Below are positions 1 to 64,000 of a DNA stretch of 64,000 nucleotides, in pieces. The notes beneath the pieces were generated by a model that was not told the origin of the DNA, did not search any database, and saw only the letters and a program-made list of their open reading frames with translations. Each line of letters starts with the position of its first letter. Positions within the stretch are counted from its first letter, which is position 1. Source of the DNA: a virus. Made by a program: the position numbers and the translations under genes. The stretch covers positions 43,437 through 107,436 of IMG/VR virus record IMGVR_UViG_3300042554_002381, one strand, 5' to 3'.

Positions 1-1
1 T

Positions 2-388
2 GAGACCATTCAGTCTTCCAGAGGTGCGTATGGTCGTTTTGAAAAGTATGTCAAGACCAACACAGCCAACACTGCATCTTTGGGTGTGCTAATACCGTTT
101 CTTACCAATCCTTCTGCTACAGTGCTGGCGCCTCTTTCTTCCAGCAACAGAGGTTTTGACTGGACTGCGCAAGGTGTCGTTGGTAAAAACGGACAGCCTG
201 AGATCATGATCAACTTTAAGTATAAGAACCCAAAGACCAACATGATAGATCAAATGACAGAGCGCATGCCTTATCAACCTGGCAACGTAGAGTCTATTGA
301 CGCTGTGCTGAAGCTTATTGCTGACAGAGATGCCAATCACTTCATGAGCATAACTGCTTATGAAAACTACATTAACCAACAACGCTAA
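2..388 (+). CDS. C-terminal end of an upstream virion protein (partial)
   Basis: The reading frame is open from the first bases of the window to TAA at 386-388 and gives at least 128 residues, so the start lies outside the window. The tail is polar and has no motif I recognise. It is followed after 6 bases by the next plus-strand giant gene, so it belongs to the same late structural operon. By position it is probably a virion or tail-associated protein, but this is inference from context only. Confidence 0.7.
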   Translation, partial: ETIQSSRGAYGRFEKYVKTNTANTASLGVLIPFLTNPSATVLAPLSSSNRGFDWTAQGVVGKNGQPEIMINFKYKNPKTNMIDQMTERMPYQPGNVESIDAVLKLIADRDANHFMSITAYENYINQQR

Positions 389-394
389 AGGATA

Positions 395-3300
395 ATGGCT
401 GACAATGTTTTTAACTTTCTGGATGATAACACGCTTGGCGTTGAAGAAAACAATCCTACAGGCAAGGCACCTCAGACTGATGAGTTTTCTGTAGCGTTTC
501 AGAAACTTAACCAGCAAAGTGACTTTGAAAGACAGCAGGCATCACGCCCACAGTCTCTCACAGAGCGTTTCAATGCGCCTGTTGGTCCATCTACTTTTAC
601 ATACACCCCAGAACAGACAGTAGATCCTTATCGCTACCAGAAAGGTTTCCAGGGAGAGTTCTTTAACCCTCTGGACAGCACCAACTACCAAAAGTTTGCT
701 GACCGCGAAACGTTTGGTTCAGCCCTGAGTAAAGGCCTTGACAGTTTTGCTTACAAGTTTGGAAACACCTTTGTAGACTACTGGAAAGGATATGGACGTA
801 TGGCAGATGCACTGGTTCACATGGACTGGGACCGCATGAAGCCTGATGAAGAAACCCTTGCCACGCAGTACTATAAAGATCAGCTTGACATGAATCGCAA
901 CTTTGTGTTTGAGCAACCTGAAAACGAAGACAGCATTTTTTCTAAGCGCACTATGAGTGAGTTTATAGGCAATGCTGGTTTTGCTTTGGGAACCTTTGCA
1001 GGTCTTGGTATTGAAATTGCAGCAGATATTGCCATTACAGCTGCAACTGGAGGCGCAGGTGCTGTAAGTTTTGGCGCAACAGCTGCAAGGCTGGGCGCAA
1101 AACAAGCTGCTGCACAGACAGCAAAATCAGGATTTAGATTTGCAGATGCACTGACAGACGTAGGCAAAGGATTTTCTTATGGCAACAAGAGTGTAGATGA
1201 AATATCTGCAGCTGCAAAGGTTGCAGGAAAGATTGATGAAACAGCAGCCCTTGGTAACATGAGCCGCAGCGCATTGCGTGACTCAATGTCTGAGACGTTC
1301 ACTGTGTACTCTAATAATTTTTTCAACATTGCAAAGTCAAAGAACTTGGGAGAAGTTGCCACCAACCTGCTGAAAGGAACACCGCTGGTGGGTACTGGTG
1401 TACGCTATGGTGAAAAAATTGCCGCGGCCTCTAAAGCAGGAGCCTCTACAGGCCAAATGATTGGCATGGGACTGCAAGGACTGCGTCGTGTGGCGCAGGA
1501 ACTTAACATGGCAGGTACAGAGGCAAGTTTTGAAGCAGTGACCTCTTATGGTGATACGCTGGATAAAATGGTTAAGCAGTATCAGGTAGACAACGAGGGA
1601 GCTGTACCTACAGCCGAAGAGTTTGAAGAGATGAGAAGTCTTGCAATGCAGGCAAGTACCGCTAACTATAACACCAACCTGGGACTGCTTCTTGCTACCA
1701 ACAAACTTCAGTTTGGAAACTTGTTTAACAGGTTTATTCCTGCCAACAAGTTTATGACAGAAGCTGCAGAAAACGTAATGGTTATCAACTCTAAAGCTGG
1801 CCAAGCGCTAATTAACAAATCAGGTTTTTTTGGCAGCTATGGTGTACTTGGAAAGGTTGCCAGAGAGTTTGGTAAAAAAGAAGCTGCCTGGCAGTTCTCT
1901 AAAGCTTTTACTAAGGACTTTTTGAAGTTTGAAGTCTCAGAAGGTCTGCAAGAGAATCTTCAAGAAACATCTGCTACTGCATGGCGTGACTACTACGCCG
2001 GTCAATTCAATGGTTTAGAAACCTCACTGTCTGACGCTTTTGGAAAAGGTGTCAGTGAGCAGTTTACTAAGCAAGGTCTGAAAACGTTTCTGATGGGCGC
2101 GTTTACAGGATCACTGATTCGCGTGCCAACAGCGCTTGCTTCCAGTTCATTTGAAGCTGCTAATCGCGCACTTATTAACCGCGAGTATGCAAAGACTCCT
2201 GAACTTAACCCCTACAAGCGTGCAGAAGAACAGTTCAAAAAAGACCTTGAGATACAGAACGCACTTTTCAAGCAGGCCAAAGAAGGCAGCTTTAAAGAAA
2301 AGATCGTAAACTTTGTGGCACAGACTGATGCTGCTCAACAGCAGGCAGAAGCTGCAGCCAAAGGATTGCGCTATGAGTTTGAAAACGGTCGCGACAACGC
2401 ACTACTTGCAGCAGTAGCGTCTGCTCAAAGAACGAACTCAATAGGCATGTTGCAACGCGCTATCAAAGACATGGGTAAGGACATGACGGCAGAAGAATTT
2501 GAAAAGTCTTTTGGTGTCAAGTTAGAAGACACTAAATACAAATCTGCAAGCGAGTTCTCAGAATCTGTTGCTAGAGATGTTAAGAAATACTCAGACGTTA
2601 TTGAGGGCCTTCGCACTAAGTTCAAAAGCACCATGGCCAATCCTGCACAGTATGACAAAGGCAGCAGAGGCCAGTACGTTGCAACATTGATGCGCGGTGC
2701 GCAGGAAGAAGCCATACAGGTTCTTGCCCTTAACGCTATTAAGGGTGACATGTCAGCTAACAGAGCCAAACAGATTGCTGAAGAACTGATGTCTTCACCT
2801 GGGATTGGAACCAGTGCAGATTACGCATTGCGAGCACTCACTAGTGCTACATCACTGCAAGGTGAACTTAAATCTTTGTATGCAGAAATCAGGATTTTAG
2901 AAGAGCAGCTTAAAGCTGAAGGTCTTGATGCTGACACAAAAAACAGCATCAAAGAGCAACTTGACAGTAAGATTAAAGAAGAAAAACTGCTGTCAAAGTG
3001 GGCCAGTTACTGGGAGGTCAGAGACAGCATTATAGGATACGACAAGGAGAACAAACCTGTTAAAAGCAAGCAGATTGTAGATGTCTTTGTAGGAAAATCT
3101 ATTGACAAAACACAGACTGTCACAGATGAAAACGGCAATGAGGTTGAAACAGTAGACAGGACATTTGATCCTACTGACCCAGAGGTTGTAGAAACGTTTC
3201 GCCAGTTAATGAACATCAAAAACAAACAGGCAGGAAACAGCACTGATATTTCTGAAGAGGTCATGCGTGACAGCTTTCAGAAGATCTATGACTACATCCG

Positions 3301-4723
3301 CCTGGACCGCGACACCAAAGACTACATGCGCAGTGTTGATGTGCTCATGAACCCTGATAACTTCCGCCAAATGCAGGAGCGTATGGTAGATGGCAAGTTT
3401 AAGTTCAACCTGATTCTCTATGTTGACAAACTAGACGATGATTTATACAACAGGACTTTGGAGATTCTTAATGATCTGGCGCCTGGTGAACAAGATGCAG
3501 TAAACATAATTGAAGACTTAAGAAGCGCACTTGTTGACTCTGAGAACTATAAGAATTTGTTGGTAGTAATTACTAACCCTGATATAAGCATTGAGCAGGA
3601 AGACTATGCGTTTAAATTGTATGAAGATATTGTTCAGGACTTGCTTAAAAAAGAAGCAGAGATCAGAGTCAAGTATGCACCTAAAGAATACACAGATGAT
3701 ATCTCACAAGAGGACTATGACGAGATCATTGCTACTAAAGAGTTGGATCCTGTAATTAAGTATCTTATTGCAAACAAACTTTCACAAGGTATAGCGTTGT
3801 CTGAGCGTGAAGAAAAGGTTTACAATATTTATAAAGACGCAATAGACAAAGAAGTAGCACCTTCTGAAACACCTGTTACGTCTGGCACTACTGTAGATCC
3901 TGCAGAACAAACTCCTGCCCAGGAGTTACCACCTGTAATTACAGTTGGACCTGATGGTGAGGAGGTTATTGAGGAAACTCCCGCAATAGCAGCAACACCT
4001 TCGCAAACTTCTGAAACTTTTACAGACTCAGTGGACGATGCAAATCTTGCGTTTTTTGGAATGAGTCCACAGACTGCTGTCACAGAACAAGAGACAGCTT
4101 TAGAGCAAGAAACACCTTTTGCTGCCACCGGCACAGAAGAGCAGGGATACGACGTAGTAGATCGCAACAACAATGCAGTTAATCCTGAAAAAATCTCTAG
4201 TGCTGAACAAGCTGTAGAGCTTGCAGAGAGCATGAACACTACCAGGGCTGACCTGGATTTTGTGCAGAAGCTTATGGGCACTACAGACACAGCAATGGTC
4301 ACCAAAGCACTTGAGATATTTCAAAAGTCCATGGAGCAGTACAACAAGCGCAAGAAGACCGGTTTTACTACACTGGAAGAGTATTACAAAACTCCTGATG
4401 GTAAACGTTTGATAGATGCAAACAAAGAAGCATTGATCACAGGTAAACCTGTAAACTACAAGCAAAAGCCTGTGGCTGTGGCAGTTAGCCCTGTCACAAG
4501 CCAGGTCACATTGTTTGACTCACCAGCCACCGGAAACGTTGCAAGTTTAACTCTTTCAAGTTTAGAAAGTCTTCACGCTAAAGTCAAAGAATTTAGAGAG
4601 CAAGCTCTACAAGATCCAACTAAATTTAGTAAATTTGTAGAGACAGGAAATGTGCCATCTGCTCCCATCACAGAAGCTTCTATTCTTAACAAGCTTCAAG
4701 ACATTACTCGTTGCTTTTCATAA
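395..4723 (+). CDS. Giant virion-associated protein, 1442 aa
   Basis: The ATG at 395 lies 6 bases after the preceding stop. The protein has 1442 aa. Residues about 190-245 form a Gly/Ala-rich hydrophobic stretch that could insert into a membrane. Long Ala/Lys/Glu-rich helical segments follow, and a Pro/Thr/Glu-rich linker sits near residues 1150-1210. No enzymatic motif was recognised. It lies immediately upstream of the 3877-aa polymerase/protease protein and in the same direction. In crAss-like phages such neighbouring giant proteins are packaged in the virion and thought to be ejected with the DNA. A membrane-channel or ejection role is inferred. The function is unproven and the family is not recognised beyond context. 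Confidence 0.8.
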   Translation: MADNVFNFLDDNTLGVEENNPTGKAPQTDEFSVAFQKLNQQSDFERQQASRPQSLTERFNAPVGPSTFTYTPEQTVDPYRYQKGFQGEFFNPLDSTNYQKFADRETFGSALSKGLDSFAYKFGNTFVDYWKGYGRMADALVHMDWDRMKPDEETLATQYYKDQLDMNRNFVFEQPENEDSIFSKRTMSEFIGNAGFALGTFAGLGIEIAADIAITAATGGAGAVSFGATAARLGAKQAAAQTAKSGFRFADALTDVGKGFSYGNKSVDEISAAAKVAGKIDETAALGNMSRSALRDSMSETFTVYSNNFFNIAKSKNLGEVATNLLKGTPLVGTGVRYGEKIAAASKAGASTGQMIGMGLQGLRRVAQELNMAGTEASFEAVTSYGDTLDKMVKQYQVDNEGAVPTAEEFEEMRSLAMQASTANYNTNLGLLLATNKLQFGNLFNRFIPANKFMTEAAENVMVINSKAGQALINKSGFFGSYGVLGKVAREFGKKEAAWQFSKAFTKDFLKFEVSEGLQENLQETSATAWRDYYAGQFNGLETSLSDAFGKGVSEQFTKQGLKTFLMGAFTGSLIRVPTALASSSFEAANRALINREYAKTPELNPYKRAEEQFKKDLEIQNALFKQAKEGSFKEKIVNFVAQTDAAQQQAEAAAKGLRYEFENGRDNALLAAVASAQRTNSIGMLQRAIKDMGKDMTAEEFEKSFGVKLEDTKYKSASEFSESVARDVKKYSDVIEGLRTKFKSTMANPAQYDKGSRGQYVATLMRGAQEEAIQVLALNAIKGDMSANRAKQIAEELMSSPGIGTSADYALRALTSATSLQGELKSLYAEIRILEEQLKAEGLDADTKNSIKEQLDSKIKEEKLLSKWASYWEVRDSIIGYDKENKPVKSKQIVDVFVGKSIDKTQTVTDENGNEVETVDRTFDPTDPEVVETFRQLMNIKNKQAGNSTDISEEVMRDSFQKIYDYIRLDRDTKDYMRSVDVLMNPDNFRQMQERMVDGKFKFNLILYVDKLDDDLYNRTLEILNDLAPGEQDAVNIIEDLRSALVDSENYKNLLVVITNPDISIEQEDYAFKLYEDIVQDLLKKEAEIRVKYAPKEYTDDISQEDYDEIIATKELDPVIKYLIANKLSQGIALSEREEKVYNIYKDAIDKEVAPSETPVTSGTTVDPAEQTPAQELPPVITVGPDGEEVIEETPAIAATPSQTSETFTDSVDDANLAFFGMSPQTAVTEQETALEQETPFAATGTEEQGYDVVDRNNNAVNPEKISSAEQAVELAESMNTTRADLDFVQKLMGTTDTAMVTKALEIFQKSMEQYNKRKKTGFTTLEEYYKTPDGKRLIDANKEALITGKPVNYKQKPVAVAVSPVTSQVTLFDSPATGNVASLTLSSLESLHAKVKEFREQALQDPTKFSKFVETGNVPSAPITEASILNKLQDITRCFS

Positions 4724-4750
4724 GCACATTTCTTCTTTAACCCAACTATA

Positions 4751-7700
4751 ATGGCGTGTCAAATACAAACTGACAAGTACACTGGCATTGTTCTGGATCT
4801 GATAAGACTGGAGCCTACTGTATATAATAACTTTGACAATGCTGCTTCTTTTATTCTGAGAAGCGGGCTGACTCCAGAGCAGAAGATGCTCTCTGTGCAT
4901 AACCTGGCGCACATCTACGCAGGTCTTGCTGACTTGGACTCTTCCTACTATGAGAAAGGCAAGGCTGATCAGGTCAGCAGCATGATCGCTGCTACAGAAA
5001 ACCCTGAGGGATATGTAAAGATACTTTCAGAACTTTATGGTATATCCAAGCCTGCAGAACTCAAGCTGGACAGCATCACTAAAAAAATTGAGGCACTTGG
5101 TGGCAAAACAGTCATCAACCGCGCAGACTTGGTAGGCACCAATGGCATAGTAACCCTGATCAAAAACTACTTTGCTACCCACAGCTTTGCCAATCTGGAA
5201 GAAAGAACCCAGTTACTGGAGCAACTTTCAGCGGCACTGCGTCAGCAAATCATAGACAGTCAGATGCCTCAGGACAACAAAGATGGCCTTGAGTCTTTGA
5301 TAGGTGACATGTTTGCCAGTCTGGACAAGCGTTCAGACTTTATTCCTATTACTGAAATTGCGCAAGAAGCACAGCTTAGAAACATGCTGGTAACTCTTGC
5401 CAATGGAGAAATGGTAGAAGCTATCTCAGAAAACGAGGTGCTCTATATGATCAGTAACGACGGTTCACTTGAAGCTCTTTCTGAAGACCAGATTGTAAAC
5501 TTCAAGCAGTCGCGTCCCACAGACACTTTCCAGGGAAACTCCAGTGAGCATATTTTTTATGAGGACACCATTTTAAGCAGTCTGCGTGTAAAGCCTGTTA
5601 ATCCTGAGGATACAGCAGAAATATTTAAAGCACTCAATCATCCACAGCCTCTTACAATGGTGCGTATTCATGCTGTTAAAGTCAGCAGCGTGGGTGATCA
5701 GCGTGTGGAGCGTATCCAGAATTTGGCGCAGTCTGATCCAGCAATGGCAAAGCTCGCCAACAGGCAGCATGAAACTTTTGAAAACAAAGCGCAAACAGAA
5801 TATCTACTTTCTGAAAGCACTGGTAAAGTAGTGACCTTGTCACGTCCAAAAGCATCAGAGCAAAGCTTTGTGCTTGTAGGAAATATTATCGGCACAGACA
5901 AGAAGTTTTACCTGTACAGTAATGACAATCTTACATTTGTATCTTCTGACAACACTACTGAGCGGGTTGATTTCAACAACCCAGGGCACCTTGCAGAGTT
6001 AAAGCGCCTTAGTGTCAAAACAACCGGCGCAGAAAGAGTGGAGTTGACAGACCAGGATATTGAAACACTGCAGGATAGTGCCAAACACTACCAAGAGTTT
6101 GTGGCTTCTGTACAGGATGATTTGATGTCAGAATTTGCTGGCGGAAGAACCTCTGTGGACATTACAGAGCAGTTTGCTCAAGCGTATCAGATGCAGTCCA
6201 CACGGCCTTTTAAGACTCTCACACCTCTTGGTAAAAAACTTGAGTCCGACCCTTCACTGTACAAGCTGCTTACTATTGTCAACACAAAAACTGGGGCTAA
6301 AGAAGAGCGCCAGATACCGTTTTTGTACAATCGTGTTCAGGGGGTTCTAGCAAATTTTCAGCTGGTAGATGTCCTTGATAAAGATGAAAGAATAGAGCAT
6401 ACGCCACAGCCAGGTGCTGAACCAGTGCTTATGAACATGGATGATTATGCAAAAGAGGTGCTTGGTCTTAACTCTAACAGTGTTGAAAAGCTTTTAAAAT
6501 CTACAGACCAGCGTCAAATGAACGTGGTCATTAAGTTTAGAGAGGGTGCTGTTCCTACCTACAACATTGCAGAAAATGTGGCTACAATGTCACCGGTGGA
6601 AGAGTTTGCCAACTTTATTTTTGAGCTTGGCAGTGTATTGACCAACAGTACCAACAGAGGTACAGACGTGAAAAACTTTGATGTTTTTCAGTATGCTTTT
6701 AAACCTGCTACTAGTAAAGCAGTAGGCGACAAACCACTTTATGTTGCGTTTTCAACCACTATAAAAGGACAGCTGCAGTTTTGGATTAAGCCAGCCAAAA
6801 GAGATGGTCGTTATGGTTTTATGGAAGAAAACAAAAAACCTTACAACTTTTTGTTTGATGAGAAAATTATTACTACTACTGCAAAAGCACTTAGTGAAGG
6901 AAAGCTTGTAAAACAAATTCAGGAAAAGTTTCCTGAGCTTGCAAAGTTTGATCTTAGTAAACCTGAAGATCTTTACGAGTTTTACAGAACAATTACTGTC
7001 ATGAGCCGCAGAGGTTCTGTGGATGCACTAATTATAGATCTTGCCAATGCTGTCAAAGAAGCGCAAGAAAGGTTTTCTCAGCAAATCCGTGATCAGGTGC
7101 TAAACAAACTTGAGTCACAGACCAGTGAAGATACCAGATTCATGCAGAATCTTAGAGAGGATTTTACTTACAATGGTGTATTTAAGCCAGAGTTTTTGTT
7201 TTTTCGTGAAGAAAAAGATGGTAATGTTGTACCCAACATTTCTTTTTCACCAAGATACACTCCTAAAAATGGCATTAATGCACGCACGCGTTTTGCTTCT
7301 AATCTGAACAACTACATGCATGTGGATTCAGGTGCAAGACGCTTTGTCATTACTCCTAAAAATGATGTCAGCAACCTGAGTAGCATTCCTGCTCCTGCGC
7401 CAGCACCTGTAACAGTAGAATCCCCTGCGCAGATACATGTACAAAATCCTGTGCAACAACCTGTAGCACCCAGTACTATTGATATACCACGCATGCCCAT
7501 GTTTAGCATGATGGCAGGCAATGTAGAAACAGAAACAGATGCTGAACGTCTTAGCGCTGTTGCCTGGTTAAAGAAAACATACCCTCAGTTTCAGCTTTCA
7601 GAGTTTGACCTTTCTACACTGATTGAACTTTCCAGTCTGGATGGAACTGTACTGGGGATGTTCAAAGACCGTGTGATCTATCTCAACAACCAGATCAAAG

Positions 7701-10700
7701 GTAAAGGTACTGTTTACCATGAGGCCTTTCACGGTGTGTTCAGGTACCTGATGACAGATCCATATCGCGCAGGTCTTGTAGACTTAGTATCTGGAATGAA
7801 AGTCCATGCTTCTAAGTTTACAGAAGAGTCACTCAAAGAGTTTGCACGCAAGCGTAACTATGTCTATGACAAGACGCGCATGAAACAACTTCAGGCAGAA
7901 GAAATTCTTGCAGATGGTTTTCAAAAATATATGACAGACAACAAGAAACCTAAAGGTGTTCTTGGTGACCTGATGCAGTTGCTCAAGCGCTTGATTGAAA
8001 TGTTTACAGGCAAGAGCAATGAGATTGACAGACTGTACTCTCGCGTAAGCAGTGGTTACTACACAGGCTCTGTCATGGCTTCTGAAATATATGATGGTCA
8101 GGCAGCGTATGAGATCATTGAAGGTCTGGTTGAAATTGAAAATTTGCCTGGTGGTGTAGGAATTACAGACAGGATTGGCAGTCTTAATTCTGCAGAACAG
8201 CAAAATGAGCTGGTCAATATGGTGACTTATTACATGCTCAAAGGATACAATGACAAGCAGACGTTTGAGCAAAACTTTGACAGAATGGCTAAAGTTATTC
8301 TGGATAAAGAGTACAACCTTGACAGGCTTATTGCAAACCATCCTGAGAAACGTGATCAGATTCTTGAAGTTCTAGGTAATACCTGGAAGAACTACCGTTT
8401 CATGTTGGGTGCACGCATGCTGGGTGAAGTACTGCCTGACTTAAACAACACAGGCAATCCTGACTATGATAATCTGGTACGCCCTAACTCAGTAAAGCGC
8501 AATGACGGTGCAGGAGATAGCTTTGTAGACAACGCCAATGGTCAAGAGTCTAAAAAGACCCTGATGAAGCTTGTCAAAGCAAACTTTGAAAAGATTAATG
8601 CGCTTGTAGAAGGCAAGCCAGAACAAGAAGACACGCTTACAGCAGATAGAATTGACGAGCTCATTACAGATGAAAATCCTGCTGTTTACAATGAAGATGA
8701 TGAAACCGGTTCTAATGACCAAGAAACTGACTCTGCAGATTTTGACAGTGGATTGAATCAGTACAACAAACTTGAAGGAGTCAACAAAGAGATCAGAAGG
8801 TTTTTGGCACTGGTAAAGTATGACCGTGTAGATGAAAGACTGGGCATTACGCTGCCACGTCTTGTCAACGGCAATCAGATGTTTGGTGTACTTATGAGTG
8901 TTACATCAGACATAGAGGTAGATAACATTATTGACCACATTAAGGTTGTAGCAAAAACTGCACGCTATGATGGAAACAATTTGCTGGCCGATGATCTTGA
9001 CAACATTTACAGTAAGCTGCAAAAGCTTACAAACATTGACAGCAATGGTAGGCCTCAAAGCAATCAGCAGCTTTACAACATGATGATTGATGCGTTGGAT
9101 ACTACTGAGCTTGACTTTATAACTACTACAGTCTATACCAATAAAAAAACTGACCCATACTCTGGAGAGGACATGGGTACAAGCACAGGAAATTACACAA
9201 TCAAAGACCAGGTTTTGTTTCAGGACACCAATCTGCGCAAAACAAATATCATTACCTCCATTAAGACTAAGCATGCTTCTTCTGCAAAAGATGAAGCATA
9301 TCTTAAGGCTGCTAGAGATCTGTATGATCTGGCAAAGAACAAGATTTATGCTGGCAACTATATTTTAGACAGTGCTGGTTCTAACCAGGGTCAAAAGCTT
9401 GAAGAAATTTCTACTCAGTTGCACACTCTCATGGGAGAAGTTGGCATCAATGTACCCAAGTCTTTGATACGTCTGTCACTACTTGCTATAGATAAAATAC
9501 AGAACAATGTGGTGCACGACAATGCACAGTTTAGCCAGGATGTTTTGGATCACTACAACAATCATGAACAGATGATTGCTGAAGGGATCTATTTTGAAAA
9601 GGACTTCTTCTTAAGCATATCACAGATTCTTGAAGAGGCTGTAAAAAATACAAACAATCATGATGCTTTTGCAAGGTATATAACTAAAGACAAAAATGCA
9701 GAGTTACCAGTAGATCGTTTTAATGTAATTCTGCGCAGAGCAGCTGCCTACATTGTCAAGTATGACCCACAAGGTATACAGAGTACAGTTAAAGACTCAG
9801 AAAACAAGTCGCGTTACCGGTTTGTGAGTTACACGCCGGCGCTACGTCTGGCGCAAACTTTGAGAAGAAAAGGACTGGAGGAGACACTGAAAGAAGACCC
9901 TTACTTTGAACAGTACATAAACGACTGGTTCAAAGACAATCCAGCAATGGGGGTTCTACTTGATCCAAAAGGCAGTGCTACTGACAAAGCAAAGCAAGAA
10001 CTGTTCTTGCGCAACTTCCGCGTTGCCATGTTTGGTGGTGTTAACCAGGTGTTTGACGGCAAGTTCAAACCTGGTAAGAGTTTTAAAAACATTGACAGCA
10101 AGTCAATGTATATCACACACCTTCTTTCTTTTCTGAACAGAACCTCTCACAAACAAGTTGTTAAAGATGCTGAAGGAAAAGACACACTTGTTGAGATACA
10201 AACTTACCTGCGCAGTTTTTCACAGCTTGAGTCATCGCAGACTAACTTTTTGATTTCTGCAATGTACGAGCAGTATGCTGACAACACCGGCATGCTGGAA
10301 ACAAAAGATGGACACCTCAAGATTACAGACATACTTACAAATGCTGTGCGTCAGGAATACAATCGTATTCAGCGTGAGTACAACAAAAGACTTGAAAGAA
10401 AACAGGTCTTTGACGCAGGAGAAAAGCACAGTCTGATTTTGAAGTTTAACGCTACACATCAAAAAGACGATGTGACAAAGGCAGAAGTTAACAGCACAGA
10501 CTTGCGTGCATACAACTTTATTGGCAAGATACCAGATTTTTTTCAGGCAAACGCAGAACTGGTCACTAATGACACCAACACTGGTTTGCGCGATCTGGCT
10601 TTTGCAGGTACAAAGTTTGAAGAACTGCCTGAAGATGTAATGGTTACACTTCGTAACCAGTTGAACACCTATGCACAACAAGCGCTTCAAAAACATCTTG

Positions 10701-13700
10701 ACAGGCTTGTTGAACTTGAAGTGCTAAAAAAAGATTCACAGCCTACAAGAACTGCTGCAGGCGCAGCCTTTGTTCAGAAAGGAACTGATGGAACCATTAC
10801 AAAGTATACATCAAATCTTATTGCGCCTACACTTATTGTAGATGGAAAAAAAGAAGGAAACGTTCTTGAAAACAAGTATTACAAAACACCCAAGAACTAT
10901 GGTGAAAAGTTAAAAAACACAGAGATACCATCTGATGAAATTCCAGCACCTGTTGAAATTCCAGCACAAGAAAACATGGAAGGTTTTGTGGCAGATGCGT
11001 TCTTTAACTTCTGGGCTAACTCACTTACAGTAAATGACTTGCTGGATGGTGACAGTGCCATGAACGTAAAAGATCCTTCTGATTATTTCAAGCGTCAGAA
11101 AAAACAACTTGCTGCAGGATCTACGCCTAAACGCGGCGATCACAAAGTTGCGTATATCAATACGATCAAAGCTTTTATACATGAGACCTACCCAATGTAC
11201 GGGCCTTATTACAACGCAGATGAGATCCTGGGTGATGAAAGGCTTTCTGAAAACCTGCGTGACATCTTAATTGCTGACTTTGCTAAAGCACAGAGCGGCG
11301 TAAAAGAAAGAATTACTGACCCAAGCACAGGTATTGAAAGAACCATTAAGTATGGTGACATGATGCGTGAGGTTTTTGATGGTCAGAGTTTTTCTACACT
11401 AATGCACCAGATGGATATGCACGATGCCATGGGTCGTCTGAGTGCAGAGGCTGCAGAACTAATGATAGCAAAGCACTATCGCAAGCTTACTGCAGATGAA
11501 ATATCATTGCTTGAGAGAAACAACATTGTAAACAACTCTAAAAAGACAGTGACTTCAACGCGCAATGCGTATCATAAACAGTCTGAGGTTCACATTGACC
11601 GTAACGATGTGTCTGTGTTTGTTATCCCTGAAGAAGTTCTTGTGTCTCCTGAAAGAAAAAGGGAATACATCAAAAAAGCACAGGACACTATTCACATGCT
11701 TTACGCAGAAGTCTATTCTTTAAGGGATGCTGCAAAAGAGGCGAAAATTGCTGGTCTGGATCCTGCACCATTTATGACACAGATAAAGGTTAACATGCAG
11801 GAGATACATAAGTACTATAAGCCTATTCCTTCTCGCAAAATACTGCATGATCTGTTGAACGCCATGGAGTTCCACCAGATAGATCACTTGATGGACACCA
11901 CTGCGTCTAAAAACGCCACACTGCTACCGGTTGATATCTTTACTGAAAGTCAAAAGCTTACAGAAGGAAGTTACATTAACCTTGAAATGTCTTCTATGGC
12001 TGTTGACAACCGCTATAAGTTTCTGCAGGTAGAAACATCAGGTGTCAAAGACACAGCTAAGTTTTCTGTACAAGCCAAAGCGCTGATAGCTGCAGACCTT
12101 TTAAATATTGCTGAAATCATGCGCGCCTCTGGAAGAGACATTGCAGAGAGTGAGCAAAAATCTATGGAAAAAGTTGCCACTATTCTGAGAACTTATCAGC
12201 GTACACTTAAAGACGTCGGTGAGTCAAACTTAGTTAACTTGAAAACAATCTTGCGTAAGGACGGCGACTTTGAAGTGGGTAAAATCTTCACCCTTATCAG
12301 AACTTCTTTGGAGTCTCAGGGAGCACCAGTAAACACGCTTAAGCTGTTTGATCTGAATGTTGATGGTACACCGGTGCACTCGCCCAACCTGCCAGGAATA
12401 CGTAACATGCTGGAGTATTATTTCTTCTCACAGTACTCTAAGCATATCACTGATGAAAAGCGTTCTGGCTTTAAAAGTATTCACATGTCTTCTTTTGGGT
12501 ATGACCTAATGACAGACATGGATGGCAACATCATTCGCAGTGAAGACTACCGCAGGAACTCTGCCAGGTATCCTAATGTCAAAACGCGTCCTTTGGGGGT
12601 GTCTGTAGAGACAAATCCGGATGGCACCAAGACCTATTTTGTAGAAGTGATTGTACCCAAACCTCAGTTCAGAAATAAAGAACATGAGGAGTTTTACATG
12701 AAGCAGCTGACCAAGATGTTTGCCACACGTATTCCTACAGAGGATAAGCGATCTATGATCGTACTTAAGGTTGTAGACTTTATTGACAGTGCAAACCTGA
12801 ACGGTATTATTGTACCGCATTTTGTGCATTTACTGGCAGGTTCTGACTTTGACGTGGACAGCTTGTATGGACAGACACTTGCGCATTACTTTAATGCTGA
12901 TGACAAGCCTGTACTCTATGGAGACTACAGCGCTTATAGCTCTGAAGACGCCGGTCGTTACACAGAGTTTGTGGAGTACATGAGCAAAGACGATGATGTA
13001 AGTATGTTGGTTAAGTCAGAACTCTCTAAGATTGAAGCGCTGGGTGAAAACTATACACCTTCTGACAATGCTAAGACTTTAGTAGGATACACTGCAGAAA
13101 GACTTTCAGAAGACGTTGATACGCTCAAGAACTACGACGCTGTATTAGCTGCATTTGAAAAGCTGGGTCTACCTGTCACACTAGAGAACTTTCTTGCCAA
13201 TCCTAAGTACAAAAAAGTAACGCGCCCTGCGTTTCAGAATGCAAACCTGCGTTCAATGATGGATATTCTGTCAAACGAAGCAGTGTTCAATTATCTCTAT
13301 ATCAATGAGCGTTCTTCAGTGCAGGCCTTTGAAGACATTGCTGAAGAATTTGGAAGAGACGTTAAGCAAATGGGTGGTGGGTACAACCACTTGTCTATTG
13401 ACGGTGTGGTTACCACCAAGAATATCAGTGGTGTATACAAGTCAGGTATTGGTATTGCAGCTAATATCAACAAGTTTGTTGCGCTGGCGTCACAGTTTGG
13501 ACTTGAGTTAAATTCTCAAAACGTCATTTGGCAGTTTCAAAACGCAGTTGAGAAAGGCAAAACAGAAACAGGGGAGACTGAGTATGACCTTACTTTGAGG
13601 AAATACACCAACTTTGGTACTCTGAGTGAGGAAAACCAGCGCGTTATTGCAAGCATAGGAAACATCCTGGGCATGTTTGCAGATGGTATGAAAAAACCTA

Positions 13701-16384
13701 TACCTTCTGCATTGGGCATGAACGAAGAAAACGTAGGCACCACGCTTGTAATGATAGGACTGGGTCTTTCGCCTACGTTTGCAGTTGGGTTTAACTTCCT
13801 ACCAGAAGTAAAAAACGCTGTTGAAGCAGTCCAGGCTACTAAGTACGCCATCAGCAGTTCTGATGTCAACAGTTCAAAGTTTTTACATCAAGAAGTCAAA
13901 AATCAGATTGCAAAACTGGTAAAAGAAAATCCTGGTGTTCTTGAAGAATTGAAAAACGCTGGTGTTGTTTCTCCTCTTTCTAAGTCTTATGATATTGCAC
14001 TGAGAAAAGAAAATATTGCACTTAGCTTTAAGGCTCAAAAACTAGATGCCGCCAAGGTTAATAGCAATACTCTCACTTCTAAAGAAATTGGGTATGATGT
14101 CAAAGCTGTAAACAATGACACCAACACAGTTGAAAATTTAAGCGAAGATGCTCAGCGCATCGTTCTTCTCAGCTACTATGCAAGTCAGGCGCAACAGCAA
14201 TTTAATGTTCAGAGAGCAGGAAGCATTCTGAACACGTTTAAGAAACTAAACCCCAGGTTTGTAACTTTTGACAAGCTACTTAAAAACATGACTGATCTTG
14301 CTGAAGACGGCGAGAACAGCATTTTTACAAGTGAGTCTGTAAGCAAAATCTTTGAAGATGACCAGGTGTTCAAGTATCTTTTTGAGGCCATGCAAGATTT
14401 GAATGAGCAGTCTTCTAAGTTGTTTCTGGAAAGAACAAGCTTTTTTGTACCGGTCAAGCAGCTGTTTGAGGAGGTCTTTGAAGACAAGAGCACCATTGCA
14501 AAGATGATCACCAGCTATATTGCTCTTCGTCAGTACCAGCGTTTGATGCCAGGATCCAGAACAACGGGCGTTGAGGCTATAGACAACCTGCTTGCACAGG
14601 ATGATCAAAACCTGCGTGATACATTTAAAGCAGAATATTTTTTTACTAACAATTTAAAGGACGAAGTAGAACAGATGCTGCAGAAGTATCCTGACAACAA
14701 GTTCTTACAGTTATTGGTCAGTGAAAATGGCGACGCTGCTGCTTTTACAGAAAAAGGCGTAAAGATCACAGAAAGAGGTCTTAAACTGGTCACTAAAGCA
14801 AACATTTCAGGTAGCTACGCATCTAATGTAACAGACGACGCATACGCGCTTATGATCAAAGAAAACCTTTTTGCCAAAAAGCTTTTCTATTACGAGCTTG
14901 CCAAAACAGGTCTCATGTACAAGTCAGGTTCGTTCTTGCAACTTCTTCCTACAGAGATGATGCGACCTTTCTCTCCTTACATCAATGACTTTGTAAAAGC
15001 GCTTGAGAATGCAAAGGGTAATCCTGTAAAACTGATGAGTGCTGTAAAAAGCATCTTAGGTAATGAAGCCACAGACGCAGACGTGTACAACTTCTTTGAC
15101 GAGGTCTTCATGCTCATGGCCAATGCAGCCAGCCAGGAGGCAAACAACAACAAGATCAGGATTGCAAGACAATTCTCTTTTGCAAAAGACAAAAGCTTCA
15201 TGCAGTCTTTTAGGTTTTCTGAAACAACCACTGAGAAAACAGAGCGTCTTGCTATTGTAAGCAGTGCTCTGATGCACTTCATGGGTCAAACATCTAAAGA
15301 CGCGACAAAAGGTTACACGCCTACAAGTAGAAACGCAGCCAATGAGGTGATAAGTGAAATTACACTTGATATGTCAAAGCCTGCGTCAATTCCCGAGGTC
15401 AATGAAAACACAATGACTGAAATAGGGAAAAACTTTGGCATAAGACCTGTATTTGGCAAACCTGGCGTTTACAAGTTTCCTTTGATGTTCAAGATTGACA
15501 GCAGACAAGGAAGTGTCACATACTTACTGCAAGGTGTAGGTGAACAGGTAGCGTATCAGAACTTTGGTGAGAGTATGTTCAGGTCTATTACAGGCACTGG
15601 CGCGTCCAGTGTAGAAGGCAACATTGCCAAGTACAAGGCTATCCCAGCAGTTGTATCTACTGGACTTATGTCACCTATAGGTATGCCTAAGCAAGAGATT
15701 GAGAAGTACGTTGCTTACACAACTAACAAAGCAAAGCTTCCTGCTGTTGCTGCACCGGCACCTGTCGCAACACCTGCTCAACCCGCACCAACTCCTGCAG
15801 CACAAGCCGCGCAGGAAGACATGACTGGTACGCAGGATGCTACAGACATGCTTCTCAGCATGATGCCAGCAACACCTGTAGAACAACAGACAGAAGCAGC
15901 TATTGAACCAGGTCAATTTGTCAAGTTCAACAACGAGACTTTCATAGTGACTAAGATAAACAGTAATGGTACCGTGCAGGTTTACAATCCCACTTTAGAG
16001 GGCCCTGCTTCTAAAAAGTCAGTGTCTGCTTCTAACCTTACAGCGATTCCTGGCAGTAAAGCACTCCTGGTAGACTACAAAGGCTCTCAGTATCTGGTGA
16101 CACCTAAGAACACGATTATCTCTATGACCACCAACAAAGCCATGCAATGGCAAGAGAACAACGGCGACCGTGTTGCAGTACTTGAACTAGCTTCTCAGAA
16201 CAAAAATGTGACTATGGACATGAACAATCTGAACCTCACACAACCGGTTGTTGACTATCTTTACAACCAGTCTAGCAAGCGTCTTTCTAAAGACAACTTT
16301 AGACAAGCTGCTGCTGCAATGATTGCAAACCTCAGAGCTTCTACCCCAACAGATCAGATCCTGGAAAAAATCAAGTGCCTATAA
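4751..16384 (+). CDS. Giant multidomain virion protein: zincin protease plus DFDxD RNA polymerase, 3877 aa
   Basis: This is a 3877-aa polyprotein-like product. A Pro/Ala-rich linker lies near residues 880-925. It is followed by a metalloprotease-like motif HEAFH at residues 990-994 (bases 7718-7732), which matches the zincin HExxH signature. DFDVD at residues 2699-2703 (bases 12845-12859), in the context LAGSDFDVDSLYG, matches the Mg-binding DxDxD loop of crAss-like virion RNA polymerases such as phi14:2 gp66, relatives of YonO and RNAi polymerases. A second Pro/Ala linker near residue 3660 precedes a small C-terminal beta-rich region. By analogy the polymerase would enter the cell with the DNA and transcribe early genes, and the protease may process the giant proteins. 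The three giant genes are almost contiguous and probably co-expressed late. Confidence 0.88.
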   Translation: MACQIQTDKYTGIVLDLIRLEPTVYNNFDNAASFILRSGLTPEQKMLSVHNLAHIYAGLADLDSSYYEKGKADQVSSMIAATENPEGYVKILSELYGISKPAELKLDSITKKIEALGGKTVINRADLVGTNGIVTLIKNYFATHSFANLEERTQLLEQLSAALRQQIIDSQMPQDNKDGLESLIGDMFASLDKRSDFIPITEIAQEAQLRNMLVTLANGEMVEAISENEVLYMISNDGSLEALSEDQIVNFKQSRPTDTFQGNSSEHIFYEDTILSSLRVKPVNPEDTAEIFKALNHPQPLTMVRIHAVKVSSVGDQRVERIQNLAQSDPAMAKLANRQHETFENKAQTEYLLSESTGKVVTLSRPKASEQSFVLVGNIIGTDKKFYLYSNDNLTFVSSDNTTERVDFNNPGHLAELKRLSVKTTGAERVELTDQDIETLQDSAKHYQEFVASVQDDLMSEFAGGRTSVDITEQFAQAYQMQSTRPFKTLTPLGKKLESDPSLYKLLTIVNTKTGAKEERQIPFLYNRVQGVLANFQLVDVLDKDERIEHTPQPGAEPVLMNMDDYAKEVLGLNSNSVEKLLKSTDQRQMNVVIKFREGAVPTYNIAENVATMSPVEEFANFIFELGSVLTNSTNRGTDVKNFDVFQYAFKPATSKAVGDKPLYVAFSTTIKGQLQFWIKPAKRDGRYGFMEENKKPYNFLFDEKIITTTAKALSEGKLVKQIQEKFPELAKFDLSKPEDLYEFYRTITVMSRRGSVDALIIDLANAVKEAQERFSQQIRDQVLNKLESQTSEDTRFMQNLREDFTYNGVFKPEFLFFREEKDGNVVPNISFSPRYTPKNGINARTRFASNLNNYMHVDSGARRFVITPKNDVSNLSSIPAPAPAPVTVESPAQIHVQNPVQQPVAPSTIDIPRMPMFSMMAGNVETETDAERLSAVAWLKKTYPQFQLSEFDLSTLIELSSLDGTVLGMFKDRVIYLNNQIKGKGTVYHEAFHGVFRYLMTDPYRAGLVDLVSGMKVHASKFTEESLKEFARKRNYVYDKTRMKQLQAEEILADGFQKYMTDNKKPKGVLGDLMQLLKRLIEMFTGKSNEIDRLYSRVSSGYYTGSVMASEIYDGQAAYEIIEGLVEIENLPGGVGITDRIGSLNSAEQQNELVNMVTYYMLKGYNDKQTFEQNFDRMAKVILDKEYNLDRLIANHPEKRDQILEVLGNTWKNYRFMLGARMLGEVLPDLNNTGNPDYDNLVRPNSVKRNDGAGDSFVDNANGQESKKTLMKLVKANFEKINALVEGKPEQEDTLTADRIDELITDENPAVYNEDDETGSNDQETDSADFDSGLNQYNKLEGVNKEIRRFLALVKYDRVDERLGITLPRLVNGNQMFGVLMSVTSDIEVDNIIDHIKVVAKTARYDGNNLLADDLDNIYSKLQKLTNIDSNGRPQSNQQLYNMMIDALDTTELDFITTTVYTNKKTDPYSGEDMGTSTGNYTIKDQVLFQDTNLRKTNIITSIKTKHASSAKDEAYLKAARDLYDLAKNKIYAGNYILDSAGSNQGQKLEEISTQLHTLMGEVGINVPKSLIRLSLLAIDKIQNNVVHDNAQFSQDVLDHYNNHEQMIAEGIYFEKDFFLSISQILEEAVKNTNNHDAFARYITKDKNAELPVDRFNVILRRAAAYIVKYDPQGIQSTVKDSENKSRYRFVSYTPALRLAQTLRRKGLEETLKEDPYFEQYINDWFKDNPAMGVLLDPKGSATDKAKQELFLRNFRVAMFGGVNQVFDGKFKPGKSFKNIDSKSMYITHLLSFLNRTSHKQVVKDAEGKDTLVEIQTYLRSFSQLESSQTNFLISAMYEQYADNTGMLETKDGHLKITDILTNAVRQEYNRIQREYNKRLERKQVFDAGEKHSLILKFNATHQKDDVTKAEVNSTDLRAYNFIGKIPDFFQANAELVTNDTNTGLRDLAFAGTKFEELPEDVMVTLRNQLNTYAQQALQKHLDRLVELEVLKKDSQPTRTAAGAAFVQKGTDGTITKYTSNLIAPTLIVDGKKEGNVLENKYYKTPKNYGEKLKNTEIPSDEIPAPVEIPAQENMEGFVADAFFNFWANSLTVNDLLDGDSAMNVKDPSDYFKRQKKQLAAGSTPKRGDHKVAYINTIKAFIHETYPMYGPYYNADEILGDERLSENLRDILIADFAKAQSGVKERITDPSTGIERTIKYGDMMREVFDGQSFSTLMHQMDMHDAMGRLSAEAAELMIAKHYRKLTADEISLLERNNIVNNSKKTVTSTRNAYHKQSEVHIDRNDVSVFVIPEEVLVSPERKREYIKKAQDTIHMLYAEVYSLRDAAKEAKIAGLDPAPFMTQIKVNMQEIHKYYKPIPSRKILHDLLNAMEFHQIDHLMDTTASKNATLLPVDIFTESQKLTEGSYINLEMSSMAVDNRYKFLQVETSGVKDTAKFSVQAKALIAADLLNIAEIMRASGRDIAESEQKSMEKVATILRTYQRTLKDVGESNLVNLKTILRKDGDFEVGKIFTLIRTSLESQGAPVNTLKLFDLNVDGTPVHSPNLPGIRNMLEYYFFSQYSKHITDEKRSGFKSIHMSSFGYDLMTDMDGNIIRSEDYRRNSARYPNVKTRPLGVSVETNPDGTKTYFVEVIVPKPQFRNKEHEEFYMKQLTKMFATRIPTEDKRSMIVLKVVDFIDSANLNGIIVPHFVHLLAGSDFDVDSLYGQTLAHYFNADDKPVLYGDYSAYSSEDAGRYTEFVEYMSKDDDVSMLVKSELSKIEALGENYTPSDNAKTLVGYTAERLSEDVDTLKNYDAVLAAFEKLGLPVTLENFLANPKYKKVTRPAFQNANLRSMMDILSNEAVFNYLYINERSSVQAFEDIAEEFGRDVKQMGGGYNHLSIDGVVTTKNISGVYKSGIGIAANINKFVALASQFGLELNSQNVIWQFQNAVEKGKTETGETEYDLTLRKYTNFGTLSEENQRVIASIGNILGMFADGMKKPIPSALGMNEENVGTTLVMIGLGLSPTFAVGFNFLPEVKNAVEAVQATKYAISSSDVNSSKFLHQEVKNQIAKLVKENPGVLEELKNAGVVSPLSKSYDIALRKENIALSFKAQKLDAAKVNSNTLTSKEIGYDVKAVNNDTNTVENLSEDAQRIVLLSYYASQAQQQFNVQRAGSILNTFKKLNPRFVTFDKLLKNMTDLAEDGENSIFTSESVSKIFEDDQVFKYLFEAMQDLNEQSSKLFLERTSFFVPVKQLFEEVFEDKSTIAKMITSYIALRQYQRLMPGSRTTGVEAIDNLLAQDDQNLRDTFKAEYFFTNNLKDEVEQMLQKYPDNKFLQLLVSENGDAAAFTEKGVKITERGLKLVTKANISGSYASNVTDDAYALMIKENLFAKKLFYYELAKTGLMYKSGSFLQLLPTEMMRPFSPYINDFVKALENAKGNPVKLMSAVKSILGNEATDADVYNFFDEVFMLMANAASQEANNNKIRIARQFSFAKDKSFMQSFRFSETTTEKTERLAIVSSALMHFMGQTSKDATKGYTPTSRNAANEVISEITLDMSKPASIPEVNENTMTEIGKNFGIRPVFGKPGVYKFPLMFKIDSRQGSVTYLLQGVGEQVAYQNFGESMFRSITGTGASSVEGNIAKYKAIPAVVSTGLMSPIGMPKQEIEKYVAYTTNKAKLPAVAAPAPVATPAQPAPTPAAQAAQEDMTGTQDATDMLLSMMPATPVEQQTEAAIEPGQFVKFNNETFIVTKINSNGTVQVYNPTLEGPASKKSVSASNLTAIPGSKALLVDYKGSQYLVTPKNTIISMTTNKAMQWQENNGDRVAVLELASQNKNVTMDMNNLNLTQPVVDYLYNQSSKRLSKDNFRQAAAAMIANLRASTPTDQILEKIKCL

Positions 16385-16387
16385 TCT

Positions 16388-19300
16388 ATGAACACATGTC
16401 CTAATCCCAACAGTCCTGAGTGGAAGCGTCTTGTTGATGCTTTAGGTGAAGGTAACGCTATGACGGCTTACACCCTGAACAACAATGAGACACCTGATGT
16501 TTATGACGCACAAAGGCTTTTGGCTGGTCTGAAAGCTGAAGAAAAAGATGAGCAGATTAGCAAAAGCTCAGATGAGTTTAAGCTGGAGCGTGCCAAAGCT
16601 CAACTGACAATGCTTCAGCGTGCCAGGTTTAATGCGAAACCTTTGCAAAGAGTGACGCTTGACAAGCTTATGGAAATGAACATGCGGCAACAGGAGTTTT
16701 TGCGTGAGAACATTCAACTGGTTAAAAACGGCATGCCTCCCAAAAAGACGGTCAGTGTTTCAAACTTTATTGGTGCCTCTGACTTCAAAGGAGATCCTTC
16801 TAAGTATGAAGCGTTCAAACTGTTTGGTACGTTTATGCACGAAGCTTTAGAGCTTGCACAGGTAGAAAGTCTTACATCTGGTGTTGCCATTTATGATGTA
16901 ATGACACAAGAGTTCTTTGACAACGCGCTAAAGAACTACAAAGAAAAGTATCCTTTCAATATTGATAACCTCACTGAACAAGCCATGTTTGAAATGGCGC
17001 GGGGTCTTGCTATGCACATTACAGTCTTTAATGACAAAGGCTTTATGATTCTGCCAGAGGTTACTATTACAGGTACCACAAAGACAGGCAGCATGGTGGT
17101 GGGTCGTCTTGACTTGCTCTTGATTGACTCTCAAGGACGTGTAAACGTGTTTGACTTTAAGACCAAGAAGGTTAAGCGCCTTATGGAAACAAACCCAGAT
17201 GGCACAAGGTCTATAAACGTAGACGGTGCACTGGTTCATCTTGCAGAAAAGACCTTTACTGTAGACAACAAACCTGGTACAGAGGCAGCATTCAAAGGCA
17301 CCAACCGGTCAGCCTATGACACCTGGACTTTGCAATTGAAGGTCTATGAAAACATGCTGATACAAAATGGCCTGGAGGTCAATGATCAAAGCATTGTGGC
17401 ACTGATGTATGAGACAGACGATGATGGCAAGTTTGAAGGTGCCGCCATACATGTCTTTGATGAGAAGTACTACTACGACTATGCAAAAGGCGCCAATGTT
17501 CCCAACAACAACGGGTATTGGAAAACAGAACCCACTTTTGGCTATCAGAAACTTGATTCTTTCAGAAAAACTGTAGATCAGCAGATTCCTATTTCTGAAG
17601 AAGCTCAGGCAGAATCAAAAAGAAAAGCTCTCATCAGCGATCTTAAAATCACCAAAGAACAGAACACTGCCCTGAAGACCAAGATACAGGGTGCCATTAC
17701 CACAGAGCTTAACGATACACTGATACAGATTGAAAAACTCAAAAGAGAGGGTAATGACACAGTGTTGCTGGCAGCACTTGAAACCCGTCGCAGTACACTG
17801 CGCACCTACCAGGATATTGTAGGTAAAGTGACAGACGACAGTGAGCTATCTTTTGCGTATAATTTCTCCAATCTTTTGGACACAGTTGAGCGTGACGTTC
17901 TCAGGCTAAGCAACCTTGCAGACAACGCAATGAAAAACTTTAAGCTGTCTCCTGACCTGGCGGTCAGTAAAGAAGGACAGGAAATATTGAGGATCTATCA
18001 GATGAGCAACTCTCTTGGTCTGGTCTTTGATCTTTTACAAGACACCATTACTGAAGCGCGTAAAAATACTGAAAACGCTTTTGTCGTAAGTGAGTTGATT
18101 GATGATAGATTCACTGCTATCCATGGAGCACTTAACAATATTGAAGCAGCATTTTCATATACTGCCTTGCACAATGCTGTGCAGGTTTTGAAAGTTCCAG
18201 GAGAAAAGATATTTACCAACGTAAACACAGAACTCAAGGAAGTTCTTGAGCTTGAAATAAAAAAGCTTGAGGAGCAGCTTAAAAAACTGGAAGAAGGCAA
18301 GTCAGCATCAGTTCTGAAAGCTTTTAAACACAACGCGCTGATGTTTATGGACAGCTCTTACAAAAAGCGTGTGGCTGAGAAACTTTCACAAAATGGTTTA
18401 GAACCAGGTGTACTGGTTCAGATGGAAAACTTGCAACGCCAGATCCTGCAGAAAAAAGCACTGCTGGAGAGCGGATACATGTTCAATGATGAGTTTTTGA
18501 AAAAGTACATTGAAGGCATCAGAGATCCTAATGCTCAGAACTATGCAGGCCGTCAGGGTACTTTCTCTGGCTCAGGGTTTTTCCGTAACACATATATGGA
18601 CCAGTTTATTTCTTCTGCGTCCAACTCTGAACTGGCGATCAGTGCGTTCACCATTATGCTCAAGAATGCAGAAGCTGAGGCGCGTCTTGCTATTCAGAAC
18701 AACTTTGCGTCTATGCAGTTTGACCAGAAGCGTGACGCACTTTTACAACGATACACTGTAGAGGAGCTTAATGACCTGATGTCTGAGTATCGCGACCACA
18801 CGTTTTTGAACAGCAACGGTGAGCTAGAAACAGTACGCCGTCTTTACATGAGCGCACCTTATACAGAAGCCTATAAAAACACGTTCAAAGAGTACAACCT
18901 TAAGTTGCAGATTTTCAGAAAAGAGATGTCCAATCTCAAAGCTGAAAGCCACAAGAAAGCTAACACGCCGGAGGGTCCTGCAGCCAAGCAGGTTTACCTG
19001 GACAAGGTTGCGGAGTATGAGCAGTACAAAGACCAGTACTTGCAATGGATGATAGACAACGCACAGCTTCCTTATACAGAAGCTTTTTACTCTTTGCAGA
19101 AAGCCTTGCCTCAGTCTATCCGCGAGGAGTTGCAGAAACGCTACTTTGAAATGGAGACCATTGTCTATGACGTAGGTAAAGGCAATGAAATACTTCTGGA
19201 AGAGTACGACTTTGAGCGTATTCAAGAACTTGAACAGGAGATCAGAACCCTGCGCCAACAGGCTAAAGAAATGAGCCCTGAGTACGCGCAGTACATGGAC

Positions 19301-22300
19301 CAGCTCAATGATCTTTATGAGTATGATGTCAATATCAACTTTTATGAGCGCATGCGCGACAGCGCCATGGTACGCTACAAAGACTCACACCCTGAGCTTT
19401 GGGAAAAGTGGCAAAAGACCAACGAGGTACAGCGTCCAACAAAAAGACCTGAATTGCCTAAAGAACTAACGCGCGGCACTAATGTCATGTACCAGGATCA
19501 GATCTGGACAGTTGTCACAGAACGCGCAGCAGGATCAGTAGACCTGGTCAATGAGGACGGTGAAACTGTGGTAGCTATGCGTGAGGATCTGCAGATGCTT
19601 AACTGGCATGAACAACTGGGGCTTCTTTATGAAGCCAAAGCAGCCATTGCAGGCAGTGATCCTGAGATACAAGAGCTGATGGAAGAACGTCGCGCCATTC
19701 TGCGTCAGTACAAAGTGGGAGGACGTCTGCAGCCCAAGTTTATGAGCGAGGATCATGTGACAAGACTTGATGAAATTGCAGGTCTGATAGAAGAGATCAT
19801 GTTGGAAAAGAGAAACACCGGTATGCTGGATATTCAGCAGAAAGCACAACTTGTTCAGATATCCAATGAAATCAAGAAGATCTCTGAGAAACGTCTTGCA
19901 CAGGGATACCTAGATACTTTTGATGAAAAACTCAAGATTCTCTACGCCGCACAGCGTGAGATGATCACTGCAGAAAATGATCTTGCTACAGCGACTACCA
20001 AGGCAGACAAAAAAGAAATTGATGCAGCACAAACTGCTTTAAGCAAAGCAGAGGCTAATTTCAGTAAAAAGGAAAAAGAGTTTCGCACCTGGTACAATCT
20101 GCATCACAATAACAAATACCAGTCTGTCAGCACAGGTTATGATGTAAGGCAAAATGCACTGCCTAAGTCATACAACTTTGAGAACCTGCCAGTTGAGTCT
20201 TTGTATTCCTTGTACATGGAGACAGTGCCGCATCCTAAATACAAAATCAAGCGCATCAAAGAAAGCGCCAAGAACCCTGACTTTTTACAGAGTCCTGAAG
20301 GTATCCCCATGCCTAAGGCGGTGATGCAAAACAGCAATGGTCAGTATGTAATACGTCCAGGCTTTGAGAGTTCTCCAAACATTTCTGACAAGTACAGAAA
20401 GCTTATGGCAGACCCAGAGCTGTTTAGTTTCTACAACGACACCATGACCATGTACTTTGACATTCAGCAAAAAGTAGAAGGTCGCAAGATGGGTTACCTA
20501 GTGCCAGGTTTTACTGCAAGCACCGTTGAGAATATTGCCAGAAAAGGTCTTGTAGGGTCACTGAATAACGAGTACCAGAAGTTTGTAGAAAACACCTGGC
20601 GCACTCACAGCAAGATTGACCAGGTAGATGGCATCTACGGTGATCTGAACGGCAAGCTGCGTCATCGTTTTACAGAGCAACTTCCTGAAGAACTGCAGAC
20701 ACGTGACGCTATTGGGGCTATTATGAAGTACACCGTTGAAGCCCAGCACAACATTGCCATGCAAAAAGTGGCACCGGCTGTAGAGCAGTACATCGCTTAC
20801 TTTGAACTTCAGCTTACAGAGCTGCGCAAAGAGGTTGGTACAGGAAAGAAATTTACCACTGAGTCTGGTGTACAGGTAAACATGGAAGAGCGTGTGAAAG
20901 AACTTGAGGAGATGCTTAGCATTCTAAACTTTGAAAAACGCAAGTTTCTCTATGGGCAAAGCAAAAGTGCTGCTGCTGGCGACAGAGCTATCAATAAAAA
21001 GCTTAACTCAGCATTGGCTTACTCGTCCTTTATACGCATTGGATTTGACCTGGTAAACCAGACCAAGAACTACATTTCTGGTAATGTACAGGCATTCATT
21101 GCTGCAGGTGGTCTTGCGTCTGACCAATACTCGCGTAAAGACTACATGTGGGCCAAAAGCAAGGTGTATGGCTACGGCGGGTTTTTGCACAACTACTTTG
21201 CAGATTTTGGCAAAATTGGTGACGTCAGTGAGTCTACCATGCTGTACAGGTTTTTTAACCCTGCACAGAAAGACTTTTTGGGATACATGAACGAGGTAAC
21301 TGGTGGCAGAAAGCGCAAAGTAGCTTCGCATCTTACCAGCATTCAGGAACTTGGGTTCATGTTCCAGGACAAAGGTGACACAGAAATTGCTGTCACAGTT
21401 ATGTACGCGGTGATGAACAACAATCGCTATCGCGTCATTGCGGGCAAAGACGCCCAAGGCAATCCTATCTATCAGAAGGATGCTAACGGGGAGGATGTCA
21501 TGATCCCTGTGCACGAGATCTATTACAAGGACAGCACAGGCCAGCTGCAACGTAGGCAGGATGTAGAATATGACCAGCAGGATGAGAACCGCGTGCGCAA
21601 CATCATCTATTCTGAGATGCGTCGCACCCAGGGTAACTACGCCAAAGCTGACCAGACCAAGCTGGAAGAGTCGCCTTTGGGTACGCTTATTATGTTCTTC
21701 AGAAAGTACCTGGTTCCTCAGCTGCTCAACCGCTTTGGCTTTTTACGTCCTAACTGGGAAGCTGGTGAAGCTGCCTTGGGTTACTGGAGCGCTGTGGGGA
21801 TTGTATTCAGAAACTATGGCCCAGGTTACGCAATGAAGCACTGGATCCGTGGGTCCAAACACATGAGCAAGACTAACCAGAACCAGTTGGGTCAACTGCT
21901 TTCTCGCAAGATGGACCAGGCAGGGCGTGACGCTATTGTAATGGCTATTTTGACTATGGTGTCCATGATGGCACTGATGTACGTGCGCAAAAAGAACGAT
22001 GAAGATGAGGAACTGAGCTTTTTGGAGGGCAACGCCATTCGCATCTTGTGGGGTGTAAAAGGTGAAGCAACCTCCATGTTCCCTGTAGGGGGAGGTTCTC
22101 AGGAGTACATTAAGAACTTCACTACGGCAGTGCCTCTGGTGCGTGAATTTATGGCTTTGCAGCGTCTTGGCAGCCATGCTTTTTACTATGGGCAAGCCAT
22201 GCTCATCAACGGTGGCCAGGAGCCAGACCCTATGTATGACAGTGAATACTACCAGGAGATCTGGAAAGACGCGTTTTATTCACGCAAAAGCGGTGTTTAT

Positions 22301-22414
22301 GAGAAAGGTGACCCTAAGATCGCCAAGGATTTCATGGATCTTACAGGTCTGAAGAACTTCCGCGACTTGGCAGATCCCAACTACAGAATTGACATAATGA
22401 AACGCAACCAATAG
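16388..22414 (+). CDS. Giant virion protein with N-terminal RecB/Cas4-like PD-(D/E)XK nuclease domain, 2008 aa
   Basis: It starts 4 bases after the polymerase gene stop. The N-terminal 260 residues show the full RecB/Cas4-type nuclease signature: His151 (GTFMHEALE), Glu224 (LPEV), Asp242 (GRLD) and Asp256-x-Lys258 (DFKTK). The centre is rich in Glu/Lys/Gln helices and likely coiled coils. Near residues 1850-1870 a hydrophobic helix (MVSMMALMYV) precedes an acidic patch. The domain order suggests a virion-packaged nuclease attached to a long structural scaffold. This fits an ejected protein that acts on host or phage DNA at entry, but the target is unknown. Another possibility is that the nuclease fold is used only for DNA binding, although all catalytic positions look intact. 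Confidence 0.82.
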   Translation: MNTCPNPNSPEWKRLVDALGEGNAMTAYTLNNNETPDVYDAQRLLAGLKAEEKDEQISKSSDEFKLERAKAQLTMLQRARFNAKPLQRVTLDKLMEMNMRQQEFLRENIQLVKNGMPPKKTVSVSNFIGASDFKGDPSKYEAFKLFGTFMHEALELAQVESLTSGVAIYDVMTQEFFDNALKNYKEKYPFNIDNLTEQAMFEMARGLAMHITVFNDKGFMILPEVTITGTTKTGSMVVGRLDLLLIDSQGRVNVFDFKTKKVKRLMETNPDGTRSINVDGALVHLAEKTFTVDNKPGTEAAFKGTNRSAYDTWTLQLKVYENMLIQNGLEVNDQSIVALMYETDDDGKFEGAAIHVFDEKYYYDYAKGANVPNNNGYWKTEPTFGYQKLDSFRKTVDQQIPISEEAQAESKRKALISDLKITKEQNTALKTKIQGAITTELNDTLIQIEKLKREGNDTVLLAALETRRSTLRTYQDIVGKVTDDSELSFAYNFSNLLDTVERDVLRLSNLADNAMKNFKLSPDLAVSKEGQEILRIYQMSNSLGLVFDLLQDTITEARKNTENAFVVSELIDDRFTAIHGALNNIEAAFSYTALHNAVQVLKVPGEKIFTNVNTELKEVLELEIKKLEEQLKKLEEGKSASVLKAFKHNALMFMDSSYKKRVAEKLSQNGLEPGVLVQMENLQRQILQKKALLESGYMFNDEFLKKYIEGIRDPNAQNYAGRQGTFSGSGFFRNTYMDQFISSASNSELAISAFTIMLKNAEAEARLAIQNNFASMQFDQKRDALLQRYTVEELNDLMSEYRDHTFLNSNGELETVRRLYMSAPYTEAYKNTFKEYNLKLQIFRKEMSNLKAESHKKANTPEGPAAKQVYLDKVAEYEQYKDQYLQWMIDNAQLPYTEAFYSLQKALPQSIREELQKRYFEMETIVYDVGKGNEILLEEYDFERIQELEQEIRTLRQQAKEMSPEYAQYMDQLNDLYEYDVNINFYERMRDSAMVRYKDSHPELWEKWQKTNEVQRPTKRPELPKELTRGTNVMYQDQIWTVVTERAAGSVDLVNEDGETVVAMREDLQMLNWHEQLGLLYEAKAAIAGSDPEIQELMEERRAILRQYKVGGRLQPKFMSEDHVTRLDEIAGLIEEIMLEKRNTGMLDIQQKAQLVQISNEIKKISEKRLAQGYLDTFDEKLKILYAAQREMITAENDLATATTKADKKEIDAAQTALSKAEANFSKKEKEFRTWYNLHHNNKYQSVSTGYDVRQNALPKSYNFENLPVESLYSLYMETVPHPKYKIKRIKESAKNPDFLQSPEGIPMPKAVMQNSNGQYVIRPGFESSPNISDKYRKLMADPELFSFYNDTMTMYFDIQQKVEGRKMGYLVPGFTASTVENIARKGLVGSLNNEYQKFVENTWRTHSKIDQVDGIYGDLNGKLRHRFTEQLPEELQTRDAIGAIMKYTVEAQHNIAMQKVAPAVEQYIAYFELQLTELRKEVGTGKKFTTESGVQVNMEERVKELEEMLSILNFEKRKFLYGQSKSAAAGDRAINKKLNSALAYSSFIRIGFDLVNQTKNYISGNVQAFIAAGGLASDQYSRKDYMWAKSKVYGYGGFLHNYFADFGKIGDVSESTMLYRFFNPAQKDFLGYMNEVTGGRKRKVASHLTSIQELGFMFQDKGDTEIAVTVMYAVMNNNRYRVIAGKDAQGNPIYQKDANGEDVMIPVHEIYYKDSTGQLQRRQDVEYDQQDENRVRNIIYSEMRRTQGNYAKADQTKLEESPLGTLIMFFRKYLVPQLLNRFGFLRPNWEAGEAALGYWSAVGIVFRNYGPGYAMKHWIRGSKHMSKTNQNQLGQLLSRKMDQAGRDAIVMAILTMVSMMALMYVRKKNDEDEELSFLEGNAIRILWGVKGEATSMFPVGGGSQEYIKNFTTAVPLVREFMALQRLGSHAFYYGQAMLINGGQEPDPMYDSEYYQEIWKDAFYSRKSGVYEKGDPKIAKDFMDLTGLKNFRDLADPNYRIDIMKRNQ

Positions 22415-22526
22415 ACAAATTTTTTTTCATTATGCAGAACTCTTGACAAAATTTACTATATTATTATTGACCACTACAAGTATTCAACTTATTTTATCTA
22501 ACTCTATCTTTTAAAGTACCATAATT
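22415..22526. other. Intergenic region with possible late promoter
   Basis: This AT-rich 112-bp gap lies between the giant genes and the tail-fibre block. It has a T8 run just after the upstream stop and TTGACA at 22443-22448. An imperfect TATTATTG element (TAnnTTTG-like) lies at 22462-22469, but the spacing is only 15 bp. No convincing hairpin precedes the T-run. A promoter for the fibre genes is plausible, but the match is weak. Confidence 0.3.
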
Positions 22527-23807
22527 ATGGCTTCAAAATTTTTAGTGCCATTGCACTTAGTAAAGCTGTCAACAACTCCATCTAATCCTGCAACAGGATT
22601 TTTAAAGGTTTACATTAAAGGACAGTACCTTACATCTCTTGCTGATGACGGGACTGAGACAGACGTAGTTCTGGCAAGGCCTATGACAGGTTTTAGCAAC
22701 ACTGCTAATGCCGCCGCTGTTGTTTCAACAGACACCTTGCTTCAGGCTATTAACAAGCTTCAGGCTGGTTTCAGAACTTTTGAGTTGACAGGTGACGTCA
22801 CTGGTACAGGAACCTACTCAGCCAATAAGTTTACGGTTGCTACGACCATTGCACCTGATTCAGTTGCTCTTGGCACTGACACTACAGGTAACTATGTGGC
22901 AAGTATCAGCGCTGCGTCCGGTGAAGGTATCACAGTAAACAATGGCACTGGTGAAGGTAGCACGCCCACAGTAGCGCTCAAAAACGCTGCAAACTTTACA
23001 GAAAAGTATCTGCCAAGGTGGGATGATGCAAATGGTCAGTTTGTAAACAGCTTTATCTCTGAAACTGCAGGTGGAGGAACAAGAATTGAAGGACAGGGAG
23101 TAAATATTGACGGAGTACTTAATGTTGGCAGCAATCTGACAGTAACAGGAAACCTTACTGTAAACGGTACAACCACTACTGTAAACTCTGAAACTGTAAC
23201 CATTGCTGATAATATCATTCAGCTGAACAGCAACGTCAGTACTGGAGCACCTACTGAGAACGCTGGTATTGAAATCAGACGTGGTAGTTCAGCCAGTGTA
23301 CAACTTCGCTGGAATGAAACTACTGACAAGTGGCAGATAACTGAGGATGGAACAACTTTTCATGATATTGTCACATCTGCAAGTGCGCCTAACGTAACAG
23401 CAGGTCCTGGCATAACCGTAACAAGTTCTGGTAATACTGTAACAGTAAGCCACGCTGATACTTCCAGTGCAGCCAGCACTGCAAACGCTGGTGGTGGGAC
23501 TTCTGTAATTCAGAATGTTACTCTTGACACTTATGGGCACGTCACCGCGGTGTCCACAGTTGCTCTTAAATATACTACAACTGTGGGTAACGGTGCAGCT
23601 ACTTCATACACTGTCATCCACAACAAAGGCGAGGCTGCTGTAATGGTTCAGGTCTATGAAACCCCTGTTACTCAGGTTGGAGGTGCTATTACACCTGGAG
23701 CTTATGCTCAGGTTGATTGTGACGTTGTAATTGTTGATGAGGATAGCGTTACGCTTTCTTTTGCAATTGCACCTTCAAACAATCAATATACAGTAGTGAT
23801 TATCTAA
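22527..23807 (+). CDS. Tail fibre / appendage protein, 426 aa
   Basis: The protein is low in charge and rich in Thr, Val, Gly and Asn. Near residues 205-235 it carries the module NLTVNGTTTTVNSETVT and the IQLN motif, which is widespread in phage tail fibres. The last 70 residues (from about TTVGNGAATSYTV to YTVVII) resemble the common C-terminal beta module that ends many fibre proteins. A receptor-binding or appendage-shaft role is inferred. It opens a run of eight fibre-like or small accessory genes transcribed in the same direction. Confidence 0.75.
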   Translation: MASKFLVPLHLVKLSTTPSNPATGFLKVYIKGQYLTSLADDGTETDVVLARPMTGFSNTANAAAVVSTDTLLQAINKLQAGFRTFELTGDVTGTGTYSANKFTVATTIAPDSVALGTDTTGNYVASISAASGEGITVNNGTGEGSTPTVALKNAANFTEKYLPRWDDANGQFVNSFISETAGGGTRIEGQGVNIDGVLNVGSNLTVTGNLTVNGTTTTVNSETVTIADNIIQLNSNVSTGAPTENAGIEIRRGSSASVQLRWNETTDKWQITEDGTTFHDIVTSASAPNVTAGPGITVTSSGNTVTVSHADTSSAASTANAGGGTSVIQNVTLDTYGHVTAVSTVALKYTTTVGNGAATSYTVIHNKGEAAVMVQVYETPVTQVGGAITPGAYAQVDCDVVIVDEDSVTLSFAIAPSNNQYTVVII

Positions 23808-23840
23808 GCATAATAAACGCTAAACCAACAGCATTATATT

Positions 23841-24410
23841 ATGAGTCGCAGAGTTGAAACAGACTTGCTTGTCAGAGGAGGGTTGGAGGTACATACAGTG
23901 CCTGCCCAAGCATCCGCGGCAAGCAAGTTTCTTACTCTTGATGCCGCGGTAGCCACTGTAAAATATAGAACTGCAGCTCAAATGTTAACAGACATTGGAG
24001 CTGCAGCTGCTACTATAACTCTGGATGATGTACTCAGCAATGGCAACATTTCAACTGAGTCTATTACAGTAGGTGGTCTTGCAGTAAATGGTTCTGTAGC
24101 TTTTCCAAACATTGCTGGTGGAGTATTAAAAGTTGATGCAAATGGAAATGTTTTTAGTGATGCAACACAAACTATTGACATTACAGATTATAATTACGAC
24201 ATTATAGGTGCTAGAGATGGTGCCAACAAACTGTTCAAGCTACGTTTTTCATACATTGAAAATACCACAAAAGTCTTTTTAAACGGTGTAAGACTCACAT
24301 TAGGTTTAAATTATGACTATGATGAAACATTACCTGACGCAATATTTTTCAATGTTGCACCTGTGAGTGCAGATTTGATTACTGTAGATTATAAAATAAC
24401 AGTGCCATAA
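23841..24410 (+). CDS. Small tail-appendage protein, 189 aa
   Basis: It begins 33 bases after the previous fibre gene. The N-terminal part is Ala/Thr-rich and fibre-like. The C-terminal region (FLNGVRLTLGLNYDYDET then DLITVDYK) matches a recurring phage appendage module with a FxNGVxLxxGxDY core. The same module appears in a different version at the end of the 615-aa protein encoded next. A structural role in the tail or baseplate periphery is inferred. No enzyme motif is visible. Confidence 0.65.
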   Translation: MSRRVETDLLVRGGLEVHTVPAQASAASKFLTLDAAVATVKYRTAAQMLTDIGAAAATITLDDVLSNGNISTESITVGGLAVNGSVAFPNIAGGVLKVDANGNVFSDATQTIDITDYNYDIIGARDGANKLFKLRFSYIENTTKVFLNGVRLTLGLNYDYDETLPDAIFFNVAPVSADLITVDYKITVP

Positions 24411-24452
24411 ACAATTTCAACTTTTAACCCAACCCCTTAAAAATACTTACCC

Positions 24453-26300
24453 ATGCCAATTACACTAATTAGAAAAAGTCAACTTGTCAACTTAGGCATT
24501 GTTGACGCAGATGTTGCCGCAAACGCTGCGATAGCAACATCAAAGCTTGCTGATGGTGCCAACTTTATCAAAAGAGACGGCTCTGTAGCAATGACAGGCG
24601 CCCTTGCAATGGGCAACCAAAAAATCACAGGTCTTGCGACCCCCACTGCGGCATCAGATGCTGCTACCAAAGGTTATGTTGACGGTCTGGCAGCAGGTTT
24701 AGACATTAAAGCTTCAGTACGTGCAGCTTCTACTGCAAACATTACTTTTTCTGTACCAGGATATGAAGCGACCGAAGGAGCATCAGGTCGCGGTAGAATA
24801 TCAGGCGCACCAAATACTCTTGACGGAGTAACTCTTGCTGCAGGCAATAGGATTTTAATCAAAAATCAAACATCTGGTGCTGCAAACGGTATATACGTTG
24901 TCACAACAGTAGGCACAGGAACTAATGGTGTTTGGGATAGAGCTACTGATTTTGATGAAGATACAGAAGTTACAGCAGGTGCTTTTGTCTTTGTTGAAGA
25001 CGGTACTGTAAATGCTGATTCTGGATGGGTTCTTAGTACCAATAATCCTATTACAATAGGTGGTGCAAGTGGAACTGCTTTGTCGTTTGAACAATTTTCA
25101 GGTGCTGGTCAAATAACTGCTGGCAATGGTCTTACCAAGACTGGCAACACTATTAACGCAGTAGGTACAGCTGACAGAATTTCTGTAACTGCTGACGCAA
25201 TTGATATTGCTTCTACTTATGTAGGTCAAGCAAGTATTACCACTGTAGGTACAATTTCATCAGGTACATGGCAAGGCACTCAGATTACTGACACATATCT
25301 TGCTGGTATTTCTGGATCTAAAGTAACTGGTAATATTAGTGGCAACGCAGGCAACGTAACTGGAACTGTTGCTGTCGGTAACGGTGGTACTGGTGCAACA
25401 TCTTTGACAGGTGTAGTAATTGGTAATGGCACTAACGCAATGTCAGCCGTTACAGGCACAGCAAATCAAGTACTGCGTCGTAATGCTGGAAACACAGCAT
25501 ATGAATTTGCTACACTAGATGCGTCAAGTGTAGGAGCACTTTCAAGTTCTACCAGTTCTACACAAAATGGTTATTTTGGAGACATTTATCTGTATGATGA
25601 TGGCACTCCATCAAATTACCTTCAAATTACTAATTCTGCAAATCTAACTGCAGCAACGACTCTTTCTTTAAATGTAACTGCTAACGCTACACTTGCAATG
25701 GCTGCTAACTTGACAGTTAGTGCAACAGCAAGTGTATCTGGAACCAACACTGGTGACCAGACAATTACGTTGACAGGTGATGTAACTGGTTCTGGTACAG
25801 GTTCTTTTGCTGCTACAATTGCAAATAATGCAGTGACTTATGCAAAATTTCAACAGGTTGCAGGATTATCTGTTGTAGGTAACGCTACAAACGCAGCGGC
25901 AAATGCTGCAAATATTACAGCAGCAAATGACCATCAGGTGTTGCGTCGTAGTGGAACAGGTATTGGATTTGGTGCAATCAACCTTGCGTCTGGCAACGCT
26001 GTTACAGGTTTATTGCCTGTGGCAAACATAGTTACCGCTGCTAGCGGTGTAGTTGCCATTACAAATTACACTGTAAGAGCAACACCTGGTGGAACTGTCG
26101 ATGGAACTAATGCCACATTTACACTTGGAACTACTCCTGTAAGTGGTACGGAAATGGTTTTTGTAAACGGTGTTTTACAAAACGCAGGTTCAGGTAATGA
26201 CTACACGATCAGTGGAGCCACTATTACATTTTTGTCAGGTGCAATTCCACAAACAGGTGATATTGTTCGTGTGACATACATCAGAAATGATGCTGCGTAA
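24453..26300 (+). CDS. Tail fibre protein, 615 aa
   Basis: The N-terminus contains MGNQKITGLATPTAASDAAT followed by KGYVDG, a motif found at the base of many phage tail fibres. The middle is a long run of Ser/Thr/Gly/Ala-rich beta repeats with GDVTGSGTG and GNGGTGATS motifs. The C-terminus has VFVNGVLQNAGSGNDYTIS and GDIVRVTYI, the same appendage module that closes the preceding 189-aa protein. It probably forms a trimeric fibre that contacts the host surface. The host receptor cannot be deduced. Confidence 0.8.
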   Translation: MPITLIRKSQLVNLGIVDADVAANAAIATSKLADGANFIKRDGSVAMTGALAMGNQKITGLATPTAASDAATKGYVDGLAAGLDIKASVRAASTANITFSVPGYEATEGASGRGRISGAPNTLDGVTLAAGNRILIKNQTSGAANGIYVVTTVGTGTNGVWDRATDFDEDTEVTAGAFVFVEDGTVNADSGWVLSTNNPITIGGASGTALSFEQFSGAGQITAGNGLTKTGNTINAVGTADRISVTADAIDIASTYVGQASITTVGTISSGTWQGTQITDTYLAGISGSKVTGNISGNAGNVTGTVAVGNGGTGATSLTGVVIGNGTNAMSAVTGTANQVLRRNAGNTAYEFATLDASSVGALSSSTSSTQNGYFGDIYLYDDGTPSNYLQITNSANLTAATTLSLNVTANATLAMAANLTVSATASVSGTNTGDQTITLTGDVTGSGTGSFAATIANNAVTYAKFQQVAGLSVVGNATNAAANAANITAANDHQVLRRSGTGIGFGAINLASGNAVTGLLPVANIVTAASGVVAITNYTVRATPGGTVDGTNATFTLGTTPVSGTEMVFVNGVLQNAGSGNDYTISGATITFLSGAIPQTGDIVRVTYIRNDAA

Positions 26301-26356
26301 TTTAGATTAAATTTTTTTACAGAAATAACTTAGTAATAACTGCAAAACCATAAAGC

Positions 26357-26599
26357 ATGCCAGTAACCACCTTAAGAGGACGTCAAGTTTTAGACGGTGA
26401 CATTACCAGAGCTGACGTAAATACTAGCACAGCTGGTTCTGCGGTTATTACTAAAGTTATTGCTGGAACAGGTATATCAATCAGCTCAACAGGAGCTGAT
26501 GCAGGCACCGGCGATGTAACGATCAGCGCGTCAGGTAATTATCTCACAACTGAAGATGCTACTGCGCTGATGATTGCATATGCTGTTGCATTGTCTTAA
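26357..26599 (+). CDS. Short fibre-like protein, 80 aa
   Basis: This 80-aa protein starts MPVTTLRGRQVLDGDITR, similar in style to the N-terminus of the 615-aa fibre. It contains GTGISISSTGADAGTGDVTI, a motif common in phage fibre modules. It lies between two structural genes with a 9-bp gap to the next one. It could be an adaptor or a detached fibre segment. The short length and lack of other domains leave its role open. Confidence 0.55.
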   Translation: MPVTTLRGRQVLDGDITRADVNTSTAGSAVITKVIAGTGISISSTGADAGTGDVTISASGNYLTTEDATALMIAYAVALS

Positions 26600-26608
26600 A
26601 CAGAACTA

Positions 26609-27085
26609 ATGAAAACACTGATAACAAACTACACTTTTGATGCGTCAGCAAAGACGATAAGTTTTGATGATTACACTGGTATTGATCTAAACAGAGTACT
26701 GTTGATCACCAATGTGACAACAAATACTATTATATATAACTTTGCCAACTCTCTTCTGGGAGGTTCTGTTTCAGGAAATGTGCTTACACTGACATACAAT
26801 ACAACAAGTATGTCAGACACAGACACTCTTCAGATTTATTATGATACTGAGTATATTCCAGCAAGTGACCAGCTTTTGAATGCTCTTTATGACATGGTTA
26901 AACATTTGGAAGTCCTTTCTTATTCAAAAGGTACTTTTGCAGATATAAGGGTAACACCGACAGTAACACCAAACATGAGCACACTTTCTAACATTAGCTC
27001 TCTTGGTGGCTACTCTGCAGGTTCCTTAATGAAGGATCTTGACAACCTTTCAGCAATCAACTCAAACATCAACAACGTCAACTAA
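26609..27085 (+). CDS. Phage appendage module protein, 158 aa
   Basis: The first 90 residues (YTFDASAKTISFDDYTGIDL through SMSDTDTLQIYYD) match a widely recurring module in Bacteroidetes and other phage structural regions, with the pattern LLITNVT..IIYNFA...GG.V.GNVLTL.Y.T..M.DTD.LQI. The C-terminal third is helical then Ser/Asn-rich. It probably forms part of the tail appendage or is a virion decoration. Two bases separate it from the following 471-aa gene. Confidence 0.65.
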   Translation: MKTLITNYTFDASAKTISFDDYTGIDLNRVLLITNVTTNTIIYNFANSLLGGSVSGNVLTLTYNTTSMSDTDTLQIYYDTEYIPASDQLLNALYDMVKHLEVLSYSKGTFADIRVTPTVTPNMSTLSNISSLGGYSAGSLMKDLDNLSAINSNINNVN

Positions 27086-27087
27086 CA

Positions 27088-28503
27088 ATGGCTATACAAA
27101 ATAACAAGCCGCTTTTGCACCGCAAGGAGTGGCAAATGATGACTCCCTGCCCAGTGTCTACAGGTGCTGGTGTTTTTATGGTAAAAGACCCAGCAGGAGT
27201 AAGACGCACTGCTCTTTTGGTTGCTAGTACCACTTCTCAGTGGCTTTATGATGTAAACCAGGATGCCTGGCAACAAATACCATCAATGGCACTTGCAGGA
27301 ACATTTGCTGCCGGTGCATGTGGGTCTTGGGCGTTGTGGTCAAACACGCTTACTGCAACAGGAGGAACTACTACAACCATCACTCTTACAGGTACAATTA
27401 CAGGAAAGCTAGACGGGCGAACTGTATGGTTTCAAACAGGAACCAATCAAAACGCAAGAGTGGTAATTGACACTGTTAGAATAAATCCTGGTGGAACCCA
27501 TACTATATTTTTAAAGACTGCATTGCCAAACGCAGTAGCAAACGGACATACGTTCAAAATTGACTCCGGTGTATACTACGTCTTAAATGCTTACACTTCA
27601 GTAGCAACAGGTGTGTTTAAGTCATACGATGTTGCTACAGGAACCGTCACTTCACTGACAACCACAAACTTGCCAGCTTCTTGGGGTACTGACGGAAGAA
27701 TTGTCTCAACGCCTTCAAACGTAGGTGCTTTTGTTTCTGGAACAGCTACTGCTTCAACTTCAACCACTTTGGTAAATTCATCAAAAAGCTGGACAGTGAA
27801 CCAGTGGTCAAACTACCAGGTTACAATAACTTCAGGCACAGGTGCTGGACAAACAAGAACAATATCATCTAATACTTCTACAACCCTTACAGTGTCCGCG
27901 GCATGGACTGTAACACCTGATTCAACTTCAGTTTACACAATAGAAGGCAATGATGACTTCCTGTACATTTTAGGAAATGGAGCTGTCACCATGTACAGGT
28001 ACAGCATTTCTGCAAATACGATTACAGCTTTATCTCCTACAGCAGCAAGATCTTCTGCACCAGGCGCAGGAATGGGTGCCAACTGGATAGCAAACACTGG
28101 CATATCAACCTGGACAAATGAAAATGACTTTCTTGATGGAAGATTTATTTATTCTTTCAGAGGTGCAGGTACATCTACTTTACAACGTTATGACATTGCA
28201 CTGAACACTTGGTCAGACGTGGCTTATGCGCGTCAACAAGAAACATTCAACACAGGAAGCTCGTTTGATGCTGATGGTAGAAGAATATACGCTAGCAAAG
28301 AAAATATAGGCAGGATACTTTTTATTGATGTGACAGACAATGAAATGACAGGTTTTAGTACAGACTTTTATCCTCAGTCAACAGCAGTAGTTGGTGACAA
28401 GACTTTTACAGTTTCATACAACGATGGGTCTGGACAAGAAATCAAGTGGCTTTATTATATTGGAAACACCACAAACATCCTCAGAAGGATTATGATATTT
28501 TAA
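27088..28503 (+). CDS. Putative receptor-binding fibre with beta-propeller-like repeats, 471 aa
   Basis: The protein has several kelch/propeller-like blades such as QWLYDVNQDAWQQIPSM, YRYSISANTITALSP and LQRYDIALNTWSDV. A Thr/Ser-rich insertion (SGTGAGQTRTISSNTSTTL) of a kind seen in phage fibres lies in the middle. No signal peptide or catalytic motif is visible. It is flanked by fibre genes. A surface-exposed adhesin role that recognises host glycan or protein is inferred from the fold-like repeats and the context. Confidence 0.65.
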   Translation: MAIQNNKPLLHRKEWQMMTPCPVSTGAGVFMVKDPAGVRRTALLVASTTSQWLYDVNQDAWQQIPSMALAGTFAAGACGSWALWSNTLTATGGTTTTITLTGTITGKLDGRTVWFQTGTNQNARVVIDTVRINPGGTHTIFLKTALPNAVANGHTFKIDSGVYYVLNAYTSVATGVFKSYDVATGTVTSLTTTNLPASWGTDGRIVSTPSNVGAFVSGTATASTSTTLVNSSKSWTVNQWSNYQVTITSGTGAGQTRTISSNTSTTLTVSAAWTVTPDSTSVYTIEGNDDFLYILGNGAVTMYRYSISANTITALSPTAARSSAPGAGMGANWIANTGISTWTNENDFLDGRFIYSFRGAGTSTLQRYDIALNTWSDVAYARQQETFNTGSSFDADGRRIYASKENIGRILFIDVTDNEMTGFSTDFYPQSTAVVGDKTFTVSYNDGSGQEIKWLYYIGNTTNILRRIMIF

Positions 28504-28505
28504 CC

Positions 28506-28685
28506 ATGGGCAACACTGAAAAAATAGAATTTCTTCAAAAAAGGTTGCTGTTTCTAAACACGTGCCTTGCAGGTTTTATGCAGATAGGTGACGTGTCAGA
28601 AGTAGAACGTCATCACATTATGATTGATCAGGCGCAAACAGAACTCTCAGAGCTCATTAAAATAGAAGAAAATGCAGATAGGTAA
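28506..28685 (+). CDS. Small helical hypothetical protein, 59 aa
   Basis: I chose the ATG at 28506, two bases after the preceding stop, over an upstream in-frame ATG inside the previous gene. The product starts MGNTEKIEFLQKRLLFL and looks like an amphipathic helical hairpin with an acidic tail. It overlaps the next gene by 14 bases, which suggests translational coupling. The function is unknown. It may be a chaperone or assembly factor for the neighbouring fibres, but this is only a contextual guess. Confidence 0.55.
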   Translation: MGNTEKIEFLQKRLLFLNTCLAGFMQIGDVSEVERHHIMIDQAQTELSELIKIEENADR

Positions 28686-28869
28686 TCAAAACTATCCATG
28701 GACAGACAGTGTTCTGGGTTTTAAGATTCCAGAGTATGATGCCATTGATCTCACCTACAGTGGAGATCATATTACAACTGTAACCTATAAAAAAGCAGGT
28801 GTTGTTGTAAGAGTTCTGACTTTAACATACAATAGTGGCAAATTGACAAATATTACTCAGACAGCATGA
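28672..28869 (+). CDS. Small hypothetical protein of the fibre cluster, 65 aa
   Basis: This 65-aa product is rich in beta-forming residues: DLTYSGDHITTVTYKKAG and VLTLTYNSGKLTNI form an alternating strand pattern. It overlaps its neighbours at both ends (14 bases upstream, 4 bases downstream), so it belongs to a tightly coupled unit. No family was recognised. A small structural or capping module is possible. Confidence 0.5.
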   Translation: MQIGNQNYPWTDSVLGFKIPEYDAIDLTYSGDHITTVTYKKAGVVVRVLTLTYNSGKLTNITQTA

Positions 28870-30428
28870 CCACAGTTGTATTTAATCCATTATCTGGAAA
28901 GTTTGATCTTATCAATGTCATTGACCCAAATGATCAAATTCTTTCTACAAGAGCAAATGATGTAGCAACAGGTGCTGCTCAAATCTATTTGAACGGTGCC
29001 AGTGGTAACAGAATTGACTTTAATGCAAATGGTACATCTGCGCCAACATTTACAACCAGAAGTACTGGTACTAAAATAGTATTAAATCCTTCAATAACTA
29101 CTACCTCTGTAGATACAGCAATTGGCTACTTGAGTGATGCAGGTGGTCCTGCAATGTGGTTTTCAATGGTAAGTAATATCAGTGGGCGCTTTGCTTTCTT
29201 TGGTGGTCAAACAGAAGTTTTCAGAATAGCTGCTACAGGGCAAATTCAACTCTCTGCAGGCACAGCTGCATTACCTGTAATATCCGCAGGTTTGGCAAAC
29301 AGCGGTGATTCAAATACTGGTATTTATTTTCCAGCTGCAGACACCATAGGTTTTGTTGAAGGAGGCGTTGAAGCAATGCGTTTAGATGCTAATGCAAGAT
29401 TGAATTTAACTGCTGGCACCGCTGCAAATCCTATTATCAACGCTGGTCTAAATAGTTCTGACACTGACACTGGTATATATTTTCCAGCTGCAAATTCTGT
29501 ATCTATTTCTACAGGTGGAACAGAACGTTTCAACGTTAACAGTAGTGGTATTCCTACATTTACTTATTCTGATAATACTTTTCAAGGTATCAACATTAGA
29601 AATACGTCAAATACTTCTAATGCACTGAATGGTTTGACCATTTATGATTCTGCTAATACATCAGTTGGTCAGTTTAATTATGTAAACAGTGTTTTTGCAA
29701 ACGGTGCTTTACAAAATACAGTATTAATCAACAGTGTTGGTAATGTAAAGTTAGGTTTTGTGGCTAGCAGCAACATTTCTGCTAGCACAAATTCTGACAT
29801 TTACTTTCAAGCAGGATCAACAACAGCTGGAAGAATGATCTATGTAGCAGGTCAAGCTGCTATGGTAGGCATTGGAATGGGTGCTACAGTACCTTCTGCA
29901 GCAAGATTGCAAGTAAGAGGTTCAGGATCTACATCATCAACAACGACATTACATGTAGAAAACTCAGCAGCCACTGCTAGTTTGACAATCATGGATGATG
30001 GTCAGATTAGGGTAGGAGCCGGTTCAGTGTCACTTCCAGTAATATCAGCAGGCTTAAACAGTTCTGACACAAACACCGGCATATACTTTCCAGCAGCTGA
30101 TGCAATTGCTTTTGCAACAAATGGAATAAGAAGAGTAAGAATGGACAACACAGGTGTTGGTGTTCATACGGATCCTTCAGCGCATATACATTTGTCTACA
30201 GATCCTGCCACAAGCAAATGGCTCAGAATTGATGCTACAAGAAACGCGCTGGCTCCAGATGAAAGAAACAACGGTGCACCTGATACTGGTGTAGGATCAC
30301 TTGTAAATAATGGTAAGTATCTTGCTGAACCTAATTATTGGATGGAAATATACTTAGGAACAGTCAAAGTGTTAGTGCCTTGCTATACAGAAGGATGTGG
30401 CAACTGTCAATTGCCAGGAGATCCATAA
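28866..30428 (+). CDS. Tail fibre protein with internal repeats, 520 aa
   Basis: It starts in a 4-base overlap with the previous gene. The sequence contains three copies of a repeat with core LPVISAGLNSSDTNTGIYF, followed by a PAAD-type turn and an aromatic-polar strand ending in R.D. Two copies are adjacent (about 29251-29545) and one is distant (about 30011-30150). The C-terminal region has a Cys-rich end (CYTEGCGNCQLPGDP). Such repeats with fibre-like Asn/Ser/Thr composition point to a long beta-helical fibre. The repeats could allow recombination and host-range change. The receptor is unknown. Confidence 0.72.
   Translation: MTTVVFNPLSGKFDLINVIDPNDQILSTRANDVATGAAQIYLNGASGNRIDFNANGTSAPTFTTRSTGTKIVLNPSITTTSVDTAIGYLSDAGGPAMWFSMVSNISGRFAFFGGQTEVFRIAATGQIQLSAGTAALPVISAGLANSGDSNTGIYFPAADTIGFVEGGVEAMRLDANARLNLTAGTAANPIINAGLNSSDTDTGIYFPAANSVSISTGGTERFNVNSSGIPTFTYSDNTFQGINIRNTSNTSNALNGLTIYDSANTSVGQFNYVNSVFANGALQNTVLINSVGNVKLGFVASSNISASTNSDIYFQAGSTTAGRMIYVAGQAAMVGIGMGATVPSAARLQVRGSGSTSSTTTLHVENSAATASLTIMDDGQIRVGAGSVSLPVISAGLNSSDTNTGIYFPAADAIAFATNGIRRVRMDNTGVGVHTDPSAHIHLSTDPATSKWLRIDATRNALAPDERNNGAPDTGVGSLVNNGKYLAEPNYWMEIYLGTVKVLVPCYTEGCGNCQLPGDP
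29251..30150 (+). repeat. Coding repeats in fibre gene (three copies)
   Basis: Three degenerate copies of about 130-140 bp encode the GTAALPVISAGL, TGIYFPAAD and R-x-D pattern. They lie at roughly 29251-29390, 29406-29545 and 30011-30150. Protein identity between copies is high at the core and low at the edges, as expected for duplicated fibre blades. Confidence 0.65.
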
Positions 30429-30456
30429 ACCTTAGTTAATTTTTAAAAACACAAAC

Positions 30457-30789
30457 ATGGCTTTACAAGCAACATCATCTCTTAAGTATAATCATGGAAC
30501 TTATGAGAGCCCATATTTTCGCCTGGTGTTACACCTGAGCATCAACGGTAATGAAACACCTGTAGACTGCATGATGTACTCTTCCAAAGAAGATTACACA
30601 GATAATGCAGTTCCTATTACAGTGCTACCGTTTTATATTGCAAATCAAGAACTGAGTGCATCAAACAATGCTGACGGAGTTGTTAACAAGTTTCTGCTTG
30701 AAGTAACCAAAAGAACAAAGTTTCTGTTAGAAGAAATGTTTTCAGGTGCAACTTTTGAAATTACAGGAATCCCTTTAGAGGGAGAGTAA
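30457..30789 (+). CDS. Hypothetical structural-region protein, 110 aa
   Basis: This 110-aa protein starts MALQATSSLKYNHGTYESPY and has alternating hydrophobic strands (YFRLVLHLSI, ITVLPFYIAN) followed by a helix. No signal peptide or catalytic motif is visible. It follows the repeat-bearing fibre gene by 28 bases in the same direction. I do not recognise the family. The setting favours a small virion or tail-assembly protein. Confidence 0.55.
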   Translation: MALQATSSLKYNHGTYESPYFRLVLHLSINGNETPVDCMMYSSKEDYTDNAVPITVLPFYIANQELSASNNADGVVNKFLLEVTKRTKFLLEEMFSGATFEITGIPLEGE

Positions 30790-30805
30790 CTAATCCAATA
30801 ACTCA

Positions 30806-30946
30806 ATGAAAGCTAAAACATCAACTCTGTCTACTTTTAACAAACGACCAAAGGTTTCACGCCCTGGTGTTCATGCAAAGACAAAACAAAGCCGCGGAAA
30901 AGGTAGTAGAAACTACAAAAAACCTTATAGAGGTCAAGGAAAATAG
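30806..30946 (+). CDS. Very basic small protein, 46 aa
   Basis: The ATG at 30806 opens 46 codons ending in TAG at 30944-30946. The product is highly basic (14 Lys/Arg-type residues plus His) with SRPGVHAKTKQSRGKGSRNY followed by KKPYRGQGK. Similar tiny basic proteins ending in a Tyr-x-GQG-type tail seem to recur in Bacteroidetes phages, but I recall this only in general terms. It could bind nucleic acid or decorate the virion interior. Clean codon structure and a position 16 bases after a gene and just before a promoter support it as real. Confidence 0.55.
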   Translation: MKAKTSTLSTFNKRPKVSRPGVHAKTKQSRGKGSRNYKKPYRGQGK

Positions 30947-30977
30947 TTGCATGATCTACAAAATGTAGTTATCTTTG
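30947..30977 (+). promoter_or_regulatory. Bacteroidetes-type promoter for the 149-aa gene
   Basis: TTGC at 30947-30950 is separated by 19 bp from TATCTTTG at 30970-30977. This matches the Bacteroidetes primary sigma consensus TTTG-N19-TAnnTTTG. The predicted start is about 15-20 bases before the ATG at 31000. The short palindrome CTACAAAATGTAG overlaps the spacer and could be an operator. Confidence 0.6.
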
Positions 30978-30999
30978 TAAAGTTTAAACACTCATTATT

Positions 31000-31449
31000 A
31001 TGGCCAAAAATAAAAAAACCAAACTTACAGTTCAACAATTGCGTGATATTCATGTAGAGCTGAATGGTAATCCTACATCAGGTGTAAAAGGATTACTTCA
31101 AGAAAAACTTCCTTTTGTGCTTAAATTCCACATTACTACTGTTGCAAAAATCGCTTCAGAGGTTTATACTACAACAGAAGAGATGCGTATTGAACTTGTC
31201 AACCAATATGGCAAACTCAATGCAGGAGGATTCATCAATGTGGAAGCTACTGTTATTGAAAAAGGTAAAAAAGGTGAACCAGACAAAGAGGTTGTTAACC
31301 CTAACTACACCAAATTTGTCAAAGAATGGAATGACGTAGTGCAAGTTGAAAAGGAAGTTGAGCATCATGCGTTTACTATTGAAGAGTTTGAGGGTCTGGA
31401 AACAGACGCAAACTATCCTGCGTTCTTCAGCTTGTTAGATTTAGGTTAA
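31000..31449 (+). CDS. Hypothetical protein, 149 aa
   Basis: The 149-aa product is soluble and begins with a Lys-rich stretch, then helical segments (TVQQLRDIHVELNG) and a charged strand region (NVEATVIEKGKKGEPDKEV). Its C-terminus is acidic. It has its own promoter-like site and ends at a strong terminator where the plus-strand structural block meets the minus-strand nucleotide operon. I do not recognise the family. Independent control suggests it is not simply part of the late fibre operon. Confidence 0.6.
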   Translation: MAKNKKTKLTVQQLRDIHVELNGNPTSGVKGLLQEKLPFVLKFHITTVAKIASEVYTTTEEMRIELVNQYGKLNAGGFINVEATVIEKGKKGEPDKEVVNPNYTKFVKEWNDVVQVEKEVEHHAFTIEEFEGLETDANYPAFFSLLDLG

Positions 31450-31470
31450 AGCACACCTGTTAAAAAAAGA

Positions 31471-31505
31471 AAAGGGCCAAGAGTTTCTACTCAAGGCCCT
31501 TTTTC
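31471..31505. terminator. Bidirectional terminator between convergent blocks
   Basis: A stem AAAGGGCC / GGCCCTTT with an inner GAG/CTC pair is flanked by an A-run on the left and T-rich sequence on the right. It can therefore stop the plus-strand 149-aa transcript and the minus-strand thyX transcript. Confidence 0.85.
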
Positions 31506-31527
31506 TTTTGCACTTAATTGAACTGTC

Positions 31528-32208
31528 TTAAAGTTCAAACGCCTGGATAGTTTTTGCAAAAGGAGCTCCAGGTATCTCTTTTACAAGTTTCAGCATCTGT
31601 TGTGCTAGTTCGCGTACTTCTTTTTGAGCATGCTCAGAGTTGCGCAGCTTCAGAAAATGTACAAAGGAACGCCAGTTAAACATCACGTCCATGGTGATCT
31701 GAGAGTTCATGGTCTTAAAGAACCTGGCTGATTCCTTGGCACGCTTACGTCCCAGTACAGGTGTTAGATCTTTAAGTGCCTCGTGATACAACCAGTTACC
31801 TGCAGTGACGTATTCTTCCAGAATGTTTAACCATGTTGGTAGGTCTTCTTGTTGATAACCAACTTGACGTTTTACCATACTGAGTCTTGAAGGAATACTA
31901 TTCCAGTCATCAGGAAGATAAGTCTTGTCTTCTTTAAGTTCCTTGTAACGTGCGCTCTCACCGTTAATACTTACACCAATACGGTGTTTGAGCAGGTGTA
32001 TGTGCGTTGCCTGGTCTACAGTAACCAGGAAGTGTAAACTAGATTTCTCAAAAGGTGTGTGATGACCTTCACTGGCCAGCATCTTAAGCAGCTTGTCAAC
32101 CCGTTCCAGTTTTTCTTCAGACAAGTCCCTGGACGTACTGGTCCACGCTGACTGTGCGTGAACCAGGTCTGTCCCATAGTATCCTAAAAGTTCTACTGTG
32201 TTTTTCAT
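31528..32208 (-). CDS. thyX: Flavin-dependent thymidylate synthase
   Basis: This 226-aa protein would methylate dUMP to dTMP using FAD, NADPH and methylene-tetrahydrofolate. It carries KHRIGVSINGESARY, close to the ThyX signature RHR-x7-S with the NxxSxRY core intact. The spacing is one residue longer than the classic form. It is the last gene of the minus-strand operon nrdB-nrdA-unknown-unknown-thyX and overlaps the preceding gene by 4 bases. With dUTPase elsewhere in the window, it supplies dTTP for phage DNA synthesis. Confidence 0.93.
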   Translation of the reverse strand: MKNTVELLGYYGTDLVHAQSAWTSTSRDLSEEKLERVDKLLKMLASEGHHTPFEKSSLHFLVTVDQATHIHLLKHRIGVSINGESARYKELKEDKTYLPDDWNSIPSRLSMVKRQVGYQQEDLPTWLNILEEYVTAGNWLYHEALKDLTPVLGRKRAKESARFFKTMNSQITMDVMFNWRSFVHFLKLRNSEHAQKEVRELAQQMLKLVKEIPGAPFAKTIQAFEL

Positions 32209-32603
32209 GGCAGTGGTATTACAACAGCAGGGATGTCTTTAAGAAGATTGTAAAAATACTTGAGCTCGTCATCTGTCAGAAACCTGACACGCTTGGTAAT
32301 TTCTTCTAGAGTCACTGTGCAGTCTTTACTCTCACCGGTTTCTGGGTCAACGCCCAGCATTAGAGCGTTGCCCAGCAGTGGTTGTGAAGGATAGAAATCT
32401 GCCCAGAAACCTCCTGGTAAGTCAGAAACATCTTTGAGCAGTGCTTCGTCGTCTACAATCAGATCATCTGTAACAGCAGGATCTTGAGAATATGCTACTG
32501 TAATGACTCTGACGTCCAGTGTTTTGTACAGCTCTTCAAGACCAGGGTTAATGTCTATTTGTTCAACGCGCTTGTCGCGGGCGTTGATAAAAATTGCTTT
32601 CAT
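32205..32603 (-). CDS. Hypothetical protein in nucleotide operon, 132 aa
   Basis: I chose the ATG at 32603 because the longer frame would run into the upstream gene. The product begins MKAIFINARDKRVEQIDIN, then has an acidic middle rich in Asp (TDDLIVDDEALL) and a helical C-terminus. The ThyX start overlaps its stop by 4 bases, which indicates translational coupling. I do not recognise a catalytic motif. Position suggests a link to nucleotide metabolism or its regulation, but this is only inferred. Confidence 0.6.
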   Translation of the reverse strand: MKAIFINARDKRVEQIDINPGLEELYKTLDVRVITVAYSQDPAVTDDLIVDDEALLKDVSDLPGGFWADFYPSQPLLGNALMLGVDPETGESKDCTVTLEEITKRVRFLTDDELKYFYNLLKDIPAVVIPLP

Positions 32604-32622
32604 AAATTGTTTGTGTTTTTGT

Positions 32623-33240
32623 TTAAGGCCCAAAGTAATGATAGCCTGAAGAAACTTCAGTGTCATTACCTTCAACAATGTTGTAGCACATTGTGGCCAA
32701 GGTTGATGTTGTCGTTTTACTCTTGTCATCTTTTTTGATGAAGTACTTGGAGGTCTGCATGTAGGTGAATCCTGTAGCTTCATCAAAGGTGCTTACGTAT
32801 TTTTCTGTGGCCTGGAATACGTGTTCCCAGGTGTACTCAGGATACTCTTTGAAAAACCACATAAAGCGATCCATCAGCTCACGCGGATTGGTGCGAAAGC
32901 TCACAGAGGAACCTTCTTTCTTGCCTTTAGGAAACATTTCATTGTACCTGGTTACATATTCTTCCCAGTCCTCCAAGTTAACAGCTTTCTTGGCGCGCTT
33001 CATTTTTGTCAAAACATGTTCTGCTTCTCTGAGTAGGTGCAGGCCTTTTTCTGTAACCTTGTAAATGATATTGACACCAGTATTCTCCTTGCGAAGATGA
33101 CCGGTGATCTCCAGCCTGTACTGCTCATGGTTAAAGTTGACATAGTTAGGATACATGTACGAGCAGTGCGTACAATGTAGAACAAACAGCCCGTTGGGAC
33201 TGACCTTGTTCTTTACCAGAAAATCATATAGCTCTTTCAT
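32623..33240 (-). CDS. Hypothetical protein, possibly DNA-binding, 205 aa
   Basis: The N-terminal 80 residues resemble a winged-helix arrangement: a helix (MKELYDFLVKNKVSPNGLFV), then a charged helix, then a GVNIIYKVTEKGLHLL strand-helix. The middle contains basic helices and the C-terminal part has FMWFFKEYPEYTWEHVFQAT, a pattern seen in phage replication or clamp-like proteins. It lies between nrdA and a small unknown gene in one operon. A nucleic-acid-binding or replication-accessory role is possible, but there is no decisive motif. Confidence 0.55.
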   Translation of the reverse strand: MKELYDFLVKNKVSPNGLFVLHCTHCSYMYPNYVNFNHEQYRLEITGHLRKENTGVNIIYKVTEKGLHLLREAEHVLTKMKRAKKAVNLEDWEEYVTRYNEMFPKGKKEGSSVSFRTNPRELMDRFMWFFKEYPEYTWEHVFQATEKYVSTFDEATGFTYMQTSKYFIKKDDKSKTTTSTLATMCYNIVEGNDTEVSSGYHYFGP

Positions 33241-33261
33241 AGTGTTGGTTTGAATTAAAAC

Positions 33262-34917
33262 TTATCCTGCACAGCTTTCGCAGGACAAAATATCCCTGGC
33301 AAACTCTTGGGCTGCGTTTTGACCAAGTTGGTAGTAAAGGGTCTTTACTCCAAGTTCATGGGCTTTCAACAGCAGCGTGTTTACATCCCTGGTTGCTGTC
33401 TGAGGATGTATCATCAGATTCAGACTCTGTCCCTGGTCAATGTACTTCTGACGGGCGGCAGCCTGGATGATAATCTCCATTTGAGAGATCTCCATGAAAG
33501 TTCTGAAAACAAGCTTTTCATGATCGCTCAAAAAATCCAGGTGCTGCACAGATCCTGCGCGCTGAAGAATGGACTCCCAGACTTCAAAGTTGTCTTTGCC
33601 TTTTTGCTCAAGCAGCTGTTTTAGATAGGGGTTCTTGACAGCATGCTTGACCTTGGCGGTCTTCTTGATATAGTAGTTAGAGGTATAGGGTTCAACAGAC
33701 TGTGACTGCTGGCCCATAATAAACGACGACGAGGTGTTAGGTGCAACAGCTGTAAGTGTTGTGTGTCGTCTTCCATAACCTGCAAGTATTTCTGGTTCGC
33801 CAAAGCGTTCTGCCATTTCTTTAGACGCAGCCCATGCCTGGGTTTGAATTGTCTTGAAGATCTGCAAGTTGATCATCTTGGCTTCCATAGACTCAAAAGG
33901 AACCATCTTGCTCTGCAGGTAAGAGTGATAACCAGAGGCGCCAATGCCAATAGCGCGGTGGCGTCTGGCAAAACGAATGGCACGCTCAATAAATGGGGTG
34001 TCTTTGTAGCGGTTGATAAACTCTTCCAGTACAGCATCAGCAATATAGACAGCCACGCCGACCGCGTCAGTGTCTTTCCACTCATCAAACTTTACCAGGT
34101 TCATGCCTACCAGATCACATACAAAAGTTTCTTGTTCTGTAGAGGGAAGCAGGATCTCCGTGCACATGTTGGAAGAGTTGACCCTCATCTTTTTGTCTTT
34201 GTAAACGTCTACAGTATTGTTGTTTACGTTGTCTGTAAAGAAGATGTATGGGAAACCTGTCCTGTTGCGGGAGTCAAGCACCATGGCCCAGAGCTCACGC
34301 TTGTCCATGTCACCAGCTTTCATATCTTCAATCCACTTGTCAGAAACACAAACGCCAAAAGGAAAACGCTGCAACTTGTGTCCCTCACCGTTGATCCTCA
34401 AGAAATCTTTAATGTCACCGTGGGTGATGTCAAGATAAGCGGCAAACTCTCCTCGTCTGACGTTGCCTTGTGAGATGACATTCTTAGTGATGTCAAACAT
34501 TTGCATAAAGTGTACAGCCCCGTGGGTCTCCCCGCCGGTTGAAATAGCAGTACCTGCAGGACGCAGTTCACCAAAGTAGCCAGAGGTGCCTCCGCCAATC
34601 TTGCAAAGCATGCCTACTTCAGCATTGGCTCTGACAATAGACTCAATGCTATCAGAAATATGCGTGTTAAAGCAGGAGATGCCAGAGCCACGGTTGGTGC
34701 CAGCGTTGGACCACACTGGTGAAGGCAGCACATAGTAACCGCGTCTGATGTAGTCTTTGACTTTTGTTCTGAGTGTTTCATCATTGAACGTATCACCCAC
34801 CATATTACCTATGGATTCTATTCTGTCTTCAATACTTTCATTGTTGTGAAAATATCCTCGCCCCATAAATTCTTGACTGAGGGGTGTATACCAGTCCATG
34901 TAAGTTGTTGTTGTCAT
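33262..34917 (-). CDS. nrdA: Ribonucleotide reductase large subunit (class I)
   Basis: At 551 aa it is clearly shorter than the usual 700-760. It appears to lack the N-terminal ATP-cone domain and starts near the catalytic barrel. Catalytic features are present: Cys82 (SCFNTH), Asn250-Cys252-Glu254 (NMCTEI), Cys267 (ETFVCDL), and a C-terminal CESC pair for re-reduction by thioredoxin or glutaredoxin. It reduces ribonucleotides to deoxyribonucleotides with the radical supplied by NrdB, encoded immediately upstream (2-base gap). Loss of the ATP cone would free it from dATP inhibition, which suits a phage. Confidence 0.93.
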   Translation of the reverse strand: MTTTTYMDWYTPLSQEFMGRGYFHNNESIEDRIESIGNMVGDTFNDETLRTKVKDYIRRGYYVLPSPVWSNAGTNRGSGISCFNTHISDSIESIVRANAEVGMLCKIGGGTSGYFGELRPAGTAISTGGETHGAVHFMQMFDITKNVISQGNVRRGEFAAYLDITHGDIKDFLRINGEGHKLQRFPFGVCVSDKWIEDMKAGDMDKRELWAMVLDSRNRTGFPYIFFTDNVNNNTVDVYKDKKMRVNSSNMCTEILLPSTEQETFVCDLVGMNLVKFDEWKDTDAVGVAVYIADAVLEEFINRYKDTPFIERAIRFARRHRAIGIGASGYHSYLQSKMVPFESMEAKMINLQIFKTIQTQAWAASKEMAERFGEPEILAGYGRRHTTLTAVAPNTSSSFIMGQQSQSVEPYTSNYYIKKTAKVKHAVKNPYLKQLLEQKGKDNFEVWESILQRAGSVQHLDFLSDHEKLVFRTFMEISQMEIIIQAAARQKYIDQGQSLNLMIHPQTATRDVNTLLLKAHELGVKTLYYQLGQNAAQEFARDILSCESCAG

Positions 34918-34919
34918 GA

Positions 34920-35894
34920 TTAAAAAAGGTCTTTACTTGTAATAGATTTTTGAAACTTGGTGTAATTAGTTCCTTGAGTGTTAAAAAAGTCATTGCGTAC
35001 ATAGCCATAGATAGCTTCTACCATCCAGTAAAGTTCACTAAGCAAGTCCTGGTCAATCTCAAAAAGCTCCTCACCACCAATAGCAACAAGCGATGAGTTG
35101 AAACGCGACTTGATAAACTCAATAACAGCAGCCTTAGAGATAGAGTCTATCTCACCTTGCTCAAAGATCCAGTCAATGATGCGGACCTCTGCGTCAAAAG
35201 CTTTGTGACAAGCACGGTAGATCTTTTGATAGAAGTCTTCATCAAACCACTCAGGGTACTCTTTTTTGATCAGGTTGATCACGTGCATGCCCAGCTGAGC
35301 GTGAATGATCTCTTCTTTCATGGTAGCTTCAATGACAGTGTCAACTTCTTTGAGCAGATTCTTCTTTTCAATAAAAGACTTGACAATGGCAAATTGTGAA
35401 AACAGTGATACGTTCTCAATAAACATGGAGAATAGCGCCAGGTTCAGGGTGTAAACCTGCTTTGCGTTTTCTCCTGAGTTTTTTAGGTATTTGGTCAAAT
35501 ACTCTACGCGGCCCCCAATTACAGGGTTTTGCAGGAGCATGTCAAATTCGTCGTTCAGACCCAGTACCTCCAGCAGCTTGCTGTATGCTTCTGAGTGAAC
35601 GACCTCATTTTCTGCAAAGGTTATCCCTACAGAGTTAAATTCAGGCTTGGGGATGTGTTCTCCCAGCTTGGCCCAGAATGTTTTTACAGATACTTCTATC
35701 TGTGATATAGCCAATAAGGTTCTCTTTATAGCCTCTTTTTCGCGAGGCCTAAGTTTGTGTTTAAAGTCAAAGGCGTCAGAGTCAAAATTAAACTCTTCTA
35801 CGTCCCAACGACTGTGCTTGATAGCTTCCCTGAACTTTATTATTTCAGGGTACTCATATGGCTTGAAAGCCACACGTTTGTCAAAAATTCCCAT
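34920..35894 (-). CDS. nrdB: Ribonucleotide reductase small (radical) subunit
   Basis: I chose the ATG at 35894 (MGIFDKRVAFKPYEYPE), giving 324 aa. The longer frame adds 24 unconserved residues. Metal-ligand motifs of the ferritin-like fold are visible: ENEVVHSEAYS and KEEIIHAQLGMHV. It would make the tyrosyl radical needed by NrdA. It is the first gene of the operon and is preceded by a leader that contains a strong minus-strand terminator hairpin, so expression may be attenuated. Confidence 0.92.
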   Translation of the reverse strand: MGIFDKRVAFKPYEYPEIIKFREAIKHSRWDVEEFNFDSDAFDFKHKLRPREKEAIKRTLLAISQIEVSVKTFWAKLGEHIPKPEFNSVGITFAENEVVHSEAYSKLLEVLGLNDEFDMLLQNPVIGGRVEYLTKYLKNSGENAKQVYTLNLALFSMFIENVSLFSQFAIVKSFIEKKNLLKEVDTVIEATMKEEIIHAQLGMHVINLIKKEYPEWFDEDFYQKIYRACHKAFDAEVRIIDWIFEQGEIDSISKAAVIEFIKSRFNSSLVAIGGEELFEIDQDLLSELYWMVEAIYGYVRNDFFNTQGTNYTKFQKSITSKDLF

Positions 35895-35965
35895 ATATGT
35901 TAAATTTAGTTGAATATGTAAGCTGTTACATTTCAGAGGCTTGTTTTGAAAAAGCGGTAATGGCA

Positions 35966-36000
35966 AAAAAACCTGGTAAAGCTTTCACTTTCCAGGTCAT
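35966..36000 (-). terminator. Intrinsic terminator in the nrd leader
   Basis: Read on the minus strand, ACCTGG and AAAG pair with CTTT and CCAGGT around a short loop (one bulged base), followed directly by seven T. It sits about 70 bases upstream of the nrdB start with no gene on this strand behind it up to 36236. It could attenuate nrd transcription or end a small RNA. Confidence 0.7.
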
Positions 36001-36008
36001 TTAATATG

Positions 36009-36236
36009 CAGGGCAAGAGAGTTGCCTACCCTAATAAGTTACTAAAAACTGTAGCAATTGCCAAGAACTTTAGAACCAAAAAACAGCTCTGAGTAATCAG
36101 GGTTACAAATATCGCACAAATGTGTAGACCATCAAAATAAAATGCAGACTTTTTGGTCACAGATCTACAAAATAGTGTATATTATTAGTGAGGGTGGTGA
36201 TGATATTGACTGTACATTTTTTGATATTCTTAACTT
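36009..36236. promoter_or_regulatory. Divergent nrd/lysis intergenic region with dyads
   Basis: No gene is visible in this region. A hairpin GGCAA-GAGAG-TTGCC lies at about 36012-36026. A longer imperfect dyad spans about 36122-36172 (GTAGACCA...AAAA / TTTTTGGTC...TCTAC). No exact TAnnTTTG promoter element was found in either direction. The nearest elements are TATTTTGTAGA (minus, about 36168-36178) and TACATTTT (plus, 36213-36220). Confidence 0.4.
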
Positions 36237-36581
36237 ATGCAAAATTTACAAAATCACCCAAAAGAACAAGTTATTTCAGCCCTTAAGGAGTGGGCAAGCC
36301 CTGTTTTAATAGGAATTGTAGGAATGCTGCTGTGGCGCGATGTCACAGAAATGCGGGCAGATATAAAACTGCTGCTGACTCAGCAAAGCGCTGACAGAGT
36401 CAAGATAGAACAGCTGGAAGATGACGTTAAATTACTTAAAGAACTGTATCTGACAGGCGCTCGCACTGACGGTACATCCAGAAAACCTTTTCAAGAAGAA
36501 CCTTTGTCAGAACATCAACCTGCGTTTATTCAAAGAGATGAGGAATTGTATGTAAATAACAAGCACAAAAACAAAAAATGA
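36237..36581 (+). CDS. Membrane-anchored coiled-coil protein, 114 aa
   Basis: One transmembrane helix is predicted near residues 20-38 (SPVLIGIVGMLLW), followed by a coiled-coil-like heptad region (IKLLLTQQSADRVKIEQLED) and a polar tail. It heads a four-gene plus-strand cluster with a holin-like protein, a spanin-like protein and an endolysin. It overlaps the next gene by 4 bases. Similar small proteins often sit in Bacteroidetes phage lysis modules. It may be a holin regulator or a holin subunit, but the exact role is unproven. Confidence 0.65.
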   Translation: MQNLQNHPKEQVISALKEWASPVLIGIVGMLLWRDVTEMRADIKLLLTQQSADRVKIEQLEDDVKLLKELYLTGARTDGTSRKPFQEEPLSEHQPAFIQRDEELYVNNKHKNKK

Positions 36582-36853
36582 ATAAGTTTATCAATTGGCT
36601 ACATGATTTGACAAAAGACGAGCGAGAAAACGTGTCTGTCAAGCCTGTAATTGCCATTATGGGTGCTGTGTTTCTTTGTACAATAATGACTATCAACTGT
36701 ATTATAGATCCTGCTATCAAGCCTGCGGATGTTCTTGTTGACGCCGTGGTTATTATTACAGCTATAGGAATGGGTGCTGACTCTTTTGACAAGTTTTCTC
36801 TCAGAGGAAAAGCATCTTCCACAAAAACACCAAAATCAACTTCAGAAGAATGA
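36578..36853 (+). CDS. Putative holin, 91 aa
   Basis: This 91-aa protein has two hydrophobic segments, about residues 22-43 (VKPVIAIMGAVFLCTIMTIN) and 50-66 (DVLVDAVVIITAIGMGAD), with a charged C-terminus. These are typical holin features. It overlaps both neighbours by 4 bases. The downstream endolysin supports a role in forming lesions in the cytoplasmic membrane. The family is not identified by motif, so the call rests on topology and context. Confidence 0.65.
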   Translation: MNKFINWLHDLTKDERENVSVKPVIAIMGAVFLCTIMTINCIIDPAIKPADVLVDAVVIITAIGMGADSFDKFSLRGKASSTKTPKSTSEE

Positions 36854-37461
36854 ACAGATATAGCTTTGGCATCATTGTTTTTTTAGTACTCATTATTTTT
36901 CTTCAGCGCAGCTGTAGACCAAAACAAAGTCCTTGCCCAGACCCAGAACCATATACAGAAGTAATTGTTGACACACAGTATGTTTATAGAGATACTGTAA
37001 TCATCAAGTATGTTACTCTAATAAAAAGGGACACTATTCCTGTACCAGGTGATACAGTATTTCTTCCAGACAGCTGCTACGACTCTTTAAAGCTGCAGTT
37101 TGAATCTCTTGCCAGAAACTATGTTGCCAGAAACATTTACAGAGATACCCTGATACTTGACTCCATTGGGCATGTGATACTTTATGACACTATACAATAC
37201 AACAGGTTAAGACAGCACACATACAAACTTTCATATGTAATTCCAACAATTACAAAAACAGTAGCTCTTCCTCCAAAAAGACAACTCTATGTCGGTGGAG
37301 GTCTTTCTGTAAACAGAGCTCTTGATGATTTAAGCATCCAGGCAGGTCTTATGTACAAGAATAAGAAAGACCAGATGTACGGTGTGTATATTCTTTCTGA
37401 CGGTAAAAGACCTGCGCAGGTTGGTGTTTCAAGTTACTGGAAAATTTCCTTAAAAAAATAA
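36850..37461 (+). CDS. Putative spanin-like or envelope lysis protein, 203 aa
   Basis: The N-terminus has one transmembrane anchor (residues 5-19, FGIIVFLVLIIFL) followed directly by CRP and CPDPE, then a long periplasm-type region rich in Tyr, Asp, Thr (VYRDTVIIKYVTLIKRDT). The last 60 residues alternate Gly/aromatic strands (YVGGGLSVNRAL, YGVYILSDG) and look beta-barrel-like. Its place between holin-like and endolysin genes suggests a spanin or envelope-disrupting role. It could instead be an uncharacterised envelope protein of Bacteroidetes phages. Confidence 0.5.
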   Translation: MNRYSFGIIVFLVLIIFLQRSCRPKQSPCPDPEPYTEVIVDTQYVYRDTVIIKYVTLIKRDTIPVPGDTVFLPDSCYDSLKLQFESLARNYVARNIYRDTLILDSIGHVILYDTIQYNRLRQHTYKLSYVIPTITKTVALPPKRQLYVGGGLSVNRALDDLSIQAGLMYKNKKDQMYGVYILSDGKRPAQVGVSSYWKISLKK

Positions 37462-37464
37462 TCT

Positions 37465-37998
37465 ATGAAACTTCCTAAAAATCTTTCATGGCTTAGTCAA
37501 GAACCTGCACCAAGACACTTACTTAAAGCCGTAGAGCTATATGGTACTGAAGAAATTGTAGGACCTAAGCACAATCCTGTAATAATGGGTTGGGCTAAAG
37601 AAACAGGTCTTCAAAGCATGTATACCAGTGATGAAGTTGCTTGGTGTGGTTTATTTATGGCAGTCGTAATGCACAGAGCTGGAAGGCCAGTTCCCTCTAT
37701 ACCTCTCAGAGCACTTGCCTGGAATAGTTTTGGTGTGCAAGTAGATCCTCAAAATGCAATGCTTGCAGATGTTTTGACGTTTACTCGCAAAGGCGGCGGG
37801 CATGTTGGCATTTATATTGGTGAGGATACTAGCGCGTATCATGTGCTAGGTGGAAACCAAGGAAACAAGGTATCTGTAGTGCGTATAGACAAAGCAAGAC
37901 TCTCACAAGTCAGACGTCCTTTATACAACAATATTCCTGAGAATATCAGAAAAATACACCTTGCTTCTAATGGCAGCTTGTCTGTCAATGAAGCATAA
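37465..37998 (+). CDS. Endolysin, CHAP/NlpC-P60-like (TIGR02594-type)
   Basis: This 177-aa protein has a catalytic Cys in VAWCGLFMA, a His in GGGHVGIYIGED and a polar third position in HVLGGNQGNKV. This is the order seen in TIGR02594/CHAP-type peptidoglycan amidases. There is no signal peptide, so it should depend on the upstream holin. It ends the lysis cassette and is followed by a strong terminator. It would cut peptide bonds in the cell wall at lysis. Confidence 0.85.
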   Translation: MKLPKNLSWLSQEPAPRHLLKAVELYGTEEIVGPKHNPVIMGWAKETGLQSMYTSDEVAWCGLFMAVVMHRAGRPVPSIPLRALAWNSFGVQVDPQNAMLADVLTFTRKGGGHVGIYIGEDTSAYHVLGGNQGNKVSVVRIDKARLSQVRRPLYNNIPENIRKIHLASNGSLSVNEA

Positions 37999-38047
37999 AG
38001 ATATACTACCAGAGGTAGTTGGTTATTTCTTTCTTCTGTTCAGAAAG

Positions 38048-38070
38048 GCCCCCTTTTTCAGGGGGCTTTT
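38048..38070. terminator. Terminator after lysis cassette
   Basis: GCCCCCT / AGGGGGC form a perfect 7-bp stem with loop TTTTC, followed by TTTT on the plus strand. It ends the lysis operon. Converging minus-strand genes begin at its other side, where a weaker A-run (GAAA) could also serve. Confidence 0.85.
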
Positions 38071-38074
38071 CGTT

Positions 38075-38392
38075 TTACAGCAATTGGCGCAGGTTAATGA
38101 CATTCACCATCTGATACTCCAAAGAGTTTTTGTCTTTCTTTTCAAGAAAATTAAGCAGCAGTGTGAGTTCTGCAGCTGCACTATAGTCCATTACTTTTGC
38201 AGGTTTTTCTTCCCAGTCAATTTTGTAACCTTCACCAGTGTCTGTGATAGACAAAATCTTTGAGTAGTGAACGTCTTCAGACCATGTTTTTGAGTTGGAC
38301 CTTCTAAGCACGTGACAGTCATCATTGCTTTCTATGATGTACTCTATATCCGCATTTTCATTGTTGATGACAAGATATCTTTCTGTGCTCAT
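38075..38392 (-). CDS. Hypothetical protein, 105 aa
   Basis: This 105-aa acidic protein (STERYLVINNENADIEYIIE...) looks like a mixed alpha/beta domain and ends in a helix (VNVINLRQLL). It overlaps the upstream dNMP kinase gene by 4 bases and is the last gene of that unit, just before the shared terminator. No known motif is visible. Confidence 0.6.
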   Translation of the reverse strand: MSTERYLVINNENADIEYIIESNDDCHVLRRSNSKTWSEDVHYSKILSITDTGEGYKIDWEEKPAKVMDYSAAAELTLLLNFLEKKDKNSLEYQMVNVINLRQLL

Positions 38393-39099
38393 GCAGGATT
38401 GGTTAGAGGGTCAATAAGATTTAGAACACGACACACGTATCTGACACTGCTGATTAGATCTTCCATAGTACCATTGTTGTCAATGATATAGTCAAAACTA
38501 TAATCGTCAAGCGCTGTCTCACTAGGATGAGTTCCATTGTCCATGTCGCGGTTGATGCGTATCACTACGCCGCCTCGCTTCTTGATAGCCTGCGCTTCAT
38601 TAGGAAAGCGTGTGTCAGTGATAATCCATTTGGAGGCCATTTCTTCATACTCACTACCTCTTTCTGAATAGGGAATAAACTCAGACATAAGCGCATTTAC
38701 CCATGTGTCAGGGTGCAATCCATTACGCATGGCTTCAGTGCCCAACTTTTGCAAGAGCTCACGCACGGTCATAGGCGCCATGTGAATTTGTCCAGGAGCT
38801 ACTTCAACAGGATAGTCCCACATTGCAGGTAGCGTTTGTTTTTTGAACTCCTGGTCTTCAAATCTGTACATAGGAATGCCTGTCAAAGCTGAAGCTACTT
38901 CCTTAAGTTTTCCTGCAAACTTTTTAATAGCCCAGTGACTTAGATCAATACTAGCAGGAGTGTTTTTAAGAAAATGCAACACAAGACCGTCAGAATAATA
39001 GTGCTTGTGTGTAAGTAGTTGTATAATTTTTCCAACAGTGTCTTTGCCAGAACCAATCTTGCCAGAAATACCAATAAGGTTGACGGGTGTTGTTATCAT
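38389..39099 (-). CDS. Deoxynucleoside monophosphate kinase-like protein
   Basis: This 236-aa protein has a P-loop at residues 9-18 (GISGKIGSGKDT) and TDTRFPNEAQAI near residue 160, both typical of phage dNMP kinases of the T4 gp1/T5 type. It would phosphorylate dNMPs to dNDPs for DNA synthesis. It is coupled by a 4-base ATGA overlap to a 55-aa basic ORF upstream and to a 105-aa unknown downstream. Confidence 0.85.
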   Translation of the reverse strand: MITTPVNLIGISGKIGSGKDTVGKIIQLLTHKHYYSDGLVLHFLKNTPASIDLSHWAIKKFAGKLKEVASALTGIPMYRFEDQEFKKQTLPAMWDYPVEVAPGQIHMAPMTVRELLQKLGTEAMRNGLHPDTWVNALMSEFIPYSERGSEYEEMASKWIITDTRFPNEAQAIKKRGGVVIRINRDMDNGTHPSETALDDYSFDYIIDNNGTMEDLISSVRYVCRVLNLIDPLTNPA

Positions 39100-39263
39100 G
39101 TTGTTTTAGAATAAGTTTTTATGCGGTTAAACAAACAGTCTCTGGAAATTTCCAGCCTGTATTTGAGACGCAGGTAGCGTTTTAGAATGTAAAACTTGCT
39201 AATACGCGTCTTCTTTTTGTGAAGTTTGCAAAAAGCATCTTCAATAATGTCAGGGGTTTGCAT
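39096..39263 (-). CDS. Small basic hypothetical protein, 55 aa
   Basis: The ATG at 39263 opens 55 codons. The stop overlaps the dNMP kinase start as ATGA (39096-39099), a typical coupling. The product is basic: MQTPDIIEDAFCKLHKKKTR followed by ISKFYILKRYLRLKYRLEI. The N-terminal part could form a helix, and the Lys/Arg density suggests nucleic-acid binding. It lies directly after a terminator and so may begin its own transcription unit. Function unknown. Confidence 0.6.
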   Translation of the reverse strand: MQTPDIIEDAFCKLHKKKTRISKFYILKRYLRLKYRLEISRDCLFNRIKTYSKTT

Positions 39264-39286
39264 AGTAATTAGTGGTTAAAAAAGAT

Positions 39287-39312
39287 AGAGAGAGGACAAT
39301 ACCTCTCTCTTT
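39287..39312. terminator. Terminator after the DNA polymerase operon
   Basis: AGAGAGG / CCTCTCT form a 7-bp stem around ACAATA. On the minus strand it ends the operon that includes the DNA polymerase. The plus side is followed by CTTTTCTTTTTG and the minus side by T-rich TATCTTTTTT, so it could work both ways. Confidence 0.75.
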
Positions 39313-39329
39313 TCTTTTTGTATTACAGG

Positions 39330-40160
39330 TTAAAAAGGAAACGTTGACATATCTTCTACTACTTCTGATTCTTTTTCTTCTTCATAAAGCACTTCTGCTT
39401 CAGTTTCAGTTTCAGTAGATAAATCGTCGTCCTCACCTAAGCCAAGCATTTTTTCAAAAAGCTCATGAACCATAACCTGATGATTCATCCAGTCTGAAGG
39501 ATGTGAGTCTTTCAGCGCAATGGTAATGTGATTATACAAGGCCCAAGCAGAGTCGTTGTCAACCTTGTAGTCAAAACTGGGCTTGACTATTTCTGCACGA
39601 ATGGTGTTGAGCTGCATAGTGTTCAGAAGTTTCTTTCTGAAAAACAGCTCACCTAATATGTCATGTTGCGCAGTGCTTGACAGAAGCACTTCTTTAAGTT
39701 GGTTTTTGTGCTGAACAAGCGTGCTCCAGTAAACATCAGAGTCGTTGATAAACTCTGAGATCTTACCTTCTGCCAGCATTCCTGCGGCACCTGTGTGCAC
39801 ACGCTTGTAGCTGCCAAACTTGTTATTAGACAGCATCATGCCGTTGTTGCAAATCTTTACAAGACCGCCCAAGCTGAAACGAAACGCGTACTGTTTGTTG
39901 TAAGAGTTCAAAAAGCTTGCGCTTAGTTCTATGTCTGGGTCAGTTTTGTAGTTCATGCGAAATGTGCCAATGGCTATTTGACCGTCGTTGGTGGCGCGGT
40001 ACTCTTCACCGGTGATAATATAGCCTGCTGATGTGATTTCGCTTCTCACACGGTTGATTACTGCTGTGTGAGCAATCGGTGTGTATGTAGCTGTTTTTGC
40101 TGGCAATGGTGAACCAATCATCTTGGAGTAAGCCATCATGCCGTTTATGGTTCTTTTCAT
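39330..40160 (-). CDS. DUF932-like hypothetical protein, 276 aa
   Basis: The middle (FLNSYNKQYAFRFSLGGLVK then ICNNGMMLSNNK) resembles DUF932-type phage/plasmid proteins, which have a conserved C-NGM motif. The C-terminus is strongly acidic (TETETEAEVLYEEEKE). It lies 2 bases after the DNA polymerase gene in the same operon, so it may be co-regulated with replication. No catalytic role is known for the family. The assignment is moderate because it rests on a short motif. Confidence 0.55.
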   Translation of the reverse strand: MKRTINGMMAYSKMIGSPLPAKTATYTPIAHTAVINRVRSEITSAGYIITGEEYRATNDGQIAIGTFRMNYKTDPDIELSASFLNSYNKQYAFRFSLGGLVKICNNGMMLSNNKFGSYKRVHTGAAGMLAEGKISEFINDSDVYWSTLVQHKNQLKEVLLSSTAQHDILGELFFRKKLLNTMQLNTIRAEIVKPSFDYKVDNDSAWALYNHITIALKDSHPSDWMNHQVMVHELFEKMLGLGEDDDLSTETETEAEVLYEEEKESEVVEDMSTFPF

Positions 40161-40161
40161 C

Positions 40162-42144
40162 TTAAAAAAATGTTAGTTGAATGTGTTGTTCTTTACGTGG
40201 TAATACAGGAGAAGACTTTTCTATCTTCTTGATCTCTTCATAGATCTTGTCCAAATAAAACTGTTCATTGACGTTGTACTCAGACCAGGGCTTGTTTTCA
40301 TGTCTGTTGAAAATGGTCTGAAGAGATCTACCACTTTCAAGTTGTATTTCCCTGCCATCAGGGTTGCACTTAATGATCTTACATCCTTGGTTGGATATGT
40401 AGTAACGAACTAGTTTCTGCAGTTTTTCTTTGATAAAGGATGTGTTTTCAATACTGTGTTTCATAAAGTACCAGTCACCTCTGAGCTTGGCACCAGCGCA
40501 ATAGTCATAAATATTGCGGTTGGCTTGTAAAAACTCAGCAGGATCAATGCCATGTACAAAGTAGGCGTACCAGGCCTTAGGAATAATCAGCATAGACTTG
40601 TTTTTGTGCAGTGGGAGCTCTTCAAATTCAAAACGTCCTTTGCACTTGGTCTTGCCAGAAGTATCTATGGCAATGTAGTTATTGACATCACCAATGATCA
40701 TCTTCTGATACTCTAATGTTTCCAGCTGCAGCTGTGTCATTGCTTCCCATTCTTTGCAAATCTGGTAAAACAATTCTTCGTATTGCTCATCAATAAGAAA
40801 CTCCAAACCGTCTGTGTTCTGCATCAATGGCTGTGCTCCTGGAATGCGTGTGGCGATCATCTCATAGAGCATGGTAAGTAGCAACTGGCCGTTGATCGTA
40901 ATCCTGAAAGTAAACTCAGGGTCATACAGGAACGAATACTTGTTCTTGCTCAAACCATAGGTAGAGTTCAGGATAATCTTGAACAGATAGTTCAGAGGAG
41001 AAGACTTAGGGTACTTTTTGCGCTCTTCAAAAAACCACTCATACAGCTCACAGAAATCATCTTTGGGGATGTGTGCAGGAGCCCAGCGGTTCTTGATAGC
41101 CAGGTTAGGATAGAACGACGTCACGTCTGCTGAGAGGATCTTTTTACCTTTGGCTGCAGTGTAGATGCCAGAGGCCGCACAACCGTGCAGTCCTCCCAGA
41201 CCATAGTCTGTGGGAACCTCTTTAAAGATCACACGGTGCTTGGGACCTTTGCTTTTTTGAGACTCTTCTGTTTCATCTAGGATCGCTGTATCTACCACCA
41301 GAGATTTAAACCAGTTGTGAACACTGGTAAACTCTGGGGTAGAAAAGCGTACATAGGGAAGTATGATGTCTCTGACAGTAACATGGGAGCGTTCTGTGCG
41401 CATGTTTTTAATGTCGCGCTTATCTCTGCTCAGCTTTTCACTTAAGAAGTGCAAGAACATCTCCTTGCTAATTCTGGGCTCTGAGGCACTGTACAGGGTA
41501 AGGTTATAGGTGGCACTAAGTTCAGCACGCAGATTGATCTGCGAAGCCATAATCTGCTCACCTTTAGCGTTTTTAAGCAAAAAGATCTGCTTGGTGGACG
41601 CCACGTCATTGATACAATACGACACTACTTTTTGCAAAGTGTCATCATCTCTTACGGGTTCATAGTGATGATGCGGCATCTCTTCAACGTTGTTCCAGTC
41701 CATTGAGAACTGAACCCATTTCAGAGAAGTACGCTTGGCATTACTGTCCCAGTGATTGAGTTTGAAGATGTCTACACAAGGTATGCTCAGCTTATATTCT
41801 GGATAGTCAAGAAACTCCTTGCGATCAGTTTTGCCAATGACATGTTGGGCGTACTGATAAATTGTCGTGGTAATTTCTTCTGCAGACCTGCCAGTAAAGT
41901 AGCCGGCGTTCTGCATGATGTACTCAGTAATCTGAGCATCAAAGGACAGGTTGTTGTAACCAAAGTGCCAGTCTTTGCTTGCTTGATTTTGCTTAAGAAA
42001 CTCCAAAAAAGCAGGTATGTCGTTTTTATCGCGATTGACAACAAAAACATGCTGCTCTTCGGAGTCATAAGCACTAAACACAGCAACAAAGCAGTTGACA
42101 ATGGTTTCATAGTCCATTACCCAGAACTTTCGCTGTTGTTGCAT
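40162..42144 (-). CDS. Family B DNA polymerase
   Basis: This is a compact 660-aa polymerase. Exonuclease motifs are Exo I Asp11/Glu13 (MDYET), Exo II FGYNNLSFD (Asp69) and Exo III YCINDVASTKQ (Asp180). Polymerase motif A is Asp340 in SADVTSFYP, motif B is KIILNSTYG (389-397), and motif C is NTDG (Asp445) in place of the usual DTD. All three polymerase motifs are intact apart from this NTDG form, which I recall in crAss-like phages. It overlaps the next gene by 1 base. It would copy the phage genome with proofreading. Confidence 0.93.
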   Translation of the reverse strand: MQQQRKFWVMDYETIVNCFVAVFSAYDSEEQHVFVVNRDKNDIPAFLEFLKQNQASKDWHFGYNNLSFDAQITEYIMQNAGYFTGRSAEEITTTIYQYAQHVIGKTDRKEFLDYPEYKLSIPCVDIFKLNHWDSNAKRTSLKWVQFSMDWNNVEEMPHHHYEPVRDDDTLQKVVSYCINDVASTKQIFLLKNAKGEQIMASQINLRAELSATYNLTLYSASEPRISKEMFLHFLSEKLSRDKRDIKNMRTERSHVTVRDIILPYVRFSTPEFTSVHNWFKSLVVDTAILDETEESQKSKGPKHRVIFKEVPTDYGLGGLHGCAASGIYTAAKGKKILSADVTSFYPNLAIKNRWAPAHIPKDDFCELYEWFFEERKKYPKSSPLNYLFKIILNSTYGLSKNKYSFLYDPEFTFRITINGQLLLTMLYEMIATRIPGAQPLMQNTDGLEFLIDEQYEELFYQICKEWEAMTQLQLETLEYQKMIIGDVNNYIAIDTSGKTKCKGRFEFEELPLHKNKSMLIIPKAWYAYFVHGIDPAEFLQANRNIYDYCAGAKLRGDWYFMKHSIENTSFIKEKLQKLVRYYISNQGCKIIKCNPDGREIQLESGRSLQTIFNRHENKPWSEYNVNEQFYLDKIYEEIKKIEKSSPVLPRKEQHIQLTFF

Positions 42145-42551
42145 TAGCCTTGTTGTTTAGGTTCTTCGTCTTGCTTGCTCTGTTTAATTACTGCAAGTGA
42201 TGGATGGTCTGGGTTAAAGGCAAAAAGCTCTACAAACCGCTCAATGTCTTCCTGGTTGTCCAGGTAGTACTCATAGTAGGTTTCCATCATGCGGCGCTCT
42301 TCAATAAAGCGCGGCTGTGTCGCATCACTGCCAGCTTTTAAAGGAATAGGCATACCTTTGTCGTTGAGCTTGGGCAGCATGTGAGGCTTCTCCTTCTGAT
42401 CGCGACTTATGACTGCCAGCACGCCAGTGTTGGGGTCAAAGATTACTTCATTAAAAGGACATTCCTCATGCATTGGAAGCATGCGAAAAGACTTACGCCC
42501 GTACCAGTCAGTGCTGTATACAAGCATGTTGTTAGTGGTCAATACACTCAT
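42144..42551 (-). CDS. Hypothetical replication-cluster protein, 135 aa
   Basis: This 135-aa protein begins MSVLTTNNMLVYSTDWYGRK and is mainly beta-rich and then helical with an acidic tail (KQSKQDEEPKQQG). Its stop overlaps the DNA polymerase start by one base. It sits in the middle of the replication operon. I do not recognise a motif. A polymerase accessory role is only positional inference. Confidence 0.6.
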   Translation of the reverse strand: MSVLTTNNMLVYSTDWYGRKSFRMLPMHEECPFNEVIFDPNTGVLAVISRDQKEKPHMLPKLNDKGMPIPLKAGSDATQPRFIEERRMMETYYEYYLDNQEDIERFVELFAFNPDHPSLAVIKQSKQDEEPKQQG

Positions 42552-42577
42552 TGGTTTTTTTGATTAAATTTTAAAAG

Positions 42578-43138
42578 TTAGTAAAGCTGTTCAATGTCAG
42601 TGGGTACCTGAACAGTGCAGGTTTCTTTTGTAATGTCAAGCAGGTCGCAGAGCTCACCCACTTCCCTGAGTACACGTTCTTCCATGTTCAGGATGTCTGC
42701 ATATTGCTTGAAGTATTTGGCAGGAAACAAAAACGATTCTATGTAGACCCACTCAGGAGTGTGTGTTCCATAGTAATCTGTCAGAAGCTTTTTCACTTGA
42801 GCAGAAAGCAAAGAGTATTTACCATTGATAAAATTATCATAGTCAGCAGCAAAGCTTTGCAAATCAAAGACATACACTACAGTGCTATCGTCAATAGGAA
42901 CAATCTGTTCTAGCATTTTGTGAGTAACCAAATAATTGGCCTCAAAAGTTTTCCATTCTTCTGTGTCTTGTTTTTTAAAAACGCAGATCAGCTTGCGCTT
43001 ATCTGCAGTAAAGCCAGTGCCTTGCCAGCAGATATAAGTCTGCACTGGCCGCGGGTGCTTTGCTCTTTTGAACCCCAACAAGGGGTATAAGAACGTGAAG
43101 GACTTCTGAAAGTACTTCTTATAGATTTCAGATATCAT
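42578..43138 (-). CDS. Conserved hypothetical replication-cluster protein, 186 aa
   Basis: This 186-aa protein contains KSFTFLYPLLGFKRAKHPRP and WQGTGFTADKRKLICVFKK. It resembles an unannotated family that I associate with Bacteroidetes phages near DNA polymerase, from memory only. It overlaps the PD-(D/E)XK nuclease gene by 4 bases (ATGA-type). No enzyme motif is visible. It could be a replication-associated factor. Confidence 0.6.
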   Translation of the reverse strand: MISEIYKKYFQKSFTFLYPLLGFKRAKHPRPVQTYICWQGTGFTADKRKLICVFKKQDTEEWKTFEANYLVTHKMLEQIVPIDDSTVVYVFDLQSFAADYDNFINGKYSLLSAQVKKLLTDYYGTHTPEWVYIESFLFPAKYFKQYADILNMEERVLREVGELCDLLDITKETCTVQVPTDIEQLY

Positions 43139-44190
43139 AGTACTACTTCAGTGTTGATCAAAAATTCATAGGGTAACTCAAAGTCTCTTGTTTCAAAGTG
43201 ATGCACTGCTTGTGCAAGTTTTTCATCCAAGATGTTAAGCCACTCTTGCATTTTTTCATCAGACACGCGAATAGGTGCTATCTGCATATAAGGATCTACT
43301 ACCACAAAGCGAAAGACAATCTTGAAGTCTTTGTACTCAGGACGACTAAGATAAACATGTTCTACCAGCCGGTGATAAATGGCAGCCTGCAGATAGTAGC
43401 GATAGTACTCAACAGAGTCCTTGAAAGAAGAGATGTCTTTGCTTGACTTTTTAAGGTCATTGACTTTGATGGTTTTTGTGGAAGGATCAATTACCAGGTT
43501 GTCAATAAAACCTCTAATACCAAAAGGATAATTATCAGAAAACTTGACCAACTCCACCTCGTTTTGCTTGATGATACCGCGCAGTGGGTCTTCAAAGAAA
43601 CCCATGACATCAATAACAGCAGGAGTGTCTTTAATTTTTTGCACTACACTTTTTGCAAAATTGTATGTATCATGATCTACAATAGTGCGATTTTGTGATT
43701 GCTTGAGATAGTCCCAGTAAGACACATGCTTTTCAGTAATAATCTTGTCCAGACGCTGCGTGTCAGTCTTCAGTGACTGGTACAGGTTCATGTCTGAAAG
43801 AATGTCAATGATCGCACCTGAAAATTCATGCAGTTCTTCGCGCGTGTCTTCAGGATCATGTTGTTTGAGTTCTTTGTAATGATTAAATAACGTCTGCAAA
43901 AGCTGACGTGGATTGTCAGAAGGAATGTCTTGTGCGCTTAGCACAAACTCTTTGTCAAAGTTTTCTGGATTAAGCAGCAAACAGTGAATAAGTTTACCTT
44001 CAACCATGTTGCGGTCTTCTACATCATCGCGCTGACCCAGCACATAGTGATTGTAGAAAAGTGCAGGACTGTACAGAAGTCTGTTAAGTCCTGAATATGA
44101 CAATAAAAATGGTCTGGAGAAAAACTCTTCTTCTTTTTGCATGCGATCTGAAAAAGAGATGTCGGGTGCTATAAACTTGGGTGTTGCCAT
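43135..44190 (-). CDS. PD-(D/E)XK nuclease (RecB/RecE-like)
   Basis: This 351-aa protein has the nuclease pattern His69 (VEGKLIHCLL), Glu213 (NEVELVK), Asp230 (RGFIDNLVID) and Asp245-x-Lys247 (VNDLKKS). This is the RecB/lambda-exonuclease type order. It is next to an unknown protein and the DNA polymerase, and with the nearby Sak4-like ATPase it could take part in recombination. This resembles crAss-like replication modules. It overlaps a 70-aa upstream ORF by 22 bases. Confidence 0.85.
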   Translation of the reverse strand: MATPKFIAPDISFSDRMQKEEEFFSRPFLLSYSGLNRLLYSPALFYNHYVLGQRDDVEDRNMVEGKLIHCLLLNPENFDKEFVLSAQDIPSDNPRQLLQTLFNHYKELKQHDPEDTREELHEFSGAIIDILSDMNLYQSLKTDTQRLDKIITEKHVSYWDYLKQSQNRTIVDHDTYNFAKSVVQKIKDTPAVIDVMGFFEDPLRGIIKQNEVELVKFSDNYPFGIRGFIDNLVIDPSTKTIKVNDLKKSSKDISSFKDSVEYYRYYLQAAIYHRLVEHVYLSRPEYKDFKIVFRFVVVDPYMQIAPIRVSDEKMQEWLNILDEKLAQAVHHFETRDFELPYEFLINTEVVL

Positions 44191-44381
44191 TTACTTTTTT
44201 CTTTGTGTGAAGGAAACTCTTTCCATCTTTCTTCAGGCAGATACTGAATCAGGTTGATGGCAGGAATAAAACTAAGCAGCTCATAAAGAGCTGTTTCATC
44301 TTGTTCTTGCAAATCTTTTTTGATCTGTTCTACCACAGCTTTGATGAGTGGAGACTCCAGGTAGTTTTTTATGCGGGGCAT
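44169..44381 (-). CDS. Small hypothetical protein, 70 aa
   Basis: I chose the ATG at 44381 (MPRIKNYLESPLIKAVVEQI) because the longer frame enters the GIY-YIG gene. The product is a short helical protein with a basic end (FPSHKEKSKWQHPSL). It sits 4 bases after the GIY-YIG stop and overlaps the nuclease start by 22 bases. Function unknown. Confidence 0.5.
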   Translation of the reverse strand: MPRIKNYLESPLIKAVVEQIKKDLQEQDETALYELLSFIPAINLIQYLPEERWKEFPSHKEKSKWQHPSL

Positions 44382-44385
44382 AGTG

Positions 44386-44841
44386 TTAACATTTGCAGTT
44401 TTCCATGTCTCTGCCATAGTACCTGCCCAAGATGTTACCATTGTAGCTGTTAGATTTCAGCACGTCATGCTTAATCTGCCAGGACAACTCACAAAAGGTC
44501 AGGTACTTTTTAGTACAGCAGAGCTCAAGGATCTCTCGTTTAAAATTCTCAGGTCCCAGTCTTGCTACATCATGTTTCAGGTCAGCTGAAGAACCATGAT
44601 ATGTAAGCCAATCAGACTCTTTGACAACCTTTTTAAAGATTTTTCTGGTACCTGTAGTTGTCTTTTCTTTTTTTGATAGTCTTGTTTTCCTTGAGGAATG
44701 AAGACTTTTTTTACCAATGTAAAACTTGTCAGTTTTTAAATTAGTGATTCTGTAGACAAAACCTACAATTTCATTGTGGTTAGGCAGATCTTCTAATTGC
44801 AGAACAGCTTTGCCTGTAGGAGAATAAATCCAGTGGTTCAT
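44386..44841 (-). CDS. GIY-YIG endonuclease (SegE-like), 151 aa
   Basis: The N-terminal region has GFVYRITNLKTDKFYIGKKS, the GIY-YIG core in its FVY...YIG form. It is followed by DWLTYHGSSADL and ENFKREILELC, as in phage SegE-like proteins. The catalytic Arg (YRIT) and a downstream Glu are present. It would cut DNA and could be a free-standing homing endonuclease or a recombination nuclease. It is first in a new transcription unit with its own Bacteroidetes-type promoter. Confidence 0.8.
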   Translation of the reverse strand: MNHWIYSPTGKAVLQLEDLPNHNEIVGFVYRITNLKTDKFYIGKKSLHSSRKTRLSKKEKTTTGTRKIFKKVVKESDWLTYHGSSADLKHDVARLGPENFKREILELCCTKKYLTFCELSWQIKHDVLKSNSYNGNILGRYYGRDMENCKC

Positions 44842-44867
44842 AAGGTTTTGGGATTAATGAAGCTCTA

Positions 44868-44899
44868 CAAAAGTAGTTAAAACTCTATAATAAACCAAA
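44868..44899 (-). promoter_or_regulatory. Bacteroidetes-type promoter upstream of GIY-YIG gene
   Basis: On the minus strand, TTTG (44896-44899) is separated by 20 bp from TACTTTTG (44868-44875). This is a full match to TTTG-N20-TAnnTTTG. The sequence GTAGA follows directly. The start would be near 44860, about 20 bases before the ATG at 44841. The -33 element lies inside the 3' end of the primase gene. Confidence 0.75.
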
Positions 44900-45901
44900 G
44901 TGATCAGGGTCTTCTTCAAGATATTTGCTTACTGCAATGTCCAGGCGAGGTACAAATTCTGCCATCGCTTTCTGCACACCATGTATTCTTACCACTTCAG
45001 CAATGTCTTTTTCCAATGGTATATAGATAAATGGTAGGCCGTGGCGTTCTTTGTAGTTCTTCATCGCTTGAATACCTGCCTGGTCACTATCAAAAACAGT
45101 GACAATAGCCAAATAAACCTGCTTAAATTCTGTCATTAAGTCATCGCTAAACATGGTGTTTTCGCTGTCAGGAGCAATAACATCACAGTTTAGATTCATA
45201 CTTTTGATAGCAAGACAGTCTTTCAAAGAGGATGCAATTACCAAATAAGGTTTGTCCTCCAACTGGTCATAGCCCTGGGTGTGATTACAAAGTTTGATAA
45301 ATTTGCGCTCACGGTTTTTGGGCTGATAGATTTTGTAGAGCTGACCTTCCTGGTTAAAGTAACCATAGATAAACTTGCTGACCACTTCAAACTCTTGCTC
45401 AACATTGTTGTCACCACTTTTTTTCTGCATAATATAGCGCGCTATAGGTACGACATTGTACTTTTCTAAAAGCTTGCTAGAAATATTGTAAGAGCCCCAA
45501 AAAGCAGCGTCATCTTTGGTCCATTGTCTGACTTTGTAGTCAGCCACTTGCCAGCGTGCGTGTTCAATAATTCTAGTCTCACAAATTTTACCAGAACGCT
45601 GATACGCTACATAGTCGGTGATGATCTTTTTAGAAGCTTCTGCAAAACCTGTATTCCACAGGTGCATCATCAAATCCACTGCGTTGCCTCCCTTGCCGGT
45701 GGAGAAGCACTTGTAGCGGTATGATTCTGCCTCTTTGTTGTAGTACAAGTACATGGACGGTGTCTTGTCATTGGGATTAAACAAAGAGTTAATGCGTACA
45801 CGTTGGCCTGTCAAAGGCTCTGGAAGACCCAGGTAGTTTTCAAAGATCCAGGTAACTGGAACATGATTGACATCCTCAATAAAATGTTTGCTTGAAAACA
45901 T
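44885..45901 (-). CDS. DnaG-type primase with TOPRIM domain
   Basis: I chose the ATG at 45901 (338 aa). A GTG at 45919 lies just after the upstream terminator and would add 6 residues. The N-terminal part has features of primase zinc-less or divergent domains. The TOPRIM region shows DSDQAG (VFDSDQAGIQA), the metal-binding DxDxAG form. The usual upstream EG..D Glu motif is replaced by SSLKD (IASSLKDCLAIK), a variant I associate with some Bacteroidetes phage primases. It would lay RNA primers for the replisome. It lies in front of the GIY-YIG transcription unit. Confidence 0.85.
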   Translation of the reverse strand: MFSSKHFIEDVNHVPVTWIFENYLGLPEPLTGQRVRINSLFNPNDKTPSMYLYYNKEAESYRYKCFSTGKGGNAVDLMMHLWNTGFAEASKKIITDYVAYQRSGKICETRIIEHARWQVADYKVRQWTKDDAAFWGSYNISSKLLEKYNVVPIARYIMQKKSGDNNVEQEFEVVSKFIYGYFNQEGQLYKIYQPKNRERKFIKLCNHTQGYDQLEDKPYLVIASSLKDCLAIKSMNLNCDVIAPDSENTMFSDDLMTEFKQVYLAIVTVFDSDQAGIQAMKNYKERHGLPFIYIPLEKDIAEVVRIHGVQKAMAEFVPRLDIAVSKYLEEDPDHFGLL

Positions 45902-45920
45902 AACTTCTGGGGAAAGCACA

Positions 45921-45956
45921 GAAAAAAAAGGGATGAGAAATGCTTCCCACCCCTTT
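45921..45956 (-). terminator. Terminator before the primase gene
   Basis: On the minus strand, AAAGGG pairs with CCCTTT and an inner TGGGA with TCTCA around a short loop, followed by eight T. It would end transcription from the helicase/ATPase operon. The primase then needs read-through or its own start; no clear promoter was seen in the 20 bases before it. Confidence 0.8.
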
Positions 45957-45978
45957 AATTCTGTTGCTGGGTTAAAGA

Positions 45979-46764
45979 TTAGGGAAGTCTCAAATCTGCA
46001 ATACCTGGGGTAGTAGTTTGAAACTGAACTTGTGTAGTTGTAATCCCATTAGAAGACGAGACATTCAACATGTCCATAGGATTTCCTTGTGGCATTTGCT
46101 GGCCAGAAAAACTACCCACAGTTTCAGCTACATCTTCTGTTTTTACTACAATGTGCTTGGCACGATCAAAAGTAAGCAGGTTCAGCGGCTGACCGTTTTC
46201 ATCTTCTACTGCAGCAAAAGGAAGCAGTTTTCCTTCAGGTTTTGGGTAAAACATGCGGTAGTTAGGCTTGTCATAACCTTCAGTGAAGTATTCTTGACCG
46301 CCAATGGTGTGATGAGCCCATAGCTCTGGGTTGACCACATACCTTCTGACAGCATCCACGTACTCCTCAATAGTAGTCGCCTCTACGTTGTCAGCATTCA
46401 TCTTGTCCAGTACACCCAGTTGCTTGGCAAGGTTGTTCACCCAGCGAAAAATCTGGTCATCGCGCTGAATAGTACGACCCTCATAGGTGTAGGTGGTGAA
46501 AGGATAGCGTCCTGAACGCACGTTGGCAATCTGCCCGCGGTAGTTTCCACGTGAAGGGTCATTCTTGTCAATGGCAATGCCCTGAAAATCATCACCCAGA
46601 TCAACACCTTCCAAAGTCAGCACTACAAAGTAAGGCTCTTTTTCTGGAGAGTAGGGTGGCCTGTCAAGCTTCAGGTCAATGACGCGACAATAATGAGTGC
46701 CTGGACTCATAATCTTAGGATAGTTACTTCCTGCGTTGGGATTGAAATTTTTTGAATTAAACAT
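45979..46764 (-). CDS. Putative ssDNA-binding-like protein, 261 aa
   Basis: This 261-aa protein follows a Sak4-like ATPase in the same operon, the place where phages often encode an SSB-like DUF669-type partner. Sequence features are a Gly/Asp-rich region (GIAIDKNDPSRGNYRGQIAN), mixed strands, and a Gln/Ser/Met-rich tail that ends in ADLRLP, which is vaguely similar to the acidic SSB tail. I cannot name a firm family. A single-strand binding role is inferred from context only. Confidence 0.5.
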   Translation of the reverse strand: MFNSKNFNPNAGSNYPKIMSPGTHYCRVIDLKLDRPPYSPEKEPYFVVLTLEGVDLGDDFQGIAIDKNDPSRGNYRGQIANVRSGRYPFTTYTYEGRTIQRDDQIFRWVNNLAKQLGVLDKMNADNVEATTIEEYVDAVRRYVVNPELWAHHTIGGQEYFTEGYDKPNYRMFYPKPEGKLLPFAAVEDENGQPLNLLTFDRAKHIVVKTEDVAETVGSFSGQQMPQGNPMDMLNVSSSNGITTTQVQFQTTTPGIADLRLP

Positions 46765-46794
46765 AGTTTTTTTTGTTTTTAAGGTTTTAAATGG

Positions 46795-47568
46795 TTAGTC
46801 AATAAAAATTTTATTCCAGTTATGTGTCACTGATCCATCTTCATTTACTTCAGAAACAACAATTTCTGCGTTGCGAAGATGTTCAGGACGAGCACCACAG
46901 GCAATGTCATCTGAAGTTTTGAAACTCAGAATGTTTTTGTTGCCTTTGCGGTACAAATAGCCAATTGCATCAGCATTAGAACTGGTGATGCGTTTTAGTT
47001 TACCTGTAAGGTCAAGGTCCAGTGAATTAAATTCTGAACCATTTTTTTCCAGAAGCGTGTCCTTAATGTGTCCTACCAAAATCACATGTGGAGCAAGACT
47101 TTTCAACATGTTCAGCATAGTTTCAAATGCTTGACGTAACCATGGGTAACCAGCACCATTGGCCATGTTTAGGATAGAACCATACTTTTCTTTACCTCCA
47201 CCAGCTTTGAACCAGTTGGTACCCATAGAGCTTTTAGAATAGTTGTATTCCGCCAGTGGAATGCACATTTCTTCTAACGCAGTAATTGTGTCAACTGCAA
47301 TATACTTGTAGGGCTTACCTGCTTCTAAAATAGCACGAGCAATGTTACTAAGCTCTGTGACATTTGAAGCTTTGATTTTCATTGCGTCTATGTAATCTGT
47401 ACCATTCTCAAGATCTATAATCAAACAGTTCTCAAGTTTGGAAAGCAGTGTGGTTTTACCCACCTTAGGTTTTGAGAAAATGATTAAGTTTTTGGGACTT
47501 TTTACAGCAGACTTTATTACGCTGGTAGGTAGAACTACACCCTGGGGTTTTACTTCTGTTGTTGCCAT
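46795..47568 (-). CDS. Sak4-like RecA-fold ATPase (AAA_24-type)
   Basis: This 257-aa protein has Walker A FSKPKVGKTT (31-40) and Walker B-like YKYIAVDTITALE, then a Gly-rich GTNWFKAGGG loop. The layout matches phage Sak4/AAA_24 recombination ATPases, which act in single-strand annealing or replication restart together with SSB-like proteins and nucleases. It overlaps the upstream gene by 19 bases. The neighbouring genes (DnaB, PD-(D/E)XK, SSB-like) are consistent with this. Confidence 0.8.
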   Translation of the reverse strand: MATTEVKPQGVVLPTSVIKSAVKSPKNLIIFSKPKVGKTTLLSKLENCLIIDLENGTDYIDAMKIKASNVTELSNIARAILEAGKPYKYIAVDTITALEEMCIPLAEYNYSKSSMGTNWFKAGGGKEKYGSILNMANGAGYPWLRQAFETMLNMLKSLAPHVILVGHIKDTLLEKNGSEFNSLDLDLTGKLKRITSSNADAIGYLYRKGNKNILSFKTSDDIACGARPEHLRNAEIVVSEVNEDGSVTHNWNKIFID

Positions 47569-48200
47569 TGTTTACCTTTTGAAATGAGTTGGTTTAGCCA
47601 TTTTTTGTTACTCATAGGAACATTCTGCAACATGCAATACAGATCGCGAATGGTCATTGAAGAGTAATGATTGTCATCTTTGTCAACAAAAAGTTCTGAC
47701 AGTTCTTCTTCCATGTTAAAAAGACCTGCAGTATCATCATTGTCAATTGCATTTCCTAAAAATGCAGGTTTTGAAGAAATTTCAGGAGTCAGTGCTCTTG
47801 CGTCAGTTCGGTTTACAAGATCAAAGTCAGACAACTTTACAGCATAAGTAGAAGTTGGAAGCTTGTCAGAAGGAACTTCAACATATTTGCTAGTCTCTAA
47901 ACTCCAGTTAGGATTAAACTTTAGCCTGTAAAGTGTGCGATGTTGTGGATCATAATAATTCTGATTCCAGTCAAACAGTTCTAAGTAATAATCTTGACCG
48001 CTGTTAAGTTCATTAGGAAAGAAACGTACACAAGGAACACGAGTGCCATCATTGCTGAACTCTATACCCATGTAGCACAGCTTAGCGCCAAATTTAGGGT
48101 TGCTCAAGCCCATGTTATCAAAGAGCGGTTGCCAAAAAGTACGATACTCTGCTGTAATCACAGGTATTTGTTTTTTTGGCTTTTCAACACTTGTTGTCAT
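47550..48200 (-). CDS. Conserved replication-operon hypothetical protein, 216 aa
   Basis: This 216-aa protein is probably beta-rich, with FWQPLFDNMGLSNPKFGAKL and VRFFPNELNSGQDYYLELF, then an acidic helical C-terminus. It lies between the DnaB-type helicase and the ATPase and overlaps the latter by 19 bases. No catalytic residues were recognised. A helicase loader or replisome linker role is possible, but unsupported by motif. Confidence 0.55.
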   Translation of the reverse strand: MTTSVEKPKKQIPVITAEYRTFWQPLFDNMGLSNPKFGAKLCYMGIEFSNDGTRVPCVRFFPNELNSGQDYYLELFDWNQNYYDPQHRTLYRLKFNPNWSLETSKYVEVPSDKLPTSTYAVKLSDFDLVNRTDARALTPEISSKPAFLGNAIDNDDTAGLFNMEEELSELFVDKDDNHYSSMTIRDLYCMLQNVPMSNKKWLNQLISKGKQWQQQK

Positions 48201-48225
48201 AGAAAATTGTTTTTTTTTTGTTAAG

Positions 48226-49278
48226 TTATTTTTTAGGAATCATTCTTGGTATTGGTGCTTCAGTTATTGTCATAGTTTCATATTGAGCTTTGTACCAGTG
48301 TATTGCAGGTTCACCAAAGCGATTTTTAAGCACGTGCATTGCTAATAGGTATTTGTCAGTAATTTCAAAACGCTGTGGTCCATAAAGAGCCAGGTTATAT
48401 TTTGCAGGACGGTTGTATGCAATCATAACATCTGCACACTGCAAAAGATAATCACTGCCAAATACATCAGCCTCTGTGGGATAATTGCTCAGCATTCCTG
48501 GTTTTTGACGTTCTGCGTCATCAATGTCACGATTTAGCTGAGTCAAAATCAAAAATGTAACAGGAAGCCTGTTTTTCATTTCTGTCAGCATGGTTGCTAA
48601 GTTTTGCAAGGTTTGCTGTCTGCTGGTTTCAGAAGCTCCTTGCTTTACAAGCAAAGTATGGTCAAGAGTAACTACCACCGGTTTTCTTATCTCAGTGTAA
48701 AAACTTATAATTGCAGCTTGCATTTCATTGACAGTAAGCGCTTTGTCAATAATGTACTCCTGTCTTTCTCTTTGAGTAGAGGCATATCTCTCAAGTTTTT
48801 TTAAGTCTTCACTTTTGAGAGGTGGAAGACCATCATCTTGGGCGCTTTGCATGTAGCGAATGTTCAAGTTGGTAGCACTTGAAAGTTCTCGCATAGCCAT
48901 GTTGCGTCCAAGCATTTCAAATTGAAAATGCAACACTGCAAAGTTTTGGTCGTGATTAAGCACCTGAAGCTCTCTAGTTAAAGATGCTGCTATAAGTGTT
49001 TTACCAACACCAGGTCTTGCAGCAATCACGTACAGTGACTGCCACTCAATGCCGTTTAAACCTATCTTGTTAAAAGTAGGCCATTGAGTTTTCAGTGACT
49101 TGAGTGAACCATTAGAACGCTTTGTAAGATAATCAATGCTCTCAGACATAATATCTCCATAGCGTTTCCAGGGTTTTTTGGTGGTAGCATCAACTGGTGA
49201 TGCTGAATGTGTCATAGTTAATGGTGGTTTTGAAGCGTTTGAAGATATAGGTGCCTCTGCATTAACAGACTTAAACAT
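48226..49278 (-). CDS. DnaB-type replicative helicase (C-terminal domain)
   Basis: I chose the ATG at 49278 over a TTG at 49305, giving 350 aa. Walker A is AARPGVGKT, Walker B is VVTLDHTLL, and TFLILTQLNRDID has the Gln sensor of DnaB helicases. The protein consists mainly of the RecA-like domain; the N-terminal primase-interacting domain is very short or absent. It would unwind the fork for the family B polymerase. Its promoter lies about 25 bases upstream. Confidence 0.88.
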   Translation of the reverse strand: MFKSVNAEAPISSNASKPPLTMTHSASPVDATTKKPWKRYGDIMSESIDYLTKRSNGSLKSLKTQWPTFNKIGLNGIEWQSLYVIAARPGVGKTLIAASLTRELQVLNHDQNFAVLHFQFEMLGRNMAMRELSSATNLNIRYMQSAQDDGLPPLKSEDLKKLERYASTQRERQEYIIDKALTVNEMQAAIISFYTEIRKPVVVTLDHTLLVKQGASETSRQQTLQNLATMLTEMKNRLPVTFLILTQLNRDIDDAERQKPGMLSNYPTEADVFGSDYLLQCADVMIAYNRPAKYNLALYGPQRFEITDKYLLAMHVLKNRFGEPAIHWYKAQYETMTITEAPIPRMIPKK

Positions 49279-49302
49279 AAATAGGATACTAGGATAAGAG
49301 TT

Positions 49303-49333
49303 CAAATATACAAATACTGTAGAACATAAACAA
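49303..49333 (-). promoter_or_regulatory. Bacteroidetes-type promoter for the helicase operon
   Basis: On the minus strand, TTGT (49330-49333) is separated by 19 bp from TATATTTG (49303-49310), which matches TTTG-N19-TAnnTTTG. Transcription would start near 49295, a few bases before the ATG at 49278. It controls the helicase, the unknown, the ATPase and the SSB-like gene up to the terminator at 45.9 kb. Confidence 0.75.
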
Positions 49334-49363
49334 GTGAACGTCTACAAAATAGTCAAATTGTCA

Positions 49364-50119
49364 TTACTGCCAGTATATTTCAGGTTTTCCCAATGCGCGC
49401 AGGTTATTGTTGACTTTGTTGAATATATCTTCACAATTCCAATGTTGTTCTCGCTGGTAAGCAGCAGACGCAGGGTGAGAAGCATAGAGTTTAATGTGGT
49501 GATCTCCAATAAGATCACTATACTCTTGTGCTTTTTTGCCCAAAAACACCCATATTATGTCCTTTTTTTGGGTATTTAACATGTCAAACAAATACCCTAT
49601 TAAACTTTTCCACAATTCTAAGTGTTTACCAATTTTACCTATCTCTGTTGTCAGAGAGGTGTTCAACATAAGAATACCTTGCCTGGACCAATTGGATAGG
49701 TCTGGACTAAGCTCTTTGACAGTTATTTTACCTTGGTAAACAGTGTCAATTATTGCTCTTTGCATGTATCGCAAGGATGCTTCAGGTTTCATTGTATTGC
49801 TACAACTGAATGCAATGCCGTCTGCTACACCCATTTGTGGGTATGGATCTTGCCCTACGAAAACTACTTTAAGTTCTGCAATAGGACACTCTTGAAAAGC
49901 TCTAAAAACCTGTCTTAAAGGAGGTGTAAAACGTTTGTTATCAGCTACATACGTTTTTAAGGTTTTGATAATATTTTCAAAATCTTCTGATACCAAAAAA
50001 CCTTTAAGCAAGTTGTGCCAACCAGATGGTCTTAGCATTTCCTGCAGTTTGTCAATAACTTGCCCGTGGTCAAGTACTTGCTCATGGGTAAGTGTAGAAT
50101 TTGCAATTTTATTTTGCAT
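49364..50119 (-). CDS. ung: Uracil-DNA glycosylase (family 1-like)
   Basis: I chose the ATG at 50119 (MQNKIANSTL), giving 251 aa. The water-activating motif GQDPYP and a C-terminal SHPAS in place of the classic HPSPLS are present. LNTSLT corresponds to the uracil-binding loop. It would remove uracil from DNA. This fits the presence of dUTPase and ThyX on the same genome. It lies divergent from the 108-aa plus-strand gene. Confidence 0.88.
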   Translation of the reverse strand: MQNKIANSTLTHEQVLDHGQVIDKLQEMLRPSGWHNLLKGFLVSEDFENIIKTLKTYVADNKRFTPPLRQVFRAFQECPIAELKVVFVGQDPYPQMGVADGIAFSCSNTMKPEASLRYMQRAIIDTVYQGKITVKELSPDLSNWSRQGILMLNTSLTTEIGKIGKHLELWKSLIGYLFDMLNTQKKDIIWVFLGKKAQEYSDLIGDHHIKLYASHPASAAYQREQHWNCEDIFNKVNNNLRALGKPEIYWQ

Positions 50120-50174
50120 AATGTGTAGAACTTGTGTTTTTTGATTGTATTTTTGTAGACTATAATCAAATCCC

Positions 50175-50501
50175 ATGGAAAACCAAAACAGTACATCTAG
50201 CACAGGTTCTGTAATGATTGATGTCATTAAACCTGAAACTCTGGTCAGTATCTCAATGAGTTCTGGCTATTATAGGAAAATTCAAAGCGCTCTTGCGTTC
50301 TTTATTTCTGGTAAATCAACAGAAGAACTTAATAGCGCACATCAACAAATTTCTTCCCAGGATATTACAGAAGAGTGGGTAAGTCACTATGAAACACTGT
50401 TAATCTTGGCAAAAGAATTTGAAGATGTTGCTAGAAAAGAAGGGTTCATTGTGCAAGTCACACAAGAGAAGGCAGCAGAAATGCTGAAAGAGTCTCTTTA
50501 A
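50175..50501 (+). CDS. Lone plus-strand hypothetical protein, 108 aa
   Basis: This 108-aa protein is the only plus-strand gene between 38 and 62 kb. A -10-like TATTTTTG at 50148-50155 followed by GTAGA lies 20 bases before the ATG, although the -33 element is poor. The protein has helical segments (GYYRKIQSALAFFISGKSTE and LLILAKEFEDVARK). A strong plus-strand terminator sits after it inside the opposing gene. It could be a regulator or a host-takeover factor, but no motif is recognised. Confidence 0.6.
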   Translation: MENQNSTSSTGSVMIDVIKPETLVSISMSSGYYRKIQSALAFFISGKSTEELNSAHQQISSQDITEEWVSHYETLLILAKEFEDVARKEGFIVQVTQEKAAEMLKESL

Positions 50502-50890
50502 ACAAGGTGATGGCCAAGCAAATGACCTATTTCAATGCATGTGTCTATTGCTTTTGACAATTCATCCTTGCTGCAATCTGCAAAACTTTTGAGCTTCCAG
50601 TCCTGAGAGCGGGTCCCTGTAACAACATGGAGACCCGCTTTTCTTTTTACTTCATCTTTGATTTCATCAAAGGTGTGACCTGTAAATTCTGCAAGTTCTC
50701 TCATCATTGTGTGAATCCTTGCAAGTTGAGGTAGTGTTTTGTCATTTTTTGAAGCTAAAGACATGTACACTTCAATAGTGCTATTTTCTTTTAAAGCCAT
50801 ATTAAACTGTTTCAGCTTGCCCATTTCTCTTTCAGAGGCTGGAATAAGCTGCCCATTTTTTTTGACAAATGTAAGAGTAGTGCTATGCAT
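50498..50890 (-). CDS. NinB/DUF1367-like hypothetical protein, 130 aa
   Basis: This 130-aa protein has KKNGQLIPASEREMGKLKQF near the N-terminus and a helical region (RIHTMMRELAEFTGHTFDEI then KDEVKRKAGL). The general layout is reminiscent of NinB/DUF1367-type recombination-associated proteins, but the match is loose. It overlaps the convergent 108-aa gene by 4 bases. Its coding strand carries a plus-strand terminator as an antisense element. Confidence 0.45.
   Translation of the reverse strand: MHSTTLTFVKKNGQLIPASEREMGKLKQFNMALKENSTIEVYMSLASKNDKTLPQLARIHTMMRELAEFTGHTFDEIKDEVKRKAGLHVVTGTRSQDWKLKSFADCSKDELSKAIDTCIEIGHLLGHHLV
50608..50648 (+). terminator. Terminator of the 108-aa gene, inside the opposite gene
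   Basis: AGCGGGTC / GACCCGCT form an 8-bp stem followed by TTTTCTTTTT. It lies about 110 bases downstream of the plus-strand gene stop and within the coding sequence of the minus-strand 130-aa gene. Confidence 0.75.
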
Positions 50891-50904
50891 CTGTTGATGT
50901 TAAT

Positions 50905-52014
50905 TTAAAACATAGGATCTATGTAGATTATTTTCTCAGAGTCTAAGTCTCTGAGCGCTTCACCCACCCACTCTGCGTCTATTGTGTCTTGATACATTAG
51001 GATGTGCACAGTAGCTTTTTTGTCAGGGCTTAAACGCAGAAGCCTGCCCAATCTCTGAGAACTTTTACGCTCATTGCTGTAAGCGTGCAGAATAATTCCT
51101 GCGCCCAGTTCTGGAATATTCACACCTTCGTTTAACTGCTGCACACAAGAAAGCTGCAATACTTTACCAGTTTTAAACATCTCAAGATTGGCTTCGCTAT
51201 CAGGGTTTTTGCTGTGATAAGAAAGTGTACACACACGGTCCGCTTGTTCTGTAGTGTTGCAAAACACCAGGCATTTTTCATGAATCATGTTCAGCAGCCT
51301 TATTGCATAACGTTCTTTTGATGAAAATTGCATGAGTGCTTGCATGCGCATGATGCGAAAGATTTTTTGCTGGGTGCTATTAGGGTTTGCACTTAAAATC
51401 CTGTCTGTCCAATACTGATAGTTGGCTTGCTCAGAAGTCATAAAATAACCACCTTTTTTAAGCTGTACGCGATGGTTCTTTACAGTGTCTAAAGGAATGG
51501 TGTGTACAACAATCCGATAGTCATTCAGGATCTTGTCCTCTACGGCATCATCAGTGATGTAAGTGTAAACGATAGGGCAGTACTTTGACACCATCTCACC
51601 CTTTTCTGATTTTTTGAAACGCGGTGGTGTGCCGGTCAGACCCAGGATCTTGCCTGGAAAAGTTGACAGATAAAAATCGTGAGTGTACAACATACTGTGA
51701 CACTCATCTAGGTAAACCACATCATAGTCCCTGGTCTTTTTGCTCAAAGACAGGTAAGTGGTAAATTCAATATGTTCCAGCAAGTGGCTGAGTCCAAACT
51801 TTTCAGCATCTTCTTTCCAGGACTCAAAGATGCTGACCTTTGGGGCTACGACCAGAAACTTTCTGTAGCCGTTAGCGTACTCCTGCTCCATGTGACGCAG
51901 CCCTATAAGAGTCTTTCCAACTCCCATACTTATAGCCAACCCAGAACGATACTTGTTGTGTATCGCTCTGAGGGCTTCTTGCTGAATCAACTCACGTTTG
52001 GTTAATTCAGTCAT
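50905..52014 (-). CDS. SF2 helicase, SNF2/RecG-type fold
   Basis: This 369-aa protein shows superfamily 2 motifs: I MGVGKT (about 31-36), II YLDECHS, III GLTGTPPR, and VI SSQRLGRLLRLS. It is short, with no extra domains visible. crAss-like phages encode an SF2/SNF2-type helicase in this part of the genome. It could remodel protein-DNA complexes or restart forks. It starts a unit of small accessory genes in the same direction. Confidence 0.85.
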   Translation of the reverse strand: MTELTKRELIQQEALRAIHNKYRSGLAISMGVGKTLIGLRHMEQEYANGYRKFLVVAPKVSIFESWKEDAEKFGLSHLLEHIEFTTYLSLSKKTRDYDVVYLDECHSMLYTHDFYLSTFPGKILGLTGTPPRFKKSEKGEMVSKYCPIVYTYITDDAVEDKILNDYRIVVHTIPLDTVKNHRVQLKKGGYFMTSEQANYQYWTDRILSANPNSTQQKIFRIMRMQALMQFSSKERYAIRLLNMIHEKCLVFCNTTEQADRVCTLSYHSKNPDSEANLEMFKTGKVLQLSCVQQLNEGVNIPELGAGIILHAYSNERKSSQRLGRLLRLSPDKKATVHILMYQDTIDAEWVGEALRDLDSEKIIYIDPMF

Positions 52015-52026
52015 TATGATTTTGTA

Positions 52027-52344
52027 TTAGTTATCTTTTACTTTACGCGATTTTTGTGGCGCAGGTGTTCTGCGGACACCAGAGGTTTCTTCTGTTTTTA
52101 CTGGAGAAAGCTTTTGCATTTCTGTTACAGGTTTGTCAGAAACACTTGTTTGACTTTGTGCAGTCTTACCGCGTTCTTCCAAGATTCTGTCTTTGTCAAT
52201 CCAGTAGATACCTAACAGGGTTGAACAAAGAAATCTGCGTAGTGCAGAAGGTTTTTTTTCAGTCCATAATAACAGACCTTTTTCATCTTGTGCGTCTTGT
52301 TTAGTAGTTGCACCAATGATGTAGTAGCCAATGAATTTTTTCAT
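52027..52344 (-). CDS. Hypothetical protein, 105 aa
   Basis: I chose the ATG at 52344 (MKKFIGYYIIGATTKQDAQ) because the longer frame would overlap the DUF2829 gene. The N-terminal part has a hydrophobic strand or helix followed by a basic middle (LRRFLCSTLLGIYWIDK) and a Lys/Arg/Pro-rich tail (RRTPAPQKSRKVKDN). It lies 12 bases before the SF2 helicase. Function unknown. The basic tail may bind nucleic acid. Confidence 0.5.
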   Translation of the reverse strand: MKKFIGYYIIGATTKQDAQDEKGLLLWTEKKPSALRRFLCSTLLGIYWIDKDRILEERGKTAQSQTSVSDKPVTEMQKLSPVKTEETSGVRRTPAPQKSRKVKDN

Positions 52345-52372
52345 AAAAAGTGTGAAGTGTTTTTTTTTAGGG

Positions 52373-52720
52373 TTAGAGTATAGACCAGTCTTCAGCAAGC
52401 ATATCTGTTTGAGATGCCAGCCAGCCGGTAAGAATTTTCTTGTCAGCAGTAAACATCCTGATGCTGCCAAGTGCCTCAAAAGTCTCTCCGCCTACCTGCT
52501 CTTCAATAACCTGGCGAAGTGCAGGGTCATGAATGGCTTTTGTGGGGACAGTTCCTGCGGGAAGCAAAAACAAAAACATGTTCTTGCCATTCCAGCCACT
52601 GCGTGCAACGCGATGTCCTTGCTTGAGCGCCTCAAGGGCTTCTCCAAAAGTGCCTTTGCCAAGGTGAAGTAGACCTAAAAGTCCAAAACCAAAAGGTCCA
52701 GATGATTCTGATTGTTCCAT
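52373..52720 (-). CDS. tad2: DUF2829 / Tad2-like anti-Thoeris protein
   Basis: This 115-aa protein has the DUF2829 signature: TFGEALEALKQGHRVARSGW then NGKNMFLFL near the N-terminus, and KILTGWLASQTDMLAEDWSI at the C-terminus. The family includes Tad2, a phage protein that binds the cyclic ADP-ribose signal of Thoeris defence so the effector is not activated. An N-terminal Gly-rich extension (GPFGFGLLGLLHLGKG) is unusual. It lies among small accessory genes. Family membership is strong; anti-Thoeris activity is inferred. Confidence 0.82.
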   Translation of the reverse strand: MEQSESSGPFGFGLLGLLHLGKGTFGEALEALKQGHRVARSGWNGKNMFLFLLPAGTVPTKAIHDPALRQVIEEQVGGETFEALGSIRMFTADKKILTGWLASQTDMLAEDWSIL

Positions 52721-52728
52721 TACGTTTT

Positions 52729-52905
52729 TTAAGATTTTGACTTAGAGTAGATAGACCATACAATAGCAATAGAGGCTAATACTGCACCTGTCAGTTCCTG
52801 CACCTGATCATCAGAAGCCCACCCATTAGTGGCCAAAATAGCACCAAATGCAGAAAAAAGGTGTCTAACTACACCAAGCCATTGTTCAAGAGTTAAGTTT
52901 TTCAT
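52729..52905 (-). CDS. Small holin-like two-helix membrane protein, 58 aa
   Basis: The ATG at 52905 opens 58 codons with stop TAA at 52729-52731. The product starts MKNLTLEQWLGVVRHLFSAF and continues to AVLASIAIVWSIYSKSKS. The amphipathic VRHL helix and C-terminal TM helix (LTGAVLASIAIVWSIY) match a widespread phage holin-like family seen near lysis or accessory genes. The distance to the 36-38 kb lysis module suggests a second membrane factor. It could be a holin, an antiholin or a non-lytic membrane protein. Confidence 0.65.
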   Translation of the reverse strand: MKNLTLEQWLGVVRHLFSAFGAILATNGWASDDQVQELTGAVLASIAIVWSIYSKSKS

Positions 52906-52925
52906 AAGGTTATTGTTTAATAGGG

Positions 52926-53342
52926 TTAAACTCTGGATTCTGTGAGAAACATTTCTTTAGCGTCAGCGGGGTGTTCCTCTACCCACCGGTGACAGCTTAA
53001 ACATAAAGGGATCCAGGTAGTACTATCAAGATAGTACTTACCGCGACCGCGCGTATGATGTATTGTCAAGTCTTGTCCTGTATGATGCGTGCAGACATGC
53101 AGCTTAGCTCTACAGGTACTGTTCTCTGGCTGATCCAGGAACTGCTTTCTAAGTTTGGAGTACAGCTGATCCAGCGGTTTGCGTTTGTCAGAAACAGGCT
53201 TGATCAGTTTTGATGTAACTGGCTTTGTAGTAGGGGTTTTCTTCATCCAGCAATCTTTGCAGAACTTCTGTCCTTCAAAGTTTTTCCAGATGAGTCTATC
53301 CTCCCCACAGCCTGCGCAAAGCTTGAGTTTTGCTTTAATCAT
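52926..53342 (-). CDS. HNH-type nuclease with zinc-finger, 138 aa
   Basis: The N-terminus has two CxxC pairs (CAGCG and CKDC), and the C-terminus has TIHHTRGRGKYYLD and PLCLSCHRWVEEHPADA, a phage HNH pattern with a zinc-ribbon. It would cut DNA or be a NinG-like recombination accessory. It lies between a small membrane protein and an acidic protein in a minus-strand accessory cluster. No intein or intron is next to it. Confidence 0.7.
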   Translation of the reverse strand: MIKAKLKLCAGCGEDRLIWKNFEGQKFCKDCWMKKTPTTKPVTSKLIKPVSDKRKPLDQLYSKLRKQFLDQPENSTCRAKLHVCTHHTGQDLTIHHTRGRGKYYLDSTTWIPLCLSCHRWVEEHPADAKEMFLTESRV

Positions 53343-53369
53343 GACATGTGCGCTTACGTGAGCGGCTTC

Positions 53370-53666
53370 TTAAATATCATCAGGTCCTGTATAATCAATA
53401 TCATCAAGCTTTTCCTCAGATGGAATGTCTGTGAGTTCTTTTATGCCAAGCTCTTCTTCAAGGCTTGGTTCTTCAAGAAAATCAAAGTCATCATAATCAG
53501 CTTTTTCGTTACTTGGACCATGTCTAAGGACACTTAAGGCAAAAGGATCGTTAACCTCTTCACCAATGTTGTATGCCATAAACATATTAAGTTCATCATC
53601 GCTCATACTGAGGTATTGCTCTAGTGAAATCTCTATACACTTTCCGTTAGGTAGTTGATATAGCAT
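53370..53666 (-). CDS. Acidic hypothetical protein, 98 aa
   Basis: I chose the ATG at 53666 (MLYQLPNGKCIEISLEQYLS), giving 98 aa. The protein is highly acidic (Asp/Glu-rich tail KLDDIDYTGPDDI) and its N-terminus recalls a small conserved phage family. A clear -7 element lies about 60 bases upstream. Extreme acidity is seen in DNA mimics and regulators, but no role is proven. Confidence 0.6.
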   Translation of the reverse strand: MLYQLPNGKCIEISLEQYLSMSDDELNMFMAYNIGEEVNDPFALSVLRHGPSNEKADYDDFDFLEEPSLEEELGIKELTDIPSEEKLDDIDYTGPDDI

Positions 53667-53723
53667 TTTAAGTAGGCAAGTAGTTGCCACTAAAATACTA
53701 CATGTTATAGAGATGCACCTCTG

Positions 53724-53731
53724 CAAATATA
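53724..53731 (-). promoter_or_regulatory. Possible promoter -7 element for the accessory operon
   Basis: TATATTTG on the minus strand matches TAnnTTTG exactly. The expected TTTG about 20 bp upstream is absent (GTGC/AGTG instead). The transcript would start near 53717 and run into the 98-aa gene. Confidence 0.45.
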
Positions 53732-53788
53732 CATATTGTAGAAGTATTTTGCACTATATTGCTATGATTTTTCTTCTTTTGAAAGAAA

Positions 53789-53815
53789 AAACCCAGAGCT
53801 GTAAACCCTGGGTTT
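53789..53815. terminator. Terminator after the HTH regulator gene
   Basis: AACCCAG / CTGGGTT form a 7-bp stem with an 11-base loop. A-run on one side and T-run on the other. On the minus strand a T6 follows, which ends the integrase-HTH transcript. It can also act on the plus strand, though no plus gene faces it. Confidence 0.8.
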
Positions 53816-53837
53816 TGCAAAAAATTAACAAAATCTT

Positions 53838-54194
53838 TCAGAACCTGACTTGTAGATTGTTTTTGTCTACGCTTACAGATTTGGCTTTTGAAGATATATA
53901 AAATACTACATTGTTGATTTCTATTTTCATATAGTCATCATGCAGCTGACCATTATGAGATGGCTCAGTTATCTTCTCAATAATTGATTCTGCAGGAGAT
54001 GGCGGTATGTTAGAAGGACGTTTACCTCTTACATCTGGTATAACCAACCCTCTTTGCTTAAGCATGCGTTTGTAGTTATGAACGCTGCTCACTGCAATGC
54101 TAAAATGCTTGGAAATGTCTTCAGGAGTTTTACCCTCCATTACCAGTTTTTCCAATTCTTGCTGGTGCTTTGAATCCAGCTTTTTCCTTGCCAT
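53838..54194 (-). CDS. HTH transcriptional regulator, 118 aa
   Basis: The N-terminus has a helix-turn-helix: LDSKHQQELEKLVMEGKTPE followed by DISKHFSIAVSSVHNYKRML, similar to transposase- or resolvase-like HTHs. The middle has a Pro-rich linker (RGKRPSNIPPSP). The C-terminal region may be a small ligand or dimer domain. It lies 19 bases after the integrase gene in the same transcript, so it may control integration, excision or lysogeny. Confidence 0.7.
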   Translation of the reverse strand: MARKKLDSKHQQELEKLVMEGKTPEDISKHFSIAVSSVHNYKRMLKQRGLVIPDVRGKRPSNIPPSPAESIIEKITEPSHNGQLHDDYMKIEINNVVFYISSKAKSVSVDKNNLQVRF

Positions 54195-54213
54195 TTGGTA
54201 TGATTTTGAGTTA

Positions 54214-55389
54214 TTAATTAGTGTTTGAGTTCTGCAAATTAGTAAAATTTATTGACAATTGCTCTGCATTAAACACTTTGTTAAGTTGTAGGTTGTTACT
54301 ATTACAATGTTTTAAGACACTACGGGTTTGTAATCTAGCATAATGCTCTGTTTGCTTTATTGAAGCATGACCAAGTAGAGTTTGCACTACTTCTATAGGT
54401 ATGCCATTGTTCAAATTAACTGTGGTGGCAAAAGTATGCCTAGCAACATGGGTAGTTAAATTTTTGGTAATTTGACATAGGTCAGCGATCTCTTTTAAGT
54501 AGCCATTCATCTTTTGATTTGAAACTTTAGGTAGAGAGTTGCCGTATTTTTCTAATATTTTCATTGCAATGTCATAAACATAGATCACAGCAGGTTCTGT
54601 GCTTTTTTTTCTATAAATTCTGACATAGTTGTTCTGAACATTTTCAGGTCTAAACAGCATCATATCTGCATAAGATAATCCTGTAAAACACTGAAATAAA
54701 AACAAATCTCTAACCTTATTCAGTCTGTCAACAAGAAACTTTTTACGCATTATTCTCTGCAACTCTGACTCTTCTAGAAAAACAGGTGTGTGTTTTTTCT
54801 TACCAAGTTTTATGCTATCAAAAGGGTTTTTTAACAAGTAACCTTTAACATTTACAGCATGTGTCATAATGCACTTGAAATAGGATAAATGCCTCATGGT
54901 AGAATTATGAGCATTAAACTGATGTAAAAAGTTTTGAAAATCATCAATAAACTCTCTGTTTACAGAAAGAATATTTACATCATCAGTTTGTCTTGCATTC
55001 AGAAAGTCTTTAAGCTGGTTCAAGGTAACCTGGTACTTTTGAACTGTTGACTGCAAAATGATACCTTTCTCAAACTTTGGAAAAATTTTAAGGTTCATGT
55101 ATTCTTGATAAGTTTCAATAAGATACCTGGTTTTGTGCTTTGACTGATAAATGCTTTTGATCGTTGCAGGATCTGCGGGTTCTTTTACAACAAGTCTTTC
55201 ATTAAAGATTTCAGAAAGCTCTTTGAAAACATTGCTTCTGTAAGCCTCTACCTTTTTACTGTTGCTGTTTACAATAAAATCCAGCTTAATTTCTGTTGAC
55301 TGTCCTGCATGACTCAGTCTGACATACAGGTTTTGCTTTTTTGACCCTGATTTACGCGTGAAAAAGTTGATAACCATATGCTTACACAT
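54214..55389 (-). CDS. int: Tyrosine recombinase (integrase), IntDOT-like
   Basis: This 391-aa protein (ATG at 55389; a second ATG at 55377 is possible) has the tyrosine-recombinase catalytic set: Lys261/262 in RKKST, His314-x-x-Arg317 (HVARHTFA), His341 (LLGHASIK) and Tyr350 (TEHYARL). The first Arg of the classic box is Ser239 (CFTGLSYADM). The same Ser replacement occurs in IntDOT of Bacteroides conjugative transposons, so activity is likely. It would integrate the phage at a tRNA-type site. The tRNA-3'-like attP lies directly upstream. Such an integrase suggests a temperate phage. Confidence 0.9.
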   Translation of the reverse strand: MCKHMVINFFTRKSGSKKQNLYVRLSHAGQSTEIKLDFIVNSNSKKVEAYRSNVFKELSEIFNERLVVKEPADPATIKSIYQSKHKTRYLIETYQEYMNLKIFPKFEKGIILQSTVQKYQVTLNQLKDFLNARQTDDVNILSVNREFIDDFQNFLHQFNAHNSTMRHLSYFKCIMTHAVNVKGYLLKNPFDSIKLGKKKHTPVFLEESELQRIMRKKFLVDRLNKVRDLFLFQCFTGLSYADMMLFRPENVQNNYVRIYRKKSTEPAVIYVYDIAMKILEKYGNSLPKVSNQKMNGYLKEIADLCQITKNLTTHVARHTFATTVNLNNGIPIEVVQTLLGHASIKQTEHYARLQTRSVLKHCNSNNLQLNKVFNAEQLSINFTNLQNSNTN

Positions 55390-55422
55390 TTATTTTTGAT
55401 ATCAACTGTGAGTGGTTTTTCA

Positions 55423-55453
55423 CAAATACAAACAGCTCACGATAACGCTCAAA
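55423..55453 (-). promoter_or_regulatory. Likely promoter of the integrase gene
   Basis: On the minus strand TTTG (55450-55453) is separated by 19 bp from TGTATTTG (55423-55430), one mismatch from TTTG-N19-TAnnTTTG. A TGTGA-N8-TCACA dyad at about 55407-55424 overlaps the start region and could be an operator for the HTH protein. Confidence 0.55.
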
Positions 55454-55483
55454 AAATCAGTGCAAACCATGCTGGTTACAAAA

Positions 55484-55518
55484 GAAAAAAGTGTTGATAA
55501 CCAACAAGTTACAACACT
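55484..55518 (-). terminator. Terminator before the integrase gene
   Basis: On the minus strand AGTGTTG pairs with CAACACT and an inner GTTA with TAAC (one bulged base), followed by TTTTTTCTTTT. It ends the dUTPase operon and isolates the integrase gene. Confidence 0.78.
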
Positions 55519-55587
55519 TTACACTGGCGAAGGCGGAGAGAGAGGGATTCGAACCCCCTGTACAATCCTTTACTGTAAAGCGTTGTA
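55510..55587. repeat. Inverted repeats flanking the attP core
   Basis: TACAACACTTTACA at 55510-55523 and its near-perfect inverted copy TGTAAAGCGTTGTA at 55574-55587 (13 of 14 matching) lie on either side of the tRNA-like core. They may be core or arm sites for the integrase. One copy overlaps the terminator stem. Confidence 0.6.
55525..55563 (-). other. Putative attP core: tRNA 3'-end-like sequence
   Basis: On the minus strand, GGGGGTTCGAATCCCTC is a T-arm, followed by TCTCTCC-G and CC, which looks like the acceptor 3' strand of a serine-type tRNA. The 5' acceptor half (GGAGAGA) and anticodon arm are not present, so it is not a full tRNA. The integrase start is 136 bases away. This is the layout of a phage attachment site that restores the 3' end of a host tRNA after integration. 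Confidence 0.75.
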
Positions 55588-55651
55588 GAGTGTTTGCACA
55601 AAATCACTCACAATGCTTCACAAAGATATAAGAAATTTAAACTTCCAAGAG

Positions 55652-56020
55652 TTAAATGTCAGCTTTAGTCAAAAAACTTATAACAAATTCTTCAAATGAC
55701 ATTTTAAGTGTAGAGTGCTTCTCAGTAGCTGATTGCAGTAGTATTTTGTAATTTACTGTGTCAAGTGTGATAAGTAAATTTACATCTGCATATAGTTGGG
55801 TACCTATACCAAAACCAAGATCAGTATTCCAGCACTCAACTGGCACCATTCTGCAAAAGACCATTTTGGCAAGATAATCAGGGTCATTCCAGCGTTGACG
55901 CATTGAAAGCACACTGTGTACATCATTAACTAAAGAACCAGCACCGCTGTGTGTGTACAGATAAACTCGACCATAGGGTCCTATAATTTCTACTTGACCA
56001 CTGTCTTTGTTGATGTTCAT
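55652..56020 (-). CDS. Conserved phage hypothetical protein, 122 aa
   Basis: This 122-aa protein has VEIIGPYGRVYLYTHSGAGS, RWNDPDYLAKMVFCRMV and GFGIGTQLYADV. These match a family that I recall as widespread in phages with GxYLYTHWxG and LAR.IFC.M signatures but no known role. It lies downstream of dUTPase in one operon, with competing hairpins before it that could control its translation. Confidence 0.65.
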   Translation of the reverse strand: MNINKDSGQVEIIGPYGRVYLYTHSGAGSLVNDVHSVLSMRQRWNDPDYLAKMVFCRMVPVECWNTDLGFGIGTQLYADVNLLITLDTVNYKILLQSATEKHSTLKMSFEEFVISFLTKADI

Positions 56021-56080
56021 GTCACAAACTTTTTAAATATTTGTGACAAAAGAGCCTTAGTTAAAAAGCTCTCTTGTCAC
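56021..56080 (-). promoter_or_regulatory. Competing hairpins between dut and the 122-aa gene
   Basis: Three arms share a TTGTCAC/GTGACAA core: A GTCACAAA (56021-56028), B TTTGTGACAA with AGAGC (56040-56055) and C GCTCTCTTGTCAC (56068-56080). B can pair with A or with C, but not both at once. No T-run follows, so a translation or processing switch or an operator is more likely than a terminator. Confidence 0.5.
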
Positions 56081-56092
56081 CAAATACTGTTG

Positions 56093-56512
56093 TTAGTTTC
56101 CTGTAGAACCAAATCCTCCAACTGATCTTTCTGTATCAGAAAGAGTATCTGTTTCTTCAAATTCTACTTGAGGGTAAGGAATAATCATTAACTGCATGAT
56201 CCTGTCACCAACTTGGTAGTGATTCTTATCCATACCTCTCCAGTTAAAGGTAGCCATAATCTCACCGCGATATCCTGAGTCAATCACCCCTACTGAGTTG
56301 CTTAGTGAAAGGTTTTTGTTGCGTACAGAACTGCGTGGAAAGATAAGTCCTACATACCCTTCAGGGATTTCAACAGCAAGACCAGTTCTGTAGTGCACCT
56401 GTTCTTGTTGTATATCAATTGCAATTGCTTGCAAATCCATGCCAGCGTCCCCAGGTTTTGCATAGCTGGGTATCACAGCATTAGGATGTAGTTTTTTGAT
56501 TCTGATTTTCAT
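56093..56512 (-). CDS. dut: dUTP diphosphatase
   Basis: This 139-aa protein has all five trimeric dUTPase motifs: AGMDL, PRSS, GVIDSGYRGE, GDRIMQLMI and the C-terminal RSVGGFGSTG. It would convert dUTP to dUMP, supplying ThyX and limiting uracil in DNA. It overlaps the upstream 63-aa gene by 32 bases. Confidence 0.95.
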   Translation of the reverse strand: MKIRIKKLHPNAVIPSYAKPGDAGMDLQAIAIDIQQEQVHYRTGLAVEIPEGYVGLIFPRSSVRNKNLSLSNSVGVIDSGYRGEIMATFNWRGMDKNHYQVGDRIMQLMIIPYPQVEFEETDTLSDTERSVGGFGSTGN

Positions 56513-56672
56513 TTCTATTATTTATTTCAAGTTGTACAACATGTTTTTTTTCAACAGCTATTTCTTTACTTTCTATTCCAAAATCAGAACACCAACACAT
56601 GTTTGAATATTCTTGGTGTAACTGTGTAATGCTTAATTTTTTAAGCCATTCAGTGTATTGAACATTATTCAT
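56481..56672 (-). CDS. Small hypothetical protein, 63 aa
   Basis: This 63-aa protein (MNNVQYTEWLKKLSITQLHQ...) is helical with a Cys pair (CWCSDFG) and an Asn/Gln-rich tail. It is first in the dut transcription unit, about 20 bases after a strong promoter match, and overlaps dut by 32 bases. No domain recognised. Confidence 0.55.
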   Translation of the reverse strand: MNNVQYTEWLKKLSITQLHQEYSNMCWCSDFGIESKEIAVEKKHVVQLEINNRNENQNQKTTS

Positions 56673-56691
56673 TAGGTGCAGTAAAGTTCTA

Positions 56692-56723
56692 CAAATATAG
56701 TAAAAGTCTACAAAATAAACAAA
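56692..56723 (-). promoter_or_regulatory. Strong Bacteroidetes-type promoter for dut unit
   Basis: On the minus strand TTTG (56720-56723) and TATATTTG (56692-56699) are separated by 20 bp, which is a complete match to TTTG-N20-TAnnTTTG and is followed by GTAGA. The ATG at 56672 lies about 20 bases downstream. Confidence 0.8.
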
Positions 56724-56752
56724 CTGAAAAGAGAGTCACCCCTCCTTTCAGT
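56724..56752 (-). terminator. Terminator of the small-protein operon
   Basis: CTGAAAaGAG and CTCcTTTCAG form a 10-bp stem with one mismatch. T-rich sequence follows on the minus strand and merges with the -33 region of the dut promoter. Confidence 0.6.
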
Positions 56753-56767
56753 GCTTATTCATGTGTT

Positions 56768-57019
56768 TTAGTCAAAAATCCTTGAGATAGAGTTGTCAAA
56801 AGGGTTAAACTCTACCTGGTTGGTCTTGTAATAGACACCAGTTGACAAACGAATAGTGCCATGTTCCTCATGAGTAACAAGCGCAAACTCATCTTTGATC
56901 TCAAACTTGATCGTTTCTTCACCCATTTCTGAAAAACTGATCTTAGAAGCAGCAATTACTGCATGTGTATTGGCGCCCTCACCTGTGGCAAGAACAAGCC
57001 GGTCATGTGTTTTGCTCAT
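56768..57019 (-). CDS. Hypothetical protein with HEEHGxI motif, 83 aa
   Basis: This 83-aa protein starts MSKTHDRLVLATGEGANTHA and contains FALVTHEEHGTIRLSTGVYY and FNPFDNSISRIFD. This resembles the C-terminal module (VLAxGExTGHxH..., HEEHxPI.L..G.Y..) of a protein known elsewhere as one chain with RQGD at its start. Here it is separated from the 231-aa gene by a TAA-A-ATG junction. The function of the module is unknown. Confidence 0.55.
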   Translation of the reverse strand: MSKTHDRLVLATGEGANTHAVIAASKISFSEMGEETIKFEIKDEFALVTHEEHGTIRLSTGVYYKTNQVEFNPFDNSISRIFD

Positions 57020-57020
57020 T

Positions 57021-57716
57021 TTAGCTTTGTGATTTTAACAATTTCAGGTAGTCTTCTTTTTCAAGATGATGCAGATGACATTCTTCAGAGTTCTCAGAAG
57101 CCTTGGCAATAATGATATCACCTTGCCTTACAATGTATTCTGGATTTGTAATGTTGATCCTAAAAGTCCAGGCAATAGCCTTAATAGCATCATTGTTTTC
57201 ACCAATCCACCTTGGAACATAGATCCAATACTCACGTCCTGTGGTAGTACACCAACAACGCACCGCGTAAGCATCTGCGTTAGAGCGATGCCAGCGATCT
57301 TTTTCTTCAGGAAAAAGTTTATCACCAGGGATTTTGTACAGTTGATACTTGTCCTGAACAGTTTCAACATAAGGATTGCCGTTGATATCTGTAAGATGAT
57401 TTTGAAACTCAATCACTTGTTCGTTTACAAGTTCTGGCTCAAGTTCTTGAAACACTTTTTCAATACCCAGTGCTTTAAAGAAAAGCCTGCGCATCTCAAG
57501 ATTTGTCTGAGACATTGCTATTGCCACTGTTGCAGGAAGAATGCTGTCCCACTCTTTGGCACAATGCTCGCCAAAAGCTTTAAGAGGTTCTTGTGTAATT
57601 ACTTCTTTTTCAAAGTCGCTGAAGTTTGGGTATGCCGTTTTCCAATATATCAGAGCGTTCTCATAAGACACACCTGTGTGTCCTTCTACATGGTAAGTTA
57701 ATTTTTCAAAGTTCAT
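57021..57716 (-). CDS. Hypothetical protein, 231 aa (RQGD-type C-terminus)
   Basis: The C-terminal half contains AVRCWCTTTGREYWIYVPRW, AIKAIAWTFRI and VRQGDIIIAKA, similar to DUF6745-like and RQGD proteins. The N-terminal half is helical. Its stop lies one base before the start of the 83-aa gene, and in other genomes the matching regions appear fused. It is therefore possibly a split gene. Role unknown. Confidence 0.5.
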   Translation of the reverse strand: MNFEKLTYHVEGHTGVSYENALIYWKTAYPNFSDFEKEVITQEPLKAFGEHCAKEWDSILPATVAIAMSQTNLEMRRLFFKALGIEKVFQELEPELVNEQVIEFQNHLTDINGNPYVETVQDKYQLYKIPGDKLFPEEKDRWHRSNADAYAVRCWCTTTGREYWIYVPRWIGENNDAIKAIAWTFRINITNPEYIVRQGDIIIAKASENSEECHLHHLEKEDYLKLLKSQS

Positions 57717-57718
57717 AG

Positions 57719-58408
57719 TTAATCCTCCTCGTTAGTTTCTTCAAGCATTTCTTCAAGACAAATATCTACATCACGTGGGTCGTAGACATGTACACTGTAA
57801 CAGTATTCTTCAATTACACCTACTAAATACTCTCCTTCTTCTGTAAGATTTTCTCTTTCAAAAGTCACCCACTGATAAGAACTTGCAATTTCTTCATCTG
57901 TAGATCCTTCTACTTGTTCTGAAACTGCTTCAAATTCTTTTGTAAGTTGTTCTTCAAGAATTTGTTGTACAACAGTTCTTTCAGGATGGTCAAAACCATT
58001 GGCTATTGTCAAATTGACACTGGTTTTGCTGCTTTCATGAGCCTCAATCAATACTCTGTCAAAAGGAATGTGTTTTGGAATTTTAACTGTGATGTGACAG
58101 TCAAAAGTTTTTCCTTCTTCTTCAGAATAATTATCTTCACCTTGAAAAGACTTTGTGATAGGATCGTAAGTTGCACTGCCTGAAGCACTAAATTCTCCTG
58201 CCCACGATCCATAATCTAACTGGCTAATCATCATGTCCACTAAAGCTTCTGCTTCAGGTTTTGATGTTTGTTCGCCATCAATTTCAAAGTAAACCCAGCC
58301 ACTATCTCCTCCACCTTCCCACTTAATCTCAAGCAATTTGCCTTCTGCTACTTGTGCATCGCACCAGTTCATCAGGTCTTTTATTGTATAATCGTGTGTT
58401 TTACTCAT
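57719..58408 (-). CDS. Acidic hypothetical protein, DUF6878-like, 229 aa
   Basis: This 229-aa protein has IKWEGGGDSGWVYFEIDGEQ and EALVDMMISQLDYGSWAGEF, a GGGDSG pattern that reminds me of DUF6878. It is very acidic with an Asp/Glu-rich C-terminus. It starts with the same MSKTHD as the 83-aa protein, although the rest is unrelated. It overlaps the DUF6915-like gene by 4 bases. Function unknown. Confidence 0.5.
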   Translation of the reverse strand: MSKTHDYTIKDLMNWCDAQVAEGKLLEIKWEGGGDSGWVYFEIDGEQTSKPEAEALVDMMISQLDYGSWAGEFSASGSATYDPITKSFQGEDNYSEEEGKTFDCHITVKIPKHIPFDRVLIEAHESSKTSVNLTIANGFDHPERTVVQQILEEQLTKEFEAVSEQVEGSTDEEIASSYQWVTFERENLTEEGEYLVGVIEEYCYSVHVYDPRDVDICLEEMLEETNEED

Positions 58409-58803
58409 GGTAATTCAGGTTGTTTATGTGTAACAAAATCAGACTTTTCTTCTGTCATTTGCTTAAGCATTTTTCTACCGTCTCCTGGCTTATACATCCA
58501 GCCTACAATAGTCATGTTGTCAAGGTAGTCTTTGATGGTTGGTATCCATCCTAAGTCTTCTTTAATGTGTTGTTCACCAATAGCTCTTACAGGGACCATG
58601 CGTCCATCAGAGTTGGTGATATAGGTGCCAAATTGTTTTTCACACCAGAAGATACCTTCTGAGTGATGGCGCAGTGCCCGGTGACGCATATCAGGATAAT
58701 GCGCTTTGGTTTCATCAAACCAGTTGTGAAGCGGCAGATAGTCATCTATCTGACCGCCCCACTGTTTTTGGCTTGAAATAGCATGATGCAATGGATGACT
58801 CAT
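58405..58803 (-). CDS. DUF6915-like conserved phage protein, 132 aa
   Basis: This 132-aa protein has SSQKQWGGQIDDYLPLHNWF, HRALRHHSEGIFWCE and VRAIGEQHIKEDLGWIP. I recognise these as the DUF6915 family, widespread in phages and plasmids, with many conserved His residues. It overlaps its neighbours by 4 bases on both sides. The role is unknown; the His-rich pattern could bind metal. Confidence 0.75.
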   Translation of the reverse strand: MSHPLHHAISSQKQWGGQIDDYLPLHNWFDETKAHYPDMRHRALRHHSEGIFWCEKQFGTYITNSDGRMVPVRAIGEQHIKEDLGWIPTIKDYLDNMTIVGWMYKPGDGRKMLKQMTEEKSDFVTHKQPELP

Positions 58804-59240
58804 GTTTTTTCTTTAAATAATATTTGCATTCTTTGCTCAAGATTCTCCCAGTAACCTGAAGAGTTCATGTGCTTGTAAGCAACTTCAACATGTTCTGGAA
58901 ATCCTTTGGCAAGTTTTGCCTGGTTGTGAATGTCAGCACTCATAATACACTTGAACAAGCTTGTCATAAAACTGCCTGCTGTGTTGTGTATAAAAAAGTA
59001 AAACTGCTGCTCTGCTTCAGACGGTTCTGTGTCATTCAAAGAATTAACAAGTGACTCTGCTATATACAAAGCGTCGTCTCTGTTTTTTGCCATAAAAGGA
59101 CCTACAACATGTTTGCAAAACGGTGATTCATTGGCTTCACTAATGTCAAGCGCTTCGCGATATGGTTTTACATGATAAGTACCAGAAACATGCTGATAAC
59201 CCCACCATTCTTGATGATCACTTGAATTACTCATCATCAA
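58800..59240 (-). CDS. Conserved phage hypothetical protein, 146 aa
   Basis: The N-terminal 60 residues (WWGYQHVSGTYHVKPYREAL, ESPFCKHVVGPFMAKN) and the region GSFMTSLFKCIMSADIHNQA then KLAKGFPEHVEVAYKH match two small conserved phage families that I recall as separate proteins. Here they are joined, so this may be a fusion. The function of either is not known. It overlaps its neighbours by short coupling overlaps. Confidence 0.6.
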   Translation of the reverse strand: MMMSNSSDHQEWWGYQHVSGTYHVKPYREALDISEANESPFCKHVVGPFMAKNRDDALYIAESLVNSLNDTEPSEAEQQFYFFIHNTAGSFMTSLFKCIMSADIHNQAKLAKGFPEHVEVAYKHMNSSGYWENLEQRMQILFKEKT

Positions 59241-59451
59241 CTTGATTTACAATAATGTCAAGTTGGTCACCAATGTTTCTTAATGTTTTAGCAAGATGTT
59301 TTGCTAAACTTTTTAGAGCATCAGGATCAAGCGTGTTTAACCACTCAGATTGTTTTTCTTCTGGGCAGTCTTCAAAGCAGGTAGGTTCCCTGCGTTCTTC
59401 GTCGTCAAATTTGTGGAAGATGTACACTCCACTTAAGTTTCTGCGATTCAT
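59227..59451 (-). CDS. Conserved small phage protein, 74 aa
   Basis: This 74-aa protein has RRNLSGVYIFHKFDDEERRE, CFEDCPEEKQSEWL and LAKTLRNIGDQLDIIVNQ, similar to small phage proteins with the pattern NLxGVxFxxK...CFEDLPE. It is acidic and helical. Its stop overlaps the next gene start by 14 bases. No function is assigned in the family. Confidence 0.6.
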   Translation of the reverse strand: MNRRNLSGVYIFHKFDDEERREPTCFEDCPEEKQSEWLNTLDPDALKSLAKHLAKTLRNIGDQLDIIVNQVDDE

Positions 59452-59523
59452 CTTTGGTTCTATTATTTTGTACTACACAGCTTAGAAATGTAGCTTTTTA
59501 CTTCTCATTAAGCTGTTATGATG

Positions 59524-59781
59524 TCATTCGACGATTTTGTTGAAAAAGTTAGCATTAATCCAATCTTCTGCTTCACCCACATTAGGTGGAGCCTGGATGA
59601 CCCAAGTGATCTCTATGATTTCCTCTGATCCATTTTCATGGTTTTCAGTCACAACAACTGTAAATTCAAAAGTTTCAGTCTGAATTTCATCTTCCCACTG
59701 AGAACAATCGCAGGTGTACTCTCCACTATAGTATTTGGTAGAGGAAAATGGAGTCTTTTCTATTGTAAACTTTCCTTTCAT
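59524..59781 (-). CDS. Hypothetical protein, 85 aa
   Basis: This 85-aa beta-rich acidic protein (KFTIEKTPFSSTKYYSGEYT, ETFEFTVVVTENHENGSEEI) has no recognised motif. It lies 6 bases after the DUF4241-like gene in the same transcription direction. Confidence 0.55.
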   Translation of the reverse strand: MKGKFTIEKTPFSSTKYYSGEYTCDCSQWEDEIQTETFEFTVVVTENHENGSEEIIEITWVIQAPPNVGEAEDWINANFFNKIVE

Positions 59782-59786
59782 GGTTA

Positions 59787-60248
59787 TTATTCTTCATCAT
59801 TAAAGTGAACAGATACAGACACCAGTTCTCCCTGGTCGTCATAGTTGGCAAACACTGGATAAATTCCATCACCATAAGCAGTGCTGAAAGCAACAGCTAC
59901 ACCGTCATGTCCCAGCTTGTAGTTAAGCTGACCATGTCCTTTTGCAGACAAGGTAGCTTTACAGCAAGCGTTGTAACTGAAATTGTGCATGGAATCAGGA
60001 CTATCAAGTTCTTTCCATTCACCAGATGCTGTTAGCTGGTTCATGGTTTGACCACCATATTTTGGAATTGGTGTATCATACTTAGCAAAGTCTACACGAT
60101 ACTGCAAAATATCACCTGTAGTTTTGTGCTGGTACTTTCTGATGTCCTGAAACTCTTCTTTTTCCCAATCAGAGTCAATGTAGCAGGGATCACATAAAAC
60201 AAGCTGACCTGAGTCAACTCCTACTACTCCAATTTGTACTTTTTTCAT
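59787..60248 (-). CDS. DUF4241-like conserved phage protein, 153 aa
   Basis: It contains GVVGVDSGQLVLCDPCYIDS near the N-terminus, the GVDxGQxxxxDPCYI signature of DUF4241-like proteins common in phages. The C-terminal half (HDGVAVAFSTAYGDGIYPVF) fits the same family. It is thought to be a small soluble domain of unknown role. Confidence 0.7.
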   Translation of the reverse strand: MKKVQIGVVGVDSGQLVLCDPCYIDSDWEKEEFQDIRKYQHKTTGDILQYRVDFAKYDTPIPKYGGQTMNQLTASGEWKELDSPDSMHNFSYNACCKATLSAKGHGQLNYKLGHDGVAVAFSTAYGDGIYPVFANYDDQGELVSVSVHFNDEE

Positions 60249-60263
60249 GTTGTTTTTTGGGTT

Positions 60264-60935
60264 TTACTTTATAATAAATATGTCTTTGTCAACGTCTGAT
60301 GATCTGATGATAGGTACACCTTTAAAAGACAAGTTACGTGCACCAGTTACATTAAAGCTTACACTAAGCAATTCAGGAGAAAAATGTTTTAATTCAAGCG
60401 CAAGTTGATGACAAGTCTCAGGGTGCATAATGATAGAAAAATTTTCAACAGCTTTATACTGTGTGTGAAACTCTTTTTGAAGTGCTTTTTCAAGTTTGAT
60501 AACTAAAGAGTCTTCTGAGAACTTTTTGACAGTTTCTTTAGAAAAAAACTCTATATAGTTTTTCTTTATTTCCAAGGGTAACTTTTCCATTTCACTTTCA
60601 AGAGCCAAAGCTTCACTGCGCATTTCTTCAATTTTTACATTGTAGTGTGCAACAGTAGTATTAAGACACTCTATTCCAGCTTTGAGCTGTTCAAGTCTTT
60701 GTTCAAGTTCTTTGTATTCTTTAGAAGACTTGTCAGTTTCTACTGAGTGGTACACATAAGAATCAGAAAGGTTTTTAATAAGTAGATTAAGTTCTTCAGG
60801 CTCTATATGCGCAGTGTCTGAACCACTAAAATAAAAACTAGTATTAATACTTCCAGATGAACCTGATAAAGAGCTCCATGTTTTTAACAGATCAACTGGT
60901 GATAGTTCATCAGGTTTGTTTTCATCAGGTTCCAT
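60264..60935 (-). CDS. Coiled-coil hypothetical protein, 223 aa
   Basis: Residues about 70-125 (YKELEQRLEQLKAGIECLNT then HYNVKIEEMRSEALALESEM) are a long coiled coil. The C-terminus (VTGARNLSFKGVPIIRSSDV) has a small beta motif that looks like the tail of a capsid or scaffold protein, though this is weak. It overlaps the next gene by 11 bases. Function unknown. Confidence 0.55.
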   Translation of the reverse strand: MEPDENKPDELSPVDLLKTWSSLSGSSGSINTSFYFSGSDTAHIEPEELNLLIKNLSDSYVYHSVETDKSSKEYKELEQRLEQLKAGIECLNTTVAHYNVKIEEMRSEALALESEMEKLPLEIKKNYIEFFSKETVKKFSEDSLVIKLEKALQKEFHTQYKAVENFSIIMHPETCHQLALELKHFSPELLSVSFNVTGARNLSFKGVPIIRSSDVDKDIFIIK

Positions 60936-61293
60936 TAGTCAGTTTTTTAAGTTCTTCAATTTCAACAAGCACCCTGTCCATCTTCTCAGAAATTTTCAGG
61001 TTTATTTTGTTTGTGCTGCCATGTACATAGCACTCACTTAAAGACCTATAAATAGATTGCAACTCTTTCATTTTTGCATCATTTGCAGAAGTTTTTGGTT
61101 CTTCTTTGCGATTCTTGTAAATAATTTCTACAGCGTCATCTAAAGAAAAGTCTGCACCTTTCTCATGCAGCTTTGCAAAAACATCTTGAATAGTTGCTAT
61201 AATTCTCAAATTGTCAATATGAACCTCAGTCATTGCAAGAGCTGTTCTTACAAGCTCAGGTTTCAGGGTCAGTAATGGATATGTTGTTTTCAT
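60925..61293 (-). CDS. Hypothetical protein, 122 aa
   Basis: I chose the ATG at 61293 (MKTTYPLLTLKPELVRTALA) over a TTG at 61317. An ATG at 61233 is a shorter option. It overlaps the upstream gene by 38 bases. The sequence is helical (IEELKKLTNGT end, SLSECYVHGSTNKINLKI). No family recognised. Confidence 0.5.
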   Translation of the reverse strand: MKTTYPLLTLKPELVRTALAMTEVHIDNLRIIATIQDVFAKLHEKGADFSLDDAVEIIYKNRKEEPKTSANDAKMKELQSIYRSLSECYVHGSTNKINLKISEKMDRVLVEIEELKKLTNGT

Positions 61294-61675
61294 GTCGGTA
61301 TTGAAGTTCTTTAGCAATAAGTTTTAAGTGCCACTCCGCACCACCAAACCCTAAAACAGCTGCAAGATGTTCATCAGTCATTTCAGCAAGTTTTACCCAG
61401 CTGAGTGGTTCTTTGCCACTTTTACCTCTTGAGCCACGTGTAGCATGCTGTCTTACTTTTTCAAAAGGTTCATCTGCATATACAGTCAAAAGCTCAATTA
61501 ATTCAAGATCTAATGCACCATGACGCAGATAGCTCATACCTCCATCAACAGAAGCATGATTAGGACAACCACAAGTATTGTAATCATGGCGATGACGACT
61601 CACAATTGTTTTTGAACAAACTTTGCATAAGACAGCGTTATACACAATCTGTCTTTCAGTTATTTCTTTACTCAT
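61256..61675 (-). CDS. DUF7695-like zinc-ribbon phage protein, 139 aa
   Basis: AVLCKVCSKTIVSRHRHDYN then TCGCPNHASVDGGMSYLRHG contains two CxxC/CxC zinc-binding pairs and the SRHRHDY motif of a widespread phage family that I recall as DUF7695. The rest is helical (LAEMTDEHLAAVLGF). It lies just downstream of the fractured radical-SAM gene. No activity is known. Confidence 0.7.
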   Translation of the reverse strand: MSKEITERQIVYNAVLCKVCSKTIVSRHRHDYNTCGCPNHASVDGGMSYLRHGALDLELIELLTVYADEPFEKVRQHATRGSRGKSGKEPLSWVKLAEMTDEHLAAVLGFGGAEWHLKLIAKELQYRHENNISITDPET

Positions 61676-61683
61676 AGGATCAG

Positions 61684-62556
61684 TTAAAAAATGTAACGAA
61701 TGTAATTCCAGGGGATGATGCTTTCATGCAACTTTCTAAAATCAGCAATGTAACCAGCTTTCAAAGAAGCTTTGTACCTTAGGTTTACACCTCCATATTG
61801 AGATACTTTATCTTCTTGTATCTCAGGGCGCCAGATAAGACTCTCACCGGTGGCATTGTTTTTAAGGTTTTGATGATGTCTTACTGTGTTATGCGTAAGA
61901 AAAATAACTTCTGCTTTTACAGCAGGTTTGTACTCGTCTTTGACAGCATTGTTCAAGTCTTCAAATAATTTCTGATAGTTTTCAAGCCAGTTATCTGTTA
62001 CGATTACTGGTGAAAAGTTCACATGTACATCATAACCTGCCTCAACAAACATGTTGATAGCATCAAGACGTTCTTGAATGCTTGATGTTTCAGGCTCAAG
62101 CACATCTGCGTAGCATTGTGGCATTAAAGAAAACCTGATGCGTATTTTTTTCTGAGGATTGTATAACAACAGCTTCTTGTTCACATACTTGGTGGCAAAA
62201 GAACCCATAATTTTTTCGTTCATCTTGAAAAAATCAAATATCTGTTGCCAGTTGTGGTACTTCAGGTGCAGTGCAAAGTCTTCGTTGCAGGAGATGTCAT
62301 AAGTAATCAGACTCTCATGCGTCTGGTTGGGTTTATCTACCACTGTAAAGCATGAGTGGTTATTGATAGCTGTCAGGATCTCTCCTGTGTTCTTGGCAAT
62401 GTCCAAACCTTCAGGTTTGTGACGTTTCATGTAGCAGTTGTGTGTCAAAATACCATTTGCAAAAAAGTTTTCATTTTGTAGTACAGAAAAGTTGACAACC
62501 ATTGTTTTTTTTTGTATCTTATTAATGTGCTGAATCTTCTTATATTTTAAATCCAT
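61684..62556 (-). CDS. Radical-SAM SPL-like protein, C-half with N-terminal C-intein
   Basis: This 290-aa ORF starts with a 40-aa C-intein and then the C-extein, which begins CYMKRHKPEG. It would join the 35-residue N-extein of the 63105-63506 ORF to give 285 aa in total. The spliced junction reads GCLFECTY-CYMKRH, an intact CxxxCxxC radical-SAM iron-sulfur site. The remaining sequence (ITYDISCNEDFALHLKYH, RIRFSLMPQCYADVLEP, VKAEVIFLTHNTVRHHQN, IIPWNYIRYIF) fits the spore-photoproduct-lyase-like proteins of Bacteroidetes phages. The exact reaction in phages is not known; DNA photoproduct repair is one possibility. The start codon overlaps the opposing HNH ORF start in CATG. Confidence 0.88.
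   Translation of the reverse strand: MDLKYKKIQHINKIQKKTMVVNFSVLQNENFFANGILTHNCYMKRHKPEGLDIAKNTGEILTAINNHSCFTVVDKPNQTHESLITYDISCNEDFALHLKYHNWQQIFDFFKMNEKIMGSFATKYVNKKLLLYNPQKKIRIRFSLMPQCYADVLEPETSSIQERLDAINMFVEAGYDVHVNFSPVIVTDNWLENYQKLFEDLNNAVKDEYKPAVKAEVIFLTHNTVRHHQNLKNNATGESLIWRPEIQEDKVSQYGGVNLRYKASLKAGYIADFRKLHESIIPWNYIRYIF
62437..62556 (-). other. C-intein (IntC, 40 aa)
   Basis: The segment ends VVNFSVLQNENFFANGILTH plus Asn, followed by Cys+1. This is intein block F/G: the NFFANGIL-HN|C pattern with the terminal Asn needed for cyclisation. The size (about 40 aa) fits natural C-inteins. The first residue is a Met at 62556, so it is made as a separate chain. Confidence 0.92.
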
Positions 62557-63385
62557 GAGCTGTCTAAATTGTGGTAGAATTACAAAAAAGGATACATCCT
62601 ATTGCAACACTACCTGTGAAACTAATTTCAAAAACCTTTTCAACCAACCTGTAAAACCTGCATTTAGAACTTTTCAAGAAGCAGGAAAGTTTTACAACAA
62701 AGATTTCAGAACTGTAAAACAGTTTGAAGGAATGTTGTTTACTATTGACAAAACTATACCTGCTGCTCATACTAAATGGGTTACTTGTAAAATATGTGGT
62801 GAATCATCTTCATCTTCATCAGCAAGAAGTGGTTATTGTAGTGATTGCACTTCTAAAGGTTTAGGTAAACAAAACCAAGGAAAACATATTTCTAAAATGT
62901 ATCAAGGTTCAGGTAATCCTAACTTTCTAGATGGTACTACTCTTTCAACTGAGTATCAGACTAATGATTGGTATAAACTCAAAAAAGAGTTGAACTTTAC
63001 TCATTGTGCTCTAACAAACAAGGAGGAAGAAATAGATTATCACCACATATTGCCAAGATGGTTTTGCAAACTTGCAGACATTGATATCTTTGATCCACAT
63101 AACATCATAGGGTTAAACCGTGAATATCACAAAGCAGTTCATCATCTTCAGTTAGATGTTGTGCTTCTACCCATCCTCTATTCTTTGTATAAAAAGGATG
63201 CTCGCCAGTTACGCTCACGGTTTGTGAGTCTACTTCAATTACATAAAGTTCATCAGTTTCCCGTTGACCAACTGCAGTCACAAAGTCTGTTTGCACTTTC
63301 TCGCTATCCAGGGAGAAAGAAATTACTGCATCTCCTTCCTGAATTTCTTCAGCCTTTTTTGGCCCAGAAGGAGTTGCAATCATAG
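62555..63385 (+). CDS. HNH endonuclease in the intein gap, opposite strand
   Basis: This 276-aa ORF has two zinc-ribbon-like regions (CLNCG...CNTTC and CKICG...CSDC) and a NUMOD3-like GSGNPNFLDG. An HNH core follows with FTHCALTNKEEEIDYHHILP, DPHNIIGLNREYHKAVHH (HH163-164, Asn183, His192). The core ends near 63140. The last about 75 residues are encoded antisense to the N-intein and have a shadow-like composition. As the only gene in the 548-bp gap between intein halves, it is likely the homing endonuclease of the element. Its ATG shares CATG with the C-half start. Confidence 0.8.
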   Translation: MSCLNCGRITKKDTSYCNTTCETNFKNLFNQPVKPAFRTFQEAGKFYNKDFRTVKQFEGMLFTIDKTIPAAHTKWVTCKICGESSSSSSARSGYCSDCTSKGLGKQNQGKHISKMYQGSGNPNFLDGTTLSTEYQTNDWYKLKKELNFTHCALTNKEEEIDYHHILPRWFCKLADIDIFDPHNIIGLNREYHKAVHHLQLDVVLLPILYSLYKKDARQLRSRFVSLLQLHKVHQFPVDQLQSQSLFALSRYPGRKKLLHLLPEFLQPFLAQKELQS

Positions 63386-63506
63386 TGTCAAGAGTTACGC
63401 AATAAGTACACTCAAACAGACATCCATGCCCAAAGCTGGGTGAGATGAAGTCTGTGCTTCTGCCACTTTCTCTTATAAGCATGGATTTTCTGTTAACTAT
63501 TTTCAT
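63105..63506 (-). CDS. Radical-SAM SPL-like protein, N-half with C-terminal N-intein
   Basis: This 133-aa ORF contains a 35-residue N-extein (MKIVNRKSMLIRESGRSTDF..., SFGHGCLFECTY) followed by a 98-aa N-intein from Cys36. Cys29 and Cys33 are the first two cysteines of CxxxCxxC; the third comes from the C-half. It overlaps a zinc-ribbon gene upstream by 14 bases. Trans-splicing with the 61684-62556 product would rebuild the enzyme. Without splicing the iron-sulfur site is broken. Confidence 0.88.
   Translation of the reverse strand: MKIVNRKSMLIRESGRSTDFISPSFGHGCLFECTYCVTLDTMIATPSGPKKAEEIQEGDAVISFSLDSEKVQTDFVTAVGQRETDELYVIEVDSQTVSVTGEHPFYTKNRGWVEAQHLTEDDELLCDIHGLTL
63108..63401 (-). other. N-intein (IntN, 98 aa)
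   Basis: It starts CVTLDTMIATPSGPKKAEEI with the block A Cys1 and the GD.VISF strand pattern of Hint domains. Block B is SVTGEHPFYTKNRGWVEAQH (Thr and His of the TxxH motif), followed by LTEDDELL. The length fits a natural N-intein that stops before the endonuclease/linker region. There is an early stop and no endonuclease in frame. Confidence 0.92.
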
Positions 63507-63702
63507 TCAGTTTGCTTTGAATAAGTTTCCACTCTGTGTCTAGTGCTTCATCGTAGCTGAAGTCTTTGCCACATTTGCCACAGGTGATGTGTTCAGCGTG
63601 CATCACACCAACTGTGTCCTCCTCAGTAATGGAAGGCTTACAGTTCTTGCAAGTACACGCATTCGGTGTTTCGCAATGCGGACAGTAAAAAGCTCCCATC
63701 AT
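63493..63702 (-). CDS. Small zinc-ribbon protein, 69 aa
   Basis: This 69-aa protein has CPHCETPNACTCKNC and CGKCGKDFSYDEA, four CxxC/CxC pairs that would bind one or two zinc ions. It overlaps the N-half of the radical-SAM gene by 14 bases and the 64-aa gene by 4 bases. Likely a nucleic-acid or protein-interaction module. No known family name. Confidence 0.65.
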   Translation of the reverse strand: MMGAFYCPHCETPNACTCKNCKPSITEEDTVGVMHAEHITCGKCGKDFSYDEALDTEWKLIQSKLNENS

Positions 63703-63893
63703 AACCAGCCAGGTTTAAGGTGACCAATTTCAGTTCGTTGTCCAGTGTAGCTTTGATAATCATCCCAGTTACCAGCACAGTTGTACACTACAAATGCGTG
63801 GTAAGGGTCTTCTGAAAAAGACTTGATGATACCATGTTCTTTAGCTCCTTTGTGCACATATGTGACTTTGGTGCCTTCAGTCATTAATTGCAT
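63699..63893 (-). CDS. Conserved small phage protein, 64 aa
   Basis: This 64-aa protein (ATG at 63893, or 63884) has GTKVTYVHKGAKEHGIIKSF, HAFVVYNCAGNWDDYQSYTG and TEIGHLKPGW. It matches a small phage family that I recall with the pattern GTKVxY...HAFVVYxC.xxWDxYxxYTGxRTxxxxLxxGW. Its role is not known. It lies just after a strong terminator and starts the operon that contains the fractured gene. Confidence 0.7.
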   Translation of the reverse strand: MQLMTEGTKVTYVHKGAKEHGIIKSFSEDPYHAFVVYNCAGNWDDYQSYTGQRTEIGHLKPGWL

Positions 63894-63915
63894 GATTGTG
63901 TAAGTTATAGAAACA

Positions 63916-63946
63916 AAGGGTCCAGCGCATTAACACTGGACCCTTG
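63916..63946. terminator. Terminator at the head of the small-protein operon
   Basis: AAGGGTCCAG and CTGGACCCTT form a perfect 10-bp stem around a 10-base loop. A T-rich tail follows on the minus strand (TTTGTTTC). It separates the upstream partial gene from the 64-aa gene; no clear promoter was seen between them. Confidence 0.7.
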
Positions 63947-63957
63947 TTCTCTACTAA

Positions 63958-64000
63958 TTAATTAACAGGTTTGTAAAGCATAGGTGCTTGACCGTATACA
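63958..64000 (-). CDS. 3' end of an upstream gene (partial)
   Basis: On the minus strand, the frame runs from the window edge to TAA at 63958-63960 and encodes VYGQAPMLYKPVN. It is short, so identity cannot be given. The terminator just downstream supports it as the end of a gene. Confidence 0.4.
   Translation of the reverse strand, partial: VYGQAPMLYKPVN

What the first reader, a model, noticed from the sequence alone, without database searches (positions are those of the whole stretch)
61684..63506. Fractured radical-SAM gene: split intein with an opposite-strand HNH endonuclease
Seen: an N-half ORF (63105-63506) ends in a Hint N-intein starting with Cys36. A C-half ORF (61684-62556) starts with a C-intein ending in HN before Cys. 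Between the halves is an HNH ORF on the other strand (62555-63385). Known: Hint blocks A, B and F/G, and fractured-gene layouts in which a split intein flanks a free-standing endonuclease. Inferred: trans-splicing rebuilds a 285-aa spore-photoproduct-lyase-like enzyme. The host gene and the HNH type in antisense orientation may be new for such elements.
Basis: partly seen in the sequence, partly recalled or inferred. Interest (0 to 1): 0.95.

Follow-up and report, generated by a model that had tools for sequence, protein, structure and literature searches.

The report
Split intein hiding an antisense endonuclease
In a family of uncultured phages, a DNA-repair-type enzyme gene is cut in two by a mobile element that should glue the protein back together, and the element's DNA-cutting gene is written backwards across one of the two glue halves, so that no mutation there is silent in both proteins and the cutter cannot easily be lost.

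Summary
A spore-photoproduct-lyase-like radical-SAM gene is broken at CxxxCxY|C by a split intein (98 + 40 aa), with an HNH-type gene on the opposite strand. The same 965-bp module sits at the same codon in 36 other uncultured viral contigs, about 60 intein-free relatives read straight through, and near-identical phages lack it. Against those, the window carries a ~600-bp divergent tract around the insertion, the signature of homing with co-conversion.

The HNH gene is not merely between the halves: it starts in the C-half's ATG (shared CATG) and runs antisense through nearly the whole N-intein (272-284 bp) in every copy tabulated. Selection acts on both frames: N-intein synonymous divergence falls from about 0.4-0.5 to 0.10 in the overlap, and no point mutation there is silent in both proteins. 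Every sampled full copy keeps an intact HNH frame, whereas sampled gp41-1 fractured genes carry same-strand, variable, sometimes missing intervening genes.

I read it as a fractured-gene homing element whose endonuclease is locked in place by overprinting: a new variant of a known kind. Splicing and DNA cleavage are inferred, not shown.

The parts
63402..63506 (-). N-extein, 35 aa; ends GCLFECTY, carrying two of the three [4Fe-4S] cysteines (C29, C33) and the Tyr that aligns with Y96 of G. thermodenitrificans SPL
63105..63401 (-). N-intein, 98 aa plus stop; Cys1, block B TGEH (VTGEHPFYT), ends DDELLCDI like NrdJ-1
62437..62556 (-). C-intein, 40 aa; FFANGILTHN, His-Asn before Cys+1
61684..62436 (-). 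C-extein, 250 aa; starts CYMK, supplying the third cluster cysteine and the Tyr aligning with Y98; C90 of the C-half (YDISC) aligns with the SPL H-donor Cys140
62555..63385 (+). antisense HNH-type endonuclease, 276 aa: two Cys4 clusters (C3/C6/C17/C21; C78/C81/C95/C98), HNH core about aa 151-197, C-terminal tail about aa 199-276
63105..63385 (.). 281-bp antisense dual-coding overlap of N-half (intein codons) and HNH (from aa 184); no possible point change is silent in both frames
62554..62557 (.). CATG: overlapping divergent start codons of the C-half (-) and HNH (+)
62257..62436 (.). C-side co-conversion tract, 180 bp: window 79-80% identical to L002/L005, which are 98% identical to each other here
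63402..63821 (.). N-side divergent (co-conversion) tract, about 420 bp; identity returns to 98-99% beyond it
62492..62520 (+). possible HNH promoter (TTGACA-17-TATCTT) inside C-intein coding DNA; not above chance in the scan, low confidence
   Evidence: partly conserved

Best explanation
A phage homing element of the fractured-gene type. Its 965 bp sit exactly before the third cysteine codon of the radical-SAM cluster motif (CxxxCxY|C) of an SPL-like gene. The two gene halves are made as separate proteins; the N- and C-inteins associate and trans-splice, restoring CxxxCxYC and with it a complete iron-sulphur site. The antisense HNH protein cuts intein-free copies of the gene at or near TY|CY in co-infections, and repair from the intein-bearing copy installs the element and its flanks. 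Because the last third of the HNH gene is written on the N-intein's complementary strand, losing or eroding the HNH would usually damage the N-intein that the host gene needs, so the endonuclease is held in place. Shown by sequence: architecture, site specificity, mobility, co-conversion tract, selection on both frames, retention in all sampled full copies. Inferred: splicing, cleavage at this site, locking as the cause of retention.
For: Intein and lyase profiles; solved relatives NrdJ-1 and SPL; intact homologue modelled as SPL fold, 4fhf TM 0.84, E 9e-16. Same module and site in 37 contigs. Intein-free sisters and empty site; the window differs from them in -420..+180. Presence/absence needs 14 changes on the lyase tree, at least 5 forced by well-supported branches. 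Extein pS 0.65-0.74 against 0.39-0.48 inside the element outside the overlap. Overlap pS 0.10 [0.06-0.15] against C-intein 0.39 [0.28-0.50] and HNH outside overlap 0.48 [0.44-0.53], with similar pN. N-intein third-position diversity 0.46 in codons 1-8 and 0.02-0.16 in codons 9-98. HNH-silent changes 1.59x, N-intein-silent 0.93x, neither-silent 0.72x of expectation. HNH frame intact in all 36 full modules tabulated.
Against: The HNH is below Pfam cut-offs; best family hit is phrog_8048 'HNH endonuclease', E 6e-5. Its AlphaFold model is poor (pLDDT 60, pTM 0.30). No wet data. The contrast with gp41-1 loci compares two families only and may reflect age or sampling. No clear ribosome-binding site or terminator was seen for either half.
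Confidence: 0.85

Rival explanations
1. The HNH stops functionally near aa 198 and its tail is only a chance open frame antisense to the N-intein.
For: phrog_8048 matches only aa 144-198; the tail has no detected relatives; it models poorly.
Against: Zero stops in all 36 tabulated copies, against 4-5 expected per copy under synonymous sampling (P 0.001-0.006 each, four copies tested); silent sites of the N-intein are frozen from the overlap boundary on; substitutions favour HNH-silent changes.
Confidence: 0.05
2. The low synonymous divergence reflects a nucleic-acid signal in the N-intein DNA (an RNA structure or regulatory site), not a second protein.
For: Another stretch, the first 30 codons of the HNH just upstream of the C-half ATG, also has low third-position diversity (0.147 against about 0.34), so such signals may exist in the element.
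Against: In the overlap the tolerated changes follow HNH codon logic (HNH-silent 1.59x), the frame is always open over its whole length, and Rfam finds nothing in the window.
Confidence: 0.05
3. A degenerate relic: the halves no longer splice and the lyase is inactive.
For: No experimental splicing data; two distant intein-bearing copies lack the Cys aligned with SPL Cys140 (YDIGS, YDIGV).
Against: Cys1, TxEH, HN and Cys+1 are kept in the sampled copies; pN/pS is about 0.27 for the C-intein and 0.24 for the N-extein; recent transfer into the window's lineage.
Confidence: 0.07
4. The HNH is a passenger that homes by itself elsewhere and merely parks between the halves.
For: Free-standing phage endonucleases often sit beside genes they do not interrupt (general knowledge; PMC10448857).
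Against: Every relative found that reaches the flanking gene is in this module at this site; none was found in the cellular genome collection or INPHARED phages; the divergent tract surrounds the intein site.
Confidence: 0.05

Closest known systems
Fractured genes: split inteins around free-standing endonuclease genes (Dassa et al. 2009, from general knowledge and citing papers; gp41-1, NrdJ-1)
   Same: Phage enzyme gene broken at a conserved motif, separate intein halves, separate endonuclease gene between them; NrdJ-1 is among the best intein matches in the PDB.
   Different: In the NrdJ-1 locus (L166) and the 44 gp41-1 loci the larger intervening genes lie on the same strand as the halves, overlap little or not at all, vary in size and kind, and are absent in 6 gp41-1 loci. 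Here the HNH is antisense, overlaps the N-intein by about 280 bp and is always present. The Dassa paper itself was not readable here.
ShiLan element (hidden out-of-frame HNH in a mycobacteriophage methylase; PMC11855218)
   Same: Homing HNH encoded in overlap with another reading frame.
   Different: Same strand (third frame of the methylase), no intein found, host frame simply stays open.
Intein-containing Rv2578c-family radical-SAM proteins (NCBIfam NF038136)
   Same: The profile aligns to the N-half across the cysteine motif and into the intein, so an intein near the same motif is known.
   Different: A single continuous protein model, another radical-SAM family; weak hits only.
Spore photoproduct lyase (4fhf) / TIGR03886 lyase_spl_fam
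   Same: Fold, CxxxCxYC motif, flanking tyrosines and the aligned H-donor cysteine.
   Different: Phage-borne, about 285 aa, shorter at the N-terminus, below the TIGR03886 cut-off; substrate unknown.

Membership tests
Class 1 split intein | Cys/Ser1, block B TxxH, C-terminal His-Asn, nucleophile at +1 | tested here: met
   C36, TGEH, THN, C41 in the window; kept in the sampled copies
Class 1 split intein | Halves encoded by separate ORFs that together match an intein profile | tested here: met
   TIGR01445 and TIGR01443 above cut-off; joined halves match PF14890 at 53 bits, cut-off 35.8
Class 1 split intein | Protein trans-splicing | not testable with these tools
   needs co-expression
Fractured gene (split intein + free-standing endonuclease) | Enzyme gene broken at a conserved site with an endonuclease gene between the intein halves | tested here: met
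   the endonuclease assignment rests on weak HNH hits and the motif
Homing element | Empty site in close relatives, patchy distribution, co-conversion of flanks | tested here: met
Homing element | Endonuclease cuts the empty site | not testable with these tools
   needs a cleavage assay
HNH endonuclease | Profile match above curated cut-off | tested here: not met
   HNH_2 13.6 bits, cut-off 21
HNH endonuclease | Conserved His / Asn / His motif | tested here: met
   H163, H164, N183, N188, H192, H196, H197 invariant in 26 sequences; phrog_8048 E 6e-5
TIGR03886 SPL-family protein | Score above equivalog cut-off | tested here: not met
   306 bits, cut-off 437.55, although E 2.5e-91
Spore photoproduct lyase | Radical-SAM CxxxCxxC, H-donor Cys, SPL fold | tested here: met
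Spore photoproduct lyase | Repairs spore photoproduct | not testable with these tools
   needs an enzyme assay

The most novel reading that the evidence does not exclude
A homing endonuclease that has escaped the usual gain-degenerate-loss cycle by overprinting: its C-terminal part arose on, and is now locked to, the antisense strand of the intein half its host gene cannot do without, in a codon phase with no doubly silent mutation.
Probability: 0.5. Interest if true: 0.88.

Novelty: new variant of a known kind. Interest (0 to 1): 0.77.

Why it matters
Homing endonuclease genes are expected to decay once they have filled their sites; this element offers a testable way in which one could be protected from loss. 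It is also a well-supported long antisense gene overlap (37 contigs, selection measurable on both frames), a new natural split intein of possible use in protein engineering, and a case in which an enzyme's iron-sulphur site should be complete only after splicing.

Tried and rejected
Assembly artefact: rejected (36 further contigs). Intron: Rfam finds nothing in the window and the intein profiles are clear. The HNH AlphaFold model was too poor to use in a fold search. HNH relatives in cellular genomes and in INPHARED phages: none. Tail alone against PHROGs: nothing significant. No INPHARED phage carries the lyase and the DNA polymerase is only distantly related to known phages, so the host stays unknown; the best cellular lyase relatives are mostly, not only, Bacteroidota and match without a break, a weak hint. 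sigma-70-like promoter for the HNH: no better than chance in a single sequence. Dassa 2009 not held; literature searches found no report of an antisense endonuclease overlapping an intein, but that library is partial.

Full report
Observation. The three ORFs are at the stated places. The N-half (133 aa) is a 35-aa extein plus a 98-aa N-intein; the C-half (290 aa) is a 40-aa C-intein plus a 250-aa extein. NCBIfam intein ends score above their cut-offs, and the exteins match the spore-photoproduct-lyase family TIGR03886, better joined (E 2.5e-91) than apart (1.4e-7 and 4e-77), though below that equivalog's own cut-off. The best solved intein relatives are a bacterial intein-like domain, NrdJ-1 and a Hint-like domain of an ADP-ribosyltransferase; those for the lyase are spore photoproduct lyases. 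An uninterrupted homologue (L002) models well (pLDDT 82, pTM 0.86) and matches SPL at TM 0.84.

Where it is cut. In the alignment to SPL the break falls between the Tyr aligned with Y96 and the third cluster cysteine of CxxxCxYC. Each half lacks part of the iron-sulphur site. The cysteine aligned with the SPL hydrogen donor (Cys140) is C90 of the C-half; it sits in a YDxxC motif in 27 of 29 intein-bearing and 59 of 60 intein-free rows.

It is a family. A scan of IMG/VR with the C-half gave 64 loci, nearly all intein-free and reading through at TY|CY. Scans with the HNH and the N-half, plus one further divergent copy (L163), bring the total to 37 contigs with the complete module, the window included. 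In the 36 tabulated the N-intein begins with Cys at the same codon, the HNH starts one base from the C-half start, and it stops 16-25 bases inside the N-intein; L163 has the same layout but was not put through that table. Two copies (L093, L100) have lost the shared HNH ATG but keep an in-frame ATG three codons upstream (read from the sequence). No HNH relative was found in the cellular genome collection, and neither HNH nor lyase in INPHARED.

Mobility. Contigs L002-L005 are about 94-97% identical to the window over several kilobases but intein-free. The element is exactly 965 bp. On the C-side, the first 180 bp of the window are 79-80% identical to L002 and L005, which are 98% identical to each other there; from 180 bp to about 1 kb all are 98-99% identical. 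On the N-side the window is 74-76% identical over about -420 to -90 and 98-99% beyond. Only the window is odd on the C-side, so it is most simply the recipient; this is how a co-conversion tract should look. The donor's flanks are not in the sample: no locus matches the tract closely. The lyase tree needs 14 gains or losses, at least 5 of them forced by well-supported branches. Synonymous divergence inside the element outside the overlap (0.39-0.48) is lower than in the exteins (0.65-0.74), as expected of an element that moves between lineages.

Dual coding. N-intein codon position 3 faces HNH position 2, and no point change in the overlap is silent in both frames. N-intein synonymous divergence is 0.10 in the overlap, with confidence limits clear of the C-intein and of the rest of the HNH, while pN stays similar; the drop begins at the overlap boundary. 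Among changes, HNH-silent ones are enriched 1.59-fold, N-intein-silent ones are not (0.93), and those silent in neither are depleted (0.72). The antisense frame would stay open by chance in 0.1-0.6% of synonymous versions of each of four copies tested. The HNH tail is therefore very probably a real protein segment. The end of the HNH core (from aa 184, including H192, H196, H197) is itself inside the overlap.

Comparison. In the NrdJ-1 locus (L166) the intervening gene, which I take by eye for the endonuclease, lies on the same strand (no Pfam hit). Among 44 gp41-1 loci the larger intervening genes are on the same strand and vary, and 6 loci have no ORF of at least 80 aa between the halves. 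The lyase module keeps an intact HNH in every full copy. This contrast, with the overlap, is the basis for the locking idea; it is an inference from two families. The nearest published overlap found is ShiLan, a same-strand out-of-frame HNH without an intein (PMC11855218).

Limits. No splicing or cleavage data; HNH profile hits are weak and its model poor; the phage host is unknown; the founding fractured-gene paper was not readable here, so whether any of its loci is antisense is unchecked.

Noticed in passing
L066:4349-4462 (-): A second, truncated N-extein (GCLYNCSY then a stop) ends exactly at the intein insertion site, about 0.4 kb upstream of the full N-half; it looks like a scar of a break repaired the wrong way.
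   Followed up: partly
L078:4338-5110 (-): A GIY-YIG endonuclease gene with NUMOD1 sits directly after another truncated N-extein fragment, just upstream of the split lyase: a second homing gene aimed at the same region.
   Followed up: partly
L136:3949-6344 (+): A terminase-like gene with an intein whose N-part seems interrupted by a same-strand gene with a NUMOD3 motif (GIY-YIG-like by eye); another fractured or breaking intein locus.
   Followed up: partly
window:62558-62644: The first 30 codons of the HNH (just upstream of the C-half ATG on the other strand) have unusually low third-position diversity across the family, perhaps a start signal for the C-half.
   Followed up: partly
L167-L216: gp41-1-type fractured helicase loci are common in IMG/VR; six of 44 have only a 235-bp-class gap and no intervening ORF.
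   Followed up: partly
window:33262-35966: Ribonucleotide reductase large and small subunit genes lie side by side on the minus strand; the window also has a DNA polymerase gene (40162-42144) and an integrase-like gene (54214-55389).
   Followed up: no
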